From: Dyadobacter fanqingshengii
Lineage (GTDB): Bacteria > Bacteroidota > Bacteroidia > Cytophagales > Spirosomataceae
DNA length: 64,000 bases
Assembly: GCF_023822005.2 (NCBI RefSeq)
Contig: NZ_CP098806.1
Location: 3,472,001-3,536,000 of the forward strand
Reading direction: 5' to 3'
The notes beneath the pieces are model-generated. The model searched no databases. It worked only from the letters and a program-made list of their open reading frames with translations, and was not told where the DNA came from. Each line of letters starts with the position of its first letter. Position 1 is the first letter of the stretch. Positions 1 through 64,000 of the stretch are shown here, piece by piece. Made by a program: the position numbers and the translations under genes.

Positions 1-1
1 T

Positions 2-688
2 CTGCAACAAGGAAATTTTGCATTCGCTCGTGACGAAGCCAATACGGTGATTGGATCGGACGATTACACCCTTAACAGCACATTTGAGTCATTGTTTTAC
101 ACATTTATAAACAATGGTGGTGCAAACCCGAGGGAGTACATTTTCTCTATGATTGTGACGTCGCAGGATGGAACGAACGATATGAACACTTATTTTGGGA
201 CAACCGTTGATGATATTCCCGGAACTGGTGGTCGCGGTGATATTCGTATTCTGACCAAGCATAGGGCACTTTATGAAGCCGGTGACAAGCGTGGTGCATT
301 TTTCCTGACTCCAAACAGCAACACCTATACGCAAAAGCATCTGGATAACCTGGGTAACGTGGTGCAATTCCGTCTGGCTGAAATGTATCTGACGCGCGCC
401 GAGGCTAATTTCCGCCTCGGAACTGTCGTAGGCGCGACGCCTTTGGCAGACATTAACCGCATCCGCGTAAGGGCCGGCTTGAAGGCTGCAACAGCAGTAA
501 CATTGCCATCGATCCTGAAAGAACGTCACCTGGAACTTGCATTTGAAGGTCTCGCGTTGCATGACGCAAAACGTAACAAGCAAAATGTCGGCACGATTCC
601 CTACAATTCCCCCAGACTGATTTTCCCGGTTCCACAACGCGAAATCGATGTAAACAATAAGCTGGTGCAGAATGAGGGTTATAATTAG
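2..688 (+). CDS. RagB/SusD family outer-membrane nutrient-binding protein, C-terminal part
   Basis: This is the C-terminal portion of a SusD-like surface lipoprotein, which binds oligomers and hands them to a SusC channel. The reading frame is open to the left edge, so the start and the lipoprotein signal lie outside the window. Visible family hallmarks are the TPR-like stretch around FRLAEMYLTRAEANFR, the ERHLELAFEGLALHDAKR segment and the closing PQREIDVNNKLVQNEGYN, which is the usual SusD ending. Its partner SusC is presumably upstream, off the edge. It converges on the next locus across a strong bidirectional terminator, so it belongs to a different transcription unit from the SusCD locus at 3-8 kb. 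Confidence 0.93.
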   Translation: MQQGNFAFARDEANTVIGSDDYTLNSTFESLFYTFINNGGANPREYIFSMIVTSQDGTNDMNTYFGTTVDDIPGTGGRGDIRILTKHRALYEAGDKRGAFFLTPNSNTYTQKHLDNLGNVVQFRLAEMYLTRAEANFRLGTVVGATPLADINRIRVRAGLKAATAVTLPSILKERHLELAFEGLALHDAKRNKQNVGTIPYNSPRLIFPVPQREIDVNNKLVQNEGYN

Positions 689-724
689 GAAATTACAACA
701 ACAGGTTAGTTATTAACAGCATAC

Positions 725-757
725 AAAAAAACCACTTCCGCACAGAAGTGGTTTTTT
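725..757. terminator. bidirectional intrinsic terminator
   Basis: A seven-pair core stem, CCACTTC with GAAGTGG, is extended by a run of A on the left and T on the right, with a six-base loop. It reads as a U-tailed hairpin on both strands and sits between two convergent genes (SusD fragment and the DUF4302 protein). Confidence 0.88.
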
Positions 758-790
758 GTTTGAGCTCTTTAAGGAAGTGATTGGATTCTG

Positions 791-2095
791 TTATTGCCAG
801 CTAATCCAAGACTTGGCATCCTTAGCGCTAACCATATCGTAGGTTGTTTCTGAGGTTTGGATCAAATAATGTCCGCTTGTTTCGAAGAGTAATTTGGCTG
901 ATTCTACCGCTGGACCAGTTGTAGGAAGGACGCCATAAGTTGCTACCTGTTCAAATACGATCCTTCCGTCGCTTGTAAATGTGGGACGTCCGGGACCGTG
1001 TCCATAAAAAAGCGTCACCCCTTCGTTCTCGTAGAATATCGGACCAAACAGGTCGATGCTACCATCTGCGGCAGGCTGATAAATGTAACTGTAAAACGTC
1101 GCTTCACCGACTTTTAGATCTTGTACTTTCAGGGCGTCGTCAACGCCATTTACATGAAATCCTGTGCCAGATTCCCAGTAACCACCCGACTCAATAGGAT
1201 CCTGCCACCATCTTCTGGCAGCGGCCAGGTCTACGGATAAAGGCTTAATAGCACTTACAACGGTTCCTTTTAAGCCGCTCGCTGTAATCCCGACCTGAAC
1301 TGCATTTGCATTCCAGGTTATATTCGTAAAGCCATTAATGGTTTGTGAACCATTTACGAGCGGTGAAACGAATGAAACGCCTGCCGAAGTAAAGTAATAA
1401 TTGGTTGTAAAAGTCTTGGGAATGCTTCCATCCAGCCACGTCAATTTAATGGTGCGGGTGCGTGGGCTAAGCGTAATTTCATACGTTACATTTCCCAGCG
1501 TAACCCGTTTAAAATAAGCCTGATACTTGGTAATGTTGTTGAATAAAACTCCGTCTGCCAGATCTCCCGCCGCATAAGCAGTTGCTTGTGCCTGGGTTGC
1601 TTTGGTTAGCACTAGCCGGCTGTTATTTTTCCTTCCTACAAGCGTTATAGATTCTGCTTTAACGGAATCAGGGAAAATGCTGAATTCGAAATCGGATTGC
1701 AAGCCTTCTCCTACATCGCCGCCGTTCACTTCCCTGTCGGGATCGGCAAGAATGTGCAGATAGGAATAGGTGTCAAAAATCAAAACCGGCGTCTGCACGG
1801 CCTTCAGGCGGTAACTGCTTTCCTTGGATTTAGCAGCTGACTCAGCAGAAAAATCCGAATACATGGTTACGCGGTTCTTGTCATCAAATTTGAAATGAAA
1901 ACCATATGTGCCACCACCGCCGGGATAGATAACCGCATTCCAACCATAGGGAGCTTCAATGAGTTGCTTTTCGTAAGAGGCCAGGGCTGCATTCAACCGT
2001 GCATCAGCTGTTTCTTCAAAGACTGTGTCGTCACTATTATCACAAGCAGGGAGAAAAGCGCAGGAAAGCAGCAGATATAGTATGGATTTTTTCAT
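791..2095 (-). CDS. DUF4302 domain lipoprotein
   Basis: Predicted lipoprotein of 434 residues, probably at the cell surface or in the periplasm, of unknown biochemical role. The N-terminus is a lipoprotein signal ending in LPACDNSDD. The early segment with YEKQLIEAPYGWNAVIYPGG and the following YGFHFKFDDKNRVTMYSDF resembles the DUF4302 family as I know it. It is the last gene of a minus-strand SusC-SusD-metallopeptidase-DUF4302 locus, and the gap to the peptidase gene is 22 bp, which supports one transcript. DUF4302 proteins commonly accompany this peptidase in Bacteroidota, so a shared substrate is likely, but none is known to me. Confidence 0.82.
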   Translation of the reverse strand: MKKSILYLLLSCAFLPACDNSDDTVFEETADARLNAALASYEKQLIEAPYGWNAVIYPGGGGTYGFHFKFDDKNRVTMYSDFSAESAAKSKESSYRLKAVQTPVLIFDTYSYLHILADPDREVNGGDVGEGLQSDFEFSIFPDSVKAESITLVGRKNNSRLVLTKATQAQATAYAAGDLADGVLFNNITKYQAYFKRVTLGNVTYEITLSPRTRTIKLTWLDGSIPKTFTTNYYFTSAGVSFVSPLVNGSQTINGFTNITWNANAVQVGITASGLKGTVVSAIKPLSVDLAAARRWWQDPIESGGYWESGTGFHVNGVDDALKVQDLKVGEATFYSYIYQPAADGSIDLFGPIFYENEGVTLFYGHGPGRPTFTSDGRIVFEQVATYGVLPTTGPAVESAKLLFETSGHYLIQTSETTYDMVSAKDAKSWISWQ

Positions 2096-2117
2096 CCTCA
2101 GTAATTTGTAAATTCAA

Positions 2118-3044
2118 TTAAAATAGCTTGTTCATTGAAGTCCTAACCCGTTTTTGCAGGCTATAAAAATCAATCTTCCAGGTGTTCTTGTAATAAGCGA
2201 CCACAATCGCCTCCTTTTGCCTTAATGAGGCCTGTGCCTGCGCCTTGGTTGTTCCCCTGGGGCTTGTGCCTTCCGGGATGGAGTTGACAATTTTATCAAA
2301 ACCTGCTTTTCCCTCGGTAAGCATCATTGCAATCATTTCAACAAAATCTTCATCGAAGTTCAGGGAACTGTAAGCTGTTACAAATCCGTCCCGGCGGGCA
2401 TCGCTGTCCGACCAGTTGATCCAGTTTCCTCCCTGATACAATGATTTGGTAATGGCTTTAAATTCAACCGGATAGAGAACGGTCTGATGCAAAATGTGGC
2501 CAAATTCATGGTGAATGGTGTGCAAAAACCAGTCCTTTACAAATGCAGAATCCCGTGCTGCATCATAACCGGCCATGCCTTTTATTTTGAAATAATTTAC
2601 ACCAAATAACACCACTTTCCGGCCACCTTCCGCTGTTCCCAGTGTAATTGACCCCTCCGCATTGTACTCGTTACTGCCGGATAGGATGAAGAATTTGGGG
2701 GAAAATTTATTATAAAAAACCTTTCCGGCTTCCTGCACATAAGGGACCGTCCACGCCTTTTTGATGGTGCTCAACAAAGGAATAACCTGGGCTTCATCGG
2801 GTGGAACGAGCGTTTTCGTAATGTTACCGAACTCAAACTGGTCCCATTTGTACTTGGCCGAAATGTTATAGGGCGTAACAAGGCTGTCCAGGATCCACTT
2901 ATCAACTGGTCCTTGCACCCATTCGTCTCCTCCCAGGCCCGGAATGTCGTCAACCTCCCCTATCCCCTCTTCTTTGCACCCGCTGAGGCCCATACTCAGG
3001 AACAGCGCGGCAAACAAAATCTTGTGTAATTGTTTTATGATCAT
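2118..3044 (-). CDS. putative zinc-binding metallopeptidase lipoprotein
   Basis: Secreted lipoprotein of 308 residues with a zincin active-site motif HEFGH, with zinc-ligand histidines at about 179 and 183 and the catalytic glutamate at 180. The lipobox is LSGCKEE near residue 23. The domain matches the Bacteroidota putative zinc-binding metallopeptidase family often encoded beside SusC/SusD pairs. Sitting between SusD and the DUF4302 gene, it probably processes a protein or glycoprotein substrate captured by the SusCD pair; that role is inference. The third zinc ligand was not assigned. Start chosen at the ATG that opens the signal peptide. Confidence 0.85.
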   Translation of the reverse strand: MIIKQLHKILFAALFLSMGLSGCKEEGIGEVDDIPGLGGDEWVQGPVDKWILDSLVTPYNISAKYKWDQFEFGNITKTLVPPDEAQVIPLLSTIKKAWTVPYVQEAGKVFYNKFSPKFFILSGSNEYNAEGSITLGTAEGGRKVVLFGVNYFKIKGMAGYDAARDSAFVKDWFLHTIHHEFGHILHQTVLYPVEFKAITKSLYQGGNWINWSDSDARRDGFVTAYSSLNFDEDFVEMIAMMLTEGKAGFDKIVNSIPEGTSPRGTTKAQAQASLRQKEAIVVAYYKNTWKIDFYSLQKRVRTSMNKLF

Positions 3045-3062
3045 ATCTCTAAATGCTAAGGA

Positions 3063-4535
3063 TCAGCGCTTATTTTGTTCAATGCCTGCTAATGTGGCCG
3101 ACTGTGGTATTTGTAAAATCCTCCTTGGGTCATTGGCCGGAACTGTAATCGCGGAGCCGTTAACCGCTTGGTGGGTTACAGGCAGCGCATACCGCTGCAA
3201 GTCAAACCAGCGCATGCCCTCCTGAACGAATTCCACACGTTTGAAGGACAAAATTGTGTTAATGATTCCGTCCCTGACATTGCTGGTGCCAAAAAATCGG
3301 CGAATACTCGCAGCGGTAACCGTGTGCCTGGTAGCCACATAATTGTCTACACGTTTGCTCACAAATAAATTCAGGTCCGCCAGGGACGCTGCCGTATTCC
3401 CCAAAAATGCATTGGCCTCGGCGCGGTTGAAAAGCACTTCCTCTGCCGTGAATATAGGCAACATGACATAAGGCTGCCCGATCTCCGCATTAACGGATTC
3501 TCTCACAAAATACTCGTTCAACTTTGGGATTAGATAATTGTTATCCCCTTGCGAATACAACGGATAGGACCAGCCGGGCGATTCATTGATAATATTTTCA
3601 CCTGCTGAAATTTCCTGCCATTTCCGGAAATTCATTCCGAAGCGATATTGCGCAACATTTCTTCCGTAAAGCGAAGCAGTTTCAACAAGCAGCAGATTTG
3701 CATTCTGACTGGCCCTTGAATAAGTGTTGTATAATTCCTGCGGAGAAAGACTCGAATAGGTTGTGTTCCATGGTCTGAGGTTATCCGCAACGCTGCTGCC
3801 CGGAAAAACTTCATTTGCATATTGCACCACTTTGGCATAATCCCTTTTTACAAGATAGAAACGCGCGGCAAATGCGTTCGCAGCTGCGCGGTTGAAATGG
3901 TATTTTGGAATGGTGTATGAACCGTCACTGATCAGCGGTAAACCTTCGAGCAGGTCAGCTTCGATCATTTGATAAACAGAGGCAACGGTTTTTCGCTCAT
4001 ATTTTTTCAAAACAACCGTTTCCGGCTCAGTCACATAAGGAATGCCTGGTTCCGTATTTGGCTGCGTCGGGTCGAAGAATTTGCTGAAATAGTTGACGAG
4101 CATAAAGTGTGCATAGGCACGTGCCAACAACGCTTCACCGCGCTGGGCATTGTATTGCGAAGGGTCCGAAGACTTGCTGATAATGTCCAGGGCCTGATTG
4201 GCAACAGAGACAGCCCGGTAGCATTCAGCCCAGTACTGGTCTGGCGAATCCTGTTCATCGACCGACGCTTCCACTTCTTCAAATAGGTAGGATGCGCGGT
4301 TTGTCTTATCATCTTCTCCAACGCCTTTGTCCGCAACATTATCGCTCATGGATTCTGCAAAAACAACATAACTTCCTTGTGGATAAGCTGTTGTAAGCAA
4401 CTGCGACACCTGCGCGGGCGTGCTGATCGTGGCCCGCGTGCTATCCGGTTCGGTTGACAGAAAGTCCTCGCAGCCCGACAGTATTAAAACCGGCAGAGTG
4501 AAGAGGATCTTTTTAAAAATTTTAGTCTTATTCAT
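3063..4535 (-). CDS. RagB/SusD family nutrient uptake outer membrane protein
   Basis: SusD-like surface lipoprotein of about 490 residues. I start it at the ATG that reads MNKTKIFKKILFTLPV, because it begins a clean lipoprotein signal ending in LSGCEDF. An in-frame ATG eight codons upstream (4559) would add an unneeded tail. TPR-like helices carry RGEALLARAYAHFMLVNYF and LFNRAEANAFLGN, both typical of SusD. The end is less canonical than in the fragment at the left edge. It follows its SusC by 45 bp and precedes the metallopeptidase by 18 bp. It should form the lid of the SusC channel encoded just upstream. Confidence 0.92.
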   Translation of the reverse strand: MNKTKIFKKILFTLPVLILSGCEDFLSTEPDSTRATISTPAQVSQLLTTAYPQGSYVVFAESMSDNVADKGVGEDDKTNRASYLFEEVEASVDEQDSPDQYWAECYRAVSVANQALDIISKSSDPSQYNAQRGEALLARAYAHFMLVNYFSKFFDPTQPNTEPGIPYVTEPETVVLKKYERKTVASVYQMIEADLLEGLPLISDGSYTIPKYHFNRAAANAFAARFYLVKRDYAKVVQYANEVFPGSSVADNLRPWNTTYSSLSPQELYNTYSRASQNANLLLVETASLYGRNVAQYRFGMNFRKWQEISAGENIINESPGWSYPLYSQGDNNYLIPKLNEYFVRESVNAEIGQPYVMLPIFTAEEVLFNRAEANAFLGNTAASLADLNLFVSKRVDNYVATRHTVTAASIRRFFGTSNVRDGIINTILSFKRVEFVQEGMRWFDLQRYALPVTHQAVNGSAITVPANDPRRILQIPQSATLAGIEQNKR

Positions 4536-4580
4536 ATTTAAAAACTTAAAATCGTCCATACTGAATGCCCAACTTCACGA

Positions 4581-7500
4581 TTATAATGTCAGTTTGAGCG
4601 CCACTGTAAATTGCTTTTGGATCGGCTGCGCTACCCCTCCCGAATTGAAGAATTCAGGATCCTGGCCTTTTAACTTTTTATCCGCGTAAATCAACCAGGG
4701 ATTAATCGACGACAACTGAATGCTAGCGCCTTTGAAACCATATTTTGAAGCGATAATCAATGGCACTTTGTAAGCCAGCGACACCGATTTCAATCTGATA
4801 AAATCTCCTTTTGCGACGCGTTCGGTAGAATAATTGTAAATGTTGTAAGGATAAGTCCCTGCGAGATACTGCTGTTCCAGCTGGTCGCTGATCGAAGGCA
4901 CCTTGGTTACATCTTCATCGCCCGACATTACCCATCTGTCCAGAAATTCGCGTGGCATTGCATCCAGATCGCTGAAAGTGCTTTTATATAAAGGATTCAG
5001 ACGGATTTTGTTGCCAGCCTGATAAGTCAGGAACACATTCATAGAGAGATCCTTGTAAGTCAATGTGTTGTTAAAACCTCCCGTAAATGGCGGATCAACG
5101 GGTCCTTCATATTTTAAATAGGCAACATTCTGATCTTGTAAATAGACGTCCGAACTCACTTCTCCATTTTCGTTGAGGAAAATCGGCACACCCGTTTCAG
5201 GGTTAAGCGAGTTGTATTTGATCGAAAACAAACTTCTGACAGGCTTGCCTTGCACATTCGCGCCTTCTGCCTTTACAAGGTCAAAAATTCCCGGTGTGTT
5301 ATCAACATTCGTGATCCGCGTACGTGCGTAACCCACGGTCACACGCGAGCGAAAATCCCAGTCCTTATTTTTGAATAGAACACCATCCAGCGAGAAATCC
5401 ACACCATAGGATTCCATATCTGCATAATTGGCAACTTTATAAATCTGTCCACCGATCCCGGACGTTTTAATCTCATCGATGAGGTCAAAGCTGTTCCTGA
5501 TGTACCCGTCAACGCTCAGGTTGATGCGGTTGGCCAGAAAGCCGAGGTCCAATCCCACGTTTCCGCTATAAAGTTTTTCCCAGGTCAGCTCCGTATTTTC
5601 AAGAGACGCAAGCTGTATAGCAGACTCTTTTTCATCCCCATAAGGACGTCTTGTGATAATGCTTTGGAACAACGCTGCCGAGTTGGTAGCAGGGCCTGTA
5701 TCTGCGGAAAGCCCATAACTTGCACGCAACCGCCCCATACTCAACCATTTGAACCGCTTTATAAATTCTTCCCGGTCAAAATTCCAGGAACCTGCCACTG
5801 TGTACGTCGGCAGCCAGCGGGCAATGGCCGACTTCCCAAAACCATTTGAACCGTCGTAACGCACGTAGCCCGTGAAGTTGTATTTGTCGTCCAATGTATA
5901 ACCGGCGCTGCCATAAAATGCTGCGAAACGCTCGTAATCCATGCGCATGCCGTAATACTGAAAATTGGCTTCAATGGTCTGTTTTAAAATGCGGTAATCC
6001 ACAAATGGCGTCCCTCCCTGCTCATACTGAAATCCATATCCCGTGTTATTGCGATTTTGCCTGTTGGAATATTTAATCTCCTGCCCTGCAAGCAAACTTA
6101 CGGCGTGTCTTTCATTGAATGTCTTATTATACCGGATGTTGTTACGAATGTTGTAAAACAGCAATTGATCCTCATTGGTATTATAAAATCCGCCACTGGG
6201 CAGTACAACAACGGGATATGCGTTCGGCACATCGGGATCTGTGTAAAGATATTTGTTGGCTAATGCAATGGTGGAGTTATCCGCCGCGCGATACGCATTG
6301 GCCATATTGGAATTTTCTGTAATAATGTGCTCGCGGCCAGTTTGAATGTAGCGCAGCGCACCGATAAAATCATAAGTAATGTTATCCGTGATCTTGTAAG
6401 AAAAATCACCCTGCAACTTGATGTCCGCCAGATTCAGCTTGATCCGGTTATTTTCAAGCTCCGAAACAATGTTAAACGGCGCAAAATTTCTTCGGAAAAA
6501 TTCAAGGTTCCCATTCTCGTCATACGCTGTCAGCGTCCGGCTTGTGTTGAGCGCATAGCTGAAAGGATTGATGTCGAAATCCCTGTCAAACTTCCCTTCT
6601 ACAGGGTTGCTTCGGCGGCTCAGCGAGCCCGGAGCCTCCTGCCTCCTCACGGAAGCGAGCGTCAACAGGCCCAGCGTAATTTTGGGTGAAAGCTGGTAAG
6701 TGTTTTTGAAATTCAGCGTGTATCTTTTGACCTTGTCTGCAATCGTCCAGCCGTTATCGTCCAGATAACTTGTTGACACATAAGACGTAGACTTATCCGT
6801 CCCGAAGGATACACTTACTGAATGCTCTTGAATGAAATTTTGCTTGAAGAGCACATCAAACCAGTCGGTGTTCGCCCGGGCATAGCCCAGCAAGAAGTTC
6901 CGCTTTGCTTCCGGCGTGTTTGGCATGGGGAAGTTACCCTGGTCGTCACCGGTCAGCGAGTTGTAATATTTACCATAAACACCATAATCAGGCTTGGAAA
7001 GAATGTTGGAAGTGAGGTAACCCTTTCTTTCCAGCTCACCCAGGACCGACATTTGTTGTGCGGAATTCATGATGTTGAAATTCCGGTAACTTGGCGTGAG
7101 CTGCGTGCTGAAATTACCAGCATAAGTAATGACTGGTTTACCGCTTTTTCCTTTTTTGGTCGTGATCACAATCACACCATTCATGGCTCTTGCGCCGTAT
7201 AAAGCCGCCGCCGCCGCGTCCTTCAAAATATCAAATGTCTCAATATCAGCCGGGTTAAGCCCCGCAACCGCCGACCCGAGCAATGTAGTCGGGTCTCCGC
7301 TAGAAAGCTGATCATTGGAGATGTTGACGATATCTTCCTGCACAACCCCGTCAATTACCCACAAAGGCTTGTTATCGCCATTCAATGAAGTAGCGCCCCG
7401 GATCCGGACTTTAGGCGCTGCGCCGAATGTTCCGGAAACGTTCTGGATGGAAACTCCGGCCGCGCGGCCTTCAAGCATCCGGCTTACATCGGGCAAGCCG

Positions 7501-7937
7501 TCTATTTTGACGTCATCCGTTTTTAATGTTACTGCGGAACCTGTAAATTTATTTTTATCAATTTGCTGAAAACCAGTCACAACCACATCCTGCAATCCGA
7601 CTGCATCTTCCGCTAGTTCAATGGAAATGCTTCTGGCAGCTTTAACTTCCTTTGGCAAAAACCCGATCATCGTCACCACAAGCGTAGCCGCATCATTCAC
7701 TCCCTGCAGCACAAACTCGCCTTTTTCGTTCGTTACCGTGCCCTTTTGGGTTCCTTTCACCCGGATCGTTGACCCGATCAGCGCTTCGCCGGTTGTGCTT
7801 TTGACAACGCCTTTTATATCAATATCAACGCTTGATACTGAATTTGAAAAAACAGAAAATGAACTGGAAAGAAAAACTAAAATAGCAAGCAAGACTGAAA
7901 GCCGACTCAGGCCACTGATCCGATAGAGAACATCCAT
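4581..7937 (-). CDS. SusC/RagA family TonB-linked outer membrane protein
   Basis: TonB-dependent outer-membrane channel of 1118 residues. After a signal peptide (about 1-31) comes a carboxypeptidase-regulatory-like domain (about 40-115, with VKSTTGEALIGSTIRVKGT), then the TonB-box region LQDVVVTGFQQ, a plug domain (with PKVRIRGATSLNGDNKPLWV and the DILKDAAAAALYGARAMNGV motif) and the beta-barrel to the end. There is no STN domain at the N-terminus and no sigma/anti-sigma pair nearby, so cell-surface signalling control is unlikely. It heads the locus SusC-SusD-metallopeptidase-DUF4302; the imported substrate cannot be read from sequence. Confidence 0.95.
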   Translation of the reverse strand: MDVLYRISGLSRLSVLLAILVFLSSSFSVFSNSVSSVDIDIKGVVKSTTGEALIGSTIRVKGTQKGTVTNEKGEFVLQGVNDAATLVVTMIGFLPKEVKAARSISIELAEDAVGLQDVVVTGFQQIDKNKFTGSAVTLKTDDVKIDGLPDVSRMLEGRAAGVSIQNVSGTFGAAPKVRIRGATSLNGDNKPLWVIDGVVQEDIVNISNDQLSSGDPTTLLGSAVAGLNPADIETFDILKDAAAAALYGARAMNGVIVITTKKGKSGKPVITYAGNFSTQLTPSYRNFNIMNSAQQMSVLGELERKGYLTSNILSKPDYGVYGKYYNSLTGDDQGNFPMPNTPEAKRNFLLGYARANTDWFDVLFKQNFIQEHSVSVSFGTDKSTSYVSTSYLDDNGWTIADKVKRYTLNFKNTYQLSPKITLGLLTLASVRRQEAPGSLSRRSNPVEGKFDRDFDINPFSYALNTSRTLTAYDENGNLEFFRRNFAPFNIVSELENNRIKLNLADIKLQGDFSYKITDNITYDFIGALRYIQTGREHIITENSNMANAYRAADNSTIALANKYLYTDPDVPNAYPVVVLPSGGFYNTNEDQLLFYNIRNNIRYNKTFNERHAVSLLAGQEIKYSNRQNRNNTGYGFQYEQGGTPFVDYRILKQTIEANFQYYGMRMDYERFAAFYGSAGYTLDDKYNFTGYVRYDGSNGFGKSAIARWLPTYTVAGSWNFDREEFIKRFKWLSMGRLRASYGLSADTGPATNSAALFQSIITRRPYGDEKESAIQLASLENTELTWEKLYSGNVGLDLGFLANRINLSVDGYIRNSFDLIDEIKTSGIGGQIYKVANYADMESYGVDFSLDGVLFKNKDWDFRSRVTVGYARTRITNVDNTPGIFDLVKAEGANVQGKPVRSLFSIKYNSLNPETGVPIFLNENGEVSSDVYLQDQNVAYLKYEGPVDPPFTGGFNNTLTYKDLSMNVFLTYQAGNKIRLNPLYKSTFSDLDAMPREFLDRWVMSGDEDVTKVPSISDQLEQQYLAGTYPYNIYNYSTERVAKGDFIRLKSVSLAYKVPLIIASKYGFKGASIQLSSINPWLIYADKKLKGQDPEFFNSGGVAQPIQKQFTVALKLTL

Positions 7938-7961
7938 ATAGAAGAAAGTATAGGTCTAACG

Positions 7962-7969
7962 CAAAATTA
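7962..7969 (-). promoter_or_regulatory. possible -7 element of the SusC locus
   Basis: The minus strand reads TAATTTTG, a match to the Bacteroidota TAnnTTTG element, ending 24 bp before the SusC start codon. A second copy of the same octamer lies at 8088-8095. No TTTG -33 element is found at the expected spacing for either, so the assignment is weak. The 196-bp gap between the SusC and siroheme genes holds nothing else I can name. Confidence 0.35.
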
Positions 7970-8133
7970 ATGGGATTCCGCCTGGACGGATTTAGTTGTT
8001 AATGATCTCAATAATACGCAGAAATACGAAACGATGTGGAGGGGAGCGCTAAACTTTTGGTTTGCAATTAATAAAACACATCGGACACAAAATTATTGTA
8101 GGGAAATAAGGCCTTTTTCGGCTATTTTTCGAT

Positions 8134-8712
8134 TCAATTCTTTTTTTCTGTCAAAACCGAAGTGATGCGGTTTAATTCGTCCACTTTTGAGGCAAAATCT
8201 CCCTTTAACATATCGCGGACGGCTTTCAGCTGCTCCATCGCCGTTTCCAGATTATCCGGTAAAGCTTCTCCCAAAACTTCTTTGAGCCGCTTCGCCAGAG
8301 TGGGCGACATGCCGTTGGTTGAAATAGCGACTTTAAGGTTCCCTTTCCTGACTACTGACGACAAATAGAAATCGCAAATGGCTGGTGTGTCGGCAACATT
8401 GGTCAGCATATTTTTCGATCGGGCCACACTTGCGATCCTGGCATTCTCTTCCTTATCATTGGTCGCGACGATCACGAGGTCTTTTGCGGCCAGATCTGCG
8501 TCTTCAAACTTGCGTTCAATTAAACTTATCCGGGAATTTGCCTCTGCCATATCCCGTATTTCCTGGCGGATGTCCGGAGAAACGAGGGACACATTGGCCA
8601 ACGGAGAATTGTCGAGCACGGCGGTGATTTTTTCTAGACCTACATATCCTCCACCTACAATAAGCGTATGCAGGTTTTCAAGTTTGAGAAAGATCGGAAA
8701 CAGATTGTTCAT
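8134..8712 (-). CDS. precorrin-2 dehydrogenase / sirohydrochlorin ferrochelatase
   Basis: Enzyme of siroheme synthesis: NAD-dependent oxidation of precorrin-2 to sirohydrochlorin and, in this family, iron insertion. The 192-residue protein has an N-terminal NAD-binding fold with GGGYVGLEK at 20-28 and the family block ending in STNGMSPTLAKRLKEVLGE. Asp108 in NVADTP aligns with the catalytic aspartate known from CysG and Met8p. It corresponds to the N-terminal half of CysG only; no uroporphyrinogen methyltransferase is fused or adjacent. It sits alone, divergent from the ABC-F gene. Confidence 0.88.
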   Translation of the reverse strand: MNNLFPIFLKLENLHTLIVGGGYVGLEKITAVLDNSPLANVSLVSPDIRQEIRDMAEANSRISLIERKFEDADLAAKDLVIVATNDKEENARIASVARSKNMLTNVADTPAICDFYLSSVVRKGNLKVAISTNGMSPTLAKRLKEVLGEALPDNLETAMEQLKAVRDMLKGDFASKVDELNRITSVLTEKKN

Positions 8713-8808
8713 GTATCAAATTTACATTAAATCTGAGAATTACGTGGTTATGCACTGCCATTTATAACTATTCCAACAATTACACTTTTTCTATCTCCTA
8801 CTTCGCCG

Positions 8809-8816
8809 TACCTTTG
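8809..8816 (+). promoter_or_regulatory. -7 promoter element of the ABC-F gene
   Basis: TACCTTTG fits TAnnTTTG and ends only four bases before the ATG at 8821. Transcription would then begin at or next to the start codon, predicting a leaderless or nearly leaderless message. I see no clear TTTG -33 box. Confidence 0.5.
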
Positions 8817-8820
8817 CGCC

Positions 8821-10776
8821 ATGATCGCGATTACGAACCTCAGTTACTTTCTTGGCGACCGGGCACTTTACGACAGTGCTTCGCTGCATATTAAGCCAAA
8901 ACAAAAGATCGGCCTTATCGGTCTGAACGGCACAGGAAAGTCTACCCTCCTTAGAATGATAAACGGAGAATTCCAGCCTGACGGCGGAAATATCTCCAAA
9001 GCGGGAGACTGCACCATCGGTTTCCTGAACCAGGATTTACTCTCTTACCAAAGTGATGATTCCATTTTGTCGGTTGCTATGCAGGCTTTTGAACGGCAAA
9101 ATATCTTGCAGGTTCAAATGGACAAGATCCTGTATGATATGGAACATAACTATACAGACGCACTTGTTGACAAGCTGGCGAGGGTTCAGGACGAATTTGA
9201 AGCACTGGACGGTTATACCATTCAATCTAAGGCAGAAGCCATTCTCGAAGGTTTGGGTTTTGTAACAGATGATTTACACAGACCGTTAAGATTATTTTCC
9301 GGAGGTTGGAGAATGCGGGTAATGTTAGCAAAGTTGCTTTTGCAAAAGCCGTCGTTACTCATGCTCGATGAGCCTACCAACCACTTAGACTTACCGTCCA
9401 TTCAGTGGGTTGAGAAATATGTGCAGAGTTATGAAGGCGCCGTGATCGTGGTTTCTCACGACAGGCAATTTTTGGATAACACCATTGATACAACCGTTGA
9501 AGTTGCCAATGGAAAGCTGAATTACTATGCTGGAAATTACTCCTACTACATGGAGGAAAAAGAGGAACGCAATGAAATTCAGCGCGGTGCTTATGAAAAC
9601 CAGCAGGCGAAAATTCGCCAAACTGAGCGTTTCATTGAGCGTTTTAAGGCCAAGGCAACCAAATCCCGCCAGGTTCAAAGCCGGGTAAAGGCATTGGACA
9701 AAATGGATGTTGTGGATCAGGTTATTGATGAAAATGCAAAAGTCCACTTCCGCTTTCAATTTACGACGCAGCCAGGAAGGCACGTCTTCCAATTGGAGGA
9801 TGCGTCCAAAGCTTATGGCGAAAAGGTCATTCTCGACAGCACCAACATCAGCATGGAGCGCGGCGACAAAATCGCGTTAATCGGTGCAAACGGACGCGGA
9901 AAATCAACAGTGCTTCGCGTTGTGGCTGGAACGGAGCCTATTGAAGGAAAAAGAAGGTTGGGTCACAATGTTTCTTTCACATTCTACGCACAGCATCAGC
10001 TGGAATCGCTGAATGTGAACCATAACCTGATTGAAGAGCTTAAATATGCGAATTCCAACAAAACCGAAACAGAGTTAAGGACCGTTTTGGGATGCTTTCT
10101 ATTCACCGGGGATGACGTTTTCAAGAAGATCAAAGTCCTTTCCGGAGGAGAAAAATCGCGGGTTGCGCTTGCCAAAGTTCTGCTTTCACAAGCCAACTTC
10201 CTGCTGCTCGATGAGCCTACCAACCACTTGGACATGCAGTCGGTGAACATTCTAATCCAGGCTTTACAGCAATACGAAGGTAGTTACATTGTTGTTTCCC
10301 ACGATAGATATTTTGTTGAAAACATTGCTAATAAGATCTGGTATATTGAAGATCACGAGATCAAGCAATATCCGGGAACATATCAGGAATATGAAGTGTG
10401 GGTTGAAGAGCGTGGTTTGCAATCTGCGGTGAGCGATAAAGCAACTGTCAGCAGCGCACCGCCGCAAAAAGCTTCTCAGCAACCTCCTTCCAATGGCAAT
10501 GCACAGAAAAACAATGGAAAATCAGTCTCAAACGAAGATTCTCAAAAAATAAAGAAAGCGCAGAAACAGATTGAGGAATTGGAAGCGACTATTAATAACC
10601 TGGAAATAAAGAAAACAGAAACAGAAGTGAAGCTCGCGGATCCCAAGATTTACAATGATTCAAAAGCACTCGCTGATTTGAACCGTTTTTATGCTGACAT
10701 TAAACAGAAGCTGGACGATAGCACGGAGACTTGGGAGAATCTGATGCTGGAAGTGGATGTGCTGGCTGGGAAGTAA
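8821..10776 (+). CDS. ABC-F family ATP-binding cassette protein
   Basis: Soluble twin-ATPase of 651 residues acting at the ribosome or in related translation quality control. The first nucleotide-binding domain has Walker A GLNGTGKST at about 34-42 and signature LFSGGWRMRV; the second has GANGRGKST near 355 and signature VLSGGEKSRV. Each has the LLLDEPTNHLD-type Walker B. Between them is the charged ABC-F linker (about 235-300, rich in R, Q and K), and the C-terminus (about 560-645) is a predicted coiled coil. No membrane segment is present. The Uup/YheS-like layout suggests a housekeeping factor rather than antibiotic resistance, but I cannot assign the subfamily. Confidence 0.93.
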   Translation: MIAITNLSYFLGDRALYDSASLHIKPKQKIGLIGLNGTGKSTLLRMINGEFQPDGGNISKAGDCTIGFLNQDLLSYQSDDSILSVAMQAFERQNILQVQMDKILYDMEHNYTDALVDKLARVQDEFEALDGYTIQSKAEAILEGLGFVTDDLHRPLRLFSGGWRMRVMLAKLLLQKPSLLMLDEPTNHLDLPSIQWVEKYVQSYEGAVIVVSHDRQFLDNTIDTTVEVANGKLNYYAGNYSYYMEEKEERNEIQRGAYENQQAKIRQTERFIERFKAKATKSRQVQSRVKALDKMDVVDQVIDENAKVHFRFQFTTQPGRHVFQLEDASKAYGEKVILDSTNISMERGDKIALIGANGRGKSTVLRVVAGTEPIEGKRRLGHNVSFTFYAQHQLESLNVNHNLIEELKYANSNKTETELRTVLGCFLFTGDDVFKKIKVLSGGEKSRVALAKVLLSQANFLLLDEPTNHLDMQSVNILIQALQQYEGSYIVVSHDRYFVENIANKIWYIEDHEIKQYPGTYQEYEVWVEERGLQSAVSDKATVSSAPPQKASQQPPSNGNAQKNNGKSVSNEDSQKIKKAQKQIEELEATINNLEIKKTETEVKLADPKIYNDSKALADLNRFYADIKQKLDDSTETWENLMLEVDVLAGK

Positions 10777-10792
10777 GAACTTATCAATGCAG

Positions 10793-10821
10793 AAAGGGAA
10801 ATCGTTTGATTTCCCTTTTTT
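10793..10821. terminator. bidirectional intrinsic terminator
   Basis: A perfect 11-bp stem, AAAGGGAAATC with GATTTCCCTTT, with a four-base loop and T tract on the plus strand. It separates the ABC-F gene from the convergent Uma2 gene and touches the Uma2 stop codon. Confidence 0.85.
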
Positions 10822-11414
10822 TATATTGCCTTCGGCTTGATTAAGCCACTGGTCCGTGCATAAATATCGCGTAACTTCAATTGAAAATTGCAGGCAGATA
10901 TTGTAATATGGTCATCAATATTCTCAGTTTCTGATTCTAATATCCAACTTCCATTGTCATTTTTCCGAAAAATCTCAACATTAATCGACTGAGAGTCAAT
11001 TAGAATGTATTCCAATAATGTCGGAATAGATCTGTAAAGGTGGAATTTGTCACCTCTATCATAAGCGCTGGTTGTCCTAGATAGCACTTCGATAATAATG
11101 GTGGGATTAACCAATATTTCTTTGTCCTGATCTGTAAACTCAAGCCTTCCACACGCAACAAGGAAATCAGGATAGGCGTAAAGCCCATTCTCAGGGATAT
11201 GCAGCCGCATGTCGCTTGAGAAACTCTGGCAGGATTTATCTTTTAAATAGCCGCCAATCTCAACGGACAGGTTTTCCGTAATTCGGTTGTGATTTGAACC
11301 GGCTCCTGCCATGGCGAATATCTCTCCGCGATAGTATTCGCTTTTATACTCTGCCTTCCGCTCCAGTTCGAGATATTCTTTTTCTGAATACATTTTGATA
11401 GTTTGTGCGATCAT
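10821..11414 (-). CDS. Uma2 family protein (PD-(D/E)XK nuclease-like fold)
   Basis: Protein of 197 residues of the Uma2 (DUF820) family, which shares the restriction-endonuclease-like fold; the cellular role of the family is not established. Visible hallmarks are the N-terminal [10 protein letters not shown], the segment [31 protein letters not shown] with the acidic active-site candidate, and [35 protein letters not shown], where E-V replaces the usual E-x-K pair. It is a single gene with its own terminator, flanked by ABC-F and the divergent T9SS plug gene. The family is often present in several copies per genome. Confidence 0.85.
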
Positions 11415-11518
11415 GTTGGATGATGTAAGTTAAAAAATAGTTGCTAGCGTGCAAAACACGTTCGCTTATTCAGACGTACATTACATGAAAAGTCGCAGGA
11501 ATATTTAAAGGATTTATT

Positions 11519-12805
11519 ATGAGGCCAATTTCGCTTTTTTTGTGGTTAATGTTGATGTACGGGAATGCCACTGCGCAATCGCAGAACATCCGGCTGGAAG
11601 ATTACATATATAATGATAAGATAAAGACCGTTTTACTTTATCCCGCACTCGAAGATCCTGAGAGCCCCACGCGCCTGCTCACACCTGCCGTAAAACCCCT
11701 GACAAGCCCTGCCCCGCTGGTTCTGGAGTTTGATGACCTTACTGGTCAGTTTGAAGGTTATCGTGCGAAAATCATCCATTGTAACGCCGATTGGACCAAA
11801 TCCAACCTGAACGACATTGAATTTACATTCGAGTTCAATGAATATCCGATCAATGATTATCAGCAATCATTCAGCACCAAGGTTCCTTATTTCCATTATA
11901 AGCTGGAATTGCCGAAGCTCAAAATTTCAGGCAACTACGTGATTTATGTTTATTCTGATCGCGATAGGAAACCTGTTCTGAGCAGGAGATTCATGCTTTA
12001 CGAGTCACGGGTGAGCATTGACGCGAAAGCACGCTTTTCGCAAGGAATTCAGCAGCAGTTTTCCGACCAGCAGATCGATTTCTCGGTTAATTATAAAGGT
12101 TATCCGCTGAATGCGCCGCAAACAGATTTGAAAGTCGTGCTCAGAAAAAACTTTCGGTTTGACGAGATCAGGGCGAACTTCAAACCGACGAATGTCAGGC
12201 CGTTTGATCAGATTTTGGAATACACATTCTTTGACCTGGAAAACACATTCCCCGGCGGAAATGAATTTCGTTACTTCGATAGCAGAAGCCTGACCGGCAG
12301 AGGTTATGGCGTGAATGAGATCGAGCGCTCCGATGAATTTACACGGCTTATGCTTTTTCCCGACAAATCCCGTAATAATAATGCCTACATACAGATCGAT
12401 GACTTTAATGGTCAATACATTGTAGATCAGCGGGAATCTGGTCGCGGGAGCATCGAAGCGGATTATACGCCCGTGCTGTTCTCATTACGAACAGAACAGG
12501 ATCCGGATGCGGCATTTTACGTTAACGGCGCCTTCAACCTCTGGCAACTGACGAATACCAACAAAATGACCTACAATGTCGCTACCAATGCCTACGAAGT
12601 GGAAATGATGGTAAAACAGGGTGTTATTAACTACAACTATGCGATGTTGAGAAACGGCGAAAAGAAAGCGGATGAAGGATTTATTGAAGGCAATTATGGC
12701 GCGACAGAAAATGATTATGACATCCTCATCTATCATCGCCCACAGGCGGGAAGGGCTGATCTGCTGATTGGTTATCGCACCGTTGAATGGAACCGCAGAC
12801 GATAA
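11519..12805 (+). CDS. type IX secretion system plug protein (DUF5103)
   Basis: Secreted protein of 428 residues, signal peptide about 1-19 ending in NATAQ. The sequence from IRLEDYIYNDKIKTVLLYP through LEFDDLTGQFEGYRAKIIHCNADW matches the DUF5103 family, now described as the plug that closes the periplasmic side of the SprA translocon in the type IX secretion system. The C-terminal third (about 310-428, with DPDAAFYVNGAFNLWQLT) looks like a beta-sandwich. It is encoded alone; no other por/spr/gld genes lie nearby, which is usual for this scattered system. It implies that the organism secretes proteins by T9SS. Confidence 0.85.
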   Translation: MRPISLFLWLMLMYGNATAQSQNIRLEDYIYNDKIKTVLLYPALEDPESPTRLLTPAVKPLTSPAPLVLEFDDLTGQFEGYRAKIIHCNADWTKSNLNDIEFTFEFNEYPINDYQQSFSTKVPYFHYKLELPKLKISGNYVIYVYSDRDRKPVLSRRFMLYESRVSIDAKARFSQGIQQQFSDQQIDFSVNYKGYPLNAPQTDLKVVLRKNFRFDEIRANFKPTNVRPFDQILEYTFFDLENTFPGGNEFRYFDSRSLTGRGYGVNEIERSDEFTRLMLFPDKSRNNNAYIQIDDFNGQYIVDQRESGRGSIEADYTPVLFSLRTEQDPDAAFYVNGAFNLWQLTNTNKMTYNVATNAYEVEMMVKQGVINYNYAMLRNGEKKADEGFIEGNYGATENDYDILIYHRPQAGRADLLIGYRTVEWNRRR

Positions 12806-12813
12806 AAGTCATA

Positions 12814-12840
12814 AAAAAGGAGCGACCGAATGGCCGCTCC
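12814..12840 (-). terminator. intrinsic terminator of ychF
   Basis: GGAGCG and CGCTCC pair around an internal loop that can pair further after one mismatch. On the minus strand the stem is followed by a T tract (CTCCTTTTTT), correct for ychF, which ends just upstream on that strand. On the plus strand no T tract follows, so it would not serve the plug gene well. Confidence 0.75.
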
Positions 12841-12861
12841 GCAATCTCTCAAAAATGCACT

Positions 12862-13962
12862 TTATACATTAAAACGGAAGTGCATAATGTCTCCATCCGC
12901 AACTACATATTCTTTTCCTTCAACAGCCATCTTACCTACTTCTTTCACACCAGCCTCTGTTTTATATTGCTCATAATCAGCAATTTTTATCACTTCCGCG
13001 CGGATAAAACCTTTTTCAAAATCACTGTGAATCACGCCTGCTGCTTGTGGCGCTTTCCAGCCCTTCACAATGGTCCAGGCCTTTACTTCTTTAACGCCGG
13101 CTGTGAAATATGTGATCAGATTTAGCAGCGAATACGATGCTCTGATCAGCTTGCTCAAACCCGACTCTTTCAGTCCATATTCACCAAGGAACATTTCATG
13201 CTCTTCCGGATCTTCGATCTCAGAAATCTGTGACTCAATAGCAGCGCAAAGTACAATCACGTCCGCTCCTTCGTGTTTCACTGCTTCACGCAATTTTTCA
13301 GAATATTCATTGCCTGTGAGCATCGAACCTTCGTCCACGTTAGCAACATATAGAACCGGTTTTGCCGTCAGCAATTGCAGATCGCCAATCACTGCTTCCT
13401 TCGTTTCTTCATCAATCACCACGCTGCGGGCATTTTTGCCTTCTTCTAGCGTTGCTTTATATTTTTTCAACCATTCCAGTTCTGATTTTGCTTTCGCATC
13501 ACCGGCACGCGCACCCTTTTCTGTTTTCTGGATTTTCTTGTCAACAGATTCGAGATCTTTCATCTGTAATTCAATGTCGATGATCTCTTTATCAAAAACA
13601 GGATCTACGCGTCCTTCCACGTGCACCACATTTTCGTCCTGAAAACATCTTACGACATGCACAATGGCGTCAACTTCCCGGATGTTGGCAAGAAATTTAT
13701 TTCCAAGACCCGCTCCCTGGCTCGCGCCTTTCACAAGCCCGGCAATGTCAACGAATTCTATAATTGTCGGTATAACTTTCTGAGGACTAACCAGTTTTGT
13801 CAAAATATCCAGCCGTTCGTCGGGCACGGTTACCACGCCTACGTTGGGCTCGATTGTACAGAATGGATAATTGGCAGCTTCGGCTTTACCGGTTGAAATG
13901 GCATTAAAAAGAGTGGATTTCCCTACGTTCGGCAATCCCACGATCCCACATTGAAGACTCAT
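12862..13962 (-). CDS. ychF: redox-regulated ATPase YchF (Obg-like)
   Basis: Universal P-loop ATPase of the Obg family, 366 residues, which is the normal length. G1 is GLPNVGKST near residues 8-16, followed by the switch-like [11 protein letters not shown]3 [10 protein letters not shown], the coiled-coil region about 130-200 and the C-terminal TGS domain with [15 protein letters not shown]. YchF prefers ATP to GTP and is tied to ribosome and stress functions. It is monocistronic, with its own terminator on the downstream side and a possible TAnnTTTG element 82 bp upstream. Confidence 0.97.
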
Positions 13963-14043
13963 GTTATATTTTATGCAGTTAAAAGCAGGTAGTTTTCAAT
14001 GCAACAGTGCAAAGAACTCCTGTCTGCCAGATGATAATTTTTG

Positions 14044-14051
14044 CAAAATTA
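14044..14051 (-). promoter_or_regulatory. possible -7 element of ychF
   Basis: Minus strand TAATTTTG matches TAnnTTTG, 82 bp before the ychF start and just past the terminator of the preceding gene, which is a sensible promoter position. No -33 TTTG was found at standard spacing. Confidence 0.4.
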
Positions 14052-14070
14052 CCACTTAGCGAGTAGAAAA

Positions 14071-14105
14071 ACCAAAAGCCTTCGTAATTGATTGCGAAGG
14101 CTTTT
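14071..14105 (-). terminator. intrinsic terminator of the PUR gene
   Basis: A ten-pair stem, AAAGCCTTCG with CGAAGGCTTT, with a ten-base loop. On the minus strand it is followed by a T-rich tail (GGCTTTTGGTTTTT). It lies between the PUR gene and ychF, both on the minus strand, so it separates their transcripts. Confidence 0.85.
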
Positions 14106-14122
14106 TCATTCTTTCAATTTTT

Positions 14123-14443
14123 TTAATCCCACTTAAGGTCCGACTCACCAACTACGTCCACCTCATCGGCTTTGGCTTCGAACTGAGAAAAGTCAACTTC
14201 CGGCATCAACTCTGTTTTCACGTGATCCACGGCATCCTTCAAAGCATCAACGAACTTATCAAAATCCTCTTTGTATAAAAACATCTTGTGCTTTTCATAC
14301 GTGAACCCGTCTCCCTGTGGATGACGACGGCTTTCTGTGATGGTAAGATAATAATCGTTGGATCGCGTCGAGCGAACATCGAAGAAGTAAGTCCTTTTTC
14401 CTGCCCTGACCCTTTTGGAGTAGATTTGCTCTCTGTCTTCCAC
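14123..14443 (-). CDS. PUR family DNA/RNA-binding protein (DUF3276)
   Basis: Small protein of 106 residues with a single PUR repeat, related to Pur-alpha and to Borrelia BpuR, which bind single-stranded DNA and RNA. The core runs EQIYSKRVRAGKRTYFFDVR, then DYYLTITESRR, then FLYKEDFDKFVDALKDAVDHV, followed by an acidic tail. I start it at the GTG giving M-E-D-R-E-Q-I, since family members begin ME(E/D)RE. The frame stays open nine codons further to a TTG at 14470, but that extension has no family match. It is monocistronic, with a strong terminator after it. It is likely abundant, but its targets are unknown. Confidence 0.88.
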   Translation of the reverse strand: MEDREQIYSKRVRAGKRTYFFDVRSTRSNDYYLTITESRRHPQGDGFTYEKHKMFLYKEDFDKFVDALKDAVDHVKTELMPEVDFSQFEAKADEVDVVGESDLKWD

Positions 14444-14606
14444 TATGTTAAGTTTTAAATAGGTTTTCAAACGCTAAAATATAAAGTTTATTGCTGCTAA
14501 CAAAAAAACGGGCACATATTAGCAATTTGTTAGTATTGACTAGCACAATTTTCATGCGGCTTATCACTTTAGCATTTGAAATTGCTCTTTTCTAAAAAGT
14601 TTTTCT

Positions 14607-14614
14607 TAGCTTTG
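14607..14614 (+). promoter_or_regulatory. -7 promoter element upstream of rlpA
   Basis: TAGCTTTG fits TAnnTTTG, 93 bp before the RlpA start. A TTTG at 14575-14578 is 28 bp upstream, longer than the usual 19-21 bp, so only the -7 half is convincing. The rest of the 264-bp gap (14444-14707) shows no gene. Confidence 0.45.
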
Positions 14615-14707
14615 AAATTCGTGGGTTTCCGATTTTTTGGGAACTACCAAATAAACAGTAAGAAATAAGGAGTTTTACCTTATTATGTTTCACCTAAAAC
14701 CAGAGAT

Positions 14708-15160
14708 ATGACTTATAATCGTATTCTGATTCTCGTCCTGTTAGCATTCGCTTCCGCACCGGCAACTTTCGCACAAGTTAAGCTGGGCAAAACTGAAACC
14801 GGTCACGCATCTTATTATGCAAGCCGGTTCAACGGCAAGAAAACCTCCTTCGGAGAAGTGCATAAAAGCACAGAATTGTCAGCAGCTCACCGAAGCTTCC
14901 CGCTTAACACGATGCTCGAAGTAACGAATCTGGATAACGATGAAAAAGTGATAGTTAGAGTGAACGATCGCGGTCCCTATGCGAAAAACAGGCTGGTCGA
15001 TCTGAGCAATGAGGCCGCCAGATTACTTGGGATCATTGCAAAAGGCGTTGCGAATGTTTCGATCCGCGTAGTAGGAATGGAAGGAATGGTCCTCCTCGAC
15101 CCCAATGAACAAATTGACGCCAAATCCGGAAAAGTAGTTGCTATGCGCGACGATAGATAA
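14708..15160 (+). CDS. RlpA-like septal ring lytic transglycosylase
   Basis: Secreted double-psi beta-barrel protein of 150 residues with signal peptide about 1-22 (ends in ATFAQ). Motifs in order are HASYYASRFNGKKTSFGE, AAHRSFPLNTMLEVTN and VNDRGPY; Asp87 of the last is the catalytic acid known in RlpA. There is no SPOR domain, so it would not target denuded glycan at the septum as E. coli RlpA does. It acts on peptidoglycan in the periplasm. It is 12 bp from the DUF58 gene, so the two are probably cotranscribed. Confidence 0.88.
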   Translation: MTYNRILILVLLAFASAPATFAQVKLGKTETGHASYYASRFNGKKTSFGEVHKSTELSAAHRSFPLNTMLEVTNLDNDEKVIVRVNDRGPYAKNRLVDLSNEAARLLGIIAKGVANVSIRVVGMEGMVLLDPNEQIDAKSGKVVAMRDDR

Positions 15161-15172
15161 CGTAATTTCAGA

Positions 15173-16087
15173 ATGAACAGCCGACAACTTGATCTAGCAA
15201 AAGTAAGGGAGTTCGGCAATCTGGAATTTCTGGCAAAGCAATTGGTTGAAGGTTTTATCACTGGCCTGCACAAATCCCCATTTCACGGGTTTTCAGTTGA
15301 ATTTGCTGAACATCAGCTTTATAATACAGGAGAATCTACGCGTAACATTGATTGGAAGGTCTATGCCAAAACAGACCGGCTTTATGTAAAGCGCTACGAA
15401 GAAGAGACTAATCTCCGTTGTCATTTATTGCTGGACACTTCCTCGTCCATGTATTATCCGGAGGAAGGTTTTGGTAAAATGACTTTTAGCGTCATGGCAG
15501 CTGCAAGCCTTACCTATCTCCTGCAAAGGCAAAAAGACGCAGTTAGTCTTTGCACATTTTCAGAAAACATTGAAATTCAGACGGCTGTAAAGTCCACGCC
15601 TTCGCATGTGCATAAGATTATCCTGGAATTGGACAATGTGCTGCAAAGCACCCGGCCGCTACTCAAAACTTCCGTCGCCAGCGTCCTGCACCAAATAGCT
15701 GAAAAGATACATAAGCGCTCACTTGTTGTGATTTTCAGCGATATGTTCGATAATCTGGAAGAAGCCGACAAGATTTTTTCCGCATTACAGCATTTGCGTC
15801 ACAACCTGCATGAAGTGCTTCTTTTCCATGTTACCGACCGCAACACCGAAGAATTGTTCGCGTTTGAAAATCGGCCCTACGAATTTATTGATCTGGAATC
15901 GGGTGAAAGGATCAAAGTCCAGCCCGATCAGGTGAGAGATTCTTACAAGGAATTTGTCGGCGATTTTTATCAAAAACTTAAACTGAAATGTGGCCAGTAC
16001 AAGATCGATTTTATTGAAGCTGATATTGCAAAAGGCTTCGATCCCATCCTCATGGCCTATTTAGTAAAACACTCGAAAATGAGGTAA
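15173..16087 (+). CDS. DUF58 domain protein with von Willebrand-like metal site
   Basis: Cytoplasmic protein of 304 residues. The DUF58 core includes GESTRNIDWKVYAKTDRLYVKRYEEE at about 48-73, followed by a VWA-type MIDAS, D88-T-S90-S-S92. DUF58 proteins usually pair with MoxR AAA ATPases as co-chaperone modules, but no MoxR gene is beside this one. It follows rlpA by 12 bp and is followed, after 50 bp, by a lipoprotein gene. Its client is unknown. Confidence 0.88.
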   Translation: MNSRQLDLAKVREFGNLEFLAKQLVEGFITGLHKSPFHGFSVEFAEHQLYNTGESTRNIDWKVYAKTDRLYVKRYEEETNLRCHLLLDTSSSMYYPEEGFGKMTFSVMAAASLTYLLQRQKDAVSLCTFSENIEIQTAVKSTPSHVHKIILELDNVLQSTRPLLKTSVASVLHQIAEKIHKRSLVVIFSDMFDNLEEADKIFSALQHLRHNLHEVLLFHVTDRNTEELFAFENRPYEFIDLESGERIKVQPDQVRDSYKEFVGDFYQKLKLKCGQYKIDFIEADIAKGFDPILMAYLVKHSKMR

Positions 16088-16137
16088 TTTTTTCAGAAAT
16101 TTGATCGCAGATCCCACCCCTTCCGCGCGTCAGTCAT

Positions 16138-17286
16138 ATGAAAAAATACTTTACTCACTTCTCCTATTTCGCCGTCCTACTCCTTCTGCTATTTGCTTGT
16201 AAATCAGCTGAAAAGTCTCTAAAAAAAGGCAATTTCGATGATTCGGTCATTCGTGCAGCTGATAAACTGAAGAGTAATCCTGGCCATACCGCTTCCATTG
16301 ATATACTCAAACAGGCGTATCCGTTAGCGCTGGAACAGCATCTAAACGACATTAAGCAAAATAAAGAGTCAGAAGACCTTTTCAGATGGGAGGCGGAGCT
16401 GCAATCCTACGAAAAACTCAACCGGCTTTTTCTCGTTTTAGACCAATGCGGCTCTTGCGCGAAGGTGGTCGATGCGAAACGTTTTGCACAGGAAGAGAAA
16501 ATGGCAAGGCACAATGCTGCGAACGTCCGTTACAAGGAAGCGCAAACATTGCTGGCAATTGGCGATCGGGAAAGTGCCCGAAAGGCATACGAGCATTTCG
16601 AAGTGGTCAATAACATTCTGCCCAACTTCAATGATGTTCGAGAACGGCTGGATCTGGCCTATGAAATCGCTTCTTTCAAAGTGGTTGTAGAACAGGTGCT
16701 TGTCACTTCCAGGACCTATCAGTTAAGCAATGAATATTTTCAGGAACGTGTCAATGAATATTTGCAGACCAACAAGCGGCTCAACAAATTTGTGCGATTT
16801 TATATGCCTGAGGAAGCCGCTAATCTCAAAATACAACCAGATCACATTATCAAGCTTCAATTTGACGACTTTGTTGTAGGAAATACACTCGTCGAGAAAA
16901 ATACGAAAGTTGTGATCAGCAAAGACAGTGTAAAAGTGGGTGAAAAACAGGTGGGAAGATCCAAAACGCCTATTTATGACAAGGTCACAGCCAAATTTAC
17001 CCAAAACCGTAAAACCGTGCTTTCCGCAGGATTGCTGGATATGCAGATCATGGATTTTAAGACCAAACGTGTGGTGACGCAGGAAAAATTTAATGGCGAA
17101 TACAACTGGATGTGCGAATGGGCGCATTTCAATGGCGACGAACGCGCGCTGACTGCGGCCCAGCTTAGGCAGTGCAAAAGCCAGGAATTGCTGCCTCCCG
17201 CACCCCAACAACTGTTTATTGAATTTAGCAAACCCATTTATGAACGCCTTACCAGCAAGTTGCAAACCTATTATGCCAAATACTGA
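16138..17286 (+). CDS. lipoprotein of unknown function with TPR-like helical region
   Basis: Predicted lipoprotein of 382 residues; the signal ends LLLLFACKSA with Cys21. Residues about 30-190 are helix-rich and carry a TPR-like stretch (RYKEAQTLLAIGDRESARKAYEHFEVV). The second half (about 220-380) looks beta-rich, with VKVGEKQVGRSKTPIYDKVTA. I do not recognise a named domain. It is likely anchored in the outer membrane or periplasm. It is on the same strand as rlpA and DUF58 and may share their transcript; no terminator separates it from the convergent radA gene 24 bp on. Confidence 0.65.
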   Translation: MKKYFTHFSYFAVLLLLLFACKSAEKSLKKGNFDDSVIRAADKLKSNPGHTASIDILKQAYPLALEQHLNDIKQNKESEDLFRWEAELQSYEKLNRLFLVLDQCGSCAKVVDAKRFAQEEKMARHNAANVRYKEAQTLLAIGDRESARKAYEHFEVVNNILPNFNDVRERLDLAYEIASFKVVVEQVLVTSRTYQLSNEYFQERVNEYLQTNKRLNKFVRFYMPEEAANLKIQPDHIIKLQFDDFVVGNTLVEKNTKVVISKDSVKVGEKQVGRSKTPIYDKVTAKFTQNRKTVLSAGLLDMQIMDFKTKRVVTQEKFNGEYNWMCEWAHFNGDERALTAAQLRQCKSQELLPPAPQQLFIEFSKPIYERLTSKLQTYYAKY

Positions 17287-17310
17287 TAAAGCGTGTTCAA
17301 AGCGAGCATG

Positions 17311-18684
17311 TTATGTGTTAAGAAATAGGGACATAAAGAGCTCATCCAGGCTTGCAACAGAGATGACCTCAATTCTGAATTTCTTCAAATCCAAGCCTCT
17401 GCTGTTATATTTCGAAATGTAAACTTTTTTGAAACCCAACTTTTCCGCCTCAAAAATCCTGTTTTCTATCCTGTTCACAGCTCTTACTTCGCCCCCAAGC
17501 CCCACTTCCGCGGCAAAACAGACCGATGGCGGGATAAATTTGTCTTCATAAGACGAAACAATGGAGGCAATGACGGCCAGGTCAATGGCAGGATCTTCCA
17601 CTTTTAATCCACCGGCCACATTCAAAAATACATCCTGAACACCTAATCGAAATCCGCCTCGCTTTTCCAGAACGGCCAGCAACATTTGAAGTCGCTTTCC
17701 ATCAAAACCGGTGCTACTGCGCTGCGGTGTCCCATAATTGGCAACACTCACAAGCGATTGTATTTCAATCAACAACGGCCTGTTTCCTTCCATCATGGAG
17801 CCTATGGCAATGCCGCTTACAGGTTCGTCACGTTGGGAAATGAGGATTTCGGACGGGTTACTAACTTGCCGCAAACCGGAACCATGCATTTCGTAAATAC
17901 CCAGTTCTGATGTGCTTCCAAAGCGGTTTTTTACGGTCCTGAGAATGCGATAGGTGTTATGACGGTCTCCCTCAAATTGCAAAACCGTGTCCACCATATG
18001 TTCCAGCACTTTCGGACCTGCCAGCGAACCGTCTTTGGTAATGTGCCCGATCAGAAAAACGGGAACGCCCATTTCCTTGGCATATTTCATGAATTCAGCC
18101 GTACATTCCCTCACCTGCGACACGCTGCCTGCACCCGACTCAATGTAAGTCGATTGCATGGTTTGGATCGAATCAATAATCAGGATTTCGGGTTGGAAGT
18201 CTTCAATTTGCCGGAAGATATTTTGGGTATGCGTTTCGGTAAGGATAAAGCAGTTGTCGCTCTTGGAATCCATCCGTTCCGCCCGCATCTTAATCTGCTG
18301 ATCGGATTCTTCTCCCGAAACGTAAAGAACTTTTTTATTGGAGAGCGTAAGCGCAATTTGCAGCATCAATGTAGACTTCCCGATGCCTGGCTCTCCACCG
18401 ATTAAAACCAGCGAACCCTGCACAATTCCGCCTCCCAGCACCCGATTGAGCTCTCCATCGAATGTGGTGATCCTGGGCTCATTCTGATATTCTATTTGGG
18501 CAATTGCTCGCGGCCTGCTGGCCAGATTAACGCCTTTCCAGGCAACCGCCGTCTTTTTATCTTCTTTTTCAATAACTTCCTGAACAAAAGTATTCCATTC
18601 TCCGCACGAGGGGCACCGACCCACCCATTTGGGTGAATTATACCCACATTCCTGACAAAAATAGGCTGTCTTGGCTTTGGCCAT
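17311..18684 (-). CDS. radA: DNA repair protein RadA
   Basis: RecA-related ATPase of 457 residues that promotes branch migration in recombination. A four-cysteine zinc finger (C10, C13, C24, C27) opens the protein, followed by Walker A GGEPGIGKST at 96-105, the RadA-specific KNRFG motif (in VKNRFGSTSELGIYEM) and a C-terminal Lon-protease-like domain from about residue 280 (with DVFLNVAGGLKVEDPAIDLA), which serves as a scaffold. Length and order are normal for the family. It converges with the lipoprotein gene. Confidence 0.97.
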   Translation of the reverse strand: MAKAKTAYFCQECGYNSPKWVGRCPSCGEWNTFVQEVIEKEDKKTAVAWKGVNLASRPRAIAQIEYQNEPRITTFDGELNRVLGGGIVQGSLVLIGGEPGIGKSTLMLQIALTLSNKKVLYVSGEESDQQIKMRAERMDSKSDNCFILTETHTQNIFRQIEDFQPEILIIDSIQTMQSTYIESGAGSVSQVRECTAEFMKYAKEMGVPVFLIGHITKDGSLAGPKVLEHMVDTVLQFEGDRHNTYRILRTVKNRFGSTSELGIYEMHGSGLRQVSNPSEILISQRDEPVSGIAIGSMMEGNRPLLIEIQSLVSVANYGTPQRSSTGFDGKRLQMLLAVLEKRGGFRLGVQDVFLNVAGGLKVEDPAIDLAVIASIVSSYEDKFIPPSVCFAAEVGLGGEVRAVNRIENRIFEAEKLGFKKVYISKYNSRGLDLKKFRIEVISVASLDELFMSLFLNT

Positions 18685-18851
18685 AAGTAGAAAAGTAATA
18701 TTTATATATGCTTAGATATTAACACGATTTAGCCAATAATTATCCAAATATTCGTACGTTTCGGCCACAAAATCAAAAAAAATATAGGTTGGGTATAGTT
18801 TTTTATTTTTTGGCGTTATTAACCGGTTTTACTTAAAAAATTATATTATCC

Positions 18852-19571
18852 ATGAACATCCTGACAAAAGTTGCTTGTATTTGTTTGTTATGCCTGATGG
18901 CCATAACATCGGCGCAAGCACAGAAAAAAGGTTTTGCGTTCGGTATTAAGGGTGGCGTGAACTTATCACGCCTGACAATGGGAGATGTTTTTACGACGAG
19001 ATACGATGCAACGGGAAACCCATACTTGGGATACGATGGTAAAGAAGTGAAAGACAATTTGAAACAAAGCTTTGATACAAGAACAGGGGCAGTTGGCGGG
19101 ATATATGCAAGATTCGGCCGCACATTGTTTATTCAGCCGGAAGTTTTGGTTTCTACCAAAGGGGGATCATTTGAAATAATCAAGAATCACCTTGAAACTC
19201 CCGTAAGAGAAACGGTAAACGTAAAATACAGCAACATTGACGTGCCTTTGCTAATTGGTTTTAAAGGAGGTCCATTACGGATTCTGGCCGGACCAGTTAC
19301 TTCTTTCAGAATCGGTGATAACCAGCGGCTGAGAGACGCTTTCGAACATTATACTTCGGATCTTAATAATGCAATGTCTGAGGCGACATTCGGATATCAG
19401 ATCGGAGCTGGTCTGGATATCGGCAGTTTTAGCCTTGATGTGAGAAGGGAAGGCTCCTTTACCAATCTTGCTTCGTTCCAGGTGAATGGACAAACGGTTG
19501 GAAGCGGAAATGAAACTGTGAAACAAAAGATAAAATCCTGGCAGGTAACACTAGGCTTGAAGATATTTTAA
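18852..19571 (+). CDS. outer membrane beta-barrel protein (PorT-like)
   Basis: Small barrel of 239 residues with signal peptide about 1-23 (ends in AQAQ). Hallmarks of the family are GIKGGVNLSRL at the first strand, RFGRTLFIQPEVLVSTKGGSFE, the NIDVPLLIGFKGG strand and the final WQVTLGLKIF ending in phenylalanine, as for many outer-membrane barrels. Function unknown; members range from structural porins to PorT of the T9SS. Monocistronic with a terminator 110 bp downstream. Confidence 0.85.
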   Translation: MNILTKVACICLLCLMAITSAQAQKKGFAFGIKGGVNLSRLTMGDVFTTRYDATGNPYLGYDGKEVKDNLKQSFDTRTGAVGGIYARFGRTLFIQPEVLVSTKGGSFEIIKNHLETPVRETVNVKYSNIDVPLLIGFKGGPLRILAGPVTSFRIGDNQRLRDAFEHYTSDLNNAMSEATFGYQIGAGLDIGSFSLDVRREGSFTNLASFQVNGQTVGSGNETVKQKIKSWQVTLGLKIF

Positions 19572-19577
19572 TGATGA

Positions 19578-19614
19578 ATGAGTGAATAAATGTTGATCCA
19601 GAATATTCACTCAT
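19578..19614. repeat. 11-bp inverted repeat after the barrel gene
   Basis: ATGAGTGAATA pairs with TATTCACTCAT across a 15-base loop, starting six bases after the stop codon. No T tract follows, so it is not a standard terminator; it may protect the 3' end of the message. A short tandem of CAATCATT (19632-19652) follows. Confidence 0.5.
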
Positions 19615-19680
19615 CGCACCGGCGCCCCGGTCAATCATTCAATCATTCAATCTTTATATTTTCCCCCATAAAACAAAACA

Positions 19681-19716
19681 AGCAGCCTTCGATCTGAGCG
19701 ATGGCTGCTGTTTTTA
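19681..19716. terminator. bidirectional intrinsic terminator
   Basis: AGCAGCC pairs with GGCTGCT, with T-rich tails on both strands (GTTTTTAT on plus; TTGTTTTGTTTTA on minus). It lies between the convergent barrel and LytTR genes. Confidence 0.8.
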
Positions 19717-19750
19717 TGAATAACCCACTAATTTAATTCACCAAAAATCC

Positions 19751-20149
19751 TTATGCGGAAATGCGCAGATTGGTATGATCAAGCATTCCGGTGATTTCTT
19801 TGATTTTCCTGCGTGAGACCACCACTTCTTTGCCACAAGACAATTTCAGCATGCGGTCATCTTCAAGGCGTTCCACAACGTAATCCGAATTAACAAGATA
19901 GGATTTGTGAACACGCATGAAATTTGGATTTAACTGACCGGCCAAAGATTTCAAGGTTTTGGAAACCAGATACTTTTTGCCAGTGTTCGTATATATGAAT
20001 GTGTAATTGCCTTCTCCCTCAAGAAAAGTAATTACCTCAGGAGCCAAATATATGGTCCGTCCCATAGATTGCACGGAGATCGAAGAAGCGCTGCCATTGA
20101 TTGATTTTCCTGACAGGTTGGGGTGTGTAAAGCTTGAAAAGTTTTTCAT
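19751..20149 (-). CDS. LytTR DNA-binding domain protein
   Basis: Stand-alone LytTR regulator of 132 residues. After about 25 variable residues comes the LytTR fold with TIYLAPEVITFLEGEGNYTFIYTNTG, the middle segment VSKTLKSLAGQLNPNFMRVHKSYLVN and the end VVVSRRKIKEITGML. There is no receiver domain and no sensor kinase nearby, so input must come by another route. I start at the second in-frame ATG (MKNFSSF): the -7 element at 20186-20193 falls between it and the upstream ATG at 20197, which therefore would not be transcribed. Confidence 0.85.
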   Translation of the reverse strand: MKNFSSFTHPNLSGKSINGSASSISVQSMGRTIYLAPEVITFLEGEGNYTFIYTNTGKKYLVSKTLKSLAGQLNPNFMRVHKSYLVNSDYVVERLEDDRMLKLSCGKEVVVSRRKIKEITGMLDHTNLRISA

Positions 20150-20185
20150 GGTAATAGAGACTAATGTTGTTTTGTTTTCTTGAAT

Positions 20186-20193
20186 CAAAATTA
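20186..20193 (-). promoter_or_regulatory. -7 promoter element of the LytTR gene
   Basis: Minus strand TAATTTTG matches TAnnTTTG, 36 bp before the chosen ATG. It sets the likely transcription start at about 20180 and excludes the longer reading frame. Confidence 0.5.
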
Positions 20194-20381
20194 GCATATA
20201 GCGTATATACTGGAAATACGTAAAAGTACGTACACGAATATAATCGCCTGAAAATCAAAATATTAACATTGGCTTAAAATCCAAAAGGCGTAAGTAAACT
20301 TAGTAAAATGCGTAATTCTACTTACTCCCGAAATTTGCCTGAAATTTCAGATTAGCTGAATTGATATTATTCGCGCCGACC

Positions 20382-20456
20382 GATGCATACCAGGAGGCCG
20401 AACTTTAATTATCTTTGCACCTATTTTGGTGTGGATCCTGATGCATACCGGCCTCC
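20382..20456. repeat. direct and inverted repeats flanking the pheS promoter
   Basis: GATGCATACC occurs at 20382-20391 and again at 20440-20449. Immediately beside these copies, GGAGGCCG (20393-20400) and CGGCCTCC (20449-20456) are exact reverse complements. The -7 element lies between the two copies. The left copy is upstream of the likely transcription start, so a double-stranded operator is more likely than an RNA structure. Confidence 0.5.
20410..20417 (+). promoter_or_regulatory. -7 promoter element of pheS
   Basis: TATCTTTG fits TAnnTTTG exactly. The message would carry a leader of about 57 bases. No -33 TTTG was found at standard spacing. Confidence 0.6.
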
Positions 20457-20481
20457 AATCATTAGATAACAACAATAGTTT

Positions 20482-21522
20482 ATGGTTACTGAACGCGTTA
20501 AAGAGTTAATTTCGGAAATTGAACAAATCACAGTGGACAGTAAAGACCAGCTGGAAGCTTTCCGCCTCAGATATATCAGTAAAAAAGGCATAGTTACCGA
20601 ACTGTTCGAAGGTTTAAAAAACATTCCTCAGGAAGACCGCCGAGCGGTGGGCCAGGAGCTGAACACACTTAAAAATCTTGCTCAAAACCGTTTTCAGGAA
20701 TTTAATGCGTCCATAGAAAGCGCAGCGGATAGTAATCCCGAGATGGTCATTGACCTCACATTGCCGGTTATTCCCAATCAGCAGGGGAGCCTGCATCCGC
20801 TGACTATCGTGAGAAGGCGGATCATTGAGATTTTCGAGCGAATGGGTTTCAATGTTTCCTATGGACCCGAAATTGAAAAAGACTGGTATAATTTCAGCGC
20901 TTTGAACTTTGCCGACAACCATCCGGCCCGCGAAATGCAGGATACGTTCTTTATTTCAAAAAGTGAGGGCGAAGTGAAAGATGATGTGCTGCTGCGTACG
21001 CACACTTCTAATGTGCAGGTCAGACTGATGGAACGCCAAAAACCGCCGATCAGGTCTATTATGCCTGGCCGCGTTTTCCGAAATGAGGCAATTTCCGCCC
21101 GTGCGCACTGTGTTTTTCACCAGGTCGAAGGTTTATATGTAGATCGGAATGTGAGTTTCAAAGATTTGAAGGACACATTATATCACTTTGCCAAAGAAAT
21201 GTTTGGTAAAGAATCCAAAATCCGTCTGCGCCCCTCCTATTTTCCTTTCACAGAGCCAAGCGCGGAAATTGACGTGACCTGTTTCATTTGCAAGGGAAAG
21301 GGTTGCAACATTTGCAAATATTCAGGCTGGGTTGAAATAGCAGGATCTGGAATGGTTGACCCTAATGTGCTTACCAACTGCGGCATAGACAGCGAAGAAT
21401 ATACAGGCTTTGCTTTCGGGATGGGAATCGAGCGGATTACCATGTTGCGTTATGGAATCAATGACCTCCGCCTGTTTACAGAAAATGATGTCCGGTTTTT
21501 AAGGCAGTTTGAAGGCGCCTGA
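20482..21522 (+). CDS. pheS: phenylalanine--tRNA ligase alpha subunit
   Basis: Catalytic subunit of class II phenylalanyl-tRNA synthetase, 346 residues. The N-terminal coiled coil (about 1-85) is followed by the catalytic core with FYISKSEGEV-like segment DTFFISKSEGEVKDDVLLRT, motif 2 GRVFRNEAISARAHCVFHQ and motif 3 GFAFGMGIERITMLRYGI near the end. It also has the PSYFPFTEPSAEIDVTCF block typical of PheS. The beta subunit gene is not adjacent. The gene has its own promoter and a very strong terminator. Confidence 0.98.
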   Translation: MVTERVKELISEIEQITVDSKDQLEAFRLRYISKKGIVTELFEGLKNIPQEDRRAVGQELNTLKNLAQNRFQEFNASIESAADSNPEMVIDLTLPVIPNQQGSLHPLTIVRRRIIEIFERMGFNVSYGPEIEKDWYNFSALNFADNHPAREMQDTFFISKSEGEVKDDVLLRTHTSNVQVRLMERQKPPIRSIMPGRVFRNEAISARAHCVFHQVEGLYVDRNVSFKDLKDTLYHFAKEMFGKESKIRLRPSYFPFTEPSAEIDVTCFICKGKGCNICKYSGWVEIAGSGMVDPNVLTNCGIDSEEYTGFAFGMGIERITMLRYGINDLRLFTENDVRFLRQFEGA

Positions 21523-21541
21523 TTCAGATATATATTAAAAT

Positions 21542-21592
21542 AAAAAGCTCAAAGTTTGCAGACATTGCGTCGTCTGAACTTTGAGCTTTTTA
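21542..21592. terminator. bidirectional intrinsic terminator
   Basis: A long stem, AAAAAGCTCAAAGT with ACTTTGAGCTTTTT, continues inward as CAGAC with GTCTG. It sits between pheS and the convergent esterase gene. Confidence 0.9.
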
Positions 21593-21605
21593 TTTTCCAG
21601 TATTT

Positions 21606-22340
21606 TTATTGAAACCGCGTCTCTAAATAGTAAGGAAGCATCCGTTTCCAAACCCACCAGTCGTGCGGCATATCCGGCCCCCAAATGTCCAGCTCATGCG
21701 GAACATTCTTGGAAGTAAGGATCGATGAAATAGCTCTCGAATATTCAGGAACCTCGTAAGCGCCCGAGCCCGTCACGAAATGAATATGACGGCTGTCGCG
21801 ATACATGGAAAGATGCCATTCGGCTTTCAATTGCGGCAAGTAATGCACCGGCGAATTGAAATACACATTGTCGTCGTAATAGCCGTCCGTGTAAACGCTC
21901 AGGTCGTAACATCCGCTCATGGCAATAATCCCATGAATGTAATCGGGATGCTTGAAGAACAGATTTGCTGCATGCATGGCGCCAAATGACGCTCCCGCGG
22001 CAATAATTTCGTTATTCTGACTTGAAGTGTCCTTGATAAACGGGATAACTTCTTTAATCACGTAGTCATTGAACAACTGGTGCCGCACCGCTTTGTCGTA
22101 ACCATGCATATGCGGGTTCAGCCAGCTCTCTGCATTGATACTATTAATACAATATACTTTTACTTTCCCTGCATTGATATAAGGCGCAATGCTCTCTATT
22201 AATCCATTTTGTTCGTACTCTAAATAATCCGAGGCTGCTGTTGGAATCATTAACAAGGCTATTCCATAATGTCCGTAGACCGCAATATCCATATTCTTAT
22301 TCAGTGCCGGACTATACCAACCGGTTACTTCACGTTGCAT
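21606..22340 (-). CDS. alpha/beta-hydrolase, esterase family
   Basis: Cytoplasmic hydrolase of 244 residues of the putative esterase (EsteraseD-like) family. The nucleophile elbow is GASFG in EIIAAGASFGAMHAANLFF, and a C-terminal MPHDWWVWKRMLP carries a candidate catalytic histidine. No signal peptide is present. It lies 120 bp downstream of the permuted ATP-grasp gene on the same strand, and no terminator is seen between them, so a functional link is plausible but unproven. Confidence 0.8.
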   Translation of the reverse strand: MQREVTGWYSPALNKNMDIAVYGHYGIALLMIPTAASDYLEYEQNGLIESIAPYINAGKVKVYCINSINAESWLNPHMHGYDKAVRHQLFNDYVIKEVIPFIKDTSSQNNEIIAAGASFGAMHAANLFFKHPDYIHGIIAMSGCYDLSVYTDGYYDDNVYFNSPVHYLPQLKAEWHLSMYRDSRHIHFVTGSGAYEVPEYSRAISSILTSKNVPHELDIWGPDMPHDWWVWKRMLPYYLETRFQ

Positions 22341-22460
22341 TGCTTTATCATTTAAGTTGCTTTATATATTGATAAAAAATCAGGCAGTCAATAAATCTGG
22401 TTTAAAAGAATTTAATAAACCATTATCATCAACAGCCTGCCAGCAACTGTTAATGATATA

Positions 22461-23891
22461 TTAATACAGAACCCAGGTATCCTTGCCCCCTCCGCCTTGT
22501 GACGAATTAACGACCAAAGAACCTTTACGAAGCGCTACACGCGTGAGCCCACCCGGAATCACGCTGATATCGTCCCCGTATAATATGTACGGGCGCAGAT
22601 CCACATGCCTGCCTTCCGCGTGTCCTTCCACCATACAAGGCACCCGCGAAAGCGAAATTGTAGGCTGTGCAATGTAGTTCCTCGGGTTGTCGCGGATTTT
22701 TTCCCTGAACAATTCGTGTTCTTCCGCAGTCGCTTTTGGTCCGATTAACATGCCATAGCCACCTGCTTCATTGGCTTCTTTTACAACGAGTTCGGCGATA
22801 TTTTCAATGACATAATCAAAATCCTCCTGCTCGCCGCAGATGTATGTTTTCACGTTTGGAATAATGGCTTCCTCCCCTAAATAGTACTTGATAATCCGCG
22901 GCACATATGCATATACAACCTTATCATCGGCCACGCCGGTTCCCGGAGCATTCGCTAATGCAACACGACCCTTCTTATAAACCTCAAAAATGCCAGGAAT
23001 TCCGATCAAAGAATCAGGATTAAATGCTTCCGGATCCATGAAAGTGTCGTCTATCCTGCGATAGATCACGTCTACAATTTGGAGCCCGTTTGTAGTCCGC
23101 ATTTTTACATATCCATCCGAAACGACCAGATCCCGCGCATCCACAAGCTCGACGCCCATTTGCTGCGCCAGATAAGAATGTTCGAAATAAGCGGAATTAT
23201 AAATGCCTGGCGTCAGGACAGCAACAGTTGGATTCGGGCGATCCGCCAAATGCTGCAACATTTGCAGCAGCCGTGTCGGGTAGTCAGAAACAGGCCTCAC
23301 GCCGGTTCTGGCGAGCACATCCGGAAAGATCTGTTTAGACAGCTCTCTGTTTTCAAGCATATAAGACACGCCGGACGGGCAGCGCAGGTTGTCTTCCAAA
23401 ACCATAAATGTGCCGTCATCGCCTTTAATTAAATCGGTCCCGGTAATGTGGCACCAGATTCCCTTAGGCGGTTTCAATCCAAGACAAGGTTTTAAAAAGC
23501 ATTTGCTGGACTCGATCAATTCTCGTGGCACAACGCCGTCGTTCAGGATATTCTGCTCATTGTAAACATCATCGATAAACATGTTTAATGCCTTGATACG
23601 CTGTTTAAGGCCGGTTTCGAGCCATTCCCACTCGGCATTGGAAAGCACGCGCGGGATAATATCTATGGGCATGATCCGCTCGGTGCCCTCGCCTTCAGAA
23701 TACACATTGAATGTGATCCCCATGGAAAGCAATGCACGTTCGGTGGCCAGCTGGCGGTTTGTAAGGTCGTCGTGTGTGAGGTTTTCAAATTTGTTCTTTA
23801 AATGTTCGTACCCCGGCCGTATCTCTCCATCTGCGGTGAACATTTCATCGAAGAAATTTTCGCTTTGATAATTAGAAAATGAAAAATTCAT
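22461..23891 (-). CDS. circularly permuted type 2 ATP-grasp protein
   Basis: Protein of 476 residues matching the circularly permuted ATP-grasp type 2 family, presumed to form amide or peptide bonds using ATP. Hallmarks are FIDDVYNEQNIL, LEDNLRCPSGVSYMLENR and, near the end, the nucleotide-binding region EANEAGGYGMLIGPKA and HVDLRPYILYGDD. The start is the ATG reading MNFSFSN; the open frame extends to a TTG three codons upstream. In many bacteria this gene is followed by an alpha-E domain gene and a transglutaminase; here an esterase follows instead. Confidence 0.9.
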   Translation of the reverse strand: MNFSFSNYQSENFFDEMFTADGEIRPGYEHLKNKFENLTHDDLTNRQLATERALLSMGITFNVYSEGEGTERIMPIDIIPRVLSNAEWEWLETGLKQRIKALNMFIDDVYNEQNILNDGVVPRELIESSKCFLKPCLGLKPPKGIWCHITGTDLIKGDDGTFMVLEDNLRCPSGVSYMLENRELSKQIFPDVLARTGVRPVSDYPTRLLQMLQHLADRPNPTVAVLTPGIYNSAYFEHSYLAQQMGVELVDARDLVVSDGYVKMRTTNGLQIVDVIYRRIDDTFMDPEAFNPDSLIGIPGIFEVYKKGRVALANAPGTGVADDKVVYAYVPRIIKYYLGEEAIIPNVKTYICGEQEDFDYVIENIAELVVKEANEAGGYGMLIGPKATAEEHELFREKIRDNPRNYIAQPTISLSRVPCMVEGHAEGRHVDLRPYILYGDDISVIPGGLTRVALRKGSLVVNSSQGGGGKDTWVLY

Positions 23892-24125
23892 ACAATACAA
23901 AATTTGAATAAGTATATATCAGTTATTTACAAAACAATATATGGTCAATGTTTTGATTTACAAATAAAATGGACCGATAAATACCAGGTAAGGCTAAATA
24001 TTAAAATCATACCGTTCGTTTAATGCAAACATTATTTATCCATTCGGTCAAACTCGGTTGGAAGTCCGTGCAGTTAGGCTTTTCTTTGCAAGGATTTAGC
24101 CCCGCATCAACGTCTTCATTACGAT

Positions 24126-25673
24126 ATGTTTAAACATTGCTTACCTGTAATTGCACTCATTCTGGGAATGGCGCAGGCTGCCGATTCCCAGCATTTGCCG
24201 GGTGTTGCAATGGGTAACTATGCGGGAACCAACGCATTATATCACAATCCGGCCTTTGTTGCCGACAGTCGGTATAGCGTGTATGTCAATGTGGTAGGCA
24301 GTCAGTTTTACACCGCCAACAACCATGTCAGATATGAAGCTCCCTACTCCTTTTTGAGCCTCATTACCAACACTGTATCCGACGAATACCGTAATGAGCG
24401 TGGCGTTTTACAATTTCCGCGTTCCTATTTGGGGGAAAAATTGAACGGAAACCGAAAATATATGAACGCAGGTGGGGACACGCGCCTGCCTTCGGTGATG
24501 TTTAATTTGTTTAAAGGAAAAATCGGCGTGGGTATTTCCACAAGGGCAAGATACATTCTGAACACAACGGGTGTTACCGAGCCGCTGGCGAGGCTGATAA
24601 GTAAAACCACGCAACTGGAAGAATTACAGGGCCCTTTCTTTGATAACCAGTCGGGTAAGCTGCATTTGAATGGCTTGGGCGAAGTTGCTTTTACAGTAGG
24701 CGGGACCGTAATTGATAATGAAACCGATTATTTGAAAGTTGGATTTACTGTAAAAAGACTTATCGGATTGTACAATGCACACGCGATCATCGATAATTCT
24801 TCCTACGACATTCAGCCGGACGAAACCTGGGAAAACAAGCGCCAGTTTATTCGCGTGGAAGAAATTAATGTCCGTTACGGGATGACGCGGGACGAAGGGT
24901 TTCAAAACATTAAACCATCGCCTGCATGGCTCGTCGGCGGCGCGCCTCCGGGAAGCGGCTGGGGTTTTGACCTTGGTGCGGTTTATGAATACAGGCCGGA
25001 CATTAACAAATACACTTACACGGAAAAAGGCGAAAGAAAGCGGGACGCATCTAAAAACAAATATTTATATCGTGTTGCAGTTTCACTGACAGACATTGGC
25101 CGGGTTCATTTCAAAAATCCAGCCTACGTTTTACAACAAGAAATCCATACAACCAACAAAGAACTGAGATACGATTCATTCCAAAAACTGGAAGGCTCCG
25201 AGGGGATTTTTAATGCAATCAACAGCTCACTCGACGGCGGTGCACCGCTTGCCCCTAATTTCAAATCCGTTTTGCCGACGGCTTTTCAGGCGAGTGTGGA
25301 TTACAATGTTCAGCCCAGGGTTTACGTTAGCGGATTATGGGTTCAAAATCTGATTTCCCAAAATGCATTTGGCATGAAAGCAGAATCAGCGATTTCGGTA
25401 ACACCGCGCTATGAGCACAAATGGTATGAAATCTCTGTTCCTTTAACATTAATGAACCGTTACAGATCGCCGGCTATCGGTCTTGCCGGACGTGCGGGAC
25501 CATTGTGGATCGGAACCGATCACTTGACCGGATTACTGAACATTGGCAACCCAAAATCCTTTAATTTGTATTTCGGAATATCGGCAGGTCTTTTCCGTCG
25601 TCCGCCCGAATCACAAAATCAATGCTGGCCACCAGAAGATTCGTGGATTAGACGCATTTTTCGCAAACGATAA
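24126..25673 (+). CDS. DUF5723 family outer membrane protein
   Basis: Secreted protein of 515 residues with signal peptide about 1-21 (ends in ADSQ). The start of the mature part, MGNYAGTNALYHNPAFVADSRY, is typical of FadL-like or DUF5723 barrels of Bacteroidota, and the protein is rich in alternating aromatic and glycine strands to the end. The C-terminus (WPPEDSWIRRIFRKR) is basic and not a classic barrel ending. Role unknown; such proteins are often listed among outer-membrane barrels. It is 74 bp from msrB on the same strand. Confidence 0.75.
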   Translation: MFKHCLPVIALILGMAQAADSQHLPGVAMGNYAGTNALYHNPAFVADSRYSVYVNVVGSQFYTANNHVRYEAPYSFLSLITNTVSDEYRNERGVLQFPRSYLGEKLNGNRKYMNAGGDTRLPSVMFNLFKGKIGVGISTRARYILNTTGVTEPLARLISKTTQLEELQGPFFDNQSGKLHLNGLGEVAFTVGGTVIDNETDYLKVGFTVKRLIGLYNAHAIIDNSSYDIQPDETWENKRQFIRVEEINVRYGMTRDEGFQNIKPSPAWLVGGAPPGSGWGFDLGAVYEYRPDINKYTYTEKGERKRDASKNKYLYRVAVSLTDIGRVHFKNPAYVLQQEIHTTNKELRYDSFQKLEGSEGIFNAINSSLDGGAPLAPNFKSVLPTAFQASVDYNVQPRVYVSGLWVQNLISQNAFGMKAESAISVTPRYEHKWYEISVPLTLMNRYRSPAIGLAGRAGPLWIGTDHLTGLLNIGNPKSFNLYFGISAGLFRRPPESQNQCWPPEDSWIRRIFRKR

Positions 25674-25747
25674 ATGCGCCGTCCGCGTTTAATAATGATA
25701 TGGTACAATTTTCTTATTGGCGCCATGATCTTTAAACAAGCACTAGA

Positions 25748-26140
25748 ATGAGAGAAGTAGAAAAAACCAAAGAAGAGTGGCAAAAAGAGCTGACGGGACA
25801 ACAATGCTTTGTGCTCTTTGAAAAAGGAACAGAAAGGCCTTTTTCACACCCATATAACGACAATAAAGAGGAAGGAACCTATGTGTGCGCAGCTTGCAGC
25901 ACGCCCTTGTTCAGCTCGGAGACTAAGTACGACTCCGGTTCGGGATGGCCCAGTTTCTTCCAGCCGATCTCATCGGGCAATGTGGAAGAAATTGTGGACC
26001 GTGGCCACGGCATGATCCGAACAGAAGTGGTATGCAGGACGTGTGGCGGGCATTTGGGACACGTTTTCAATGACGGCCCGAAACCCACAGGCCTCAGATA
26101 TTGCATGAATGGCGCTGCGTTGAAATTCGACAAAGCCTGA
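25748..26140 (+). CDS. msrB: peptide-methionine (R)-S-oxide reductase
   Basis: Repairs R-sulfoxides of methionine in proteins. Single-domain MsrB of 130 residues without a signal peptide, so cytoplasmic. Zinc ligands are the pairs C47/C50 and C96/C99; the catalytic cysteine is C119 in RYCMNG, and GGHLGHVF provides the active-site histidines (H102, H105). [11 protein letters not shown] and [10 protein letters not shown] are typical of the family. MsrA is not fused or adjacent. It has a strong terminator just after the stop. Confidence 0.96.
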
Positions 26141-26154
26141 TCAAATAATTCATA

Positions 26155-26190
26155 AAAAGCCGGACTAAGTCATAAATGTCCGGCTTTTCT
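26155..26190 (+). terminator. intrinsic terminator of msrB
   Basis: An 11-bp stem, AAAAGCCGGAC with GTCCGGCTTTT, with a 12-base loop. It is followed directly by the promoter element of the next gene. Confidence 0.88.
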
Positions 26191-26198
26191 TATCTTTG
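26191..26198 (+). promoter_or_regulatory. -7 promoter element of the PBP1A gene
   Basis: TATCTTTG fits TAnnTTTG, 24 bp before the ATG, immediately after the msrB terminator. The upstream TTTG box is not evident, since the terminator stem occupies that position. Confidence 0.55.
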
Positions 26199-26222
26199 AA
26201 TTCTTACGAACCTTAACGTTTG

Positions 26223-28781
26223 ATGGAAGTTATCAGATCGTTCTTTAATAAAATCAGAGCATTGTTTCAATTCAGTGGAACACAGCTTTCAACATTCATC
26301 AACCGCGTTGCATACAAGCTAACTTCACTAGTTACAGGTAAGAACCGTGCAGATGCCTATTTTCACTCCTACCGAACCAGGAAAAGATCGATCAGCGACT
26401 GGTGGCATGATAAAGTGGATGTTAACGCGCCTTATTACCGGCCGGTTGTCATCGTTTGGAAGACTTTTTTTTACGGGTTCATCGCATTTGCGGTCTATAT
26501 CTTTTCTGTGGAAACCAACTTCCTGTGGCTGATGGGCAGTATGCCCAGCGTGGAAGATCTGCAAAATCCGAAGGTTGCCCAGTCCTCTGAAATTTACACT
26601 TCCGACGGCGTAATGATCGGCAAGTTTTATACAGAAAACAGGACGCCGGTAACCGCTAAAATGATCTCCCCCAACCTGGTTAAAGCACTGATCGCCACAG
26701 AAGATGTGCGTTTTTACAAACATTCGGGAATTGATTACAAAGCAATGGCAAGTGTGGCTGTCGGCATTATTACCGGCGCTACAGACCGCGGAGGCGGCAG
26801 CACGATTACACAACAATTGGCAAAAAAACTTTTCAAAACCCGGAAGACCGGTGCGCGAGGCATATTAGGCTACGTTCCCGGATTCGGAACATTGATATAT
26901 AAAACCAAAGAATGGCTCACCGCTATTAAACTTGAGAGAAATTTTACCAAAGAAGAGATCCTTACCATGTATTTCAACACGGTGGATTATGGTAACAATA
27001 CCTATGGAATTAACACAGCTGCACAATCCTATTTCAGCAAATCCCCTGATAGCCTGAACATTCAGGAATCGGCCGTTTTGGTTGGTTTGCAAAAAGCCAC
27101 CACGACCTATAACCCGATCCGTAACATGAAACGGTCGCTGGAAAGGCGTAATGTGGTGATCAACCAAATGCAGAAATACGGCTATATCTCGGCCAAACAA
27201 GCAGATTCCATCAGCGCTTTGCCCATTGAATTGAAGACCAAATTCGAGACGCCGTACGATGGTAATGCCAATTATTTTAAGAATGCTGTTGTTGATTTTG
27301 TAAAAAAATGGGGTGACGAAAACGGTTACGACCTTTATACAGATGGCTTAAAAATCTATACAACCATTGATTCGCGCATGCAGGAAGCTGCGGAAGAGGC
27401 TATGGTGCAGAAAATGAAGCAGTTGCAACGCGTTTTTGAAGATCACTGGCGCAACCAGAATCCGTGGCGAGACGAACAGGGAAAAGAGATAACCGATTTC
27501 CTGGATAATGTTGTAAAACGCACCAGCAAATACAAATCCCTCGCCGCCAAATTTCCAAACCAGCCGGATAGTATTAAATATTATCTCAACAAAAAGGACA
27601 CGATGACCGTGTACGACTGGAAGAACAGTGGAGAGATGAAGAAATACTGGAGTTCGATGGACTCTTTGGATTACTACAAACGCGTATTACGCGCCGGTAT
27701 GATGGCCATGAACCCGCAAACAGGCCAGATTAAAGCCTGGGTAGGTGGTTTGGATTACAATTATTTTAAATACGACGCAGTAAAACAAGGCAAGAGACAG
27801 CCTGGATCAACATTCAAACCGTTTGTATACACGACGGCCATTGATGATTCTTCATTCAACATGTCGCCTTGTGACCAGATTGTAGATAAGCCGTTTGAAA
27901 AAATATACATGGAGGATGGCGAGCAAAAGGAATGGCGTCCAAGGAACGCAACAGGCACATTCTCCTATTCGAACATGACATTGCGCCGCGCATTGGCACA
28001 ATCAATCAACTCGGTTACTGCTGAGCTTACGGATCAGGTCGGGCCTGCTAATGTCGCCCGCTATGCCAAGAAAATGGGCATTACAACGCCGTTAAAAGCA
28101 TTACCTTCGATCGGGCTCGGCCCATTTGATGTATCGCTTTATGATATGGTGGCTGCTTATGGCGTATTTGTGAACAACGGAACATACACGCAGCCGATTT
28201 TGGTGACCAAGATTGAGGATAGCAACGGAAAAGTGATTGAAGAATTCCAGCCGGAACACCGTCAGGCGATTAGCGAAGAATCTGCGTTTTTAATGGTTCA
28301 AATGCTGAAAGGCGGCGTGGAAGAGCCGGGCGGAACTTCGGGAAGCATTCGCTGGAAATTCGATGTGACCAGAAACGGCAATGAACTGGGCGGAAAAACA
28401 GGAACAACATCCAACAACTCTGACGGCTGGTTCATGTGCATTACCCGCGACCTCGTTGTAGGCGCCTGGGTGGGCGGTGATGACCGGAGCATTCACTTTC
28501 GGTCAACGGATCTCGGGGAGGGCGCAAAAACGGCCTTACCGATTGTAGGAAGCTTTTTGGAAAAAATATACAGGAACAAGTCGCTGGCCTTGGAGCCTGG
28601 GCCATTCCCCAAACCATCATTCAAAGTTTCGAAGAATTACAATTGCCCCACTCAGTGGGCACCTGCGGAAAGTGATTCGCTTGGCATTGACAGCGATAGT
28701 ACGCCTGCAAAACGAAACGAGGAAGATGACTTCCTGATAGGCCCGCCACCAATTCCGCTGGATACGGGAGGCAGAAACTAA
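26223..28781 (+). CDS. penicillin-binding protein 1A (transglycosylase/transpeptidase)
   Basis: Bifunctional peptidoglycan synthase of 852 residues. A cytoplasmic tail (about 1-75) precedes one membrane segment (about 76-100). The GT51 domain has EDVRFYKHSGIDYKA and GGSTITQQLAKKLF; the transpeptidase domain has the nucleophile box STFK in QPGSTFKPFVY, an SIN box (QSINSV) and KTGT (GGKTGTTSNNSDGWF). The start is the ATG at 26223; a TTG directly before it only extends the frame by one codon. The stop overlaps by four bases the stop of the convergent ABC exporter. Confidence 0.96.
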   Translation: MEVIRSFFNKIRALFQFSGTQLSTFINRVAYKLTSLVTGKNRADAYFHSYRTRKRSISDWWHDKVDVNAPYYRPVVIVWKTFFYGFIAFAVYIFSVETNFLWLMGSMPSVEDLQNPKVAQSSEIYTSDGVMIGKFYTENRTPVTAKMISPNLVKALIATEDVRFYKHSGIDYKAMASVAVGIITGATDRGGGSTITQQLAKKLFKTRKTGARGILGYVPGFGTLIYKTKEWLTAIKLERNFTKEEILTMYFNTVDYGNNTYGINTAAQSYFSKSPDSLNIQESAVLVGLQKATTTYNPIRNMKRSLERRNVVINQMQKYGYISAKQADSISALPIELKTKFETPYDGNANYFKNAVVDFVKKWGDENGYDLYTDGLKIYTTIDSRMQEAAEEAMVQKMKQLQRVFEDHWRNQNPWRDEQGKEITDFLDNVVKRTSKYKSLAAKFPNQPDSIKYYLNKKDTMTVYDWKNSGEMKKYWSSMDSLDYYKRVLRAGMMAMNPQTGQIKAWVGGLDYNYFKYDAVKQGKRQPGSTFKPFVYTTAIDDSSFNMSPCDQIVDKPFEKIYMEDGEQKEWRPRNATGTFSYSNMTLRRALAQSINSVTAELTDQVGPANVARYAKKMGITTPLKALPSIGLGPFDVSLYDMVAAYGVFVNNGTYTQPILVTKIEDSNGKVIEEFQPEHRQAISEESAFLMVQMLKGGVEEPGGTSGSIRWKFDVTRNGNELGGKTGTTSNNSDGWFMCITRDLVVGAWVGGDDRSIHFRSTDLGEGAKTALPIVGSFLEKIYRNKSLALEPGPFPKPSFKVSKNYNCPTQWAPAESDSLGIDSDSTPAKRNEEDDFLIGPPPIPLDTGGRN

Positions 28782-30544
28782 ATTTTCAGGACTTCTTTAT
28801 ATTGCATACGATAAAGGTTGGCGTAAAAGCCTTCCTTTTCGAGCAATTGTTCGTGATTGCCCTCTTCCACAATCTCTCCTTTATCCACAACGATTATCTT
28901 GTCTGCTTCCTGAATTGTGGATAATCTGTGCGCGATCACAACGGCGGTCCGACCTTTCATGAGTTTTTCAATGGCCTTTTGGATCAATTCCTCCGTTTCA
29001 CTATCCACGGAAGACGTCGCCTCGTCCAACACAATGATCTCCGGCTCATGCACCATCGCACGAACGAACGAGATCAGCTGGCGCTGTCCTACTGAAAGCG
29101 TAGCGCCCCTTTCCATCACATTATAGCTGTAACCGCCGGGAAGTCTTTCAATGAAATCGTGAACGCCGACAAGCTTTGCCGCCTCAACGATTTTCTCGTG
29201 TGTAATGCTGCTGTCGCCCAGGCGAATGTTGTTTTCAATGGTGTCCGAAAACAAAAACACATCCTGTAAAACCACACCGATATGCTTGCGGAGCGCATTC
29301 AGGTCATAATCATGCACTTCAACGCCATCCACATAAATGTTCCCCTTATTAATGTCGTAAAAGCGGGTTAACAGGTTGATAATAGAAGATTTGCCCGCGC
29401 CTGTTGCGCCAACGAAAGCGATTGTTTGTCCGGAATTGACGGTGAAATTGATGTTTTTCAACACATATTCCTCCTCATTGTAAGCAAACCAAACGTCTTT
29501 AAAAGTCACATTTCCCTTAATCGATTCCGGCGCAAAAGTGCCTTCATTGGATGTATATTCATCGCTATCCAACACTTTCAGAATCCTGTCTGTGCTTACA
29601 ATGCCCATTTGGAGCGTGTTAAAACGGTCCGCAAGCTGGCGTATGGGCCTGAAAAACAGGTTGATAAACATGACAAACGCCGTAACCGTCCCGAATGTAA
29701 CTTCTGCATTTAGAATCTGCTTGGAGCCGTACCAAACCACAAGCCCGGTTCCTGCCGCTGCAATCACATCCGCAACCGGATAGTAAATGGAATAATAGAG
29801 AATAGACCGAATATTCGCATTGCGGTGCACTTTATTAATTTCCCTAAACTTCTTGAATTCAATGTCTTCGCTGCTGAAAATCTGCACAATGCCCATTCCC
29901 GTCAAATGTTCCTGAACAAAGGAATTCAAATTGGAAACCGCCGCACGGACTTCATTGAACGAATCTTTAATTTTTTCTTTAAAAATATAAGTACAAATCA
30001 GCATCAGCGGGATCATTGACAAGCTGATGATAGACAATTTCCAATCCGTATAAAACATCACTGCAATGATAAGGACCAACTGCAAAATATCCCCCGCAAT
30101 GGCCGCCATACCATCACTAAAAACATTGGAAAGCGTTTCTACGTCCGAAATGGTTCGGGTTACCAACCTTCCTATGGGCGTGTTATCGAAGAATTTAAGC
30201 CGCAATCCAATGATCTTTTGGTACAATTGAACCCGGATATCGCGGATAATATACTGCCCCAGCCAGCCAGACATATAAGTGTTCCAGAACTGCGCAACGC
30301 CCTGCACAATCGTCACAATGATCATAATTCCAAGCATAACGGTCAATTGACCGTAATCTCCGTTTGCGATAGGCGTGTCAATGGTATATTTGATCAGAAG
30401 CGGCGTAAGCGGCGCAAGCAATGCGTTCAGTAAGATGATGATAATCAGCAGATAGAACTGCTTTTCATACGGACGGACGAATGTGTATAAACGTCTTAAT
30501 GTAGGAAGATCGAATATCTGGCCGCTTTTGGTTTCCTGATTCAC
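28778..30544 (-). CDS. ABC exporter, fused membrane and ATPase domains
   Basis: MsbA-like half-transporter of 588 residues. Six membrane segments span about 30-310. The nucleotide-binding domain has Walker A GATGAGKSS, Q-loop VLQDVFLF, signature LSVGQRQL and Walker B IIVLDEATSSVD, ending in the H-loop AHRLSTIQ. The start is GTG (MNQETKSG); a stop codon three codons upstream in frame leaves no other choice. The substrate is unknown; lipids or drugs are usual for this group. It is a single gene, convergent with the PBP1A gene. Confidence 0.93.
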   Translation of the reverse strand: MNQETKSGQIFDLPTLRRLYTFVRPYEKQFYLLIIIILLNALLAPLTPLLIKYTIDTPIANGDYGQLTVMLGIMIIVTIVQGVAQFWNTYMSGWLGQYIIRDIRVQLYQKIIGLRLKFFDNTPIGRLVTRTISDVETLSNVFSDGMAAIAGDILQLVLIIAVMFYTDWKLSIISLSMIPLMLICTYIFKEKIKDSFNEVRAAVSNLNSFVQEHLTGMGIVQIFSSEDIEFKKFREINKVHRNANIRSILYYSIYYPVADVIAAAGTGLVVWYGSKQILNAEVTFGTVTAFVMFINLFFRPIRQLADRFNTLQMGIVSTDRILKVLDSDEYTSNEGTFAPESIKGNVTFKDVWFAYNEEEYVLKNINFTVNSGQTIAFVGATGAGKSSIINLLTRFYDINKGNIYVDGVEVHDYDLNALRKHIGVVLQDVFLFSDTIENNIRLGDSSITHEKIVEAAKLVGVHDFIERLPGGYSYNVMERGATLSVGQRQLISFVRAMVHEPEIIVLDEATSSVDSETEELIQKAIEKLMKGRTAVVIAHRLSTIQEADKIIVVDKGEIVEEGNHEQLLEKEGFYANLYRMQYKEVLKI

Positions 30545-30596
30545 CTGCTGAAATTAAATTGACAATGTTTCCTGACTGTGTTATTGACCAACAATG

Positions 30597-30604
30597 CAAA
30601 AGTA
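30597..30604 (-). promoter_or_regulatory. possible -7 element of the ABC exporter gene
   Basis: Minus strand TACTTTTG matches TAnnTTTG, 52 bp before the GTG start. No -33 TTTG at standard spacing. Confidence 0.45.
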
Positions 30605-30714
30605 AAAAATGTCACCCACGGATTAAAAATTCTCCTATTATAACCCGCATATTGGTAGTTCTCTTGGTTTTCCGGCTTTTGTGAAGGTTATTGAGTTTGA
30701 AAAAATATTAGTTC

Positions 30715-31638
30715 ATGGCCTTCGTCCCAGATGCAATTCCTGTACACTCGCTGCCCAAAACGCCTAGCCAGGTTCCTGCATTAAAGATTTTCAGATTCAA
30801 AAACAGCGAAGGAAAACAAAAGGAATCACCCGTTTCATTGCCGATCACCCCTTTGCCCACCGACACGCCGCATCGGCACACTTATTACGAAATTCTTTTT
30901 ATCGAAGAAGGCATTGGATTTCACGAGATCGACTTTCATTCCTACAACATTCAGGGCGCCGGTCTGCATTTCCTGACGCCCGGACAAGTGCATTTGCTTA
31001 CATTTTCAACTGCCTTCCAAGGTTATATTGTTGCTTTTTCCGAGGATTTCTACACCTTTTACAATCCCGTAAATCCTTCGCTTTCACAACTTCCTTTTTT
31101 CCAGCCTACGCGCCGCCAGCCCATCATTACGCTCTCAGAATCCGAGAAGCGTTATTTCCACAACATTATGGAAAACATGGTTTCTGATCATTTAACGGCT
31201 GAAACAGATCAGACGATGATCGGGAAATATTTAGGCCTTATTCTTCAAAAATGTGCTTTTCTGGCACCTAAGAACATTCAGCCTGCCGAATCTGCCGTGC
31301 AAACAGTGCCCGAATTAGTAGGACGGTTTCAGGAGCTGGTGGAGAAAAATTTCAGGCAAATGCATGAAGTTCAGCAGTATGCACAGGAACTTTCTGTTTC
31401 GCCAGATTATTTAAGCAAGATTATCAAAAAATATCTCGGCACGCCTTCGCAGGAATACATTCTGGACAAACTGTTACTGGAGGCAAAACGGCTGCTTGTT
31501 TTCACCAATCTGAGCAGCAAGGAGATCGGTTACCACATTCATATGGACGACCCATCTTATTTCAGCAGGATCTTTAAAAAGAAAACGGGACTCACGCCAA
31601 ATGAATATCGCGACCATGTTCGGAAAAGTACCATTTAA
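30715..31638 (+). CDS. AraC family transcriptional regulator
   Basis: Regulator of 307 residues with an N-terminal cupin-like sensing domain (about 40-150, with HRHTYYEILFIEEGIGFHEID, including likely ligand-pocket histidines) and a C-terminal AraC double helix-turn-helix (about 205-303, with VSPDYLSKIIKKYLGTPSQEYI and LSSKEIGYHIHMDDPSYFSRIFKK). It lies 92 bp upstream of the GH88-type operon on the same strand and is the obvious candidate for its regulator, probably responding to a sugar. Confidence 0.92.
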   Translation: MAFVPDAIPVHSLPKTPSQVPALKIFRFKNSEGKQKESPVSLPITPLPTDTPHRHTYYEILFIEEGIGFHEIDFHSYNIQGAGLHFLTPGQVHLLTFSTAFQGYIVAFSEDFYTFYNPVNPSLSQLPFFQPTRRQPIITLSESEKRYFHNIMENMVSDHLTAETDQTMIGKYLGLILQKCAFLAPKNIQPAESAVQTVPELVGRFQELVEKNFRQMHEVQQYAQELSVSPDYLSKIIKKYLGTPSQEYILDKLLLEAKRLLVFTNLSSKEIGYHIHMDDPSYFSRIFKKKTGLTPNEYRDHVRKSTI

Positions 31639-31652
31639 TAGCAAAAATGTAC

Positions 31653-31684
31653 CTTGCCAGCACCTGCGTGGGCGAATATCTTTG
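31653..31684 (+). promoter_or_regulatory. promoter of the GH88-type operon
   Basis: CTTG (31653-31656, three of four matches to the -33 TTTG) and TATCTTTG (31677-31684) are separated by 20 bp, the standard Bacteroidota spacing. The -7 element ends 46 bp before the first gene of the operon. The region just upstream may hold AraC sites, but I cannot delimit them. Confidence 0.65.
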
Positions 31685-31730
31685 TATTATCCAAAAATAA
31701 AATGGCTAAATAATACTATAAGGATATACT

Positions 31731-33113
31731 ATGCAGATTCGCAACGATCTTACCGCCGCTTCGCTTCAGCCTAAAATTGACAAGCTCTGGCAGCTTTCAG
31801 CCGAAAAAATCAACCTCATTTCAAGGGAATATGATAACTCGAAGGGAACGCCCGTTTTCACCGTCAATGGCAAATACACATTGCGCGGCTGGACCGAATG
31901 GACCCAAGGTTTCCAGTATGGCGCCGAAGTTTTGCAGTTTGACGCAACTGGTGAAACGCAGTTTCTGGAAAGCGCCCGAAAAAACACAGTGAGCAGCATG
32001 GCTTCGCATGTGGGCCATTTTGGTGTGCATGATCATGGGTTCAATAACGTGAGTACTTACGGCAATCTGCTGAGATTGATGAATGAAGGCCGCATTCCTG
32101 AAAACGAATGGGAACGCAACTTTTATGAGATCGCACTTAAAATTTCAGGAGCAGTTCAGGCTAAAAGATGGACCAACACAAAGGACGGCCAGGGTTTTAT
32201 ACATTCATTCAATGGCCCGCATTCGTTATTTGTGGATACGATCCGTTCGGTGCGTGCGCTCATGGTTTCGCATTTGCTGGGCCATAGTTTAATGGGTGAA
32301 AATGATGTAAAAACGAGTTTGCTGCAACGCGGCACATTGCATTCCATTGCAACAGCCAAGTATGCGGTTTACTACGGCGAAGGCCGCGACAGTTATGACA
32401 TTTGGGGCCGCACTGCCCATGAAAGTGTATTTAATACGAATGACGGCAATTACCGCTGCCCCAATTCCCAACAAGGATTCTCAGGTTTCACAACCTGGAC
32501 GCGCGGTCTAGCCTGGGCCATGGCCGGTTTCGCAGAGCAACTTGAATCGCTATCCTCGTTTTCAGACGAAGAACTGGCACCATTGGGCGGCAGAGGAGAA
32601 ATTGAAAATATATATTTAAAAGGAGCCAAAGCCACCTGCGATTTCTACATTGATAACACAGCCTCCGACGGCATTCCATATTGGGACACCGGCGCGCCGC
32701 AAATTCATAAATTAGGCGATTACACGTCCAGAACTTCTGATCCTTACAACGAATTTGAACCCATAGACAGCTCAGCCGCTGCCATAGGAGCACAGGGTTT
32801 ACTTCGTTTGGGGAAATATTTGAAGGATAAAGGTGAAACGGAACAGGGCAACAAATACTGGCAGGCTGGCTTAACCGCATTGGATTCGCTGTTTGCAGAG
32901 CCTTATCTATCCACCGATCCGACGCATCAGGGATTGATCCTGCATTCGATTTACCACCGTCCAAATGGCTGGGACAACATTCCTGCCGGACAAAAAATCC
33001 CTTGCGGCGAATCCAGCATGTGGGGCGATTACCATGCCCGCGAAGTGGCGCTTTATGTAGATCGCATCAATAAAGGTTTGCCTTATTACACTTATCTGGG
33101 CGCTGTAAAATGA
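31731..33113 (+). CDS. glycoside hydrolase family 88-like (unsaturated glucuronyl hydrolase-like)
   Basis: Alpha/alpha-barrel enzyme of 460 residues without signal peptide, so cytoplasmic. Candidate catalytic aspartates by comparison with unsaturated glucuronyl hydrolase are D101 (GVHDHGF) and D169 (LFVDTIRSVR). The later block QGFSGFTTWTRGLAWAMAGFAEQ and the PYWDTGAPQ ... DSSAAAIGAQGLLRL segment are the GH88 hallmarks. GH88 enzymes hydrate the 4,5-double bond of uronates left by polysaccharide lyases. The family match is clear; the exact substrate is not. First gene of a five-gene operon, overlapping the next by four bases. Confidence 0.78.
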   Translation: MQIRNDLTAASLQPKIDKLWQLSAEKINLISREYDNSKGTPVFTVNGKYTLRGWTEWTQGFQYGAEVLQFDATGETQFLESARKNTVSSMASHVGHFGVHDHGFNNVSTYGNLLRLMNEGRIPENEWERNFYEIALKISGAVQAKRWTNTKDGQGFIHSFNGPHSLFVDTIRSVRALMVSHLLGHSLMGENDVKTSLLQRGTLHSIATAKYAVYYGEGRDSYDIWGRTAHESVFNTNDGNYRCPNSQQGFSGFTTWTRGLAWAMAGFAEQLESLSSFSDEELAPLGGRGEIENIYLKGAKATCDFYIDNTASDGIPYWDTGAPQIHKLGDYTSRTSDPYNEFEPIDSSAAAIGAQGLLRLGKYLKDKGETEQGNKYWQAGLTALDSLFAEPYLSTDPTHQGLILHSIYHRPNGWDNIPAGQKIPCGESSMWGDYHAREVALYVDRINKGLPYYTYLGAVK

Positions 33114-33943
33114 ACATGATCAACGACATAACATTAGACCGTTGCTGCATTCATACCATTACCACGAAGCCCTGGGAGCTTTCGGAAGCGGTGGAAAATT
33201 ATGCGGCGGCAGGTGTGAAAGGAATAAGTGTCTGGCAGAATGCAACTGAACGGATCGGCCCTCACCGCGCCGGAGAGCTGATCCGGTCTGCCGGGCTCGA
33301 AATAGTATCTTACGTACGTGGCGGCTTTTTCCCGCATACGAGCAGCGCCGGACGCGCGCAGGCCATTGATCACAACCGGAAGTTACTCGAAGAAGCCGCA
33401 GCTTTGGGTGCTCCCATGATCGTGCTGGTTTGCGGTGCCTCGCCTGATCAGTCAATGGAAAAGTCTCGGGAACAGATCAAGGAAGGCATTGCTGCCATTT
33501 TGCCGTTGGCCGAAAAACTGAAAGTGAAACTCGCCATTGAGCCATTGCACCCGATGTATGCCGCCGACCGGTCTGCCATTAACACATTGGCTCAGGCAAA
33601 TGATATGGCCGAGTATTTCAATTCTCCTTACGTGGGTGTGGCCGTAGATGTGTATCATTTATGGTGGGACGGCGACCTGGAAAAAGAAATCGCCCGTTGC
33701 GGCGCGCATGGGAATTTGCTTGCTTACCATGTTTGCGATTGGAAAGTGAACACAATCGACTTGCTCAATGACCGCGGGTTAATGGGTGAAGGTTGCATTG
33801 ATTTGAAGAAGATTCGTGGCTGGGTTGAAGCGACTGGTTTCGAAGGCTTTTGTGAAGTGGAGATTTTCTCTAACATTCATTGGGCCAAGGATCAGCATTT
33901 GTTTTTGGGAGAGATTACGGAGGCATTTTTGAAAACTGTTTAA
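33110..33943 (+). CDS. sugar phosphate isomerase/epimerase (TIM barrel)
   Basis: Xylose-isomerase-like TIM barrel of 277 residues. Metal-site residues expected for the family are visible in KLAIEPLHPMYA, VAVDVYHLWWD and GFCEVEIFS. No phosphate-specific site can be claimed. Its start overlaps the GH88 stop (ATGA at 33110-33113), so translation is coupled. In this operon it likely isomerises or epimerises a keto-sugar made by a neighbouring dehydrogenase; the substrate is unknown. Confidence 0.85.
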   Translation: MNMINDITLDRCCIHTITTKPWELSEAVENYAAAGVKGISVWQNATERIGPHRAGELIRSAGLEIVSYVRGGFFPHTSSAGRAQAIDHNRKLLEEAAALGAPMIVLVCGASPDQSMEKSREQIKEGIAAILPLAEKLKVKLAIEPLHPMYAADRSAINTLAQANDMAEYFNSPYVGVAVDVYHLWWDGDLEKEIARCGAHGNLLAYHVCDWKVNTIDLLNDRGLMGEGCIDLKKIRGWVEATGFEGFCEVEIFSNIHWAKDQHLFLGEITEAFLKTV

Positions 33944-33953
33944 ATAAAAAAAT

Positions 33954-35099
33954 ATGACTACACATAACATTGGCATTATCATGAACGGCGTGACGGGCCG
34001 TATGGGAACTAACCAGCATCTACTAAGATCCATCAAAGCCATTATTGAACAAGGCGGTGTGAAAATCTCTGCGGACGAAGTGATTATGCCGGATCCGATC
34101 CTGGTTGGCCGCAACGAAAGCAAGCTGCAATCACTGTGCAAACAGTCGGGAATAGCGAAATACACGACGGATCTCGACTCAGTAATGTCCGATCCCCAAT
34201 ATCAGATTTATTTTGACGCCCAAGTGACTGGCCGCCGTGCCGCTGCTGTGAAAAAGGCGATTCTTGCCGGAAAACACATTTATTGCGAGAAACCAACCGG
34301 AACGACGACCGAGGAAGCGCTTGAATTATATGAACTGGCAACGGCTGCCGGATTGAAAAACGGCGTTGTCCAGGACAAGCTTTGGCTCCCCGGAATGCTC
34401 AAATTGAAGCGATTAATGGAAAATGGTTTCTTCGGAAAAATCCTTTCCGTTCGTGGAGAATTCGGTTATTGGGTGTTTGAAGGCCATAGCATTCCTGCCC
34501 AGCGCCCTTCCTGGAATTACCGAAAAGAAGACGATGGCGGTATTATCGTGGATATGCTTTGCCATTGGAGATATGTGCTAGATAATCTTTTTGGAAAAGT
34601 AAAAGCAGTTTCCTGCCTGGGCGCAACACACATTCCCGAGCGTATCGACGAAAATGGTAAGCCCTATAAAGCAACGGCCGACGATGCTTGCTATGCCACG
34701 TTCGAGCTGGAAGGTGACGTGATTGCGCAATTCAACTCATCCTGGACAGTCCGCGTTCGCCGCGACGATTTGCTGACATTGCAGGTTGACGGCACACACG
34801 GCTCGGCGGTTGCAGGCCTGCGCGATTGCTACACGCAACATTACGGAAATACGCCGAAACCAGTATGGAACCCGGATATTCCACAACCCATCCCATTTTT
34901 TGAAGGCTGGGCAAAAGTGCCTGAGCAAGAGATTTTTGACAATGCATTCAAAGCACAATGGGAGTTATTCCTGAAACACATTGTAAAAGACACGCCTTTC
35001 CCATGGGATTTGAAAGCCGGTGCGCGTGGTGTGCAACTGGCCGAAAAAGGAATTGAAAGCTGGGAAAAACGTCAGTGGGTCAATATTGAGGAATTATGA
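33954..35099 (+). CDS. Gfo/Idh/MocA family oxidoreductase
   Basis: NAD(P)-dependent sugar dehydrogenase-like protein of 381 residues without signal peptide. The N-terminal Rossmann fold has the unusual start [12 protein letters not shown], and the cofactor loop [11 protein letters not shown] carries the family lysine. The C-terminal domain contains [24 protein letters not shown], whose aspartate and histidine occupy the expected catalytic positions. It lies 10 bp after the isomerase gene and overlaps the SDR gene by four bases. Confidence 0.88.
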
Positions 35100-35866
35100 A
35101 AAATACCGCATTGATCACCGGCGGCAGCCGTGGCATTGGTTTCGGCATTGCCAAAGCCCTTGCCAATGAAGGTTATAACCTCGCCATTAACGGCGTACGC
35201 GACGAAGAAGGCGCCGCCGAAGCCCTGAATGAGCTTCGGGAGTTAGGCGCAGAAGTGGTTTATTGCCGGGGCAACATTGCCAATGCTGCGGATCGCGAGG
35301 CCATTATTGAGAAAGCATATTCAGATTTTGGACAAATTAATATCCTGGTCAATAATGCGGGAATTGCACCGCGCGAGCGACTGGATATTCTGGAAACGAC
35401 TCCGGAAAACTTTCAGGAAGTGATGCAGACCAATCTGGAAGGCCCGTTTTTCCTGACGCAGGCTATTGCGAAAAGAATGGCGCATGCCAAGCAAAATAAC
35501 CACGCATTTGACGCAACTATCATTTTTGTGACGTCCATTTCCGCGACGGTCGCTTCCATTAACCGTGGTGAATATTGTATTTCAAAATCAGGTCTGGCCA
35601 TGACGAATCTGCTTTTTGCTGTTCGGATGGCGGAATATAACATTCCTGTTTTCGAGATCCGGCCAGGCATCATTGCAACGGATATGACTTCCAAAGTGCA
35701 GGAAAAATACGACAATCTTTTCCAGAGCGGCATAGCATTGCAACCACGCTGGGGAACGCCGGAAGACGTAGGAAAAGCCGTTGCATCGCTCACAAGAGGT
35801 GATTTCCCGTACTCCACTGGCCAGGTGATTGGTGTGGATGGCGGAATGTTGATTGACAGATTATAG
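35096..35866 (+). CDS. short-chain dehydrogenase/reductase, 3-ketoacyl-ACP reductase-like
   Basis: SDR of 256 residues with cofactor motif GGSRGIG (9-15), NNAG (in [13 protein letters not shown]) and catalytic Tyr/Lys in GEYCISKSG, preceded by the serine of TSISATVAS. Although such proteins are often called 3-ketoacyl-ACP reductases, the operon context suggests a sugar or sugar-acid substrate; GH88 pathways commonly use an SDR (KduD type). Translation is coupled to the upstream oxidoreductase by an ATGA overlap. Confidence 0.88.
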
Positions 35867-35890
35867 CTTTCAAAGTAAACCAAATCACTT

Positions 35891-37132
35891 ATGTCCGAAC
35901 ATCCTAGTCCTCGCCCTACCTTACTCTCACAACTGCTTCAAGTGCCGGTCATTGTGGCTGCGCTGGGCTACCTGGTCGACATGTACGACTTGTTTTTGTT
36001 TAGCGTAGTGCGCGTTCCGAGTTTGAAAGCATTAAATGTGCCCACCGAACAATTGCTGACAGAGGGAATCAGGCTGCTTAATTTCCAAATGGCCGGAATG
36101 CTCATCGGAGGCGTTTTGTGGGGTGTAATTGCGGATAAAAAAGGTCGGTTATCCGTGCTTTTTGGGTCCATTATCATGTATTCGCTGGCCAACATCGGAA
36201 ACGGATTTGTCACATCCCTTGATCAATATGCATTACTGCGTTTCATCGCCGGCGTGGGACTTGCCGGGGAACTCGGTGCGGGAATTACATTGGTTACAGA
36301 GGTTTTACCCAAAGAAATACGCGGTTACGGCACAACATTGGTTGCAACATTAGGCGTCTTAGGCGCAATCCTGGCGTATTTCGTGGCAGATTTGTTCGAA
36401 TGGCGGATCTCCTACTTCGTTGGCGGTGGAATGGGCTTGCTGCTTTTGATTTTAAGATTCAATGTTTTTGAATCAGGCATGTTCAAGCAGGTTAAAGAAA
36501 GAACGGTGGACCGCGGTAATGTGATGATGATCCTGACGAATGGAAAGCGTTTTGGAAAATACATGATGGCAATCCTGGTTGGTTTACCGATCTGGTTTGT
36601 GGTGGGTATTCTGATTACTTTTTCACCGGAATTCGGCGCAGCGAAAGGAATTGAAGGAATTAATGCAGGTAAGGCTGTTATGCTGGCATTCTCCGGACAG
36701 GTTTTTGGCGATATTTTTAGTGGATTGTTAAGTCAATATCTCAAAAGCAGAAAACGCGTGATCGGATTATTCATCATCTTGTCATTAACCATGATGATCG
36801 GTTATCTGATGATCCCGACATTGGACTTGTTCACATTCTATTTAATGTGCGCATTGCTAGGTTTCTGCAACGGTTACTGGACATTGTTCATCACCATTGC
36901 CGCAGAGCTCTTCGGAACAAACCTACGCGCAACGGTTGCCACCACTGTTCCCAATTTTGTAAGAGGCGCAACAATCCCATTGGCCGCATTGTTTGTTAGT
37001 TTCAAACCAGACCTTGGCGTTATCCAAAGTGGATTGTTGATTGGTGTTGCAACGTCGCTGGTTGCGCTGCTGGCCCTGTACTTTTTAGAAGAAACATTTA
37101 CCAAGGACATGGATTTTATAGAGAAAGAATAG
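35891..37132 (+). CDS. MFS transporter, sugar/acid symporter-like
   Basis: Membrane protein of 413 residues with about 12 hydrophobic segments. The family loop GVIADKKGRLSVLFG between segments 2 and 3 and a later GTNLRATVATTVPNFVRG match the sugar/organic-acid:proton symporters. It closes the GH88-type operon, 24 bp after the SDR gene, and is followed by a strong terminator. It should import the mono- or disaccharide handled by the other four enzymes. Confidence 0.88.
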   Translation: MSEHPSPRPTLLSQLLQVPVIVAALGYLVDMYDLFLFSVVRVPSLKALNVPTEQLLTEGIRLLNFQMAGMLIGGVLWGVIADKKGRLSVLFGSIIMYSLANIGNGFVTSLDQYALLRFIAGVGLAGELGAGITLVTEVLPKEIRGYGTTLVATLGVLGAILAYFVADLFEWRISYFVGGGMGLLLLILRFNVFESGMFKQVKERTVDRGNVMMILTNGKRFGKYMMAILVGLPIWFVVGILITFSPEFGAAKGIEGINAGKAVMLAFSGQVFGDIFSGLLSQYLKSRKRVIGLFIILSLTMMIGYLMIPTLDLFTFYLMCALLGFCNGYWTLFITIAAELFGTNLRATVATTVPNFVRGATIPLAALFVSFKPDLGVIQSGLLIGVATSLVALLALYFLEETFTKDMDFIEKE

Positions 37133-37154
37133 TTCGTACTCATTACCCCGATCT

Positions 37155-37194
37155 AAAAAAAACGGCTCCTGCATCGCAGCGAGCCGTTTTTTTT
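37155..37194. terminator. intrinsic terminator of the GH88-type operon
   Basis: A 14-bp stem including AAAACGGCTC and GAGCCGTTTT with a 12-base loop and T tract, 22 bp after the MFS stop codon. The following 220 bp to the next gene show no gene; the -7 element of that gene is not obvious. Confidence 0.9.
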
Positions 37195-37417
37195 AACACT
37201 TATTAACATATCGGGAAGCAACATATGCCCTGCCCGAGCCATCATTGAGCCAAATATCACAAACCGTTTAATTACTCATGAGAGATATAAACCATTCATT
37301 AACCTAAAATCCCCATTCCTGTACTTTGTAATACATAGTACCGGGATATCTGCCACCTTTGTTATGGCCTCAGAGACAAAAAGAAAATAAAACAATAGCC
37401 ATAAAAATAAAATAGCC

Positions 37418-37798
37418 ATGAAAACTACAATTAAAACTTTCGCATTTGCCTTAGCATTTATCGCTTCTACTTTCGCTGCCAACGCAGAAGACAAAGAAAC
37501 CAAAAAAGCTTCTTCATTCGGAACAGGAATTTACCCAACTAAAAATGGCAAGATCAATGTTCTGGTTAGCAAAGCAAACAACGACGCCAACACAACGATT
37601 TTACTGAAAAACGAAGCTGGAATCATTGTTTACCGCGAAACCATTAGCAGAGACAATCAAAAATTCGGTCGCACATTGAATATGGACCAGATGGACGCTG
37701 GAAAATATGAAGTGGACGTCATCAGCGGCAAAGAAATTCAGTCAAAATCCTTCGAATTATCGGAACAAAAAACTGAACGTACATTGTCAGTCAAATAA
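37418..37798 (+). CDS. small secreted protein of unknown function
   Basis: Exported protein of 126 residues with a clear signal peptide (about 1-23, ending in FAANA). The mature part is predicted beta-rich (KINVLVSKANNDANTTILLKNEAGIIVYRETIS ... GKYEVDVISG), like a single immunoglobulin-like sandwich, resembling the C-terminal domains of T9SS cargo but without other domains. I recognise no named family. Monocistronic with its own terminator; the lysine-rich, simple composition suggests an abundant periplasmic or surface protein. Confidence 0.7.
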   Translation: MKTTIKTFAFALAFIASTFAANAEDKETKKASSFGTGIYPTKNGKINVLVSKANNDANTTILLKNEAGIIVYRETISRDNQKFGRTLNMDQMDAGKYEVDVISGKEIQSKSFELSEQKTERTLSVK

Positions 37799-37820
37799 TT
37801 AAGCGTAAACCTCAGTTCCC

Positions 37821-37850
37821 AAGGCCTCCGGATTTCCGGGGGCTTTTTTT
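37821..37850 (+). terminator. intrinsic terminator of the small secreted protein gene
   Basis: GGCCTCCGG and CCGGGGGCT form an imperfect stem around ATTT, followed by a seven-base T run. Confidence 0.75.
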
Positions 37851-37936
37851 GTTTATGCCTACGCCCGCGATTCGCATAAGGAGATAATCTTTCCGGTTCC
37901 CTTTTTCAGTTGTTTTCAACACCTTAACAACTGACT

Positions 37937-39049
37937 ATGAATTCCCGTCGCGATTTTATACAAAAGCTTTCATTAGGAATCGGAGCTGCTACGCTTACGG
38001 ACCTTACTCCCGCAATTGCTGCTCCCACTTTGCCCAGGACACCTGCCGACAAGCAACTCCGCGTTGCATTAATGGGCCTTGGCGGTTACGCGAACATCGT
38101 GGCAAGAGGAATGAAAGAATGCAAAACCGCAAAACTTGTAGGGATAGTAACAGGTACGCCTTCGAAAATTCCTGAATGGAAGCAGAAATATGGCATTGAG
38201 GATAAAAATGTCTACAACTACGAAAACCTAGCTGACATTAAGAACAATCCCGACATTGATATTGTATATGTAATCACGCCTAACTCACTGCATCATAAGC
38301 ACGTATTGCAAGTTGCTGCGGCCGGAAAACACGTCATTTGTGAAAAACCAGTGGCCGATAACGCTAAGCAGGCAAGGGAAATGATCGCAGCTTGTGAAAA
38401 GGCTGGCGTGAAATTTTACATTGGCTATCGGTTGCATTTTGAGCCGCATACAAAAGAGTTAATCCGCATGCGTGAAGCCGGGGAATTTGGCAAGATCATG
38501 CACGTGAATAATTATGCAGGCTTTAAAATTGGCGATCCGACGCAATGGAGGCTAAAAAAGGCATTGGCAGGAGGCGGGGCAGTTATGGATGTGGGTGTAT
38601 ATTCGACAAACGGAGCGCGCTATTGTACGGGTGAAGAGCCGGTTTGGGTTACTGCTCAGGAGTCCAAAACCGATCCCGTCAAATTCAAAGATGTGGATGA
38701 AACGGTTACATTTCAACTTGGTTTTCCAAGCGGAATTATTGCCAACTGCGGCTGCACGTACAATTTTAATCATGTTGAAATGTTGCGCCTGATGGGTGAA
38801 AAAGGCTGGGCAGAAATGAACCCGGCATTTGGCTACGGCCCGATTCGTGGTAATACGCACAAAGGGCCGATCGACCAACCCGATGTAAATCACCAGGCTT
38901 ATCAATTGGACGGAATTGCAGATGCAATCCTGAACGGCAAACCGGACCCGAATGTAACCGGCGCCGAAGGACTAAAAGATATGGTTGTGATCGATGCCAT
39001 TTATGAATCGCTGCGTAAAAACGGCGCAAAAGTATTTATCAACAAATAA
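37937..39049 (+). CDS. exported glucose-fructose oxidoreductase-like protein (Gfo/Idh/MocA), copy 1
   Basis: Protein of 370 residues with a twin-arginine signal, N-S-R-R-D-F-I at 2-8. The mature part closely follows Zymomonas glucose-fructose oxidoreductase: VALMGLGGYA, YVITPNSLHHKH, GKHVICEKPVADNAKQ (E136-K137-P138), YIGYRLHFEP (Y164, R165) and QWRLKKALAGGGAVMDVG. That enzyme keeps its NADP tightly bound and works in the periplasm, oxidising a sugar while reducing another. Here the second substrate is unknown. A second copy follows 13 bp downstream. Confidence 0.88.
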   Translation: MNSRRDFIQKLSLGIGAATLTDLTPAIAAPTLPRTPADKQLRVALMGLGGYANIVARGMKECKTAKLVGIVTGTPSKIPEWKQKYGIEDKNVYNYENLADIKNNPDIDIVYVITPNSLHHKHVLQVAAAGKHVICEKPVADNAKQAREMIAACEKAGVKFYIGYRLHFEPHTKELIRMREAGEFGKIMHVNNYAGFKIGDPTQWRLKKALAGGGAVMDVGVYSTNGARYCTGEEPVWVTAQESKTDPVKFKDVDETVTFQLGFPSGIIANCGCTYNFNHVEMLRLMGEKGWAEMNPAFGYGPIRGNTHKGPIDQPDVNHQAYQLDGIADAILNGKPDPNVTGAEGLKDMVVIDAIYESLRKNGAKVFINK

Positions 39050-39062
39050 TCACTCAATTACT

Positions 39063-40175
39063 ATGGATTCTCGTCGAGATTTTCTTCAAAAACTAACCTT
39101 GGGGATTGGCGCTACGGCCCTTTCGGATTTGCCCGCCGCTGCTCGCAATCTTTATGCAGGCCCAAAGGCTGACAAGCAATTACGCGTCGCGATCATGGGA
39201 CTTGGCAGTTACGGGACCCGCGTGGCCGAAGCTATGAAAGACTGTAAAATGGCTACGCTAGTTGGAGCCGTTTCCGGCACGCCTGCCAAGCTGGAAGATT
39301 GGAAGAAGAAATACAATATTCCTGAAAAGAACACCTATAACTACGATACGGTCAGCAAGATCAAGGACAATCCCGATATTGACTTAGTGTACATTACCAC
39401 GCCTAACTCATTGCATCACAAGCATGTTCTGCAAATCGCCGCGGCCGGAAAACATGTGCTTTGTGAAAAACCAGTGGCTGATAATGCCAAGCAAACCCGT
39501 GAAATGATCGCAGCCTGTGAAAAGGCCGGTGTCAAGTTTTACATTGGTTATCGCATGCATTTCGAGCCGCATACCCGCGAGCTGATCCGCATGCGCGAGG
39601 CGGGCGAACTGGGCAAGATCATGCATGTGAACAATTATATGGGTTTCAAATCCGGCGATCCCAATCAATGGAGGCTAAAAAAAGCCCTGGCGGGCGGCGG
39701 CGCAATGATGGATGTGGGCATTTATGCGTTAAATGGCGCGCGTTACGCAACCGGCGAAGAACCGATTTGGGTAACTGCGCAGGAAACCAAAACCGATCCG
39801 GTGAAATTCAAGGAAGTGGACGAAACGATCATGTTCCAGCTCGGCTTCCCGAGCGGCGTGGTAGCGAGTTGCGGCACAACGTACAATTTCAATAATTACG
39901 AGAGGCTTTACGTAATCGGTGAAAAAGGATTTGTAGAACTAAGCCCTGCGTTCAGTTACGGCCCCATCAAAGGCAGGACGCACAACGGGCCCATGAACCA
40001 GCCCATAGTCACGCATCAAACCCTCCAAATGGACGGCATCGCCGACATTATCCTGAACAATAAACCCGACCCTAACGTCAGCGGAGCCGAAGGTTTGAAG
40101 GACATGATCGTGGTCGACGCTGTCTACGAATCTATCCGTAAAGGCGGCGCCAAAATTATGTTAGGAGGCAAATAG
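39063..40175 (+). CDS. exported glucose-fructose oxidoreductase-like protein (Gfo/Idh/MocA), copy 2
   Basis: Paralogue of the preceding gene, also 370 residues, from a tandem duplication; long stretches are identical (EKPVADNAKQ, AACEKAGVKFYIGYR, LIRMREAGE). It also has a twin-arginine signal, D-S-R-R-D-F-L at 2-8. The start is the ATG at 39063; the open frame extends 23 codons upstream into copy 1, but that part has no signal. Differences between copies gather in the N-terminal 40 residues and in the region after GFPSG, which may change the substrate. It precedes the GH18 gene. Confidence 0.88.
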   Translation: MDSRRDFLQKLTLGIGATALSDLPAAARNLYAGPKADKQLRVAIMGLGSYGTRVAEAMKDCKMATLVGAVSGTPAKLEDWKKKYNIPEKNTYNYDTVSKIKDNPDIDLVYITTPNSLHHKHVLQIAAAGKHVLCEKPVADNAKQTREMIAACEKAGVKFYIGYRMHFEPHTRELIRMREAGELGKIMHVNNYMGFKSGDPNQWRLKKALAGGGAMMDVGIYALNGARYATGEEPIWVTAQETKTDPVKFKEVDETIMFQLGFPSGVVASCGTTYNFNNYERLYVIGEKGFVELSPAFSYGPIKGRTHNGPMNQPIVTHQTLQMDGIADIILNNKPDPNVSGAEGLKDMIVVDAVYESIRKGGAKIMLGGK

Positions 40176-40182
40176 CATTCAA

Positions 40183-40259
40183 AACGCATCAAGAATCACC
40201 ATGAAACTCCCGAAGTTGTTCAAACAATGCATCCCCGCCTTCATGGTGATTCTTGCGTT
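40183..40259 (+). repeat. long hairpin spanning the GH18 start codon
   Basis: AAGAATCACCATGA (40191-40204) is the exact reverse complement of TCATGGTGATTCTT (40241-40254). Outside a three-base bulge, AACGC (40183-40187) pairs with GCGTT (40255-40259), for 19 pairs in all, around a 36-base loop. The ATG of the GH18 gene is inside the left arm. In mRNA this would hide the start codon and any ribosome site. Confidence 0.8.
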
Positions 40260-41196
40260 AAATACCAGTTGCAGTAAGAAAAGCGTCACCATTTCCAGAA
40301 ATGGCGACGCAGATAATCGCTTCAAAGTCATCGGCTATCTGCCCAACCGGACGGATCTTTTGTCATCTGCAAAACAGATTGATTTCGGCAAGATTACGCA
40401 CCTCTACATTGCCTTCATCAATCCCGATTCCCTGGGCAATCTCACCAGAACCGAGAATCTCAAAGAAGTTGCAGCGCTGGCGCACGCCAAAAATGTGAAG
40501 ATCATGGCTTCCATCGGCGGCGGAGGCGCTCCGGAATACTATCCTTCTTTTTTAATTGGAGAAAAGAAAACAAAACTGATCAATGACCTTGTCAATCTGG
40601 CAGTTAACAATAACCTGGACGGCATTGATGTTGACCTCGAAGGCGCATTGATTGACGCCAATTACGAAAGTTTTGTAGCAGATTTTGCAGCCGCATTAAA
40701 GCAAAAAAACAAACTCATTACGGCCGCCATCGCCACCGTTTACAAAAATCAGTTCACCGACAAAGCATTAGCACAGTTTGATTTCGTCAACATCATGTCC
40801 TACGACCGCACCGGTCCATGGCGCCCCGATAAACCTGGCCCGCACGCGCCCTACTCCATGGCCGAAGAAGACCTCCAATACTGGCTCGAAACCCGCAAAA
40901 TCCCCAAAGAAAAACTAACACTAGGCGTCCCATTCTACGGCTATGGCTTCGGCGGCACCGCTCCTGAAAGCATGTCCTACAAAAACATTCTCCGTCAATT
41001 TCCCGATTCCATCAACCAGGATCAGATGCATTTGAATGGTGGAATGGTTTACTACAATGGTCTGCCCACGATTCGGAAGAAGACGGAACTGGCAAAGTTG
41101 AAGGTGAGTGGGGTGATGATCTGGCAATTGTTGCAGGATAGCACGGGGGTCAAGTCGTTGTTGAGGGAGATTGATGGGGTGGTGAAGGGGAGGTAG
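40201..41196 (+). CDS. glycoside hydrolase family 18 lipoprotein (chitinase/endo-N-acetylglucosaminidase-like)
   Basis: Lipoprotein of 331 residues; signal ends in LNTSC with Cys24. The GH18 catalytic signature DxxDxDxE is intact as D140-G-I-D-V-D-L-E147, E147 being the acid. Other family blocks are IGYLPN at the first strand, ASIGGGG, VNIMSYDRTGPW and SGVMIWQLLQDS. GH18 enzymes cut chitin or N-glycan cores. The absence of a carbohydrate-binding module and the lipid anchor suggest surface work on short chains. The start codon lies in a long hairpin. Confidence 0.9.
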   Translation: MKLPKLFKQCIPAFMVILALNTSCSKKSVTISRNGDADNRFKVIGYLPNRTDLLSSAKQIDFGKITHLYIAFINPDSLGNLTRTENLKEVAALAHAKNVKIMASIGGGGAPEYYPSFLIGEKKTKLINDLVNLAVNNNLDGIDVDLEGALIDANYESFVADFAAALKQKNKLITAAIATVYKNQFTDKALAQFDFVNIMSYDRTGPWRPDKPGPHAPYSMAEEDLQYWLETRKIPKEKLTLGVPFYGYGFGGTAPESMSYKNILRQFPDSINQDQMHLNGGMVYYNGLPTIRKKTELAKLKVSGVMIWQLLQDSTGVKSLLREIDGVVKGR

Positions 41197-41224
41197 GCTA
41201 TGAGTTGCTTATATCCACAATATT

Positions 41225-41416
41225 TCAAGACAACTCGCAGGGCCAAAGCGATTTCATATAATAAAGCGAAGGCGAAATCTTTCTATTCTTTATCCACTCA
41301 ATCGATCGCCTATCCTTGTTACATGCCCGGGCAAGGTCCGACTGGCTCCAACTCTTCTCAGTTCGAAGCTTAATAATCTTTTTACCCACTAGCTTTCGAA
41401 GTTCAATTTTATCCAC
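41225..41416 (-). pseudogene. frameshifted XRE-type helix-turn-helix regulator
   Basis: The frame encodes 63 residues with a typical XRE start (GKKIIKLRTEKSWSQSDLARAC and SPSLYY). After SPSLYY it goes out of frame and stops. In the next frame the DNA continues Y-E-I-A-L-A-L-R-V-V-L, which is how these short regulators normally end, so about one base is missing or one extra pair is present near 41251. The gene thus appears broken, though the HTH core is intact. A functional short protein or a sequence error remain possible. Confidence 0.6.
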
Positions 41417-41607
41417 AGCACAAACTACTGTATTAAGGCTGTCCGAGTAGCTGAAAGAATTGCGATTTTGAACATGGAAAGCACATTAAGGTTCGCTTAG
41501 AGAATGGCCCAAACCGTTAGGTAAATCTACTCGACCAACAGCTAATTGGATTACAGCTGGCATTTGTAACGTCTATACCTTTTTTCTCTTTCAACAAACC
41601 ATTGTAA
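41417..41607. other. intergenic stretch without recognised gene
   Basis: With the broken regulator, this belongs to a 411-bp gap between the GH18 and DUF6934 genes. I see no gene, no TAnnTTTG element at a useful distance and only short weak repeats (CAGCT/AGCTG near 41540-41560). Confidence 0.4.
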
Positions 41608-42150
41608 GTGGCAAATTTACATGACATATATAATGTTCAGGAATCCACGTTACCAGCTGGATGCGAATTCATGTTCACCAGCAATGGTCAACAAATCATT
41701 ATCAAAGCTGTCCAATACAATTACATTTCACAATTCGAAAGCCGAAGCGTTTATAATGTTGGTTTTGGAGACTACGATTTGGAATTGCATCAAATTATTG
41801 ATCAGGCAAAATCTAACAACGGTGACGCTTACAAAGTTTTCCGAACTGTTCTTTCAACTGTTCCGCAGTTCTTTGAAATTTTTCCTGATGCTGTTATCAT
41901 TGTTCAATGCAGCGATAGTGGTTCAGACTTTGCCGAAATATGCAAAAAAACTTGTATCAGGAAGTGCGCAGCCGAATGCAAGCGGTCTAATCAAAGAATA
42001 TCGATCTATCCCAATTTTGTTAAAAAATATTTCGCTGAGTTGAGCATAGCATATTGGTTTTTAGGAGGTTTTGTCCGATCACATCAAATTATGATAGAAC
42101 AATACATTCCTGGTCGTATGTACGATGCGATTCTTTTATTTCAAAAATAA
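41608..42150 (+). CDS. DUF6934 family protein
   Basis: Cytoplasmic protein of 180 residues. The block YNVGFGDYDLELHQIIDQAK followed by SNNGDAYKVFRTVLSTVPQFFEIFPDAVIIV resembles the DUF6934 family, small proteins of Bacteroidota of unknown role that are scattered among accessory genes. This one differs from the usual family by a cysteine-rich middle (EICKKTCIRKCAAECKRSN), possibly a metal site. The start is GTG (MANLHD); a stop precedes it closely. It is 15 bp upstream of a 65-residue gene, suggesting a two-gene unit. Confidence 0.7.
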   Translation: MANLHDIYNVQESTLPAGCEFMFTSNGQQIIIKAVQYNYISQFESRSVYNVGFGDYDLELHQIIDQAKSNNGDAYKVFRTVLSTVPQFFEIFPDAVIIVQCSDSGSDFAEICKKTCIRKCAAECKRSNQRISIYPNFVKKYFAELSIAYWFLGGFVRSHQIMIEQYIPGRMYDAILLFQK

Positions 42151-42165
42151 TTTTAACTTTAAATT

Positions 42166-42363
42166 ATGGAAACGACAACAAAGCGATCGCGAAAAATTCC
42201 GGTGGATCCGCAGAAACAAGCTGTGTTTTTGCGACAATTGTTGAAAGAAATCGGTGGAAGAGACTTATTTCCGAAAAAAACTGCCGGTGCTCGAAAATTC
42301 TTGGAAGGTTTGCAAAAAGCTCAACCAAACTCATTCCCAAAACCCGAAAACGTCAAAGCCTGA
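42166..42363 (+). CDS. small basic protein of unknown function, partner of the DUF6934 gene
   Basis: Protein of 65 residues, rich in lysine, with one amphipathic helix region (KQAVFLRQLLKEIGG) and a proline-rich tail. I recognise no family. It begins 15 bp after the DUF6934 stop and has a clear ATG, which is the main evidence that it is a gene. A toxin-antitoxin-like pair or an accessory two-gene cassette is possible, but nothing shows toxicity. Confidence 0.6.
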   Translation: METTTKRSRKIPVDPQKQAVFLRQLLKEIGGRDLFPKKTAGARKFLEGLQKAQPNSFPKPENVKA

Positions 42364-42476
42364 ATTCTTCTTGGGAGCCTACTGCGTCGCTCCTCTGCCA
42401 TCCCGCATAAGTAACTAACCCTCCCCCACCGACTTTTACGACAACCGGGAACAACTTCGCCCGGCATTGTTTTGAT

Positions 42477-43397
42477 ATGAAAAAGTCAGCAGGTTTTTAT
42501 TCAATTTTATCCGGATTGGCAGCATTGCTCTTCCCGGCCTTACTTTCAGCACAAATAATGGATTCAAAATCGATAGTGGCACCCGGCGCGCAGGTTGAAA
42601 AACTTGGGGACGGCTACAAATTCACAGAAGGGCCCGTTGCCGATCAGGACGGCAATGTGTTTTTTACAGATCAACCTAATAATAAAATCATTCGCTGGGA
42701 CGCACAAACCAGTAAATTCAGTGTTTTCTCAGACAATGCAGGTCGTGCAAACGGAATGTATTTTGACAACAAAGGAAATCTGGTTGCATGTTCAGATGAG
42801 GATAACCAGGTTTGGTCTTTTGATAAAAATGGAAAGCCTACGGTTTTGGTAAAGGATTACGAAGGCAAGCTCTTAAATGGTCCTAATGATCTCTGGATTG
42901 ATCCTAAGGGCGGCATTTACCTCACAGATCCCATGTACAAACGTGATTACTGGAAGCGTGATCCGGCTATGCAGCAGGACGGCCAGCACGTTTATTACCT
43001 CAATCCCAAGACAAATAAGCTGATCCGGGTCGACGAAAAATTGAAACAACCCAATGGCATTATCGGCACCAAAGATGGAAAAAGGCTTTTTGTTGCGGAC
43101 ATTGGCGACAACAAAACCTACGTTTACGACATTCAAAATGACGGGACATTGGCCAACAGAAAACTATTTGTGCCCAAAGGCTCCGACGGAATGATCCTGG
43201 ACGCCGAAGGAAATCTTTACGTTACCGGCAAAGGCGTTACAGTATTTGATAAAACAGGCGAACAAATCGCTCACTTCCCTATCCATAACGGCTGGACTGC
43301 GAATCTTTGTTTTGGAGGAAAAAACAACGATTTGCTTTTCATTACAGCCGAAACTGCCGTTTACGGCTTGAAAATGAAAGTTAAAGGCGTGAAATAA
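42477..43397 (+). CDS. SMP-30/gluconolactonase/LRE family protein
   Basis: Secreted six-bladed beta-propeller of 306 residues with signal peptide about 1-25 (ends in LLSAQ). The conserved metal-site elements are FTEGPVAD near residue 50, GPNDLWIDPKGGIYLTDP and PNGIIGTKDGKRLFVADIGDN. Members hydrolyse sugar lactones such as gluconolactone. An exported lactonase fits with the exported glucose-fructose-type oxidoreductases 3-5 kb upstream, which would generate lactones, but the genes are not in one operon. Confidence 0.9.
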   Translation: MKKSAGFYSILSGLAALLFPALLSAQIMDSKSIVAPGAQVEKLGDGYKFTEGPVADQDGNVFFTDQPNNKIIRWDAQTSKFSVFSDNAGRANGMYFDNKGNLVACSDEDNQVWSFDKNGKPTVLVKDYEGKLLNGPNDLWIDPKGGIYLTDPMYKRDYWKRDPAMQQDGQHVYYLNPKTNKLIRVDEKLKQPNGIIGTKDGKRLFVADIGDNKTYVYDIQNDGTLANRKLFVPKGSDGMILDAEGNLYVTGKGVTVFDKTGEQIAHFPIHNGWTANLCFGGKNNDLLFITAETAVYGLKMKVKGVK

Positions 43398-43467
43398 TCT
43401 TGCAGACACTTTGCGGGCGTTTCATTGAAACCCTAAATTGCATGCTGAAAAACATTTGATATCAAAT

Positions 43468-45525
43468 ATGCCTCAGCCAGCTAATAACCCATTTTTAACT
43501 TCATATAACACGCCATTTCAGGTTCCGCCTTTTGATATAGTGGAACCTGAACATTTTTTGCCTGCATTTGAAGAAGGCATGGCCCAACAGCAAAACAGCA
43601 TCGAGGCCATCCAGTCAAACGAAGCTGCGCCTACATTTGAAAACACCATTGAAGCGTTGGAACGCACTGGCGATCTGCTTACCCGGGTCAGTTTGGTGTT
43701 TTTTAATTTGGCTTCGGCTAATACAAATCCGGAGATTGAGGCACTTTCAAAGGAAATCGCGCCAAAGCTGTCTCAGCACAGCGACGATATTTTTCTTAAT
43801 TCGGATCTATTCCAGCGCGTTAAAAAAGTTAATGATTTACAGGAACATTTTGAACTGAATGCTGGGCAAAAGCGCCTTTTGGAAAAAACCTACAAGGCTT
43901 TCATCCGGAGTGGAGCTAATCTGAATGATTCGGACCAGGAGAAAATGCGGAGCATTAACAAGCAATTGTCTGTGCTTACGGTCCGTTTTGGGCAAAACCT
44001 GCTGGCTGAAACCAATAAATTCGAGCTGATCATAAGTGACGAATCCCAACTTTCAGGGTTGCCGGAATCCATTAAAACGAATGCCGCGCAATTGGCGAAG
44101 GACGCCGGCAAAGACGGAACTTGGAAATTTACATTGCACCAGCCCAGCGTGATGCCCTTTCTTCAATATGCTGATGATCGTGCGCTTCGGGAAACAATGT
44201 ATAAGGCATATATCAGCCGCTGTAACCACGACGATGAGCTGGATAACAAAGAAATAGTTGCTCAGATAACAACATTAAGGGCTGAGCGGGCGAGCTTACT
44301 AGGCTACGACTGTCACGCTGATTATGTTTTGGAAGAAAGTATGGCCAAAAAGATCACAAATGTGCACGATCTGCTGGACCGACTTTGGAAGGCTGCATTG
44401 CCAGTTGCCAAATCCGAAGCATTGCAAATGCAGGAATTGATGAATAATGAAGGTGTCGCGGGTGAGCTGGAAGCGTGGGACTGGTTTTACTACGCGGATA
44501 AGGTTCGTAAGGAAAAATATAATTACGATGCCGAGTCATTAAAGCCGTATTTCCAGCTTGAAAATGTGCGTGACGGGATTTTTAAAGTGGTTCAAAATCT
44601 GTACGGACTGACATTCATGGAAATGAAGGACATCCCAAAATACCATGAAGATGTAATTGCTTACGAAGTACGAGAAGCCAGCGGCGACCTGACCGGCATT
44701 TTTTACATGGATTTTTTCACCCGAAATTCAAAAAGAGGCGGCGCATGGATGACTTCTTACCGTAAGCAAAGCATTAAGGACGGCCAGCGTATCGCTCCTA
44801 TTGTATCCATCGTTTGCAATTATGCCAAACCAACGGGCGAAAACCCGGTTTTGTTGACAGCTGAGGAAGTGGAAACCTTCTTCCACGAATTCGGCCACGC
44901 GCTGCATGGTTTGTTATCCAATGTTGAATATGAAACATTATCAGGCACTTCGGTCCCCCGCGACTTTGTGGAATTACCATCCCAAATCATGGAACATTGG
45001 GCATTTGAACCGGAAGTCCTGAAATTTTACGCGAAACATTATCAAACAGGCGAAACGATCCCAGACGAAGCAGTGGAGAAAATGAAAAATGCTTCGAAGT
45101 TTAATCAGGGATTTGCTACTGTGGAATATCTGGCGGCGGCCTTGCTGGATCTTTTTTATCACATCGCGCCTGCCGGTATGCAAATAAATTCTCAGACCGT
45201 AGAAGAAAAGGCAATGGCTGATCGGGGATTGATTAAGCAAATCGCACCACGTTACCGGAGCACTTATTTCCAGCACATTTTCGCGGGTGGTTACTCGGCG
45301 GGCTATTACAGTTACATTTGGTCGGAAGTGTTGGATAGCGATGCATTTGCTGCTTTCAAAGAAACGGGAAACATTTTTGACCCGGAGACAGCATTATCAT
45401 TCCGAAAAAATATTCTCGAAAAAGGCGGAACCGTGGAGCCGATCAATCTTTATAAATCTTTCCGGGGGAGAGTACCGAAAGAGAAATATTTATTAGAAAA
45501 CAGAGGATTGGCAAAAGTGGAGTAG
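43468..45525 (+). CDS. M3 family metallopeptidase (oligopeptidase A/Dcp-like)
   Basis: Cytoplasmic zinc peptidase of about 685 residues. The zinc motif is H473-E474-F-G-H477 in FFHEFGHALHGLLSNVEY, and E502 in RDFVELPSQIMEHW is the third ligand. It degrades short peptides. The start is the ATG reading MPQPANNPFL; a TTG ten codons upstream (43438) is possible but the family begins near the ATG. No signal peptide is present in either form. Single gene. Confidence 0.94.
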   Translation: MPQPANNPFLTSYNTPFQVPPFDIVEPEHFLPAFEEGMAQQQNSIEAIQSNEAAPTFENTIEALERTGDLLTRVSLVFFNLASANTNPEIEALSKEIAPKLSQHSDDIFLNSDLFQRVKKVNDLQEHFELNAGQKRLLEKTYKAFIRSGANLNDSDQEKMRSINKQLSVLTVRFGQNLLAETNKFELIISDESQLSGLPESIKTNAAQLAKDAGKDGTWKFTLHQPSVMPFLQYADDRALRETMYKAYISRCNHDDELDNKEIVAQITTLRAERASLLGYDCHADYVLEESMAKKITNVHDLLDRLWKAALPVAKSEALQMQELMNNEGVAGELEAWDWFYYADKVRKEKYNYDAESLKPYFQLENVRDGIFKVVQNLYGLTFMEMKDIPKYHEDVIAYEVREASGDLTGIFYMDFFTRNSKRGGAWMTSYRKQSIKDGQRIAPIVSIVCNYAKPTGENPVLLTAEEVETFFHEFGHALHGLLSNVEYETLSGTSVPRDFVELPSQIMEHWAFEPEVLKFYAKHYQTGETIPDEAVEKMKNASKFNQGFATVEYLAAALLDLFYHIAPAGMQINSQTVEEKAMADRGLIKQIAPRYRSTYFQHIFAGGYSAGYYSYIWSEVLDSDAFAAFKETGNIFDPETALSFRKNILEKGGTVEPINLYKSFRGRVPKEKYLLENRGLAKVE

Positions 45526-45666
45526 TGTGCATTTGATCCAACGGGCTCGAATAAGAGTATATATATAGTTAAGCGGGAGGTTTGTCCATTGCGTATTTTA
45601 CCCTTTACTATGATCTATACTTTATTATCAGAAGAGTCGTTACAAAAATCAACCAGCCCGCTGATT

Positions 45667-48075
45667 ATGCGCTTTGTTTTTGCAGTCTCATTGCTGCTTG
45701 TTTCAATTGCGGTAAGCGCTCAGGAACGTATAACAATCAGCGGTTTCGTCAAGGAAAAAGGGAGCCAGGAGCAGTTGCCGGGAGTTAATGTATATATTGA
45801 GGGCACACCGTACGGCGCAGTAACCAACACTTATGGCTTTTACTCCCTGACCATTCCGGCTGCCGACAGCGCAATGCTATCGTTCTCATTTGTAGGTTAT
45901 GAAAGGACTGATCTTCGCGTCGGTTTGAAGAAAAATCTCGAACTCAGCATTTTCCTTGCGACCATTAATCAATTGGAGGAAGTGGTTGTTTCTGCCCGCA
46001 GGCAGGAAGATTATGTGAGTCGGTCGGTGCAAATGAGCCAGATTGAAATTCCCATTGCGCAGCTGAAAAAAGTCCCTGCTTTTTTTGGTGAAAAGGACGT
46101 TTTACGCGTGCTCCAACTGATGCCGGGCGTTCAAAAAGGAACCGAAGGACAAACGGGACTTTACGTACGTGGCGGCGGTCCGGACCAGAACCTGATCATC
46201 CTCGATGATGCGGTTGTTTACAATGCCAACCACCTTTTTGGGTTTTTTTCGATATTTAACAGCGATGCATTGAAAAGTGTGGAGCTTACCAAAGGCGGAT
46301 TTCCGGCGCGCTATGGCGGCAGACTTTCTTCTGTTTTGGAAATGAATATGAAAGAAGGAAGTAAAGACAAGCTGCATGGCGAAGGCGGGATCGGGCTCAT
46401 ATCGTCCAGACTAACATTGGAAGGGCCTATTTCGAAAGGAAAATCTTCGTTCCTGATCTCGGGACGCAGAACTTACATTGATCTGCTGGCTTCTCCATTC
46501 ATTAAACAATCTCAAAAAGGCGACGCCAGCCAGGTTAAACCGGGTTATTATTTTTATGATCTGAATGCAAAAATGAACTACGATCTCGGCCCCAAAGACA
46601 AGCTTTATGTAAGCGGTTATTTTGGAAGGGATAAATTTTACGTAGAAGAAAAAAGCGCCGATTCCGAAACCAGGGCCGGGCTCGACTGGGGCAATGCAAC
46701 GGCCACCATGCGCTGGAACCACGTGCTGAGCCAAAAGCTCTTTGTTAACACCTCATTTATTTTCAGCAATTTCAATTTCGGCGTTTCCAGCTATTCCAAA
46801 GACATGAACGGCGATGGTGCGACGCAGGATGAGTTCAGTCTCGAATACAATTCGCGGATCAGGGATTTTGGAGTAAAAACAGATTTTGACTTTTATCCTT
46901 CCGCGAAGCACGCGATCAAGTTCGGGGCGCAGGTTACGCAGCATAAGTTCATCCCTTCGGCGCTCGCCATTGAAGGTTCTTTTATTGAAAATCCGATCGA
47001 AAGATCCGTTAAGCCGATTAATACATTTGAGGCTGGCGCCTACGTGGAAGACACCTGGCAGCCATTTGAATCATTAAAAATGAATGCTGGCTTCCGGTTA
47101 AGCGCATTTCAAACCCAAACAAAAACTTATATCCGCCCCGAGCCCAGGTTCTCAGCAGCATTGCGGCTCGCGCAGGATTTTTCAGTAAAAGCTTCCTACG
47201 CCCAAATGAACCAGTATGTGCATTTGCTGTCCAACACCGGATTGGGCCTACCCACGGATCTTTGGGTGCCAACCACCGACCGCGTGGCGCCGCAGCAATC
47301 GCAACAGGTTGCGCTGGGTTTTGCCAAGGATCTGGAAAGGCCGGCATTGACACTGACTTTGGAAGGTTATTACAAAAACATGGATAACATTCTCAACTAC
47401 AAAGAAGGATCTTCGTTTTTGAGCATTAACGGCGAGAATGCCAATGAGTTGAGCTGGGAAGACAATGTTACGGCTGGAAAAGGCTGGTCTTACGGAGGCG
47501 AGTTTCTAATCCAGAAAAAAACGGGCAGACTTTCGGGCTGGGTTGGCTACACATTATCCTGGACTTACTGGAAATTCCCCGAATTGAATTTTGGAAAAAC
47601 ATTCTTTCCACGCTATGATCGGCGACATGACCTTTCTGTTGTAGGCATTTACGAGCTTACCAAGCGCATAACCATCTCGTCTACATGGGTTTACGGAACC
47701 GGAAATGCATTGACACTGCCCATTGCCACCTATACCGGCGTGAGTGACAATTTTATTACCAGAATAAACCCGAACGGCAAGCCGGCCATCGGCTGGAACG
47801 GCCCGACTGTGAGTGAATACGGACAAAAAAACAGTTTCCGTGCAGAGCCGTTTCACCGCATGGATTTCGCCATTCAATTCCGCAAACAGAAAAAACGGCA
47901 TGAGCGCACGTGGGAATTTGGGATTTACAATGTATACAACCGCAGAAACCCGTTTTTTTATGATATAGATACGGACGACACAGAAACGGGAAGCGGTGGC
48001 AACACCAAAAACACACTTAAACGTTATTCCCTGTTCCCAGTCCTCCCCTATTTCAGCTATAATTTTAAGTTCTAA
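45667..48075 (+). CDS. TonB-dependent receptor with carboxypeptidase-like N-terminal domain
   Basis: Outer-membrane receptor of about 802 residues. Signal peptide about 1-19 (MRFVFAVSLLLVSIAVSAQ), regulatory-like domain about 24-110 (GFVKEKGSQEQLPGVNVYIEGT), TonB box EEVVVSARR, plug with GLYVRGGGPDQNLIILDDA and a barrel to the final SYNFKF. I start at the ATG that begins the signal peptide; an upstream TTG/ATG pair (45589, 45610) would add an unlikely 20-26 residue leader. It forms a pair with the DUF4249 gene 10 bp on and is not of the SusC type. Confidence 0.92.
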   Translation: MRFVFAVSLLLVSIAVSAQERITISGFVKEKGSQEQLPGVNVYIEGTPYGAVTNTYGFYSLTIPAADSAMLSFSFVGYERTDLRVGLKKNLELSIFLATINQLEEVVVSARRQEDYVSRSVQMSQIEIPIAQLKKVPAFFGEKDVLRVLQLMPGVQKGTEGQTGLYVRGGGPDQNLIILDDAVVYNANHLFGFFSIFNSDALKSVELTKGGFPARYGGRLSSVLEMNMKEGSKDKLHGEGGIGLISSRLTLEGPISKGKSSFLISGRRTYIDLLASPFIKQSQKGDASQVKPGYYFYDLNAKMNYDLGPKDKLYVSGYFGRDKFYVEEKSADSETRAGLDWGNATATMRWNHVLSQKLFVNTSFIFSNFNFGVSSYSKDMNGDGATQDEFSLEYNSRIRDFGVKTDFDFYPSAKHAIKFGAQVTQHKFIPSALAIEGSFIENPIERSVKPINTFEAGAYVEDTWQPFESLKMNAGFRLSAFQTQTKTYIRPEPRFSAALRLAQDFSVKASYAQMNQYVHLLSNTGLGLPTDLWVPTTDRVAPQQSQQVALGFAKDLERPALTLTLEGYYKNMDNILNYKEGSSFLSINGENANELSWEDNVTAGKGWSYGGEFLIQKKTGRLSGWVGYTLSWTYWKFPELNFGKTFFPRYDRRHDLSVVGIYELTKRITISSTWVYGTGNALTLPIATYTGVSDNFITRINPNGKPAIGWNGPTVSEYGQKNSFRAEPFHRMDFAIQFRKQKKRHERTWEFGIYNVYNRRNPFFYDIDTDDTETGSGGNTKNTLKRYSLFPVLPYFSYNFKF

Positions 48076-48085
48076 CTGCCCTGCC

Positions 48086-49036
48086 ATGAAATTGCATCAT
48101 ATCATTGTTATACTCATTTCCATTTGCCTAACCGCCTGCGAATCGCTGATTACGGATATTCCTGCGGATAAGTTGCCCAGGACGGAATCCAAACTCGTTG
48201 TCCAATCATTCATTTCACCGCAATCCGCGCGTATTAATGTGGTGGTTACAGAATCGGTTCCGCTTTTTACAGAATCGGGAAATAAAGGCGGTGTGGTAAG
48301 GAATGCGTTGGTAAAAATCTCGGATGGAACCAAGGAAGTGGCCATTCCTTTTGACTCGGCAAGCACACTATATAGCATTGACAGGTCGGTGTTCCCTATT
48401 GTTGCGGGAAAAACCTATTCACTTTTCGTGTCTGACGGCAACCGTGTGGCTACGGGCGTTTGCACTGTTCCGGCTGGCCAGGTGCTAGCATCTTCTTATA
48501 AGCTGGACACGTCTTTTTCGAGCAATATTTTCGAACAGGATACATTGCTAACGGTCCAAATGAGCTGGACGGACGCTTCACGTGACACCAATTATTATCG
48601 TGTCCGCAGCTCCGTCGACCTGGAATACAGCATTGCGGAGGGCACCAATGCGGAGACGTTCAAGGAGCGAAGAGTTAAGAACCGCTTTAATTTCAACTGG
48701 GACGAAACCATTGGGCGCAACGATTATCAAAGTGACGCAAACCTGGATGGTGCTGTATTCACGTCACCCATAGGCCGCACCGTTTTGCCTAATGTGATCG
48801 TTTATGATTATGGAAATGGCAATAAATTTACGGTTTATCCCAAAGCGAAAATCGCGATGGTCATGCTGGAAGTTTACAACACGGATGTTCACTATTTCAA
48901 ATATCACCGGTCACTGGAAATGCGTGGGAGTTCGGACAATCCGTTCATAGAACCATCCTTGATCTACACCAACATCAGCGGCGGATTAGGCTGTTTTGCT
49001 GCCTATAATTCGGGTCAGGTGACTTACCGTCCGTAA
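48086..49036 (+). CDS. DUF4249 family lipoprotein
   Basis: Lipoprotein of 316 residues; signal ends ISICLTACES with Cys18. The family pattern is seen in KLVVQSFISPQSARINVVVTES and the Ig-like, beta-rich remainder, with ILYTNISGGLGCF-like sequence YTNISGGLGCFAAYN at the end. DUF4249 genes regularly follow TonB receptors of this type in Bacteroidota, presumably as a surface partner analogous to SusD, though unrelated in fold. The start is the ATG of the signal peptide; the open frame extends upstream into the receptor gene without signal. Confidence 0.9.
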   Translation: MKLHHIIVILISICLTACESLITDIPADKLPRTESKLVVQSFISPQSARINVVVTESVPLFTESGNKGGVVRNALVKISDGTKEVAIPFDSASTLYSIDRSVFPIVAGKTYSLFVSDGNRVATGVCTVPAGQVLASSYKLDTSFSSNIFEQDTLLTVQMSWTDASRDTNYYRVRSSVDLEYSIAEGTNAETFKERRVKNRFNFNWDETIGRNDYQSDANLDGAVFTSPIGRTVLPNVIVYDYGNGNKFTVYPKAKIAMVMLEVYNTDVHYFKYHRSLEMRGSSDNPFIEPSLIYTNISGGLGCFAAYNSGQVTYRP

Positions 49037-49336
49037 TCGCGAAAACAGGCTGCGTTCTACATTTCCTGGCAAACTGAGGTCAAAGCACCTCAAAATGTTC
49101 GTCTGCTTTATACTCCGTTTACAAGAAATCTCTGCATTAATTACAGCAGATACATTTTGCTGCGTAGCGGCTTGCAGGGCATGCTTTTTACGTGTGTAAC
49201 TGCAAAAACATCACTTTCCGTTTCCCGGCCGTTCACACTTCTGCCCAAAAAGCAGTTGCTTTCGGCTTCAAACCAAAAACCAACATTGTCGGTTAAACTG
49301 ACATTTTGAAAAATACTAACCTTAAACCACATTATT
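49037..49336. other. 300-bp gap with no recognised gene
   Basis: Neither strand carries an open frame that looks like a protein. A small hairpin (TGTC/GACA around GGTTAAACT near 49287-49303) is the only structure, and is weak. Confidence 0.4.
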
Positions 49337-49750
49337 ATGGACTTGCAAGGCTCAGATCAGGACAAAGAGAAAAAATCACATCCATCTAACAAGAACATGG
49401 ATGAACCGGATACGCTTATTGAGACGCTACAGGATCTTCAAGCAGACGGTTACACATACGACTTTAATATGACCGCGCACGCACTGGAACTGCATAAGGA
49501 TGACGGTATTTGCCTGACCCTTTCGCCGGAGGACTTCGACATTATAAAGGTTTATCGTTTTGAAGGAATGACCAACCCGTCGGATATGTCAATCCTTTAT
49601 GCCATTGAATCGAAAGACGGATTAAAAGGCACATTAGTAAGCAGTTACGGTGTTTACGCGGATGCAATGTCAAACGAAATGATCAGAAAACTGGACACGC
49701 GCAGTTCGCTGATCGTTCATCATCCGGAGGAGGATGATATGGCGCACTAG
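49337..49750 (+). CDS. small conserved Bacteroidota protein (often mislabelled PRPP synthetase)
   Basis: Cytoplasmic protein of 137 residues. The core DTLIETLQDLQADGYTYDFNM and EDFDIIKVYRFEGMTNPSDMSILYAIESKDGLKGTLVSSYGVYADAMS matches a short family widely labelled phosphoribosylpyrophosphate synthetase in databases. It has no PRPP-synthase motif and is less than half the size, so that label should not be copied. An extra acidic-basic N-terminal tail of about 25 residues is unusual for the family. Followed by an intrinsic terminator. Confidence 0.75.
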   Translation: MDLQGSDQDKEKKSHPSNKNMDEPDTLIETLQDLQADGYTYDFNMTAHALELHKDDGICLTLSPEDFDIIKVYRFEGMTNPSDMSILYAIESKDGLKGTLVSSYGVYADAMSNEMIRKLDTRSSLIVHHPEEDDMAH

Positions 49751-49787
49751 GCTCATATTTTAGCGTATAAGACCATTAGTTAAGATT

Positions 49788-49830
49788 AAGATGTTACTTT
49801 GCCACGAAGATGGTCGGGTAACATCTTTTT
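49788..49830 (+). terminator. intrinsic terminator
   Basis: AAGATGTTAC pairs with GTAACATCTT, 20-base loop, followed by TTTTTT-type tail (CTTTTTTAA). It ends the transcript of the small conserved gene. Confidence 0.78.
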
Positions 49831-49845
49831 TAATAATTATACAAC

Positions 49846-50607
49846 ATGATCGTGAATATCATCTCCTTTTCCAGGTTCTGCGCCTTGCTGATATGCACTG
49901 CCATGATCTACGGCTGTAATGATAAAAGCAGTGACGCCGGTGAGGTCGCTTTGCGCGGACATTACATTAATCAGTCATTTTTGGATGTTGTGGAAGATTC
50001 GATCCCGGGGTTGATTAACACCTATTGCTTTGAGCTGAATTTTTTAAGCGACGACAGTGTGAAGGTTTTCTATGGTTTTGAAGAGGCAACGCTGACTTAT
50101 ACGAAGTCAGGAAAAAAATATGCGATCAAAAAGGCTTTTCAGGATAAGGACCTGCTTTTTTCGGTGGACGAAAGTAAAAAGCTCATTCTTGAAGACAGTG
50201 TCTGGAAACAATCGAACGAGAATTCCCTCTTTGACAAAGTGGCATCACCAAGCAGCGGACAATGGGTTTTCCCGTCAGTATTAAATGAAAAAATGATTGC
50301 TGGCTCTTACGAAATCTATGAAAACGGTAAGGCAACGGGTAAAAAAGTGAGTTTTTCGGCAGAGGGTAAAGTAACGGGAATCGGTGACTTTAAATCATTT
50401 GAGCTTTGTTTCAGCGGCGATTGTGTAGGGGAAGTTCACCCTGTTTCAAATAACATTACTTTCCGTTCGGAAGCTGCAAATGCTGTCTATGCGTTTCAGT
50501 TTAATTCAGCTAAGAAAATACTCAACATTTATAACATTGAAGCCCCAATTAAGGATATTAAAGGCGAGCGGGGCATTAAGGACATTGCATATGAACTTCA
50601 TTACTAG
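49846..50607 (+). CDS. lipoprotein of unknown function
   Basis: Protein of 253 residues with lipoprotein signal ending MIYGCND (Cys24). The rest is predicted beta-rich with hints of internal repetition (two similar segments: GHYINQSF ... and GSYEIYENGKATGKK ... ). I recognise no named family. It is 8 bp upstream of the DUF421 gene and probably shares its transcript. Confidence 0.65.
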   Translation: MIVNIISFSRFCALLICTAMIYGCNDKSSDAGEVALRGHYINQSFLDVVEDSIPGLINTYCFELNFLSDDSVKVFYGFEEATLTYTKSGKKYAIKKAFQDKDLLFSVDESKKLILEDSVWKQSNENSLFDKVASPSSGQWVFPSVLNEKMIAGSYEIYENGKATGKKVSFSAEGKVTGIGDFKSFELCFSGDCVGEVHPVSNNITFRSEAANAVYAFQFNSAKKILNIYNIEAPIKDIKGERGIKDIAYELHY

Positions 50608-50615
50608 ACAGTTGG

Positions 50616-51308
50616 ATGAAAGAAATTTTTGAGTGGGAAAGATTCCTGATGAACGAGCTGCCTTTCAAGTTTCTCTTGGAAGTGATTGTGCGTTCGACGA
50701 TTATGTTTGTGTTTCTGCTCATTGCATTGCGCGTGACGGGAAAGCGGGGTGTAAGGCAACTTTCTGTATTCGAGACCGTGATCATCATTGCTTTGGGTTC
50801 GGCAGCCGGCGACCCGATGTTTTATGAAGATGTCGGTATTATTCCCGCGCTTGTAGTATTTACCACCATTATCATCCTTTACAGGTTTGTAACCTGGCTT
50901 ACGGGAAAAAATGAGTGGTTTGAAAAACTCATTGAAGGAAAGACTGTCTGCCTGATCCATGAAGGCCGGTTTTCGATCAGCGCTTTTAAAAAAGAAACAT
51001 TAGCGCAGGACGAATTTTTCTCCGAACTGCGGGTCAAAAGCATTGAACATTTAGGACAGGTTCGCAGTGCTTACCTGGAACCGTCGGGAGAAGTGAGCGT
51101 TTTCTTTTATCATGATGATGAAGTAAAATACGGCCTTCCGCTGCTGCCGGATCTTTATCAGTCAAAGAGTAAAAAAATCTTCAAGGATGGACTCTACGCC
51201 TGTGCTTTTTGTGGAAATGTTGAAAACTTGCCATCAGGCGCTGCCGTTTGCCCGGTTTGTAATAGGGACGAATGGGTGGTCGCAATCAAGACTTTGCGAT
51301 TAAGCTGA
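50616..51308 (+). CDS. DUF421 membrane protein with C-terminal zinc ribbon
   Basis: Inner-membrane protein of 230 residues. Two or three membrane segments lie in 15-100, with the family motif RVTGKRGVRQLSVFETVIIIALGSAAGDPM. The YetF-like soluble domain follows (about 105-165, with DEFFSELRVKSIEHLGQVRSAYLEPSGEVSVF). Residues about 195-225 add two CxxC pairs (CAFCGN ... CPVCNRDEW), a zinc ribbon that the basic YetF form lacks. Role unknown; the ribbon could bind zinc or another partner. Confidence 0.88.
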   Translation: MKEIFEWERFLMNELPFKFLLEVIVRSTIMFVFLLIALRVTGKRGVRQLSVFETVIIIALGSAAGDPMFYEDVGIIPALVVFTTIIILYRFVTWLTGKNEWFEKLIEGKTVCLIHEGRFSISAFKKETLAQDEFFSELRVKSIEHLGQVRSAYLEPSGEVSVFFYHDDEVKYGLPLLPDLYQSKSKKIFKDGLYACAFCGNVENLPSGAAVCPVCNRDEWVVAIKTLRLS

Positions 51309-51381
51309 TTTTTAAAACCAGCCTTGAATGAGCCTGGCACGGGTATTTAGTAAAGACAACAAAAATTAAACGCATACTATT

Positions 51382-51783
51382 ATGCATATGGTAGAATTGA
51401 CCGACGACTTAATAAAATCTGCCGAGGAGCGATCTAAGGGCCAGGCTTATCCGTTTTTTGTAAAAAATCTGAAAGCCATCGGCGTCGACAATTACGAGAT
51501 CAAGGTAGGAAACCACAAACGTACTTATATATCCGTTATTGGTGATAAACTGGTGATTCCCGGAGATATTCCCGAGTTTGAATGTGCCGAAACCTTTGAA
51601 CTGGAGTCTGTAAAGACCGCAATCAAACGCAACCAGGAAGGCATAACTGACTACCCGACATTCCTGCGTGAGATAGGCGCTGCGGGCATACATACTTACG
51701 TGGCTGACCTTGCAGGTATGAAGGTGATTTATCAGGGGCCCAATTCAGAATACGAATACGAAGAAGTAATCCCGGAAGTTTAG
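51382..51783 (+). CDS. DUF1398 family protein
   Basis: Cytoplasmic protein of 133 residues. The family pattern is visible: [53 protein letters not shown], preceded by [16 protein letters not shown]. Function is unknown. The gene stands alone with no promoter recognised and its stop overlaps that of the convergent threonine aldolase gene by four bases. Confidence 0.8.
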
Positions 51784-52799
51784 ATTTGCCTGATCCGCCT
51801 GCTCATTTCATGCAAATGATCGTCTGTGAAATCCAGGTGAGTGACGAAGCGCACAAGGTTTTTTCCAAAAGTCACGGCCAAAATGCCCTGTTGAGCCAAT
51901 TTATTTACATAATCAACTTCTGATAAACCCTCAGCAAGCCTGATAATGACGATGTTGGTATCTACGGGGAAAATTTCTTCGATTTCTGGCAAATGTTCAA
52001 ACATGTTGCCAATTGCCCTCGCCCGCGCGTGATCTTCTTTGAGCCTTTCCACGTGATGATCGAGTGCATAAATGCCTGCTGCCGCCAGAAAGCCAGCCTG
52101 ACGCCAGCCGCCGCCCATTACTTTCCGGAAACGCCTCGCTTTTGTGATCACATTATGCGTTCCCAGAAGCAAAGATCCAACCGGACAGCCCAGCCCTTTT
52201 GAAAGACAAATGCTGATGCTATCGAATGCTTTCCCATATTCCAGCGGACTTTCGCCGGTTTCAACCAATGCATTGAAAAGCCGCGCGCCATCGAGATGCA
52301 GGGGAATGTTTTTATCATTGCAAACCTTCTTAATCGCATTTATTTCATTAAAATCATAATAACAGCCGCCCCCTTTGTTCATGGTATTTTCCAGCGAAAC
52401 GAGGCGGGTTACCGTGGAATGAATGTCGTGTAGAGGACTGATTGCGCCCGCAACTTGCTCGGCTGTAAGCCTGCCGCGGTCGCCGTCGAGCAATTTCACG
52501 GACGACAAGGCATTGAGCATAATGCCGCCGCCTTCATATAAGTAAATGTGCGAATATTTGTCACAGATCACATCGCTGCCCGGCTGCGTATGCACGCGGA
52601 TGGCCAGTTGATTGGTCATAGTGCCCGAAGGGCAGAAAAGCGCTTCCTCCATCCCGAACAATTTTGCTGCTTTTTCCTGCAATGCGTTTACCGTCGGATC
52701 GTCGCCTAACACATCATCACCCACTTCCGCTGCCCACATGGCTTGCTGCATTTCCTTCGTTGGCTTGGTGACTGTATCGCTGCGCAGGTCAATTTTCAT
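51780..52799 (-). CDS. low-specificity L-threonine aldolase
   Basis: PLP enzyme of 339 residues that cleaves L-threonine or L-allo-threonine to glycine and acetaldehyde. The N-terminal [12 protein letters not shown], the PLP-contact [10 protein letters not shown] (D170) and the Schiff-base lysine K201 in [14 protein letters not shown] are all present, in the fold-type I order. Length is normal. Single gene with a -7 element 28 bp upstream. Confidence 0.95.
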
Positions 52800-52827
52800 A
52801 TTCGAACTCGGATTTTTTAATGATATG

Positions 52828-52835
52828 CAAAAGTA
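52828..52835 (-). promoter_or_regulatory. -7 promoter element of the threonine aldolase gene
   Basis: Minus strand TACTTTTG fits TAnnTTTG, 28 bp before the ATG. It lies in the 63-bp divergent gap to the next small gene. No -33 TTTG was found. Confidence 0.5.
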
Positions 52836-52862
52836 TGCGCATATTGCGAAAAAATCGGGATA

Positions 52863-53060
52863 ATGGAATTTGAAGAATATTTAAGGCTTAAAAAAATCGA
52901 TCAGGAAACTTTTAACCAGGTGGACCCGGGCCGCTATGCGGAGTGGAAAGAGCTGTTTGTCACCATGCATCCCGACAGTTTCACTGCCCAGAAAAAATTC
53001 CTGGTAAATGAAATCCGCAGGCGCTATCATTTGAAAGAAGATGTTTCGAAGCCGCAATAA
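52863..53060 (+). CDS. small conserved protein of unknown function
   Basis: Protein of 65 residues: [21 protein letters not shown], then [33 protein letters not shown]. It looks like a short helical family that I recall from Cytophagales, always about this length, with no function known. It is divergent from threonine aldolase and ends one base before the stop of the convergent oxidase gene. Confidence 0.7.
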
Positions 53061-53061
53061 C

Positions 53062-54210
53062 CTATCCTTTCATTTCCTCCATCAGCTTCATTAATATCCC
53101 AACCGTCTTTTCGGTTTGTTCCTTGCTCGGCGTCGTATCCCAGTTTCCAACAATCCCATTGCTTCCAATGTAAATGCCGTCTTTGCGGGAAATGAAGTTT
53201 GCTCCTTTTGTATATAACTTGTAATTCACATCGCTTTGTGGGATCAGGCACGAAAGCTGGCCTGAAACCGGGGTCAATTCCTGATCATTGAAGACGGGCT
53301 TTGCGCCCAGTCCCATGCAGTTGACCACCACTTTTTCGGGTAATGCATCGATATCTTCCAGTTTTTTAATCTCCTGGATTTTAACTTTACCCCCAAACAT
53401 GACGAAATCCTGTAACTGATGCCTTAAATAGCTGGGAATGTTGAACATTAGGTTCGTCCGTCTGGTGACGTGATCTGCATTGAAAGGATGTTCTTTCGCT
53501 TCCAGCCGCACGTGTTCGGGGATGAGGCCATGTATTTCAAAATCTTCCCCTCCGGCCCCGGGCGTGTACACGGGCGTTTCTTTGAAAACACCATATTCTT
53601 CCGCCCAGCAGGCAATGTCATTCAATCCCAGGAAAAATTGGAACCGACGGAATGAAAAGCGCGTAGCTTCCTCCCAAACCTGCTTAAACTCCGGCTTGGC
53701 CACTTTCACATCACAAACCCGCGAGGCCGGTGACCACGTCCCGGTTGCCAGGTTACTGGTAATGTTCGGCGGGACGTCCTTTGTATAAATGGTTACTTCA
53801 CAGCCGCTTTCCTGCAACAGGCGCGCAGTGGCAATCCCAACCGTTCCGCAGCCGATCACCGCAACTTTTTTTTCATTGGTAGCCAGCACATTATTCCGTG
53901 CAATGTTGCCCGTTCCCCATGACAGCGACCAGCCGCTCCCGCCATGCCCGTAATTATGCACGATGGTTTTGTTGCCAAGCTGTTCTACATCCAGCCTCGG
54001 CCCCGACGCCCTGAATGGCCGTAATCCAACGGTTTCCTTCACAATACGGTCCATTGAGAGCCTCAATTTTGGGATCTGATGGTAACCGCGGCCTATATGA
54101 AAATGTTTGTCTGGGTATTGCAGCTGGGTTTTAGGTGCACAAGAGGAGGCAATGGTGCCTAATGCGAAACTTGCGGGAATTGCTTTTTCGAAAAAATTTC
54201 TGCGGTTCAT
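53062..54210 (-). CDS. exported D-amino-acid-oxidase-like FAD oxidoreductase, circularly permuted
   Basis: FAD-dependent oxidoreductase of 382 residues. It has an export signal with RR motif (NRRNFFEK) and a cysteine at 24 (IASSC) that may be a lipid site. The element that ends D-amino-acid oxidases, GLRPFR (62-67) then HNYGHGGSG (85-93), comes first; the FAD Rossmann motif VIGCGTVG (118-125) and NITSNLATGTWSPA, which open those enzymes, follow. The protein ends in GIYIGSNGIVGNWDTTPSKEQTE, the segment that precedes GLRP in the normal order. The substrate is unknown; a D-amino acid or related amine is likely. Confidence 0.83.
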   Translation of the reverse strand: MNRRNFFEKAIPASFALGTIASSCAPKTQLQYPDKHFHIGRGYHQIPKLRLSMDRIVKETVGLRPFRASGPRLDVEQLGNKTIVHNYGHGGSGWSLSWGTGNIARNNVLATNEKKVAVIGCGTVGIATARLLQESGCEVTIYTKDVPPNITSNLATGTWSPASRVCDVKVAKPEFKQVWEEATRFSFRRFQFFLGLNDIACWAEEYGVFKETPVYTPGAGGEDFEIHGLIPEHVRLEAKEHPFNADHVTRRTNLMFNIPSYLRHQLQDFVMFGGKVKIQEIKKLEDIDALPEKVVVNCMGLGAKPVFNDQELTPVSGQLSCLIPQSDVNYKLYTKGANFISRKDGIYIGSNGIVGNWDTTPSKEQTEKTVGILMKLMEEMKG

Positions 54211-54392
54211 GGAGGCTAGGCTGAAAGATGATGCAGCCGAAAATAATGAGGAACATGAATCTTTACAAACATTATATTGTCCAATTCAACATCATCAGAA
54301 CATTATTATAGTTTTTCCGAATAAATGCAATTATAACGCATCATTATCATACACAGTGTTCTAGGAAGAACGCGGATTAAGAGCTTGAAAAT

Positions 54393-54422
54393 TTTGAAGT
54401 GAATTGGATTTGGGTAACTTTC
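54393..54422 (+). promoter_or_regulatory. possible promoter of the MBL-patatin operon
   Basis: TTTG (54393-54396) and TAACTTTC (54415-54422, seven of eight to TAnnTTTG allowing for the last base) are spaced by 18 bp. The -7 element ends four bases before the ATG. Confidence 0.45.
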
Positions 54423-54426
54423 CGAC

Positions 54427-55272
54427 ATGAACATTCACACGATAGACACCGGATTCTTCAAGCTCGATGGCGGCGCCATGTTTGGCGTTGTTCCGAAATC
54501 GCTTTGGAACAGGCATAATCCGGCGGATGAAAACAATCTCTGCACCTGGGCCATGCGATGCCTGTTGATTGAAGACGGCGGGAAGCTAATTTTAATTGAT
54601 ACAGGACTCGGAAATAAGCAGGATCAAAAATTTTTCGGCCATTATGATCTGCACGGCGACGCCAGCCTGATTTCCTCAATTAGAAACTGTGGTTACGACG
54701 TCACAGACATTACGGATGTAATTTTGACGCACCTGCATTTCGATCATGTAGGCGGCGCTGTACAATTTAACAACGATAGGTCAAAACTGCTCCCTGCTTT
54801 CTCAAATGCTACATACTGGTCTAATGAAGCACATTGGGAATGGGCTGTTAATCCGAATCCGCGTGAAAAAGCATCGTTTTTGAAAGAGAACATTCTTCCT
54901 TTGAAAGAATCGGGGCAGCTGAAATATATTGAAAAAGGTAAATCGCCATTTTCGAACATTGATTTTATCCACGTGAACGGCCATACAGAGCAAATGATGC
55001 TTCCCGTGATTCATTACAAGGATCAAAAGATCATTTACGCTGCGGATTTGCTACCATCTTCATACCATATTCCTTTGGCCTGGATCATGAGTTACGACAT
55101 GCGCCCGCTGGTCACAATGCAGGAAAAGCAGGAAGTTTTGCAAAATGCCGCTGCTGAAAAGCACATTATATTATTTGAACACGATCCGGTTTTTGAAGCT
55201 GCCATGGTAGAGCAAACAGAAAAAGGCGTTGCGATTCGCGAGCGCGGTGCATTGAGCTACTTTATCAGCTAA
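54427..55272 (+). CDS. MBL-fold metallo-hydrolase
   Basis: Cytoplasmic metallo-beta-lactamase fold hydrolase of 281 residues. The zinc motif HxHxDH is H102-L-H104-F-D106-H107, followed by GHTEQMM and the aspartate of YAADLLPS and the histidine of FEHDP that complete a two-metal site. No signal peptide. It lies five bases upstream of the patatin gene, so the pair forms an operon. The substrate (lactone, phosphodiester or other) cannot be told. Confidence 0.9.
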   Translation: MNIHTIDTGFFKLDGGAMFGVVPKSLWNRHNPADENNLCTWAMRCLLIEDGGKLILIDTGLGNKQDQKFFGHYDLHGDASLISSIRNCGYDVTDITDVILTHLHFDHVGGAVQFNNDRSKLLPAFSNATYWSNEAHWEWAVNPNPREKASFLKENILPLKESGQLKYIEKGKSPFSNIDFIHVNGHTEQMMLPVIHYKDQKIIYAADLLPSSYHIPLAWIMSYDMRPLVTMQEKQEVLQNAAAEKHIILFEHDPVFEAAMVEQTEKGVAIRERGALSYFIS

Positions 55273-55277
55273 ATGTT

Positions 55278-56033
55278 ATGAAAATCGGTTTGGTTTTGTC
55301 AGGTGGCGGAGCACGCGGCATTGCGCACATTGGCGCGATAAAAGCATTGATGGAGCGAGGAATTAAGCCAGACATTATCAGCGGGACCAGCTCCGGCGCC
55401 TTCGTAGGTGCAATGCTCGCGCACGGTTACACGCCGGATGAGATCATTGAAATGATCCTTCAAACCAGCTTTTATCCTTATATCAGGTTTGGATTCGGGG
55501 CAAACGGGCTGTTGCATATGAATAAATTGGAAGCAGTGCTGCGCAAATATATTCCTGAAAACACATTTGAATCTCTAAAAACCCCACTCGTCGTTACAGC
55601 AACGGACATTGGGTCGGGAGAAGAAATACAATATCGCAACGGTGAACTGGCCATTCCCGTGCTCGCCTCTTGCTGCATTCCGGGATTATTCAGCCCTATC
55701 CATTTTCAGGGACGTGAGCTCGTAGATGGCGGTGTGCTTAATAACCTACCCGTAGAGCCAATTATGCAGGAAGCCGATTTCCTGATCGGTATACATTGCA
55801 ATCCATTCACATTAGACAAGCCTATAAAAAGGACCACAGAACTCATCTACCGCAGTCTTATCCTGGCCATGCACAGCAAAACCAAGGAACGTTTCAAAAA
55901 ATGCAACCTGCTCATCGAGCCCGCAGAACTAAGCCGGTTCAGCATTTTCGATTTTCGAAAGGCCGCGCAGTTGTTTGACGCGGGTTACAATTATACGAGG
56001 CGATTGTTGGAGGAGACGGATGTTGATTTTTAG
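55278..56033 (+). CDS. patatin-like phospholipase
   Basis: Lipid acyl hydrolase of 251 residues. The oxyanion motif is GGGARG (10-15), the nucleophile elbow GTSSG (36-40, nucleophile S38) and the catalytic dyad aspartate D150 in DGGV. There is no signal peptide and no barrel domain, so it is a cytoplasmic or membrane-associated form. Its TAG stop is the first three bases of a 59-bp perfect palindrome. It is coupled to the MBL-fold gene upstream. Confidence 0.93.
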   Translation: MKIGLVLSGGGARGIAHIGAIKALMERGIKPDIISGTSSGAFVGAMLAHGYTPDEIIEMILQTSFYPYIRFGFGANGLLHMNKLEAVLRKYIPENTFESLKTPLVVTATDIGSGEEIQYRNGELAIPVLASCCIPGLFSPIHFQGRELVDGGVLNNLPVEPIMQEADFLIGIHCNPFTLDKPIKRTTELIYRSLILAMHSKTKERFKKCNLLIEPAELSRFSIFDFRKAAQLFDAGYNYTRRLLEETDVDF

Positions 56034-56089
56034 CATCTCAACCTAGTAAATCCAAAGTTGAACTTTGGATTTACTAGGTTGAGATGCTA
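56031..56089. repeat. perfect 59-bp palindrome (29-bp arms, one-base centre)
   Basis: The left arm (56031-56059) begins TAGCATCTCAACC and ends CAAAGTT; the right arm (56061-56089) is its exact reverse complement, around a single G at 56060. The first three bases are the patatin stop codon, and the last two bases are the first two of the -7 element of the next gene. No T tract follows, so it is not a standard terminator. See findings. Confidence 0.95.
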
Positions 56090-56095
56090 TATTTG
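56088..56095 (+). promoter_or_regulatory. -7 promoter element of the DUF4143 ATPase gene
   Basis: TATATTTG fits TAnnTTTG, ends three bases before the ATG (56099) and starts inside the right arm of the palindrome. It predicts a leaderless message. Confidence 0.6.
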
Positions 56096-56098
56096 TGA

Positions 56099-57265
56099 AT
56101 GATCCACCGGTATATAACACAGGAAATTCAGGAAAAACTGAGTCGCTCGCCAGCCGTCGCTATATTAGGTCCGCGACAGGTAGGGAAAACGACCTTAGCA
56201 AAGTTCATCGCTAAATCAAATTTGGCAAGCTTTACCTATCTTGATGCAGAGAATCCGCGGGATATGGCTAAGCTAGCTGATGCTTACACCTATCTGGACA
56301 GCTTAAGAGATTCCTGTGTGATTATTGATGAAGTTCAGCTTATGCCTGAGTTATTTTCACTGTTACGACCACTGATTGACGAAGACAGAAGTCCAGGCAG
56401 ATTTATCTTACTGGGATCCGCCTCGCCTGCCTTGGTAAAAGGCGTTTCCGAGTCGCTCGCTGGCCGCATATCCTACACCGAATTGACCCCAGTGGGATTA
56501 TCTGAACTTACTGAAACGAAGCAAAAAGAACATCATTGGTTTAGAGGAGGCTTTCCCGAAGCGCTTCTTGCAAATAGCGAAGCAACAGCGAAGGAATGGC
56601 TCGATGATTTCATCAGAAGCTATGTAGAAAGAGATTTAGCTTACCTTTTCGGTGTGGAACTTTCACCTGCAACGCTTCGAAACTTTTGGAGAATGCTCGC
56701 TCATTCCAATGGAAATGTATGGAATGCTGAGGTGTTTGCCCGATCATTGGGCATCACAGCACCGACCGTATTGCGATATACAGGTTTTCTGGAAGGCGGC
56801 TATATGATCAGGCGATTACAGCCCTGGTTTGTTAATGCCAAAAAACGTCTCGTTAAATCTCCCAAAGTATATATCCGAGATACTGGAATTTTACACCGGC
56901 TGCTTTTTATTGACAGTACGGAGGACTTGTACGGTCATCCGGGTATTGGTGGCTCATGGGAAGGATATGTGATCGAGCAAATTGCGCAGCGCATTTCCAA
57001 AGGATTAGAGCTATTTTACTATCGCACGCAGGCAGGCGCAGAATGCGACTTGGTGCTTGTGCGAGGCATAACTCCTATTGCTTGCATTGAAATCAAACTA
57101 ACCAACGCGCCAATGGTTTCAAAAGGTTTTATTAGCTGCACAGAAGATTTGGAGCCAGCCTATAAATTTATCATAACGCCAAGCAGCGACACTTATACAA
57201 CAGCACATTCCGTTACAGTTATCAGCTTATACAATTTTTTGGAAACAGATCTTAACAAAATATGA
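56099..57265 (+). CDS. AAA-family ATPase with DUF4143 domain
   Basis: Cytoplasmic protein of 388 residues. The N-terminal AAA_14-type domain has Walker A GPRQVGKT (24-31) and Walker B VIIDEVQ (74-80) and the sensor-like LLGSASPAL; the DUF4143 part (about 170-340) ends in a nuclease-like fold with D and ExK in AECDLVLVRGITPIACIEIKL. Proteins like this are common, uncharacterised and variable between genomes. It is preceded directly by a 59-bp palindrome that overlaps its promoter, which suggests autoregulation or a self-contained module. Confidence 0.9.
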   Translation: MIHRYITQEIQEKLSRSPAVAILGPRQVGKTTLAKFIAKSNLASFTYLDAENPRDMAKLADAYTYLDSLRDSCVIIDEVQLMPELFSLLRPLIDEDRSPGRFILLGSASPALVKGVSESLAGRISYTELTPVGLSELTETKQKEHHWFRGGFPEALLANSEATAKEWLDDFIRSYVERDLAYLFGVELSPATLRNFWRMLAHSNGNVWNAEVFARSLGITAPTVLRYTGFLEGGYMIRRLQPWFVNAKKRLVKSPKVYIRDTGILHRLLFIDSTEDLYGHPGIGGSWEGYVIEQIAQRISKGLELFYYRTQAGAECDLVLVRGITPIACIEIKLTNAPMVSKGFISCTEDLEPAYKFIITPSSDTYTTAHSVTVISLYNFLETDLNKI

Positions 57266-57294
57266 TCTAAAAATTGTGATCTAATTGTTTCGTC

Positions 57295-58599
57295 TCAATC
57301 CCCAACCTTCTTCACAACCCACTCCCCGACCTGAACGCCCTGCTTCTGCCCATTCTCGATGGCGTCCATGAAATGGATTCCGCCGTAAAACCGCGACATG
57401 CCTGATTCTTCGGCGGCGGCCATGAATGAAGCAAACTTTCTGGCTTTGAGGCCGAAACGTTCTTCTACGGTGTCGGTATACTCAAATTTGTCCCCGAAAT
57501 AATGGGTCAGGATTACGGCGGATGCGGATGATATCACGGAATGTCCGCTCAGATATTCGGGAAACGGAGGCGTTTGTAGAAACGGCATCCAGGTTGGGTC
57601 GATGTATTTACGGATGGCTGTTTCAGGGCGGATGCGGTTGCTGCGGAATTTTTCTTCCCAGCAGGTCATAAAGCCGTCCATTAACCCAACGGCCACAGCA
57701 GCATTGATCAGCATTGTTTTCGAAAAATCTGTTTTGCCTTGCTTGCAGGCAATGTTCGTAATCCCCATCCAATGCGCACCGGGAGAAATCTTTTTCATCC
57801 CTACGAGCAAATGTCCCTTGTTCTCTAATGCAAACGGGTTACAATCCCAAAAAGCCGCCATAACCCGGTGCTGAGGCTCTTTTTTGTCGTCATAATTAAG
57901 CTTCATCAGTTTAAAGAATGCAGAATTTTTGTCCTCTGAAAAGGCCACAGGCGGCTCGGGACGGAACTGCGCAGCCGAATCCAGCGTAAACGGACGAACA
58001 GTTTTGAAATAAGGTTCTACTGGCGGAAAATAGCCCGGCGGCGTCGGATACCAGGTTCCGGGCGTTTTTTCAGGCTCGTAACGCGGAAAATTGCTGATGA
58101 GGTTATACTTATCCGCTTTGGCATATTTCAGGATCTGCTTACTGATCGCCACTGCATATTCCTGCGAGCCGGCGATGATTTCCTCACTAGCGCCTTCCTT
58201 TCGGCACGAATCGAGCAATCTGTTCTGGTAAGTCTGCAACAGCGCTCCGGAAGGTTGCATCTTTTTGGCTGTTTCCAGCATGGCAAGCACAGCGCTGAGT
58301 TGATAGGAGAATGTCCCAACCTCCGGCTTCGTCATTTGCGGATAATCATTCAAAACGCCGTGCATGCTCTTGTAAGCTGTGTCATTTTGCGAAATCACCT
58401 CATATCCAGCCAGACAGGCATAGGCAAAAAATCTTGCACTCAATGGCGGATTGGTCACGTCATGGATCATAACATCCGTCATTTGCAATGTTACATGACC
58501 GATCGCATCCGGACTAATGTTTACCGGAGAATCATTCTTACAGCTCGCTAAAAGGCAAATAACTGCGATGAACAGCCAGCCTTTATTTAGATTTACCAA
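57295..58599 (-). CDS. vanadium-dependent haloperoxidase-like lipoprotein
   Basis: Lipoprotein of 434 residues (LLASCKND, Cys19) of the PAP2/haloperoxidase superfamily. The vanadate/phosphate site is complete in order: K-x6-RP (KFRSNRIRPETAIR), PEYLSGHS for the PSGH box and SRFYGGIHF for SRx5H. Whether it oxidises halides or is a phosphatase cannot be told. The start is TTG (MVNLNKG), as no ATG or GTG occurs between the upstream in-frame stop and the signal peptide. Its first 17 bases overlap the end of the VCBS gene, so translation is likely coupled. Confidence 0.88.
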   Translation of the reverse strand: MVNLNKGWLFIAVICLLASCKNDSPVNISPDAIGHVTLQMTDVMIHDVTNPPLSARFFAYACLAGYEVISQNDTAYKSMHGVLNDYPQMTKPEVGTFSYQLSAVLAMLETAKKMQPSGALLQTYQNRLLDSCRKEGASEEIIAGSQEYAVAISKQILKYAKADKYNLISNFPRYEPEKTPGTWYPTPPGYFPPVEPYFKTVRPFTLDSAAQFRPEPPVAFSEDKNSAFFKLMKLNYDDKKEPQHRVMAAFWDCNPFALENKGHLLVGMKKISPGAHWMGITNIACKQGKTDFSKTMLINAAVAVGLMDGFMTCWEEKFRSNRIRPETAIRKYIDPTWMPFLQTPPFPEYLSGHSVISSASAVILTHYFGDKFEYTDTVEERFGLKARKFASFMAAAEESGMSRFYGGIHFMDAIENGQKQGVQVGEWVVKKVGD

Positions 58600-61500
58600 T
58601 TTGATATGCTTTAATTTCCTGTTGATTTATCCCAAACAAAAGCTTGTCCCCAACTGGCAACACGCTCCTTACATCTCCTTTCAAACTGAAACCGGAGCGA
58701 TCCTGCTTGATGTAAGCAAACTCACCTTTGCCGTTTCCTTTTAGCAGAACGCCAAAATTTGCGTCGTACTTCCCAAACCGCAGCCGCGCCTTGCTCACAT
58801 TGCCGCAAAGCAGCAAATCCTTACTGCCGTCCTTATCAAAATCAACCGCCGTAATGGTGTAAACCGGGGATATTTGGGCTTGAAATGGAAGCGGCTTTTC
58901 CGCAAACTTACCATTGGCGCCTTGTTCGAAATAGGCTGTTTTTAAAAAATTTGCTTTCAATTCTTTCGCTCCTGCGAGTTCATCGGCGGTAAAAATCTCT
59001 TTTACCGTCGCGTCTGCATAAGTTTTGTAATCCTGAAAACGGGTCCGCATAATGCTCATCTGGTCCAGCATTTCATCTCGTGTCACATAAGGATAGCTTT
59101 TGCCCTGAATGTAAAAGCTCATGATCGGATCAACGGAGCCGTTGTCGTCAAAGTCTTTGTAAAGCATTTCAACAGGCTCCGCGTCGCTGGCTTTGCATTG
59201 ACTATTCAGTCCCAGGTTACCAATCACCAGGTCGTCCTTACCATCGCCGTTCAGGTCGGTTAACAGTATTTTGTTCCACCAGCCGCTGTATTGTTTGTCA
59301 AAATAAGTGCTGGTTTTGTTTTCCAATTTGCCATTAACATTCATATAAACCGTGATCGGCATCCATTCGCCTACGACGATCAGATCCGGCTTTTTGTCTC
59401 CGTTCAAATCCGTCCAGGCAGCGTCCGTTACCAGCCCAATGTTCGCCAGTTCAGCAGAAAGGCTTGCTGTTTGATCTGAGAATTTGCCCCTGCCGTCATT
59501 GATTAGGATGTAGCTCCTTGGCGTTTCGGGATAGCGTCCCGGGATTACCCGGCCGCCTACAAACAGGTCGGGCTTGTTGTCTCCGTTGACGTCCGCAACC
59601 CGCGCGCAGCTCGTGCTGGTGATCATTTTGGGCAATGCGCCTGCACTTTTGGTAAAGTTGCCTTTGCCATCATTTAAATATAAACGGCTTTGCAACAATG
59701 GATCTTCGGGCATGAATGTGGCATAACCGCCGCTGCCGACAAACAAATCCTGGAAGCCGTCACCATTGGCGTCGAAAAAGACTGCATCCGTGTCGTCACT
59801 TTGCTTATCCGCTTCGAAAGCATGCACCGATTTACTGGTAAAAGAACCGCCCTTTTGCTGCAAATAAAGCTTTCCTGCCTCTCCTGAACCGCCTCCTGCG
59901 TAAATGTCTCCCAAACCATCTCCATTCACATCGCCTTTAACAAGACACGGACCGGAAAAGGAAATCGGATTAATGAGCAGTGGCTGCCGTTTGAAATCAT
60001 TCGTAGTGCTCGCTTTTCCAGAATAAGCTATTGGCGATGGCACGGCATTATAAAGTGGGCTAGCAGTTTGAACATTAGTTTTAGCCATTGTCGCATTTTT
60101 TTCTGCCAATGTCAAAATCGCATTTACTTTGGGATTGATGACGCTTTGCCGCTTTCCGCTAAGCCATACAACTTGCAACGAATCAATGTTTTCTTTGCCT
60201 AAACCGAAATGCAAAACAGGCGAAACGCTTGACTGGTAACCACGCGTGGGCATTTGTTCGAGATATTGTTTTTGCCCTTTGTTGTAAATGGTAACCTTCG
60301 CTCCTATGCCGAATTTATTGGCACCTTCGCCTTCCAATTTTAGTTTTAAGTAATTGTTTTTCAACAATTTATCGCCATCATTTTGATAAATGAATGCAGG
60401 CTTATTAATGTTGTTCACAATCAGATCCAGGTCACCATCATTGTCCAGATCCGAATAGGCCGCGCCTCCGCTGTTTGAAATTTCTCCCAGTCCCCAGTTA
60501 TCCGCAACATTGGTAAAAGTAAGGTCCTTTTTATTTTGAAAAAGATAATTTTTCATGTTGGACGATGGCATTTGATACACCATATTGAGCACATCTTCTC
60601 GCTTCACCTGCCCCTCTATGCGTTTCAAATGATCTCCCATAAATTTCACAAAGTCCATATTTGTAAAATCGCGGAGGTTACCGTTGGTGATGAAAAGGTC
60701 CTTCCAGCCATCATTATCGTAGTCTGCAAACAATGACGCCCAGCTCCAGTCGGTGTTGGAAACGCCGGACAACTGCCCTACTTCCGAGAAAACAGGCAAT
60801 TTGCTTTTGCCGCCCTGCCCCTGGTTCAGTTGCAGCATATTCCGCATATACTGGTGGTTAAAGCCCATTTTAACATTGAAATCAAAAAGCTCGTAGTTGT
60901 CCAGACCGGCGAGTAATTTTTGTCGGCGGTTGTCCTCTGGCAACATATCCAACGTAAAAATGTCGGGCAGACCATCATTATTGAAGTCGGCAATGTCGTT
61001 ACCCATGGATGAATGGGACGTGTGGCCGATCGATGTTTTAAGCGCGTCGGTGAATGTGCCGTTTTTGTTATTGATATATAAAAAATCGGGAACAGAATAG
61101 TCGTTTGAAATATACATATCCTGCCAGCCGTCCTGGTTTACATCGGCAATGCCTATGCCCAAACCGTAAGTGAGCGGCGAACTTTGGATGCCTGCCTTTT
61201 GGGTAATGTCTGTGAAATAAGGCGTGCCATCGGCTTTGGGATCATTTCTAAAAAATCGCACGCCTGTAATTGGATCATCCTTTTTTAGCAAATCTGCTGT
61301 GCTGGCCTCATCCAGGATCGGGAGTGATTTGGGATTATGATTTAACAAGAACATATCCATATCACCGTCTTTGTCAAAATCAAAGAATGCGGCTTGTGTG
61401 CTGTTACTAGGCGCACCCAGACCGTATTTCTCGGCCGATTCTTCAAACTGCGGAATGCCGTTTGCACCATTGCCTTTATTAATAAAAAGCTGTCCTTTAA

Positions 61501-61969
61501 GACTTTCCGGCGAAACATTTCCGGAATAACAAACGTAAATGTCGAGCTTGCCATCACCATTTACGTCTGCCATAGTAACGCCCGTTTTCCAGGGCCTTTC
61601 CCGGCCGCCCACACCTGCGGTTGCTGTAATGTCCTCAAAAACCATCTGGCCTTTGTTGAGATACAGCTTATTAGGCACCATATTTCCAGTGAAATAAACA
61701 TCGTCGAGCCCGTCCCCATTGAGGTCACCTGCTGCCACACCGCCGCCATTGTAAAAGTATTCGTACATCAACACATTGGTATTCAAGCCTTCCGTTAATG
61801 TGTTCGAGAAGTCAATTTTGGTTTTTTCGGCGGGCAAGAGTGTGAACAAAGGCGTCTGGCTTTTTCCGTCTTTGGATTGTTCAGAATCGGCAGATTTGTT
61901 GCATCCTGCAAAACCGAGACTGATTGCCAGCACGATAATTCCTGGGATCCAGGATTTTATTCGCTTCAT
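58583..61969 (-). CDS. VCBS/FG-GAP repeat lipoprotein with ASPIC/UnbV domain
   Basis: Large surface lipoprotein of 1128 residues (LGFAGCNK, Cys23). Many FG-GAP-like calcium-loop repeats of the type D-x-N-G-D-G-x-x-D run in two blocks, about 60-500 and 680-1100, forming beta-propellers. Between them lies an ASPIC/UnbV-type segment (GIGAKVTIYNKGQKQYLEQMPTRG and SLQVVWLSGKRQSV). It is encoded between SusD and the haloperoxidase and should bind extracellular ligand or calcium at the surface. A terminator-like hairpin separates it from SusD. Confidence 0.93.
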   Translation of the reverse strand: MKRIKSWIPGIIVLAISLGFAGCNKSADSEQSKDGKSQTPLFTLLPAEKTKIDFSNTLTEGLNTNVLMYEYFYNGGGVAAGDLNGDGLDDVYFTGNMVPNKLYLNKGQMVFEDITATAGVGGRERPWKTGVTMADVNGDGKLDIYVCYSGNVSPESLKGQLFINKGNGANGIPQFEESAEKYGLGAPSNSTQAAFFDFDKDGDMDMFLLNHNPKSLPILDEASTADLLKKDDPITGVRFFRNDPKADGTPYFTDITQKAGIQSSPLTYGLGIGIADVNQDGWQDMYISNDYSVPDFLYINNKNGTFTDALKTSIGHTSHSSMGNDIADFNNDGLPDIFTLDMLPEDNRRQKLLAGLDNYELFDFNVKMGFNHQYMRNMLQLNQGQGGKSKLPVFSEVGQLSGVSNTDWSWASLFADYDNDGWKDLFITNGNLRDFTNMDFVKFMGDHLKRIEGQVKREDVLNMVYQMPSSNMKNYLFQNKKDLTFTNVADNWGLGEISNSGGAAYSDLDNDGDLDLIVNNINKPAFIYQNDGDKLLKNNYLKLKLEGEGANKFGIGAKVTIYNKGQKQYLEQMPTRGYQSSVSPVLHFGLGKENIDSLQVVWLSGKRQSVINPKVNAILTLAEKNATMAKTNVQTASPLYNAVPSPIAYSGKASTTNDFKRQPLLINPISFSGPCLVKGDVNGDGLGDIYAGGGSGEAGKLYLQQKGGSFTSKSVHAFEADKQSDDTDAVFFDANGDGFQDLFVGSGGYATFMPEDPLLQSRLYLNDGKGNFTKSAGALPKMITSTSCARVADVNGDNKPDLFVGGRVIPGRYPETPRSYILINDGRGKFSDQTASLSAELANIGLVTDAAWTDLNGDKKPDLIVVGEWMPITVYMNVNGKLENKTSTYFDKQYSGWWNKILLTDLNGDGKDDLVIGNLGLNSQCKASDAEPVEMLYKDFDDNGSVDPIMSFYIQGKSYPYVTRDEMLDQMSIMRTRFQDYKTYADATVKEIFTADELAGAKELKANFLKTAYFEQGANGKFAEKPLPFQAQISPVYTITAVDFDKDGSKDLLLCGNVSKARLRFGKYDANFGVLLKGNGKGEFAYIKQDRSGFSLKGDVRSVLPVGDKLLFGINQQEIKAYQIGKSK

Positions 61970-62000
61970 AATAGGGCCACGAAGGTTGAACTGTATAGAA

Positions 62001-62038
62001 AAAAGAAACTATGCCTTCATAACGAAGACATAGTTTCA
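62001..62038 (-). terminator. intergenic intrinsic terminator-like hairpin after SusD
   Basis: GAAACTATG pairs with CATAGTTTC, and after one mismatch CTTC pairs with GAAG. On the minus strand the stem is followed by a TTTTTT tract, as in a rho-independent terminator. It lies in the 96-bp gap between SusD and the VCBS gene, so part of the transcripts would stop after SusD. Confidence 0.7.
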
Positions 62039-62065
62039 CAAATTTACTAATAAAGCGAGGACTAA

Positions 62066-63946
62066 CTATTTATCATAACCCGGATTCTGGGCCAGTTTAG
62101 AATTTCTGTTGATCTCATCGCGGCTGAACGGACGGAAATACATTTTGTCAGCCCAGGTGCGGTTTTCGTGTGATTTCTCCACGATCGGCGTGTAGGTGTA
62201 AGTATAAATGTCCGTATCGTAATGATATGGCTCTTTCATTGACTTACCAGCCTTGAACTTGCCTAACACGTTAATGTATTCCAATGGGCGACCCAGTGTT
62301 TCCTTAGCGATCATCCAGCGGCGAGCATCATGGTAGCGCTGCTCTTCGTAAGCCATTTCGATCCTTCTTTCGTGGCGATAGGCTTCTTTAAGCGCTGCTC
62401 CGGTCACTTTCAATGCTGGCATACCGGCACGGAAACGGATCCTGTTCAGCCATAACAATGCTTCCGCATCCTGGCCTAACTCGATGCTTGCTTCAATGTA
62501 GTTGAAAACAACCTCAGTGGTGCGGAGGAATGGCCATGGTATGTTCTGACGGTCGGTGTTGTCATACAATGCAGGGTTTGGATCAATAAACTTGCGCATG
62601 TAGTAACCTGTCCGGCTTCCGTTCCAGTCTTCGATCGAGCTGCTGCGTGTATCCAATCCTTTGCGGTTGATCAATGCTCCTTTGTCATCCAGAAGGTCAT
62701 ATGCTCCGGTTTGAATCTGGTTAGCAGGATCTTTCGCATCCGATGGACGTGGTTTCCAGTCTGCGCCGTCATACATGACTGTCGCATACAAACGAGGATC
62801 ACGGTTTTTGTAAGGAGCGGCTGCATTGGCAGGGTTTGTCCATTTAAACGGCGTTCCATCCATCAATTCGTAATCGTCCACCAATGTCCCGATCGGCGTG
62901 TTTCCGGCCCAGTTGTGGTAACCGTTCGGACCGTTGTTCAAACCTGTCTGCCGCGCACCTTCGGCCAAACTCGGCGTGAAGTAACGTCCAAAAAGGATTT
63001 CACTAGCCGCAGAAGGATCCAGCGTTTTGTCGGCACTTGCACCCGCCATAGCAATGGAAATGTAGTTCAACCGTCCTTCGTTTGCCGTAGCCGGTGCCGT
63101 CAGGTTCAATTTGTAAGCACCATTACCACCATCGATCACCACTTTGGCGGCAGCTTGCGCGGCTGTCCAGCGTGCTTTGCGGTCCCCGGAAACATATCCC
63201 AAAAACTCGGGATTCGGGTAAGCTGCCAAAACCGTAGATTTTGCTTTCATGGTTGGCACATCATGCAGATCACTCGCAGCATAAAGCAACACTCTGGATT
63301 TAAGCGCCTGTGCAGCCACTTTTGACGCGCGGCCTTTTACCAATGTCTTGCCGTCGAGCAGCATAGCAGCGCTATCCAGGTCACTCACGATCAACTGGAC
63401 ACATTCGTCCCAGGTGTTGCGGGGAACGGTGTAATCTTCGTTCAGCGCATACACTTTCTTGATAATGGGCACAGCACCGTAATAGCGAACCAATTGCTGA
63501 TAGTAATACGCTCTCAGGAAGTAAGCTTCTCCTTTCAGACGCGCTTTAAGCGTTTCGTCTGTGAAAGTTGCTGTCGCGAGTTGCTGAATCGCCAGGTTGG
63601 AAGCGCGGATGTAGGTGTACATTTGTCCCCAGCCGTAGGTTGCGTCCACCCAACCCAGGTTAGAAGGACTTAAACTTCCTTCGTTCACCGTGTTAATGTT
63701 ACGTCCCGTGTGGGTAAACACAGCTTCATCGGTGAGTGAAGCAAGCATTTGCTCACTAAATCCTCCCTGTTGCAGCCCTGCATATATCCCTGTAACAAAG
63801 CCTTCTGCCAATGGTCCCTCTTTCCAGGCTTCTTCACTTGGAATTTCGGTCGGTGGCGTAACATCCAGGAAATCAGTGTCGCAGGACGATAATCCAGCCG
63901 CGGTCAGCAGCGCAATTAAGATTATACTTTTATATTTCAATTTCAT
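62066..63946 (-). CDS. RagB/SusD family nutrient uptake outer membrane protein
   Basis: SusD-like surface lipoprotein of 626 residues (GLSSCDTDFL, Cys22). Typical parts are LKGEAYFLRAYYYQQLVRYYGAVPI, YIEASIELGQDAEALLWLNRIRFRAGMP, RHERRIEMAYEEQRYHDARRWMIA and the ending REINRNSKLAQNPGYDK. It follows its SusC by 10 bp and forms the lid of that channel. Together with the VCBS protein and haloperoxidase it makes up the second minus-strand SusCD locus. Confidence 0.96.
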   Translation of the reverse strand: MKLKYKSIILIALLTAAGLSSCDTDFLDVTPPTEIPSEEAWKEGPLAEGFVTGIYAGLQQGGFSEQMLASLTDEAVFTHTGRNINTVNEGSLSPSNLGWVDATYGWGQMYTYIRASNLAIQQLATATFTDETLKARLKGEAYFLRAYYYQQLVRYYGAVPIIKKVYALNEDYTVPRNTWDECVQLIVSDLDSAAMLLDGKTLVKGRASKVAAQALKSRVLLYAASDLHDVPTMKAKSTVLAAYPNPEFLGYVSGDRKARWTAAQAAAKVVIDGGNGAYKLNLTAPATANEGRLNYISIAMAGASADKTLDPSAASEILFGRYFTPSLAEGARQTGLNNGPNGYHNWAGNTPIGTLVDDYELMDGTPFKWTNPANAAAPYKNRDPRLYATVMYDGADWKPRPSDAKDPANQIQTGAYDLLDDKGALINRKGLDTRSSSIEDWNGSRTGYYMRKFIDPNPALYDNTDRQNIPWPFLRTTEVVFNYIEASIELGQDAEALLWLNRIRFRAGMPALKVTGAALKEAYRHERRIEMAYEEQRYHDARRWMIAKETLGRPLEYINVLGKFKAGKSMKEPYHYDTDIYTYTYTPIVEKSHENRTWADKMYFRPFSRDEINRNSKLAQNPGYDK

Positions 63947-63956
63947 ATTTGTTTCT

Positions 63957-64000
63957 TTAAAATGCTACACGTATACCGGCGTTGATAATTCTTGCCTGTG
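63957..64000 (-). CDS. SusC/RagA family outer membrane protein, extreme C-terminus
   Basis: Only the last 14 codons are in the window; read on the minus strand they end in ...ARIINAGIRVAF and a TAA stop. A final beta-strand closing in phenylalanine, 10 bp before a SusD gene on the same strand, is the expected SusC ending. The rest lies beyond the right edge. Confidence 0.8.
   Translation of the reverse strand, partial: QARIINAGIRVAF

Follow-up and report, generated by a model that had tools for sequence, protein, structure and literature searches.

We analyzed a window of 64,000 nucleotides from the genome of Dyadobacter fanqingshengii, in which a patatin-like phospholipase gene is followed by the gene for an AAA_14-DUF4143 ATPase, with a long palindrome between the two. 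The locus contains the following features, half-site positions being numbered d by their distance from the palindrome center.

55278..56033, + strand: upstream gene for a patatin-like phospholipase; its TAG stop, ending at 56033, provides the first three bases of the palindrome
56031..56089, no strand assigned: palindrome with 29-bp arms (56031-56059 and 56061-56089, 100% complementary) and G56060 between them
56040..56057, + strand: left half-site, d20 to d3 from the center, in the family register, letters read from the sequence
56063..56080, - strand: right half-site, d3 to d20, in the family register, with d16 at 56076
56064..56067, + strand: TTTG within the right arm, candidate -33 element (letters from the sequence)
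56088..56095, + strand: TATATTTG, candidate -7 element (TAnnTTTG), 20 bp after TTTG, with the ATG at 56099
56099..57265, + strand: gene for the AAA_14-DUF4143 ATPase (388 amino acids, PADLOC family PDC-S01), from its open reading frame and domain profile matches
56666..56818, + strand: winged-helix-like segment, residues 190-240, from secondary structure; residues 211, 212, and 220-222 couple to d5-d8
56960..57097, + strand: region spanning E288, D317, E331, and K333, within which the putative PD-(D/E)XK site lies
57029..57034, + strand: codons for Q311 and A312, which lie in the turn preceding the putative active site; the residue coupled to d16 is 312

In the left half-site, C56042 and C56043 correspond to d18 and d17, T56044 to d16, and G56046 to d14. 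The original prediction described the layout correctly: the palindrome is a perfect one of 59 bp around a single G, its first bases are the TAG stop (56031-56033) of the patatin reading frame, and it ends inside the -7 element, the first two bases of which are covered by the right arm. Its view that such symmetry does not arise by chance is likewise upheld. Folded as RNA, the palindrome has a z score of -12.98 against 200 shuffles, and its best hairpin score is 29, compared with a maximum of 10 in shuffled homologous upstream regions (n = 181). It had also been judged not to be a normal terminator; indeed, no T tract follows the stem and no terminator-like site was found at 55900-56300, and an intrinsic terminator is rejected. 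A second perfect inverted repeat, at 21537-21596 of the window, has 20-bp arms, a 20-nt loop, and A-/T-rich outer ends, and looks terminator-like.

We searched the 6.27-Mb genome for further copies. The 18-base half-arm matches exactly at one site only, in both arms; with three mismatches it finds five other places, not above the reversed control. The generic family dyad (17-bp spacer) has a single exact match, the window site before its own gene, and with one mismatch it occurs at five places versus one in the reversed control. A REP- or MITE-like repeat family is thus rejected, and the suggested mobile palindromic unit finds no support in a genome that holds one copy. The same genome encodes a second DUF4143 protein (locus L009), a distant paralogue with 29% identity to the window ATPase; upstream of its gene are a short palindrome with 9-bp arms, at -64, and related-looking AT-rich half repeats.

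The ATPase contains an AAA_14 domain (residues 18-137) and a DUF4143 domain (residues 177-334), both above cut-off; NCBIfam assigns no family to it. Its nearest homologue found is from D. psychrophilus (94% protein identity). A confident AlphaFold2 model (mean pLDDT 91.9) combines an ATPase portion with a winged-helix-like set (helices 190-202, 210-217, and 221-233 and strand 237-240) and a C-terminal α/β part. Structural matches to the whole-protein model (Foldseek, VIA-align) cover mainly the ATPase and winged-helix parts, not the C-terminal domain. An E...D...ExK pattern is present there, formed by E288, D317, E331, and K333, which are invariant in 63/63 aligned sequences and which we take to be the pattern of PD-(D/E)XK nucleases. 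The window protein matches the PADLOC PDC-S01 profile with an E value of 2.4e-88, and PDC-S01 models match all 63 aligned relatives. Passages of a published survey describe PDC-S01 as an ATPase domain fused to a PD-(D/E)XK superfamily domain, place it fourth in frequency among the defence systems of all prokaryotes surveyed, and state that most such candidate systems still await validation (PMC12988326). The window protein and its relatives resemble PDC-S01 in profile match and, putatively, in this fusion, and PDC-S01 is a very common predicted defence family.

We compared the upstream regions of homologous genes. The set comprises 191 DUF4143 loci collected by similarity to one protein, with start codons set by script; 181 are non-redundant, mostly from Bacteroidota, and include one Calditrichota and two KSB1 records. 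All evidence from it is comparative. A hairpin score of at least 10 is found within 120 bp upstream in 130/181 loci, compared with 0/181 inside genes, 2/181 in shuffled sequence, and 23/125 downstream, where terminators are expected. With a 47-bp symmetry scorer, 163 of 180 non-redundant homologues have a palindrome just before the start, versus 2 of 180 after shuffling. The palindrome is thus conserved at orthologues, and on this point the proposal of an operator stands. An odd center is seen in 149 of the 163 palindromes, of which 147 align without a shift. The half-site AWCCNNGNAAATY, with its CC 17-18 bp from the center, varies widely in its letters at a constant register; read from the outside, the consensus has A at d20, then W, CC at d18-d17, two free positions, G at d14, one free position, AAA at d12-d10, T at d9, and finally Y. 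The expectation that copies would always share CCTAGTAAATCCAAAGTT was therefore too narrow, as family members retain the geometry and vary the letters. Positions d16, d15, d13, d8, and d7 are variable and nevertheless mostly mirrored between the arms. Among 130 loci picked for their palindrome, symmetric pairs make up a fraction of 0.85-0.98 at positions d4 to d18, dropping to 0.45 at d24. In the 47 loci of the first and held-out sets that have no clear palindrome, 36 score 9 or more out of 14 for the motif (shuffled, 7/47), which indicates that many of them carry degenerate sites.

The palindrome overlaps the promoter. The Bacteroidota promoter consensus consists of TTTG and TAnnTTTG, and 65/130 palindrome loci have the latter starting no more than 20 bp ahead of the start codon, compared with 3/130 in reversed sequence and 1/130 inside genes. 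Relative to the palindrome center, TAnnTTTG begins at +26 to +28 in 42 loci, the window among this class, and at +6 in another 12; the two registers are ~21 bp apart, equivalent to two helical turns. As in an operator, a dyad lies over the gene's own promoter and is conserved along with the gene. Four Dyadobacter-group loci (L154, L159, L162, and L163) have tandem palindromes, one centered near -95 and one near -19 relative to the start.

We investigated whether half-site letters co-vary with the protein. Half-site similarity tracks protein similarity (Mantel r 0.60, with 200 permutations giving 0.10 at most). For 162 sequences, equivalent to an effective number of 107, coupling was calculated as average-product-corrected mutual information. 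The top pair is residue 312 with d16, at a z score of 16.2, and the next pair reaches 8.4. Residue 312 is in the turn that joins strand 303-309 to strand 315-322, five residues ahead of D317. Winged-helix residues couple to the inner half-site (211 to d8, z 6.8; 212 to d7, 5.9; 220 to d5, 5.6; 222 to d6, 5.0), residues 220-222 forming the start of the third helix of this fold. The correspondence between residue 312 and d16 is chemically sensible: Asn/Gln occurs with A in 34/34 cases, Asp/Glu with C in 33/38, Ala/Ser/Val with T in 43/47, and His with G in 4/4. The window protein has Ala-312, with T at d16. Outside this code are Thr (n = 29; T 15, G 13, A 1), Gly (n = 9; C 5, A 3, asymmetric 1), and Lys (T, 1/1).

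The independence of the couplings was assessed from two sources, disjoint pairs of loci and a held-out set. In disjoint pair contrasts (INDEPENDENCE) of 70 nearest pairs, d16 is best matched, out of 388 columns, by residue 312 (Fisher p 2.1e-7) and d6 by residue 222 (p 9.0e-6); residue 221 is the best for d7, with a p of 5.7e-4 that is non-significant after correction for ~3,500 tests. The best column for d8, d13, and d15 lies elsewhere, and for d8 none of the six best columns is a winged-helix residue, despite the high 211-d8 coupling. Among 30 pairs that differ at residue 312, d16 also differs in 17. Of the other 13, seven have an exchange within a coded class (S/A 2, D/E 2, N/Q 3), and six involve Thr, Lys, or Gly, with T at d16 in both members of the pair. 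Where residue 312 is shared, d16 differs in just 1 of 40 pairs. Residue 311 couples to d13 (z 7.0), and His/Tyr occurs with A at d13 in 37/42 training loci. We do not claim this pair: it often fails on held-out loci, chiefly through C or T/C in place of a predicted T, and residue 311 is outside the six best d13 columns in the pair contrasts. High couplings are also seen between Arg-54 and d3 (z 6.4) and between several N-terminal residues and d24; those with d24 may reflect loci in which palindrome and start codon overlap.

The code was fixed before its use on 86 loci of Bacteroidota genomes that the first draw had not included. Palindromes were found in 54 of the 84 loci with enough upstream DNA, compared with 2/84 after shuffling. 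Without filtering, 36 of 44 non-duplicate loci have a coded residue, and 28 of these 36 agree at d16 by our own count. Four of the eight misses are asymmetric at d16 (L281, L288, L291, and L301), and four are out of the canonical register (L249, L251, L260, and L271), as is at least one agreement (L274). We then applied a register filter (odd center, G at d14, A at d11), which does not involve d16 and was chosen after viewing the raw list; it left 23 loci with less than 90% identity to the training set and to one another, 22 of them symmetric at d16 and 19 coded. All 19 agree with the code (mean of 10,000 permutations 5.4, maximum 13), including 15/15 with less than 70% identity to training sequences. 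The three uncoded loci have Gly-312 with T at d16 (twice) and Thr-312 with A. A wider set of 33 loci came from 18 IMG/VR contigs and 15 plasmids, the plasmids being picked from 391 matching records. An open reading frame is present in 32, and 10 have a raw palindrome score of at least 8; d16 fits the code in all ten. Three of these are near-identical contigs (L348, L349, and L365), one is from Bacteroidota (L366), three are from Alphaproteobacteria (L367, L370, and L373), and three have 27-31% identity, making the alignment of residue 312 uncertain (L358, L360, and L380). Scores below 8 were obtained for the remaining 22: a few (Thermus, Rhizobium, Roseovarius, and Paracoccus) have a poorly symmetric motif, the rest no clear site. 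In the alphaproteobacterial plasmid loci L367, L368, L372, and L373, the gene adjoins a repC, integrase, or recombinase gene.

The outer symmetric 9 bp of each window arm lie beyond the conserved footprint. Symmetry extends by at least 7 bp past d20 in 18/163 loci, compared with 0/1630 offset controls, and given symmetry through d23, an extension of at least 4 bp is seen in 18 of 75 where 0.7 is expected. The letters of the extended arms vary by lineage (window, L031, L033, and L082). Because the other 145 loci have no such extension, recognition does not require the extra symmetry. The original prediction invoked either selection or a recent origin, and each seems to apply to a different part of the arm: conserved contacts would account for ~20 bp per arm, and the other 9 bp look sporadically homogenized. 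Template-switch mutation in quasipalindromes is described as making the arms of inverted repeats identical. Homogenization by template switching would be the simplest cause of the excess symmetry, and it would allow both half-sites to change simultaneously. On the gene strand, mismatches at d4-d20 comprise 40 G-T versus 21 A-C (22 versus 9 clusters) and 169 others; this strand asymmetry is weak.

We examined the patatin locus in 48 Dyadobacter genomes. A full ATPase gene is present in seven, all seven with the palindrome. Two truncated genes retain the palindrome (L206 and L229), two gene remnants are found without it (L204 and L207), and in five genomes there is a palindrome and the gene was not found (L201, L210, L217, L227, and L245). 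The remaining 32 have neither, one of them with an unrelated hairpin (L232). By eye, L203, L204, L218, and L224 retain part of one arm, and L210 retains the start of a decayed gene. At a second locus, gene-less palindromes lie between putative reductase and methyltransferase genes in G040 and G038 (L335 and L347), and in G041 a DUF4143 gene (L163) is still present beside the same reductase gene. Sites can thus outlive their genes, which fits slow decay and also permits another role; the orphan palindromes may be decaying remnants or may serve a separate function. A mobile element ending in the palindrome is unsupported: the seven genomes with a full gene have it at one patatin locus, and other genomes show decay. 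At L031 (the same locus as L206), an ATPase gene lacking its first 116 codons directly follows a perfect palindrome with 30-bp arms.

We propose that the palindrome is probably the site by which the product of the adjoining AAA_14-DUF4143 gene is directed to its own gene. Among the roles originally offered, an operator for the ATPase is the one favored by the conserved palindrome at orthologues, the promoter overlap, and the residue-base co-variation, and the co-variation and the held-out prediction point to the gene's own product as the reader. The protein very probably reads its own promoter, and repression of its own gene would be the most likely outcome. The two arms would be bound by a pair of chains, or by a pair of subunits within a larger ring. 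On each arm, the winged helix would touch the inner half-site at about d5-d8, and residue 312, in a turn of the PD-(D/E)XK-like domain next to the putative active site, would touch the outer base d16. Because the site covers the promoter, negative autoregulation is most likely and would last until release by a trigger; template-switch homogenization of the arms would add the extra perfect symmetry. Counted against self-recognition are the choice of the register filter after the raw held-out list had been viewed, with eight misses among 36 coded loci in its absence, the 30 of 84 held-out loci without a clear palindrome, the 65 of 130 palindrome loci in which TAnnTTTG was not found within 20 bp before the start, the palindromes for which the gene was not found at the patatin locus (5/48) and at the second locus (two genomes), locus L009 with only a 9-bp-arm palindrome, and the position of palindrome centers near -40, which would suit an activator too. 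A more speculative extension, which we consider possible though doubtful, is that the nuclease-like domain serves as the sequence reader through a one-residue/one-base code and is locked on a palindrome that is private to it and covers its own promoter. While bound and silent, the nuclease would then act as a repressor and at the same time as a loaded sensor, which a trigger alone would free or permit to cut, and homogenization would shift the half-sites together, giving lineage-private addresses and paralogues without cross-talk.

Several other explanations bear on the same observations. The palindrome could be a conditional cleavage site, recognized and nicked or cut by the nuclease-like domain when triggered, and thus a target and not (only) an operator. 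The invariance of the four putative active site residues, the location of the d16-coupled residue five positions before D317, which makes the nuclease-like domain seem to read the site, and the half palindromes left by several Dyadobacter gene losses (L203, L204, L218, and L224), which by our own reading look as if broken near the center, all speak for it. However, intact sites are kept before functional-looking genes, the promoter overlap in two helical-phase registers favors regulation, and ordinary palindrome instability also yields half palindromes; we consider cleavage unlikely. Activation, in which the bound protein or a partner boosts the promoter, has less to recommend it and seems quite improbable. 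Class II activators bind near -40, and in the 42 loci whose -7 element begins 26-28 bp from the center, that center falls near this position. Yet both promoter elements stand at the usual distance in the window, and the site covers the -7 element itself at 12 loci, an arrangement that fits repression.

We regard a role of the hairpin in the transcript, as an attenuator, a processing site, or a patatin terminator, as very improbable. The fold is very stable, gene-strand G-T mismatches outnumber A-C ones, and palindromes persist behind patatin without the ATPase gene. However, the T tract is missing, and the candidate promoter lies inside and after the palindrome, so that the gene's own mRNA would begin past it. 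Upstream genes vary by lineage whereas the register to the ATPase gene is constant, the other mismatches far exceed G-T, and a residue-base code requires protein-DNA contact. Least credible of all is a selfish REP- or MITE-like unit that is here by coincidence: gene-less palindromes do occur, but the window genome has a single exact copy, the register is fixed to the start codon of one gene family even in distant relatives, and orphan copies occupy places where relatives hold the gene.

We compared the proposed self-recognition to known systems. Restriction-modification controller proteins and toxin-antitoxin modules have a dyad over their own promoter that is bound by their own product, the arrangement that we propose here. 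In contrast, the reader in our case would be an AAA+ ATPase with a nuclease-like domain, the arms are ~20 bp, and specificity seems to be split between the winged helix and the nuclease-like domain. In PD-(D/E)XK restriction enzymes with palindromic targets, a symmetric site is read near the active site by two chains, much as proposed for the two-chain reading of the symmetric site here, whereas the ~40-bp site in the window is AT-rich, is present once, and lies in the protein's own promoter, with cleavage only putative. Quasipalindrome template switching, as described, resembles our case in that arms are identical beyond what the protein would need (18/163 loci); it accounts for the excess symmetry, not for the constant register or the code. 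In the accessible portions of the PDC-S01 literature we found no mention of a palindrome, operator, or promoter, "palindrom" appearing solely within the name of CRISPR. Combined terms for DUF4143 and palindrome returned no publication in a literature collection of partial coverage, and a description elsewhere is possible; the self-site and code are new as far as this partial search shows.

A readable DNA address in the protein's own promoter would be a first specific, testable activity for PDC-S01 members, and together with the code it would allow the site of a member to be predicted from one residue. PDC-S01 genes may be self-contained regulators, besides or in place of defence effectors. If it is the nuclease-like domain that reads the site, its residue code would also give access to the sequence specificity of the PD-(D/E)XK superfamily. 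As no more than a lead, RNA of the Thermus thermophilus gene TT_P0211, which has AAA_14, DUF4143, and HTH motifs, is reported to be up 6.6-fold in cells that have both plasmid and Argonaute (PMC4406477).
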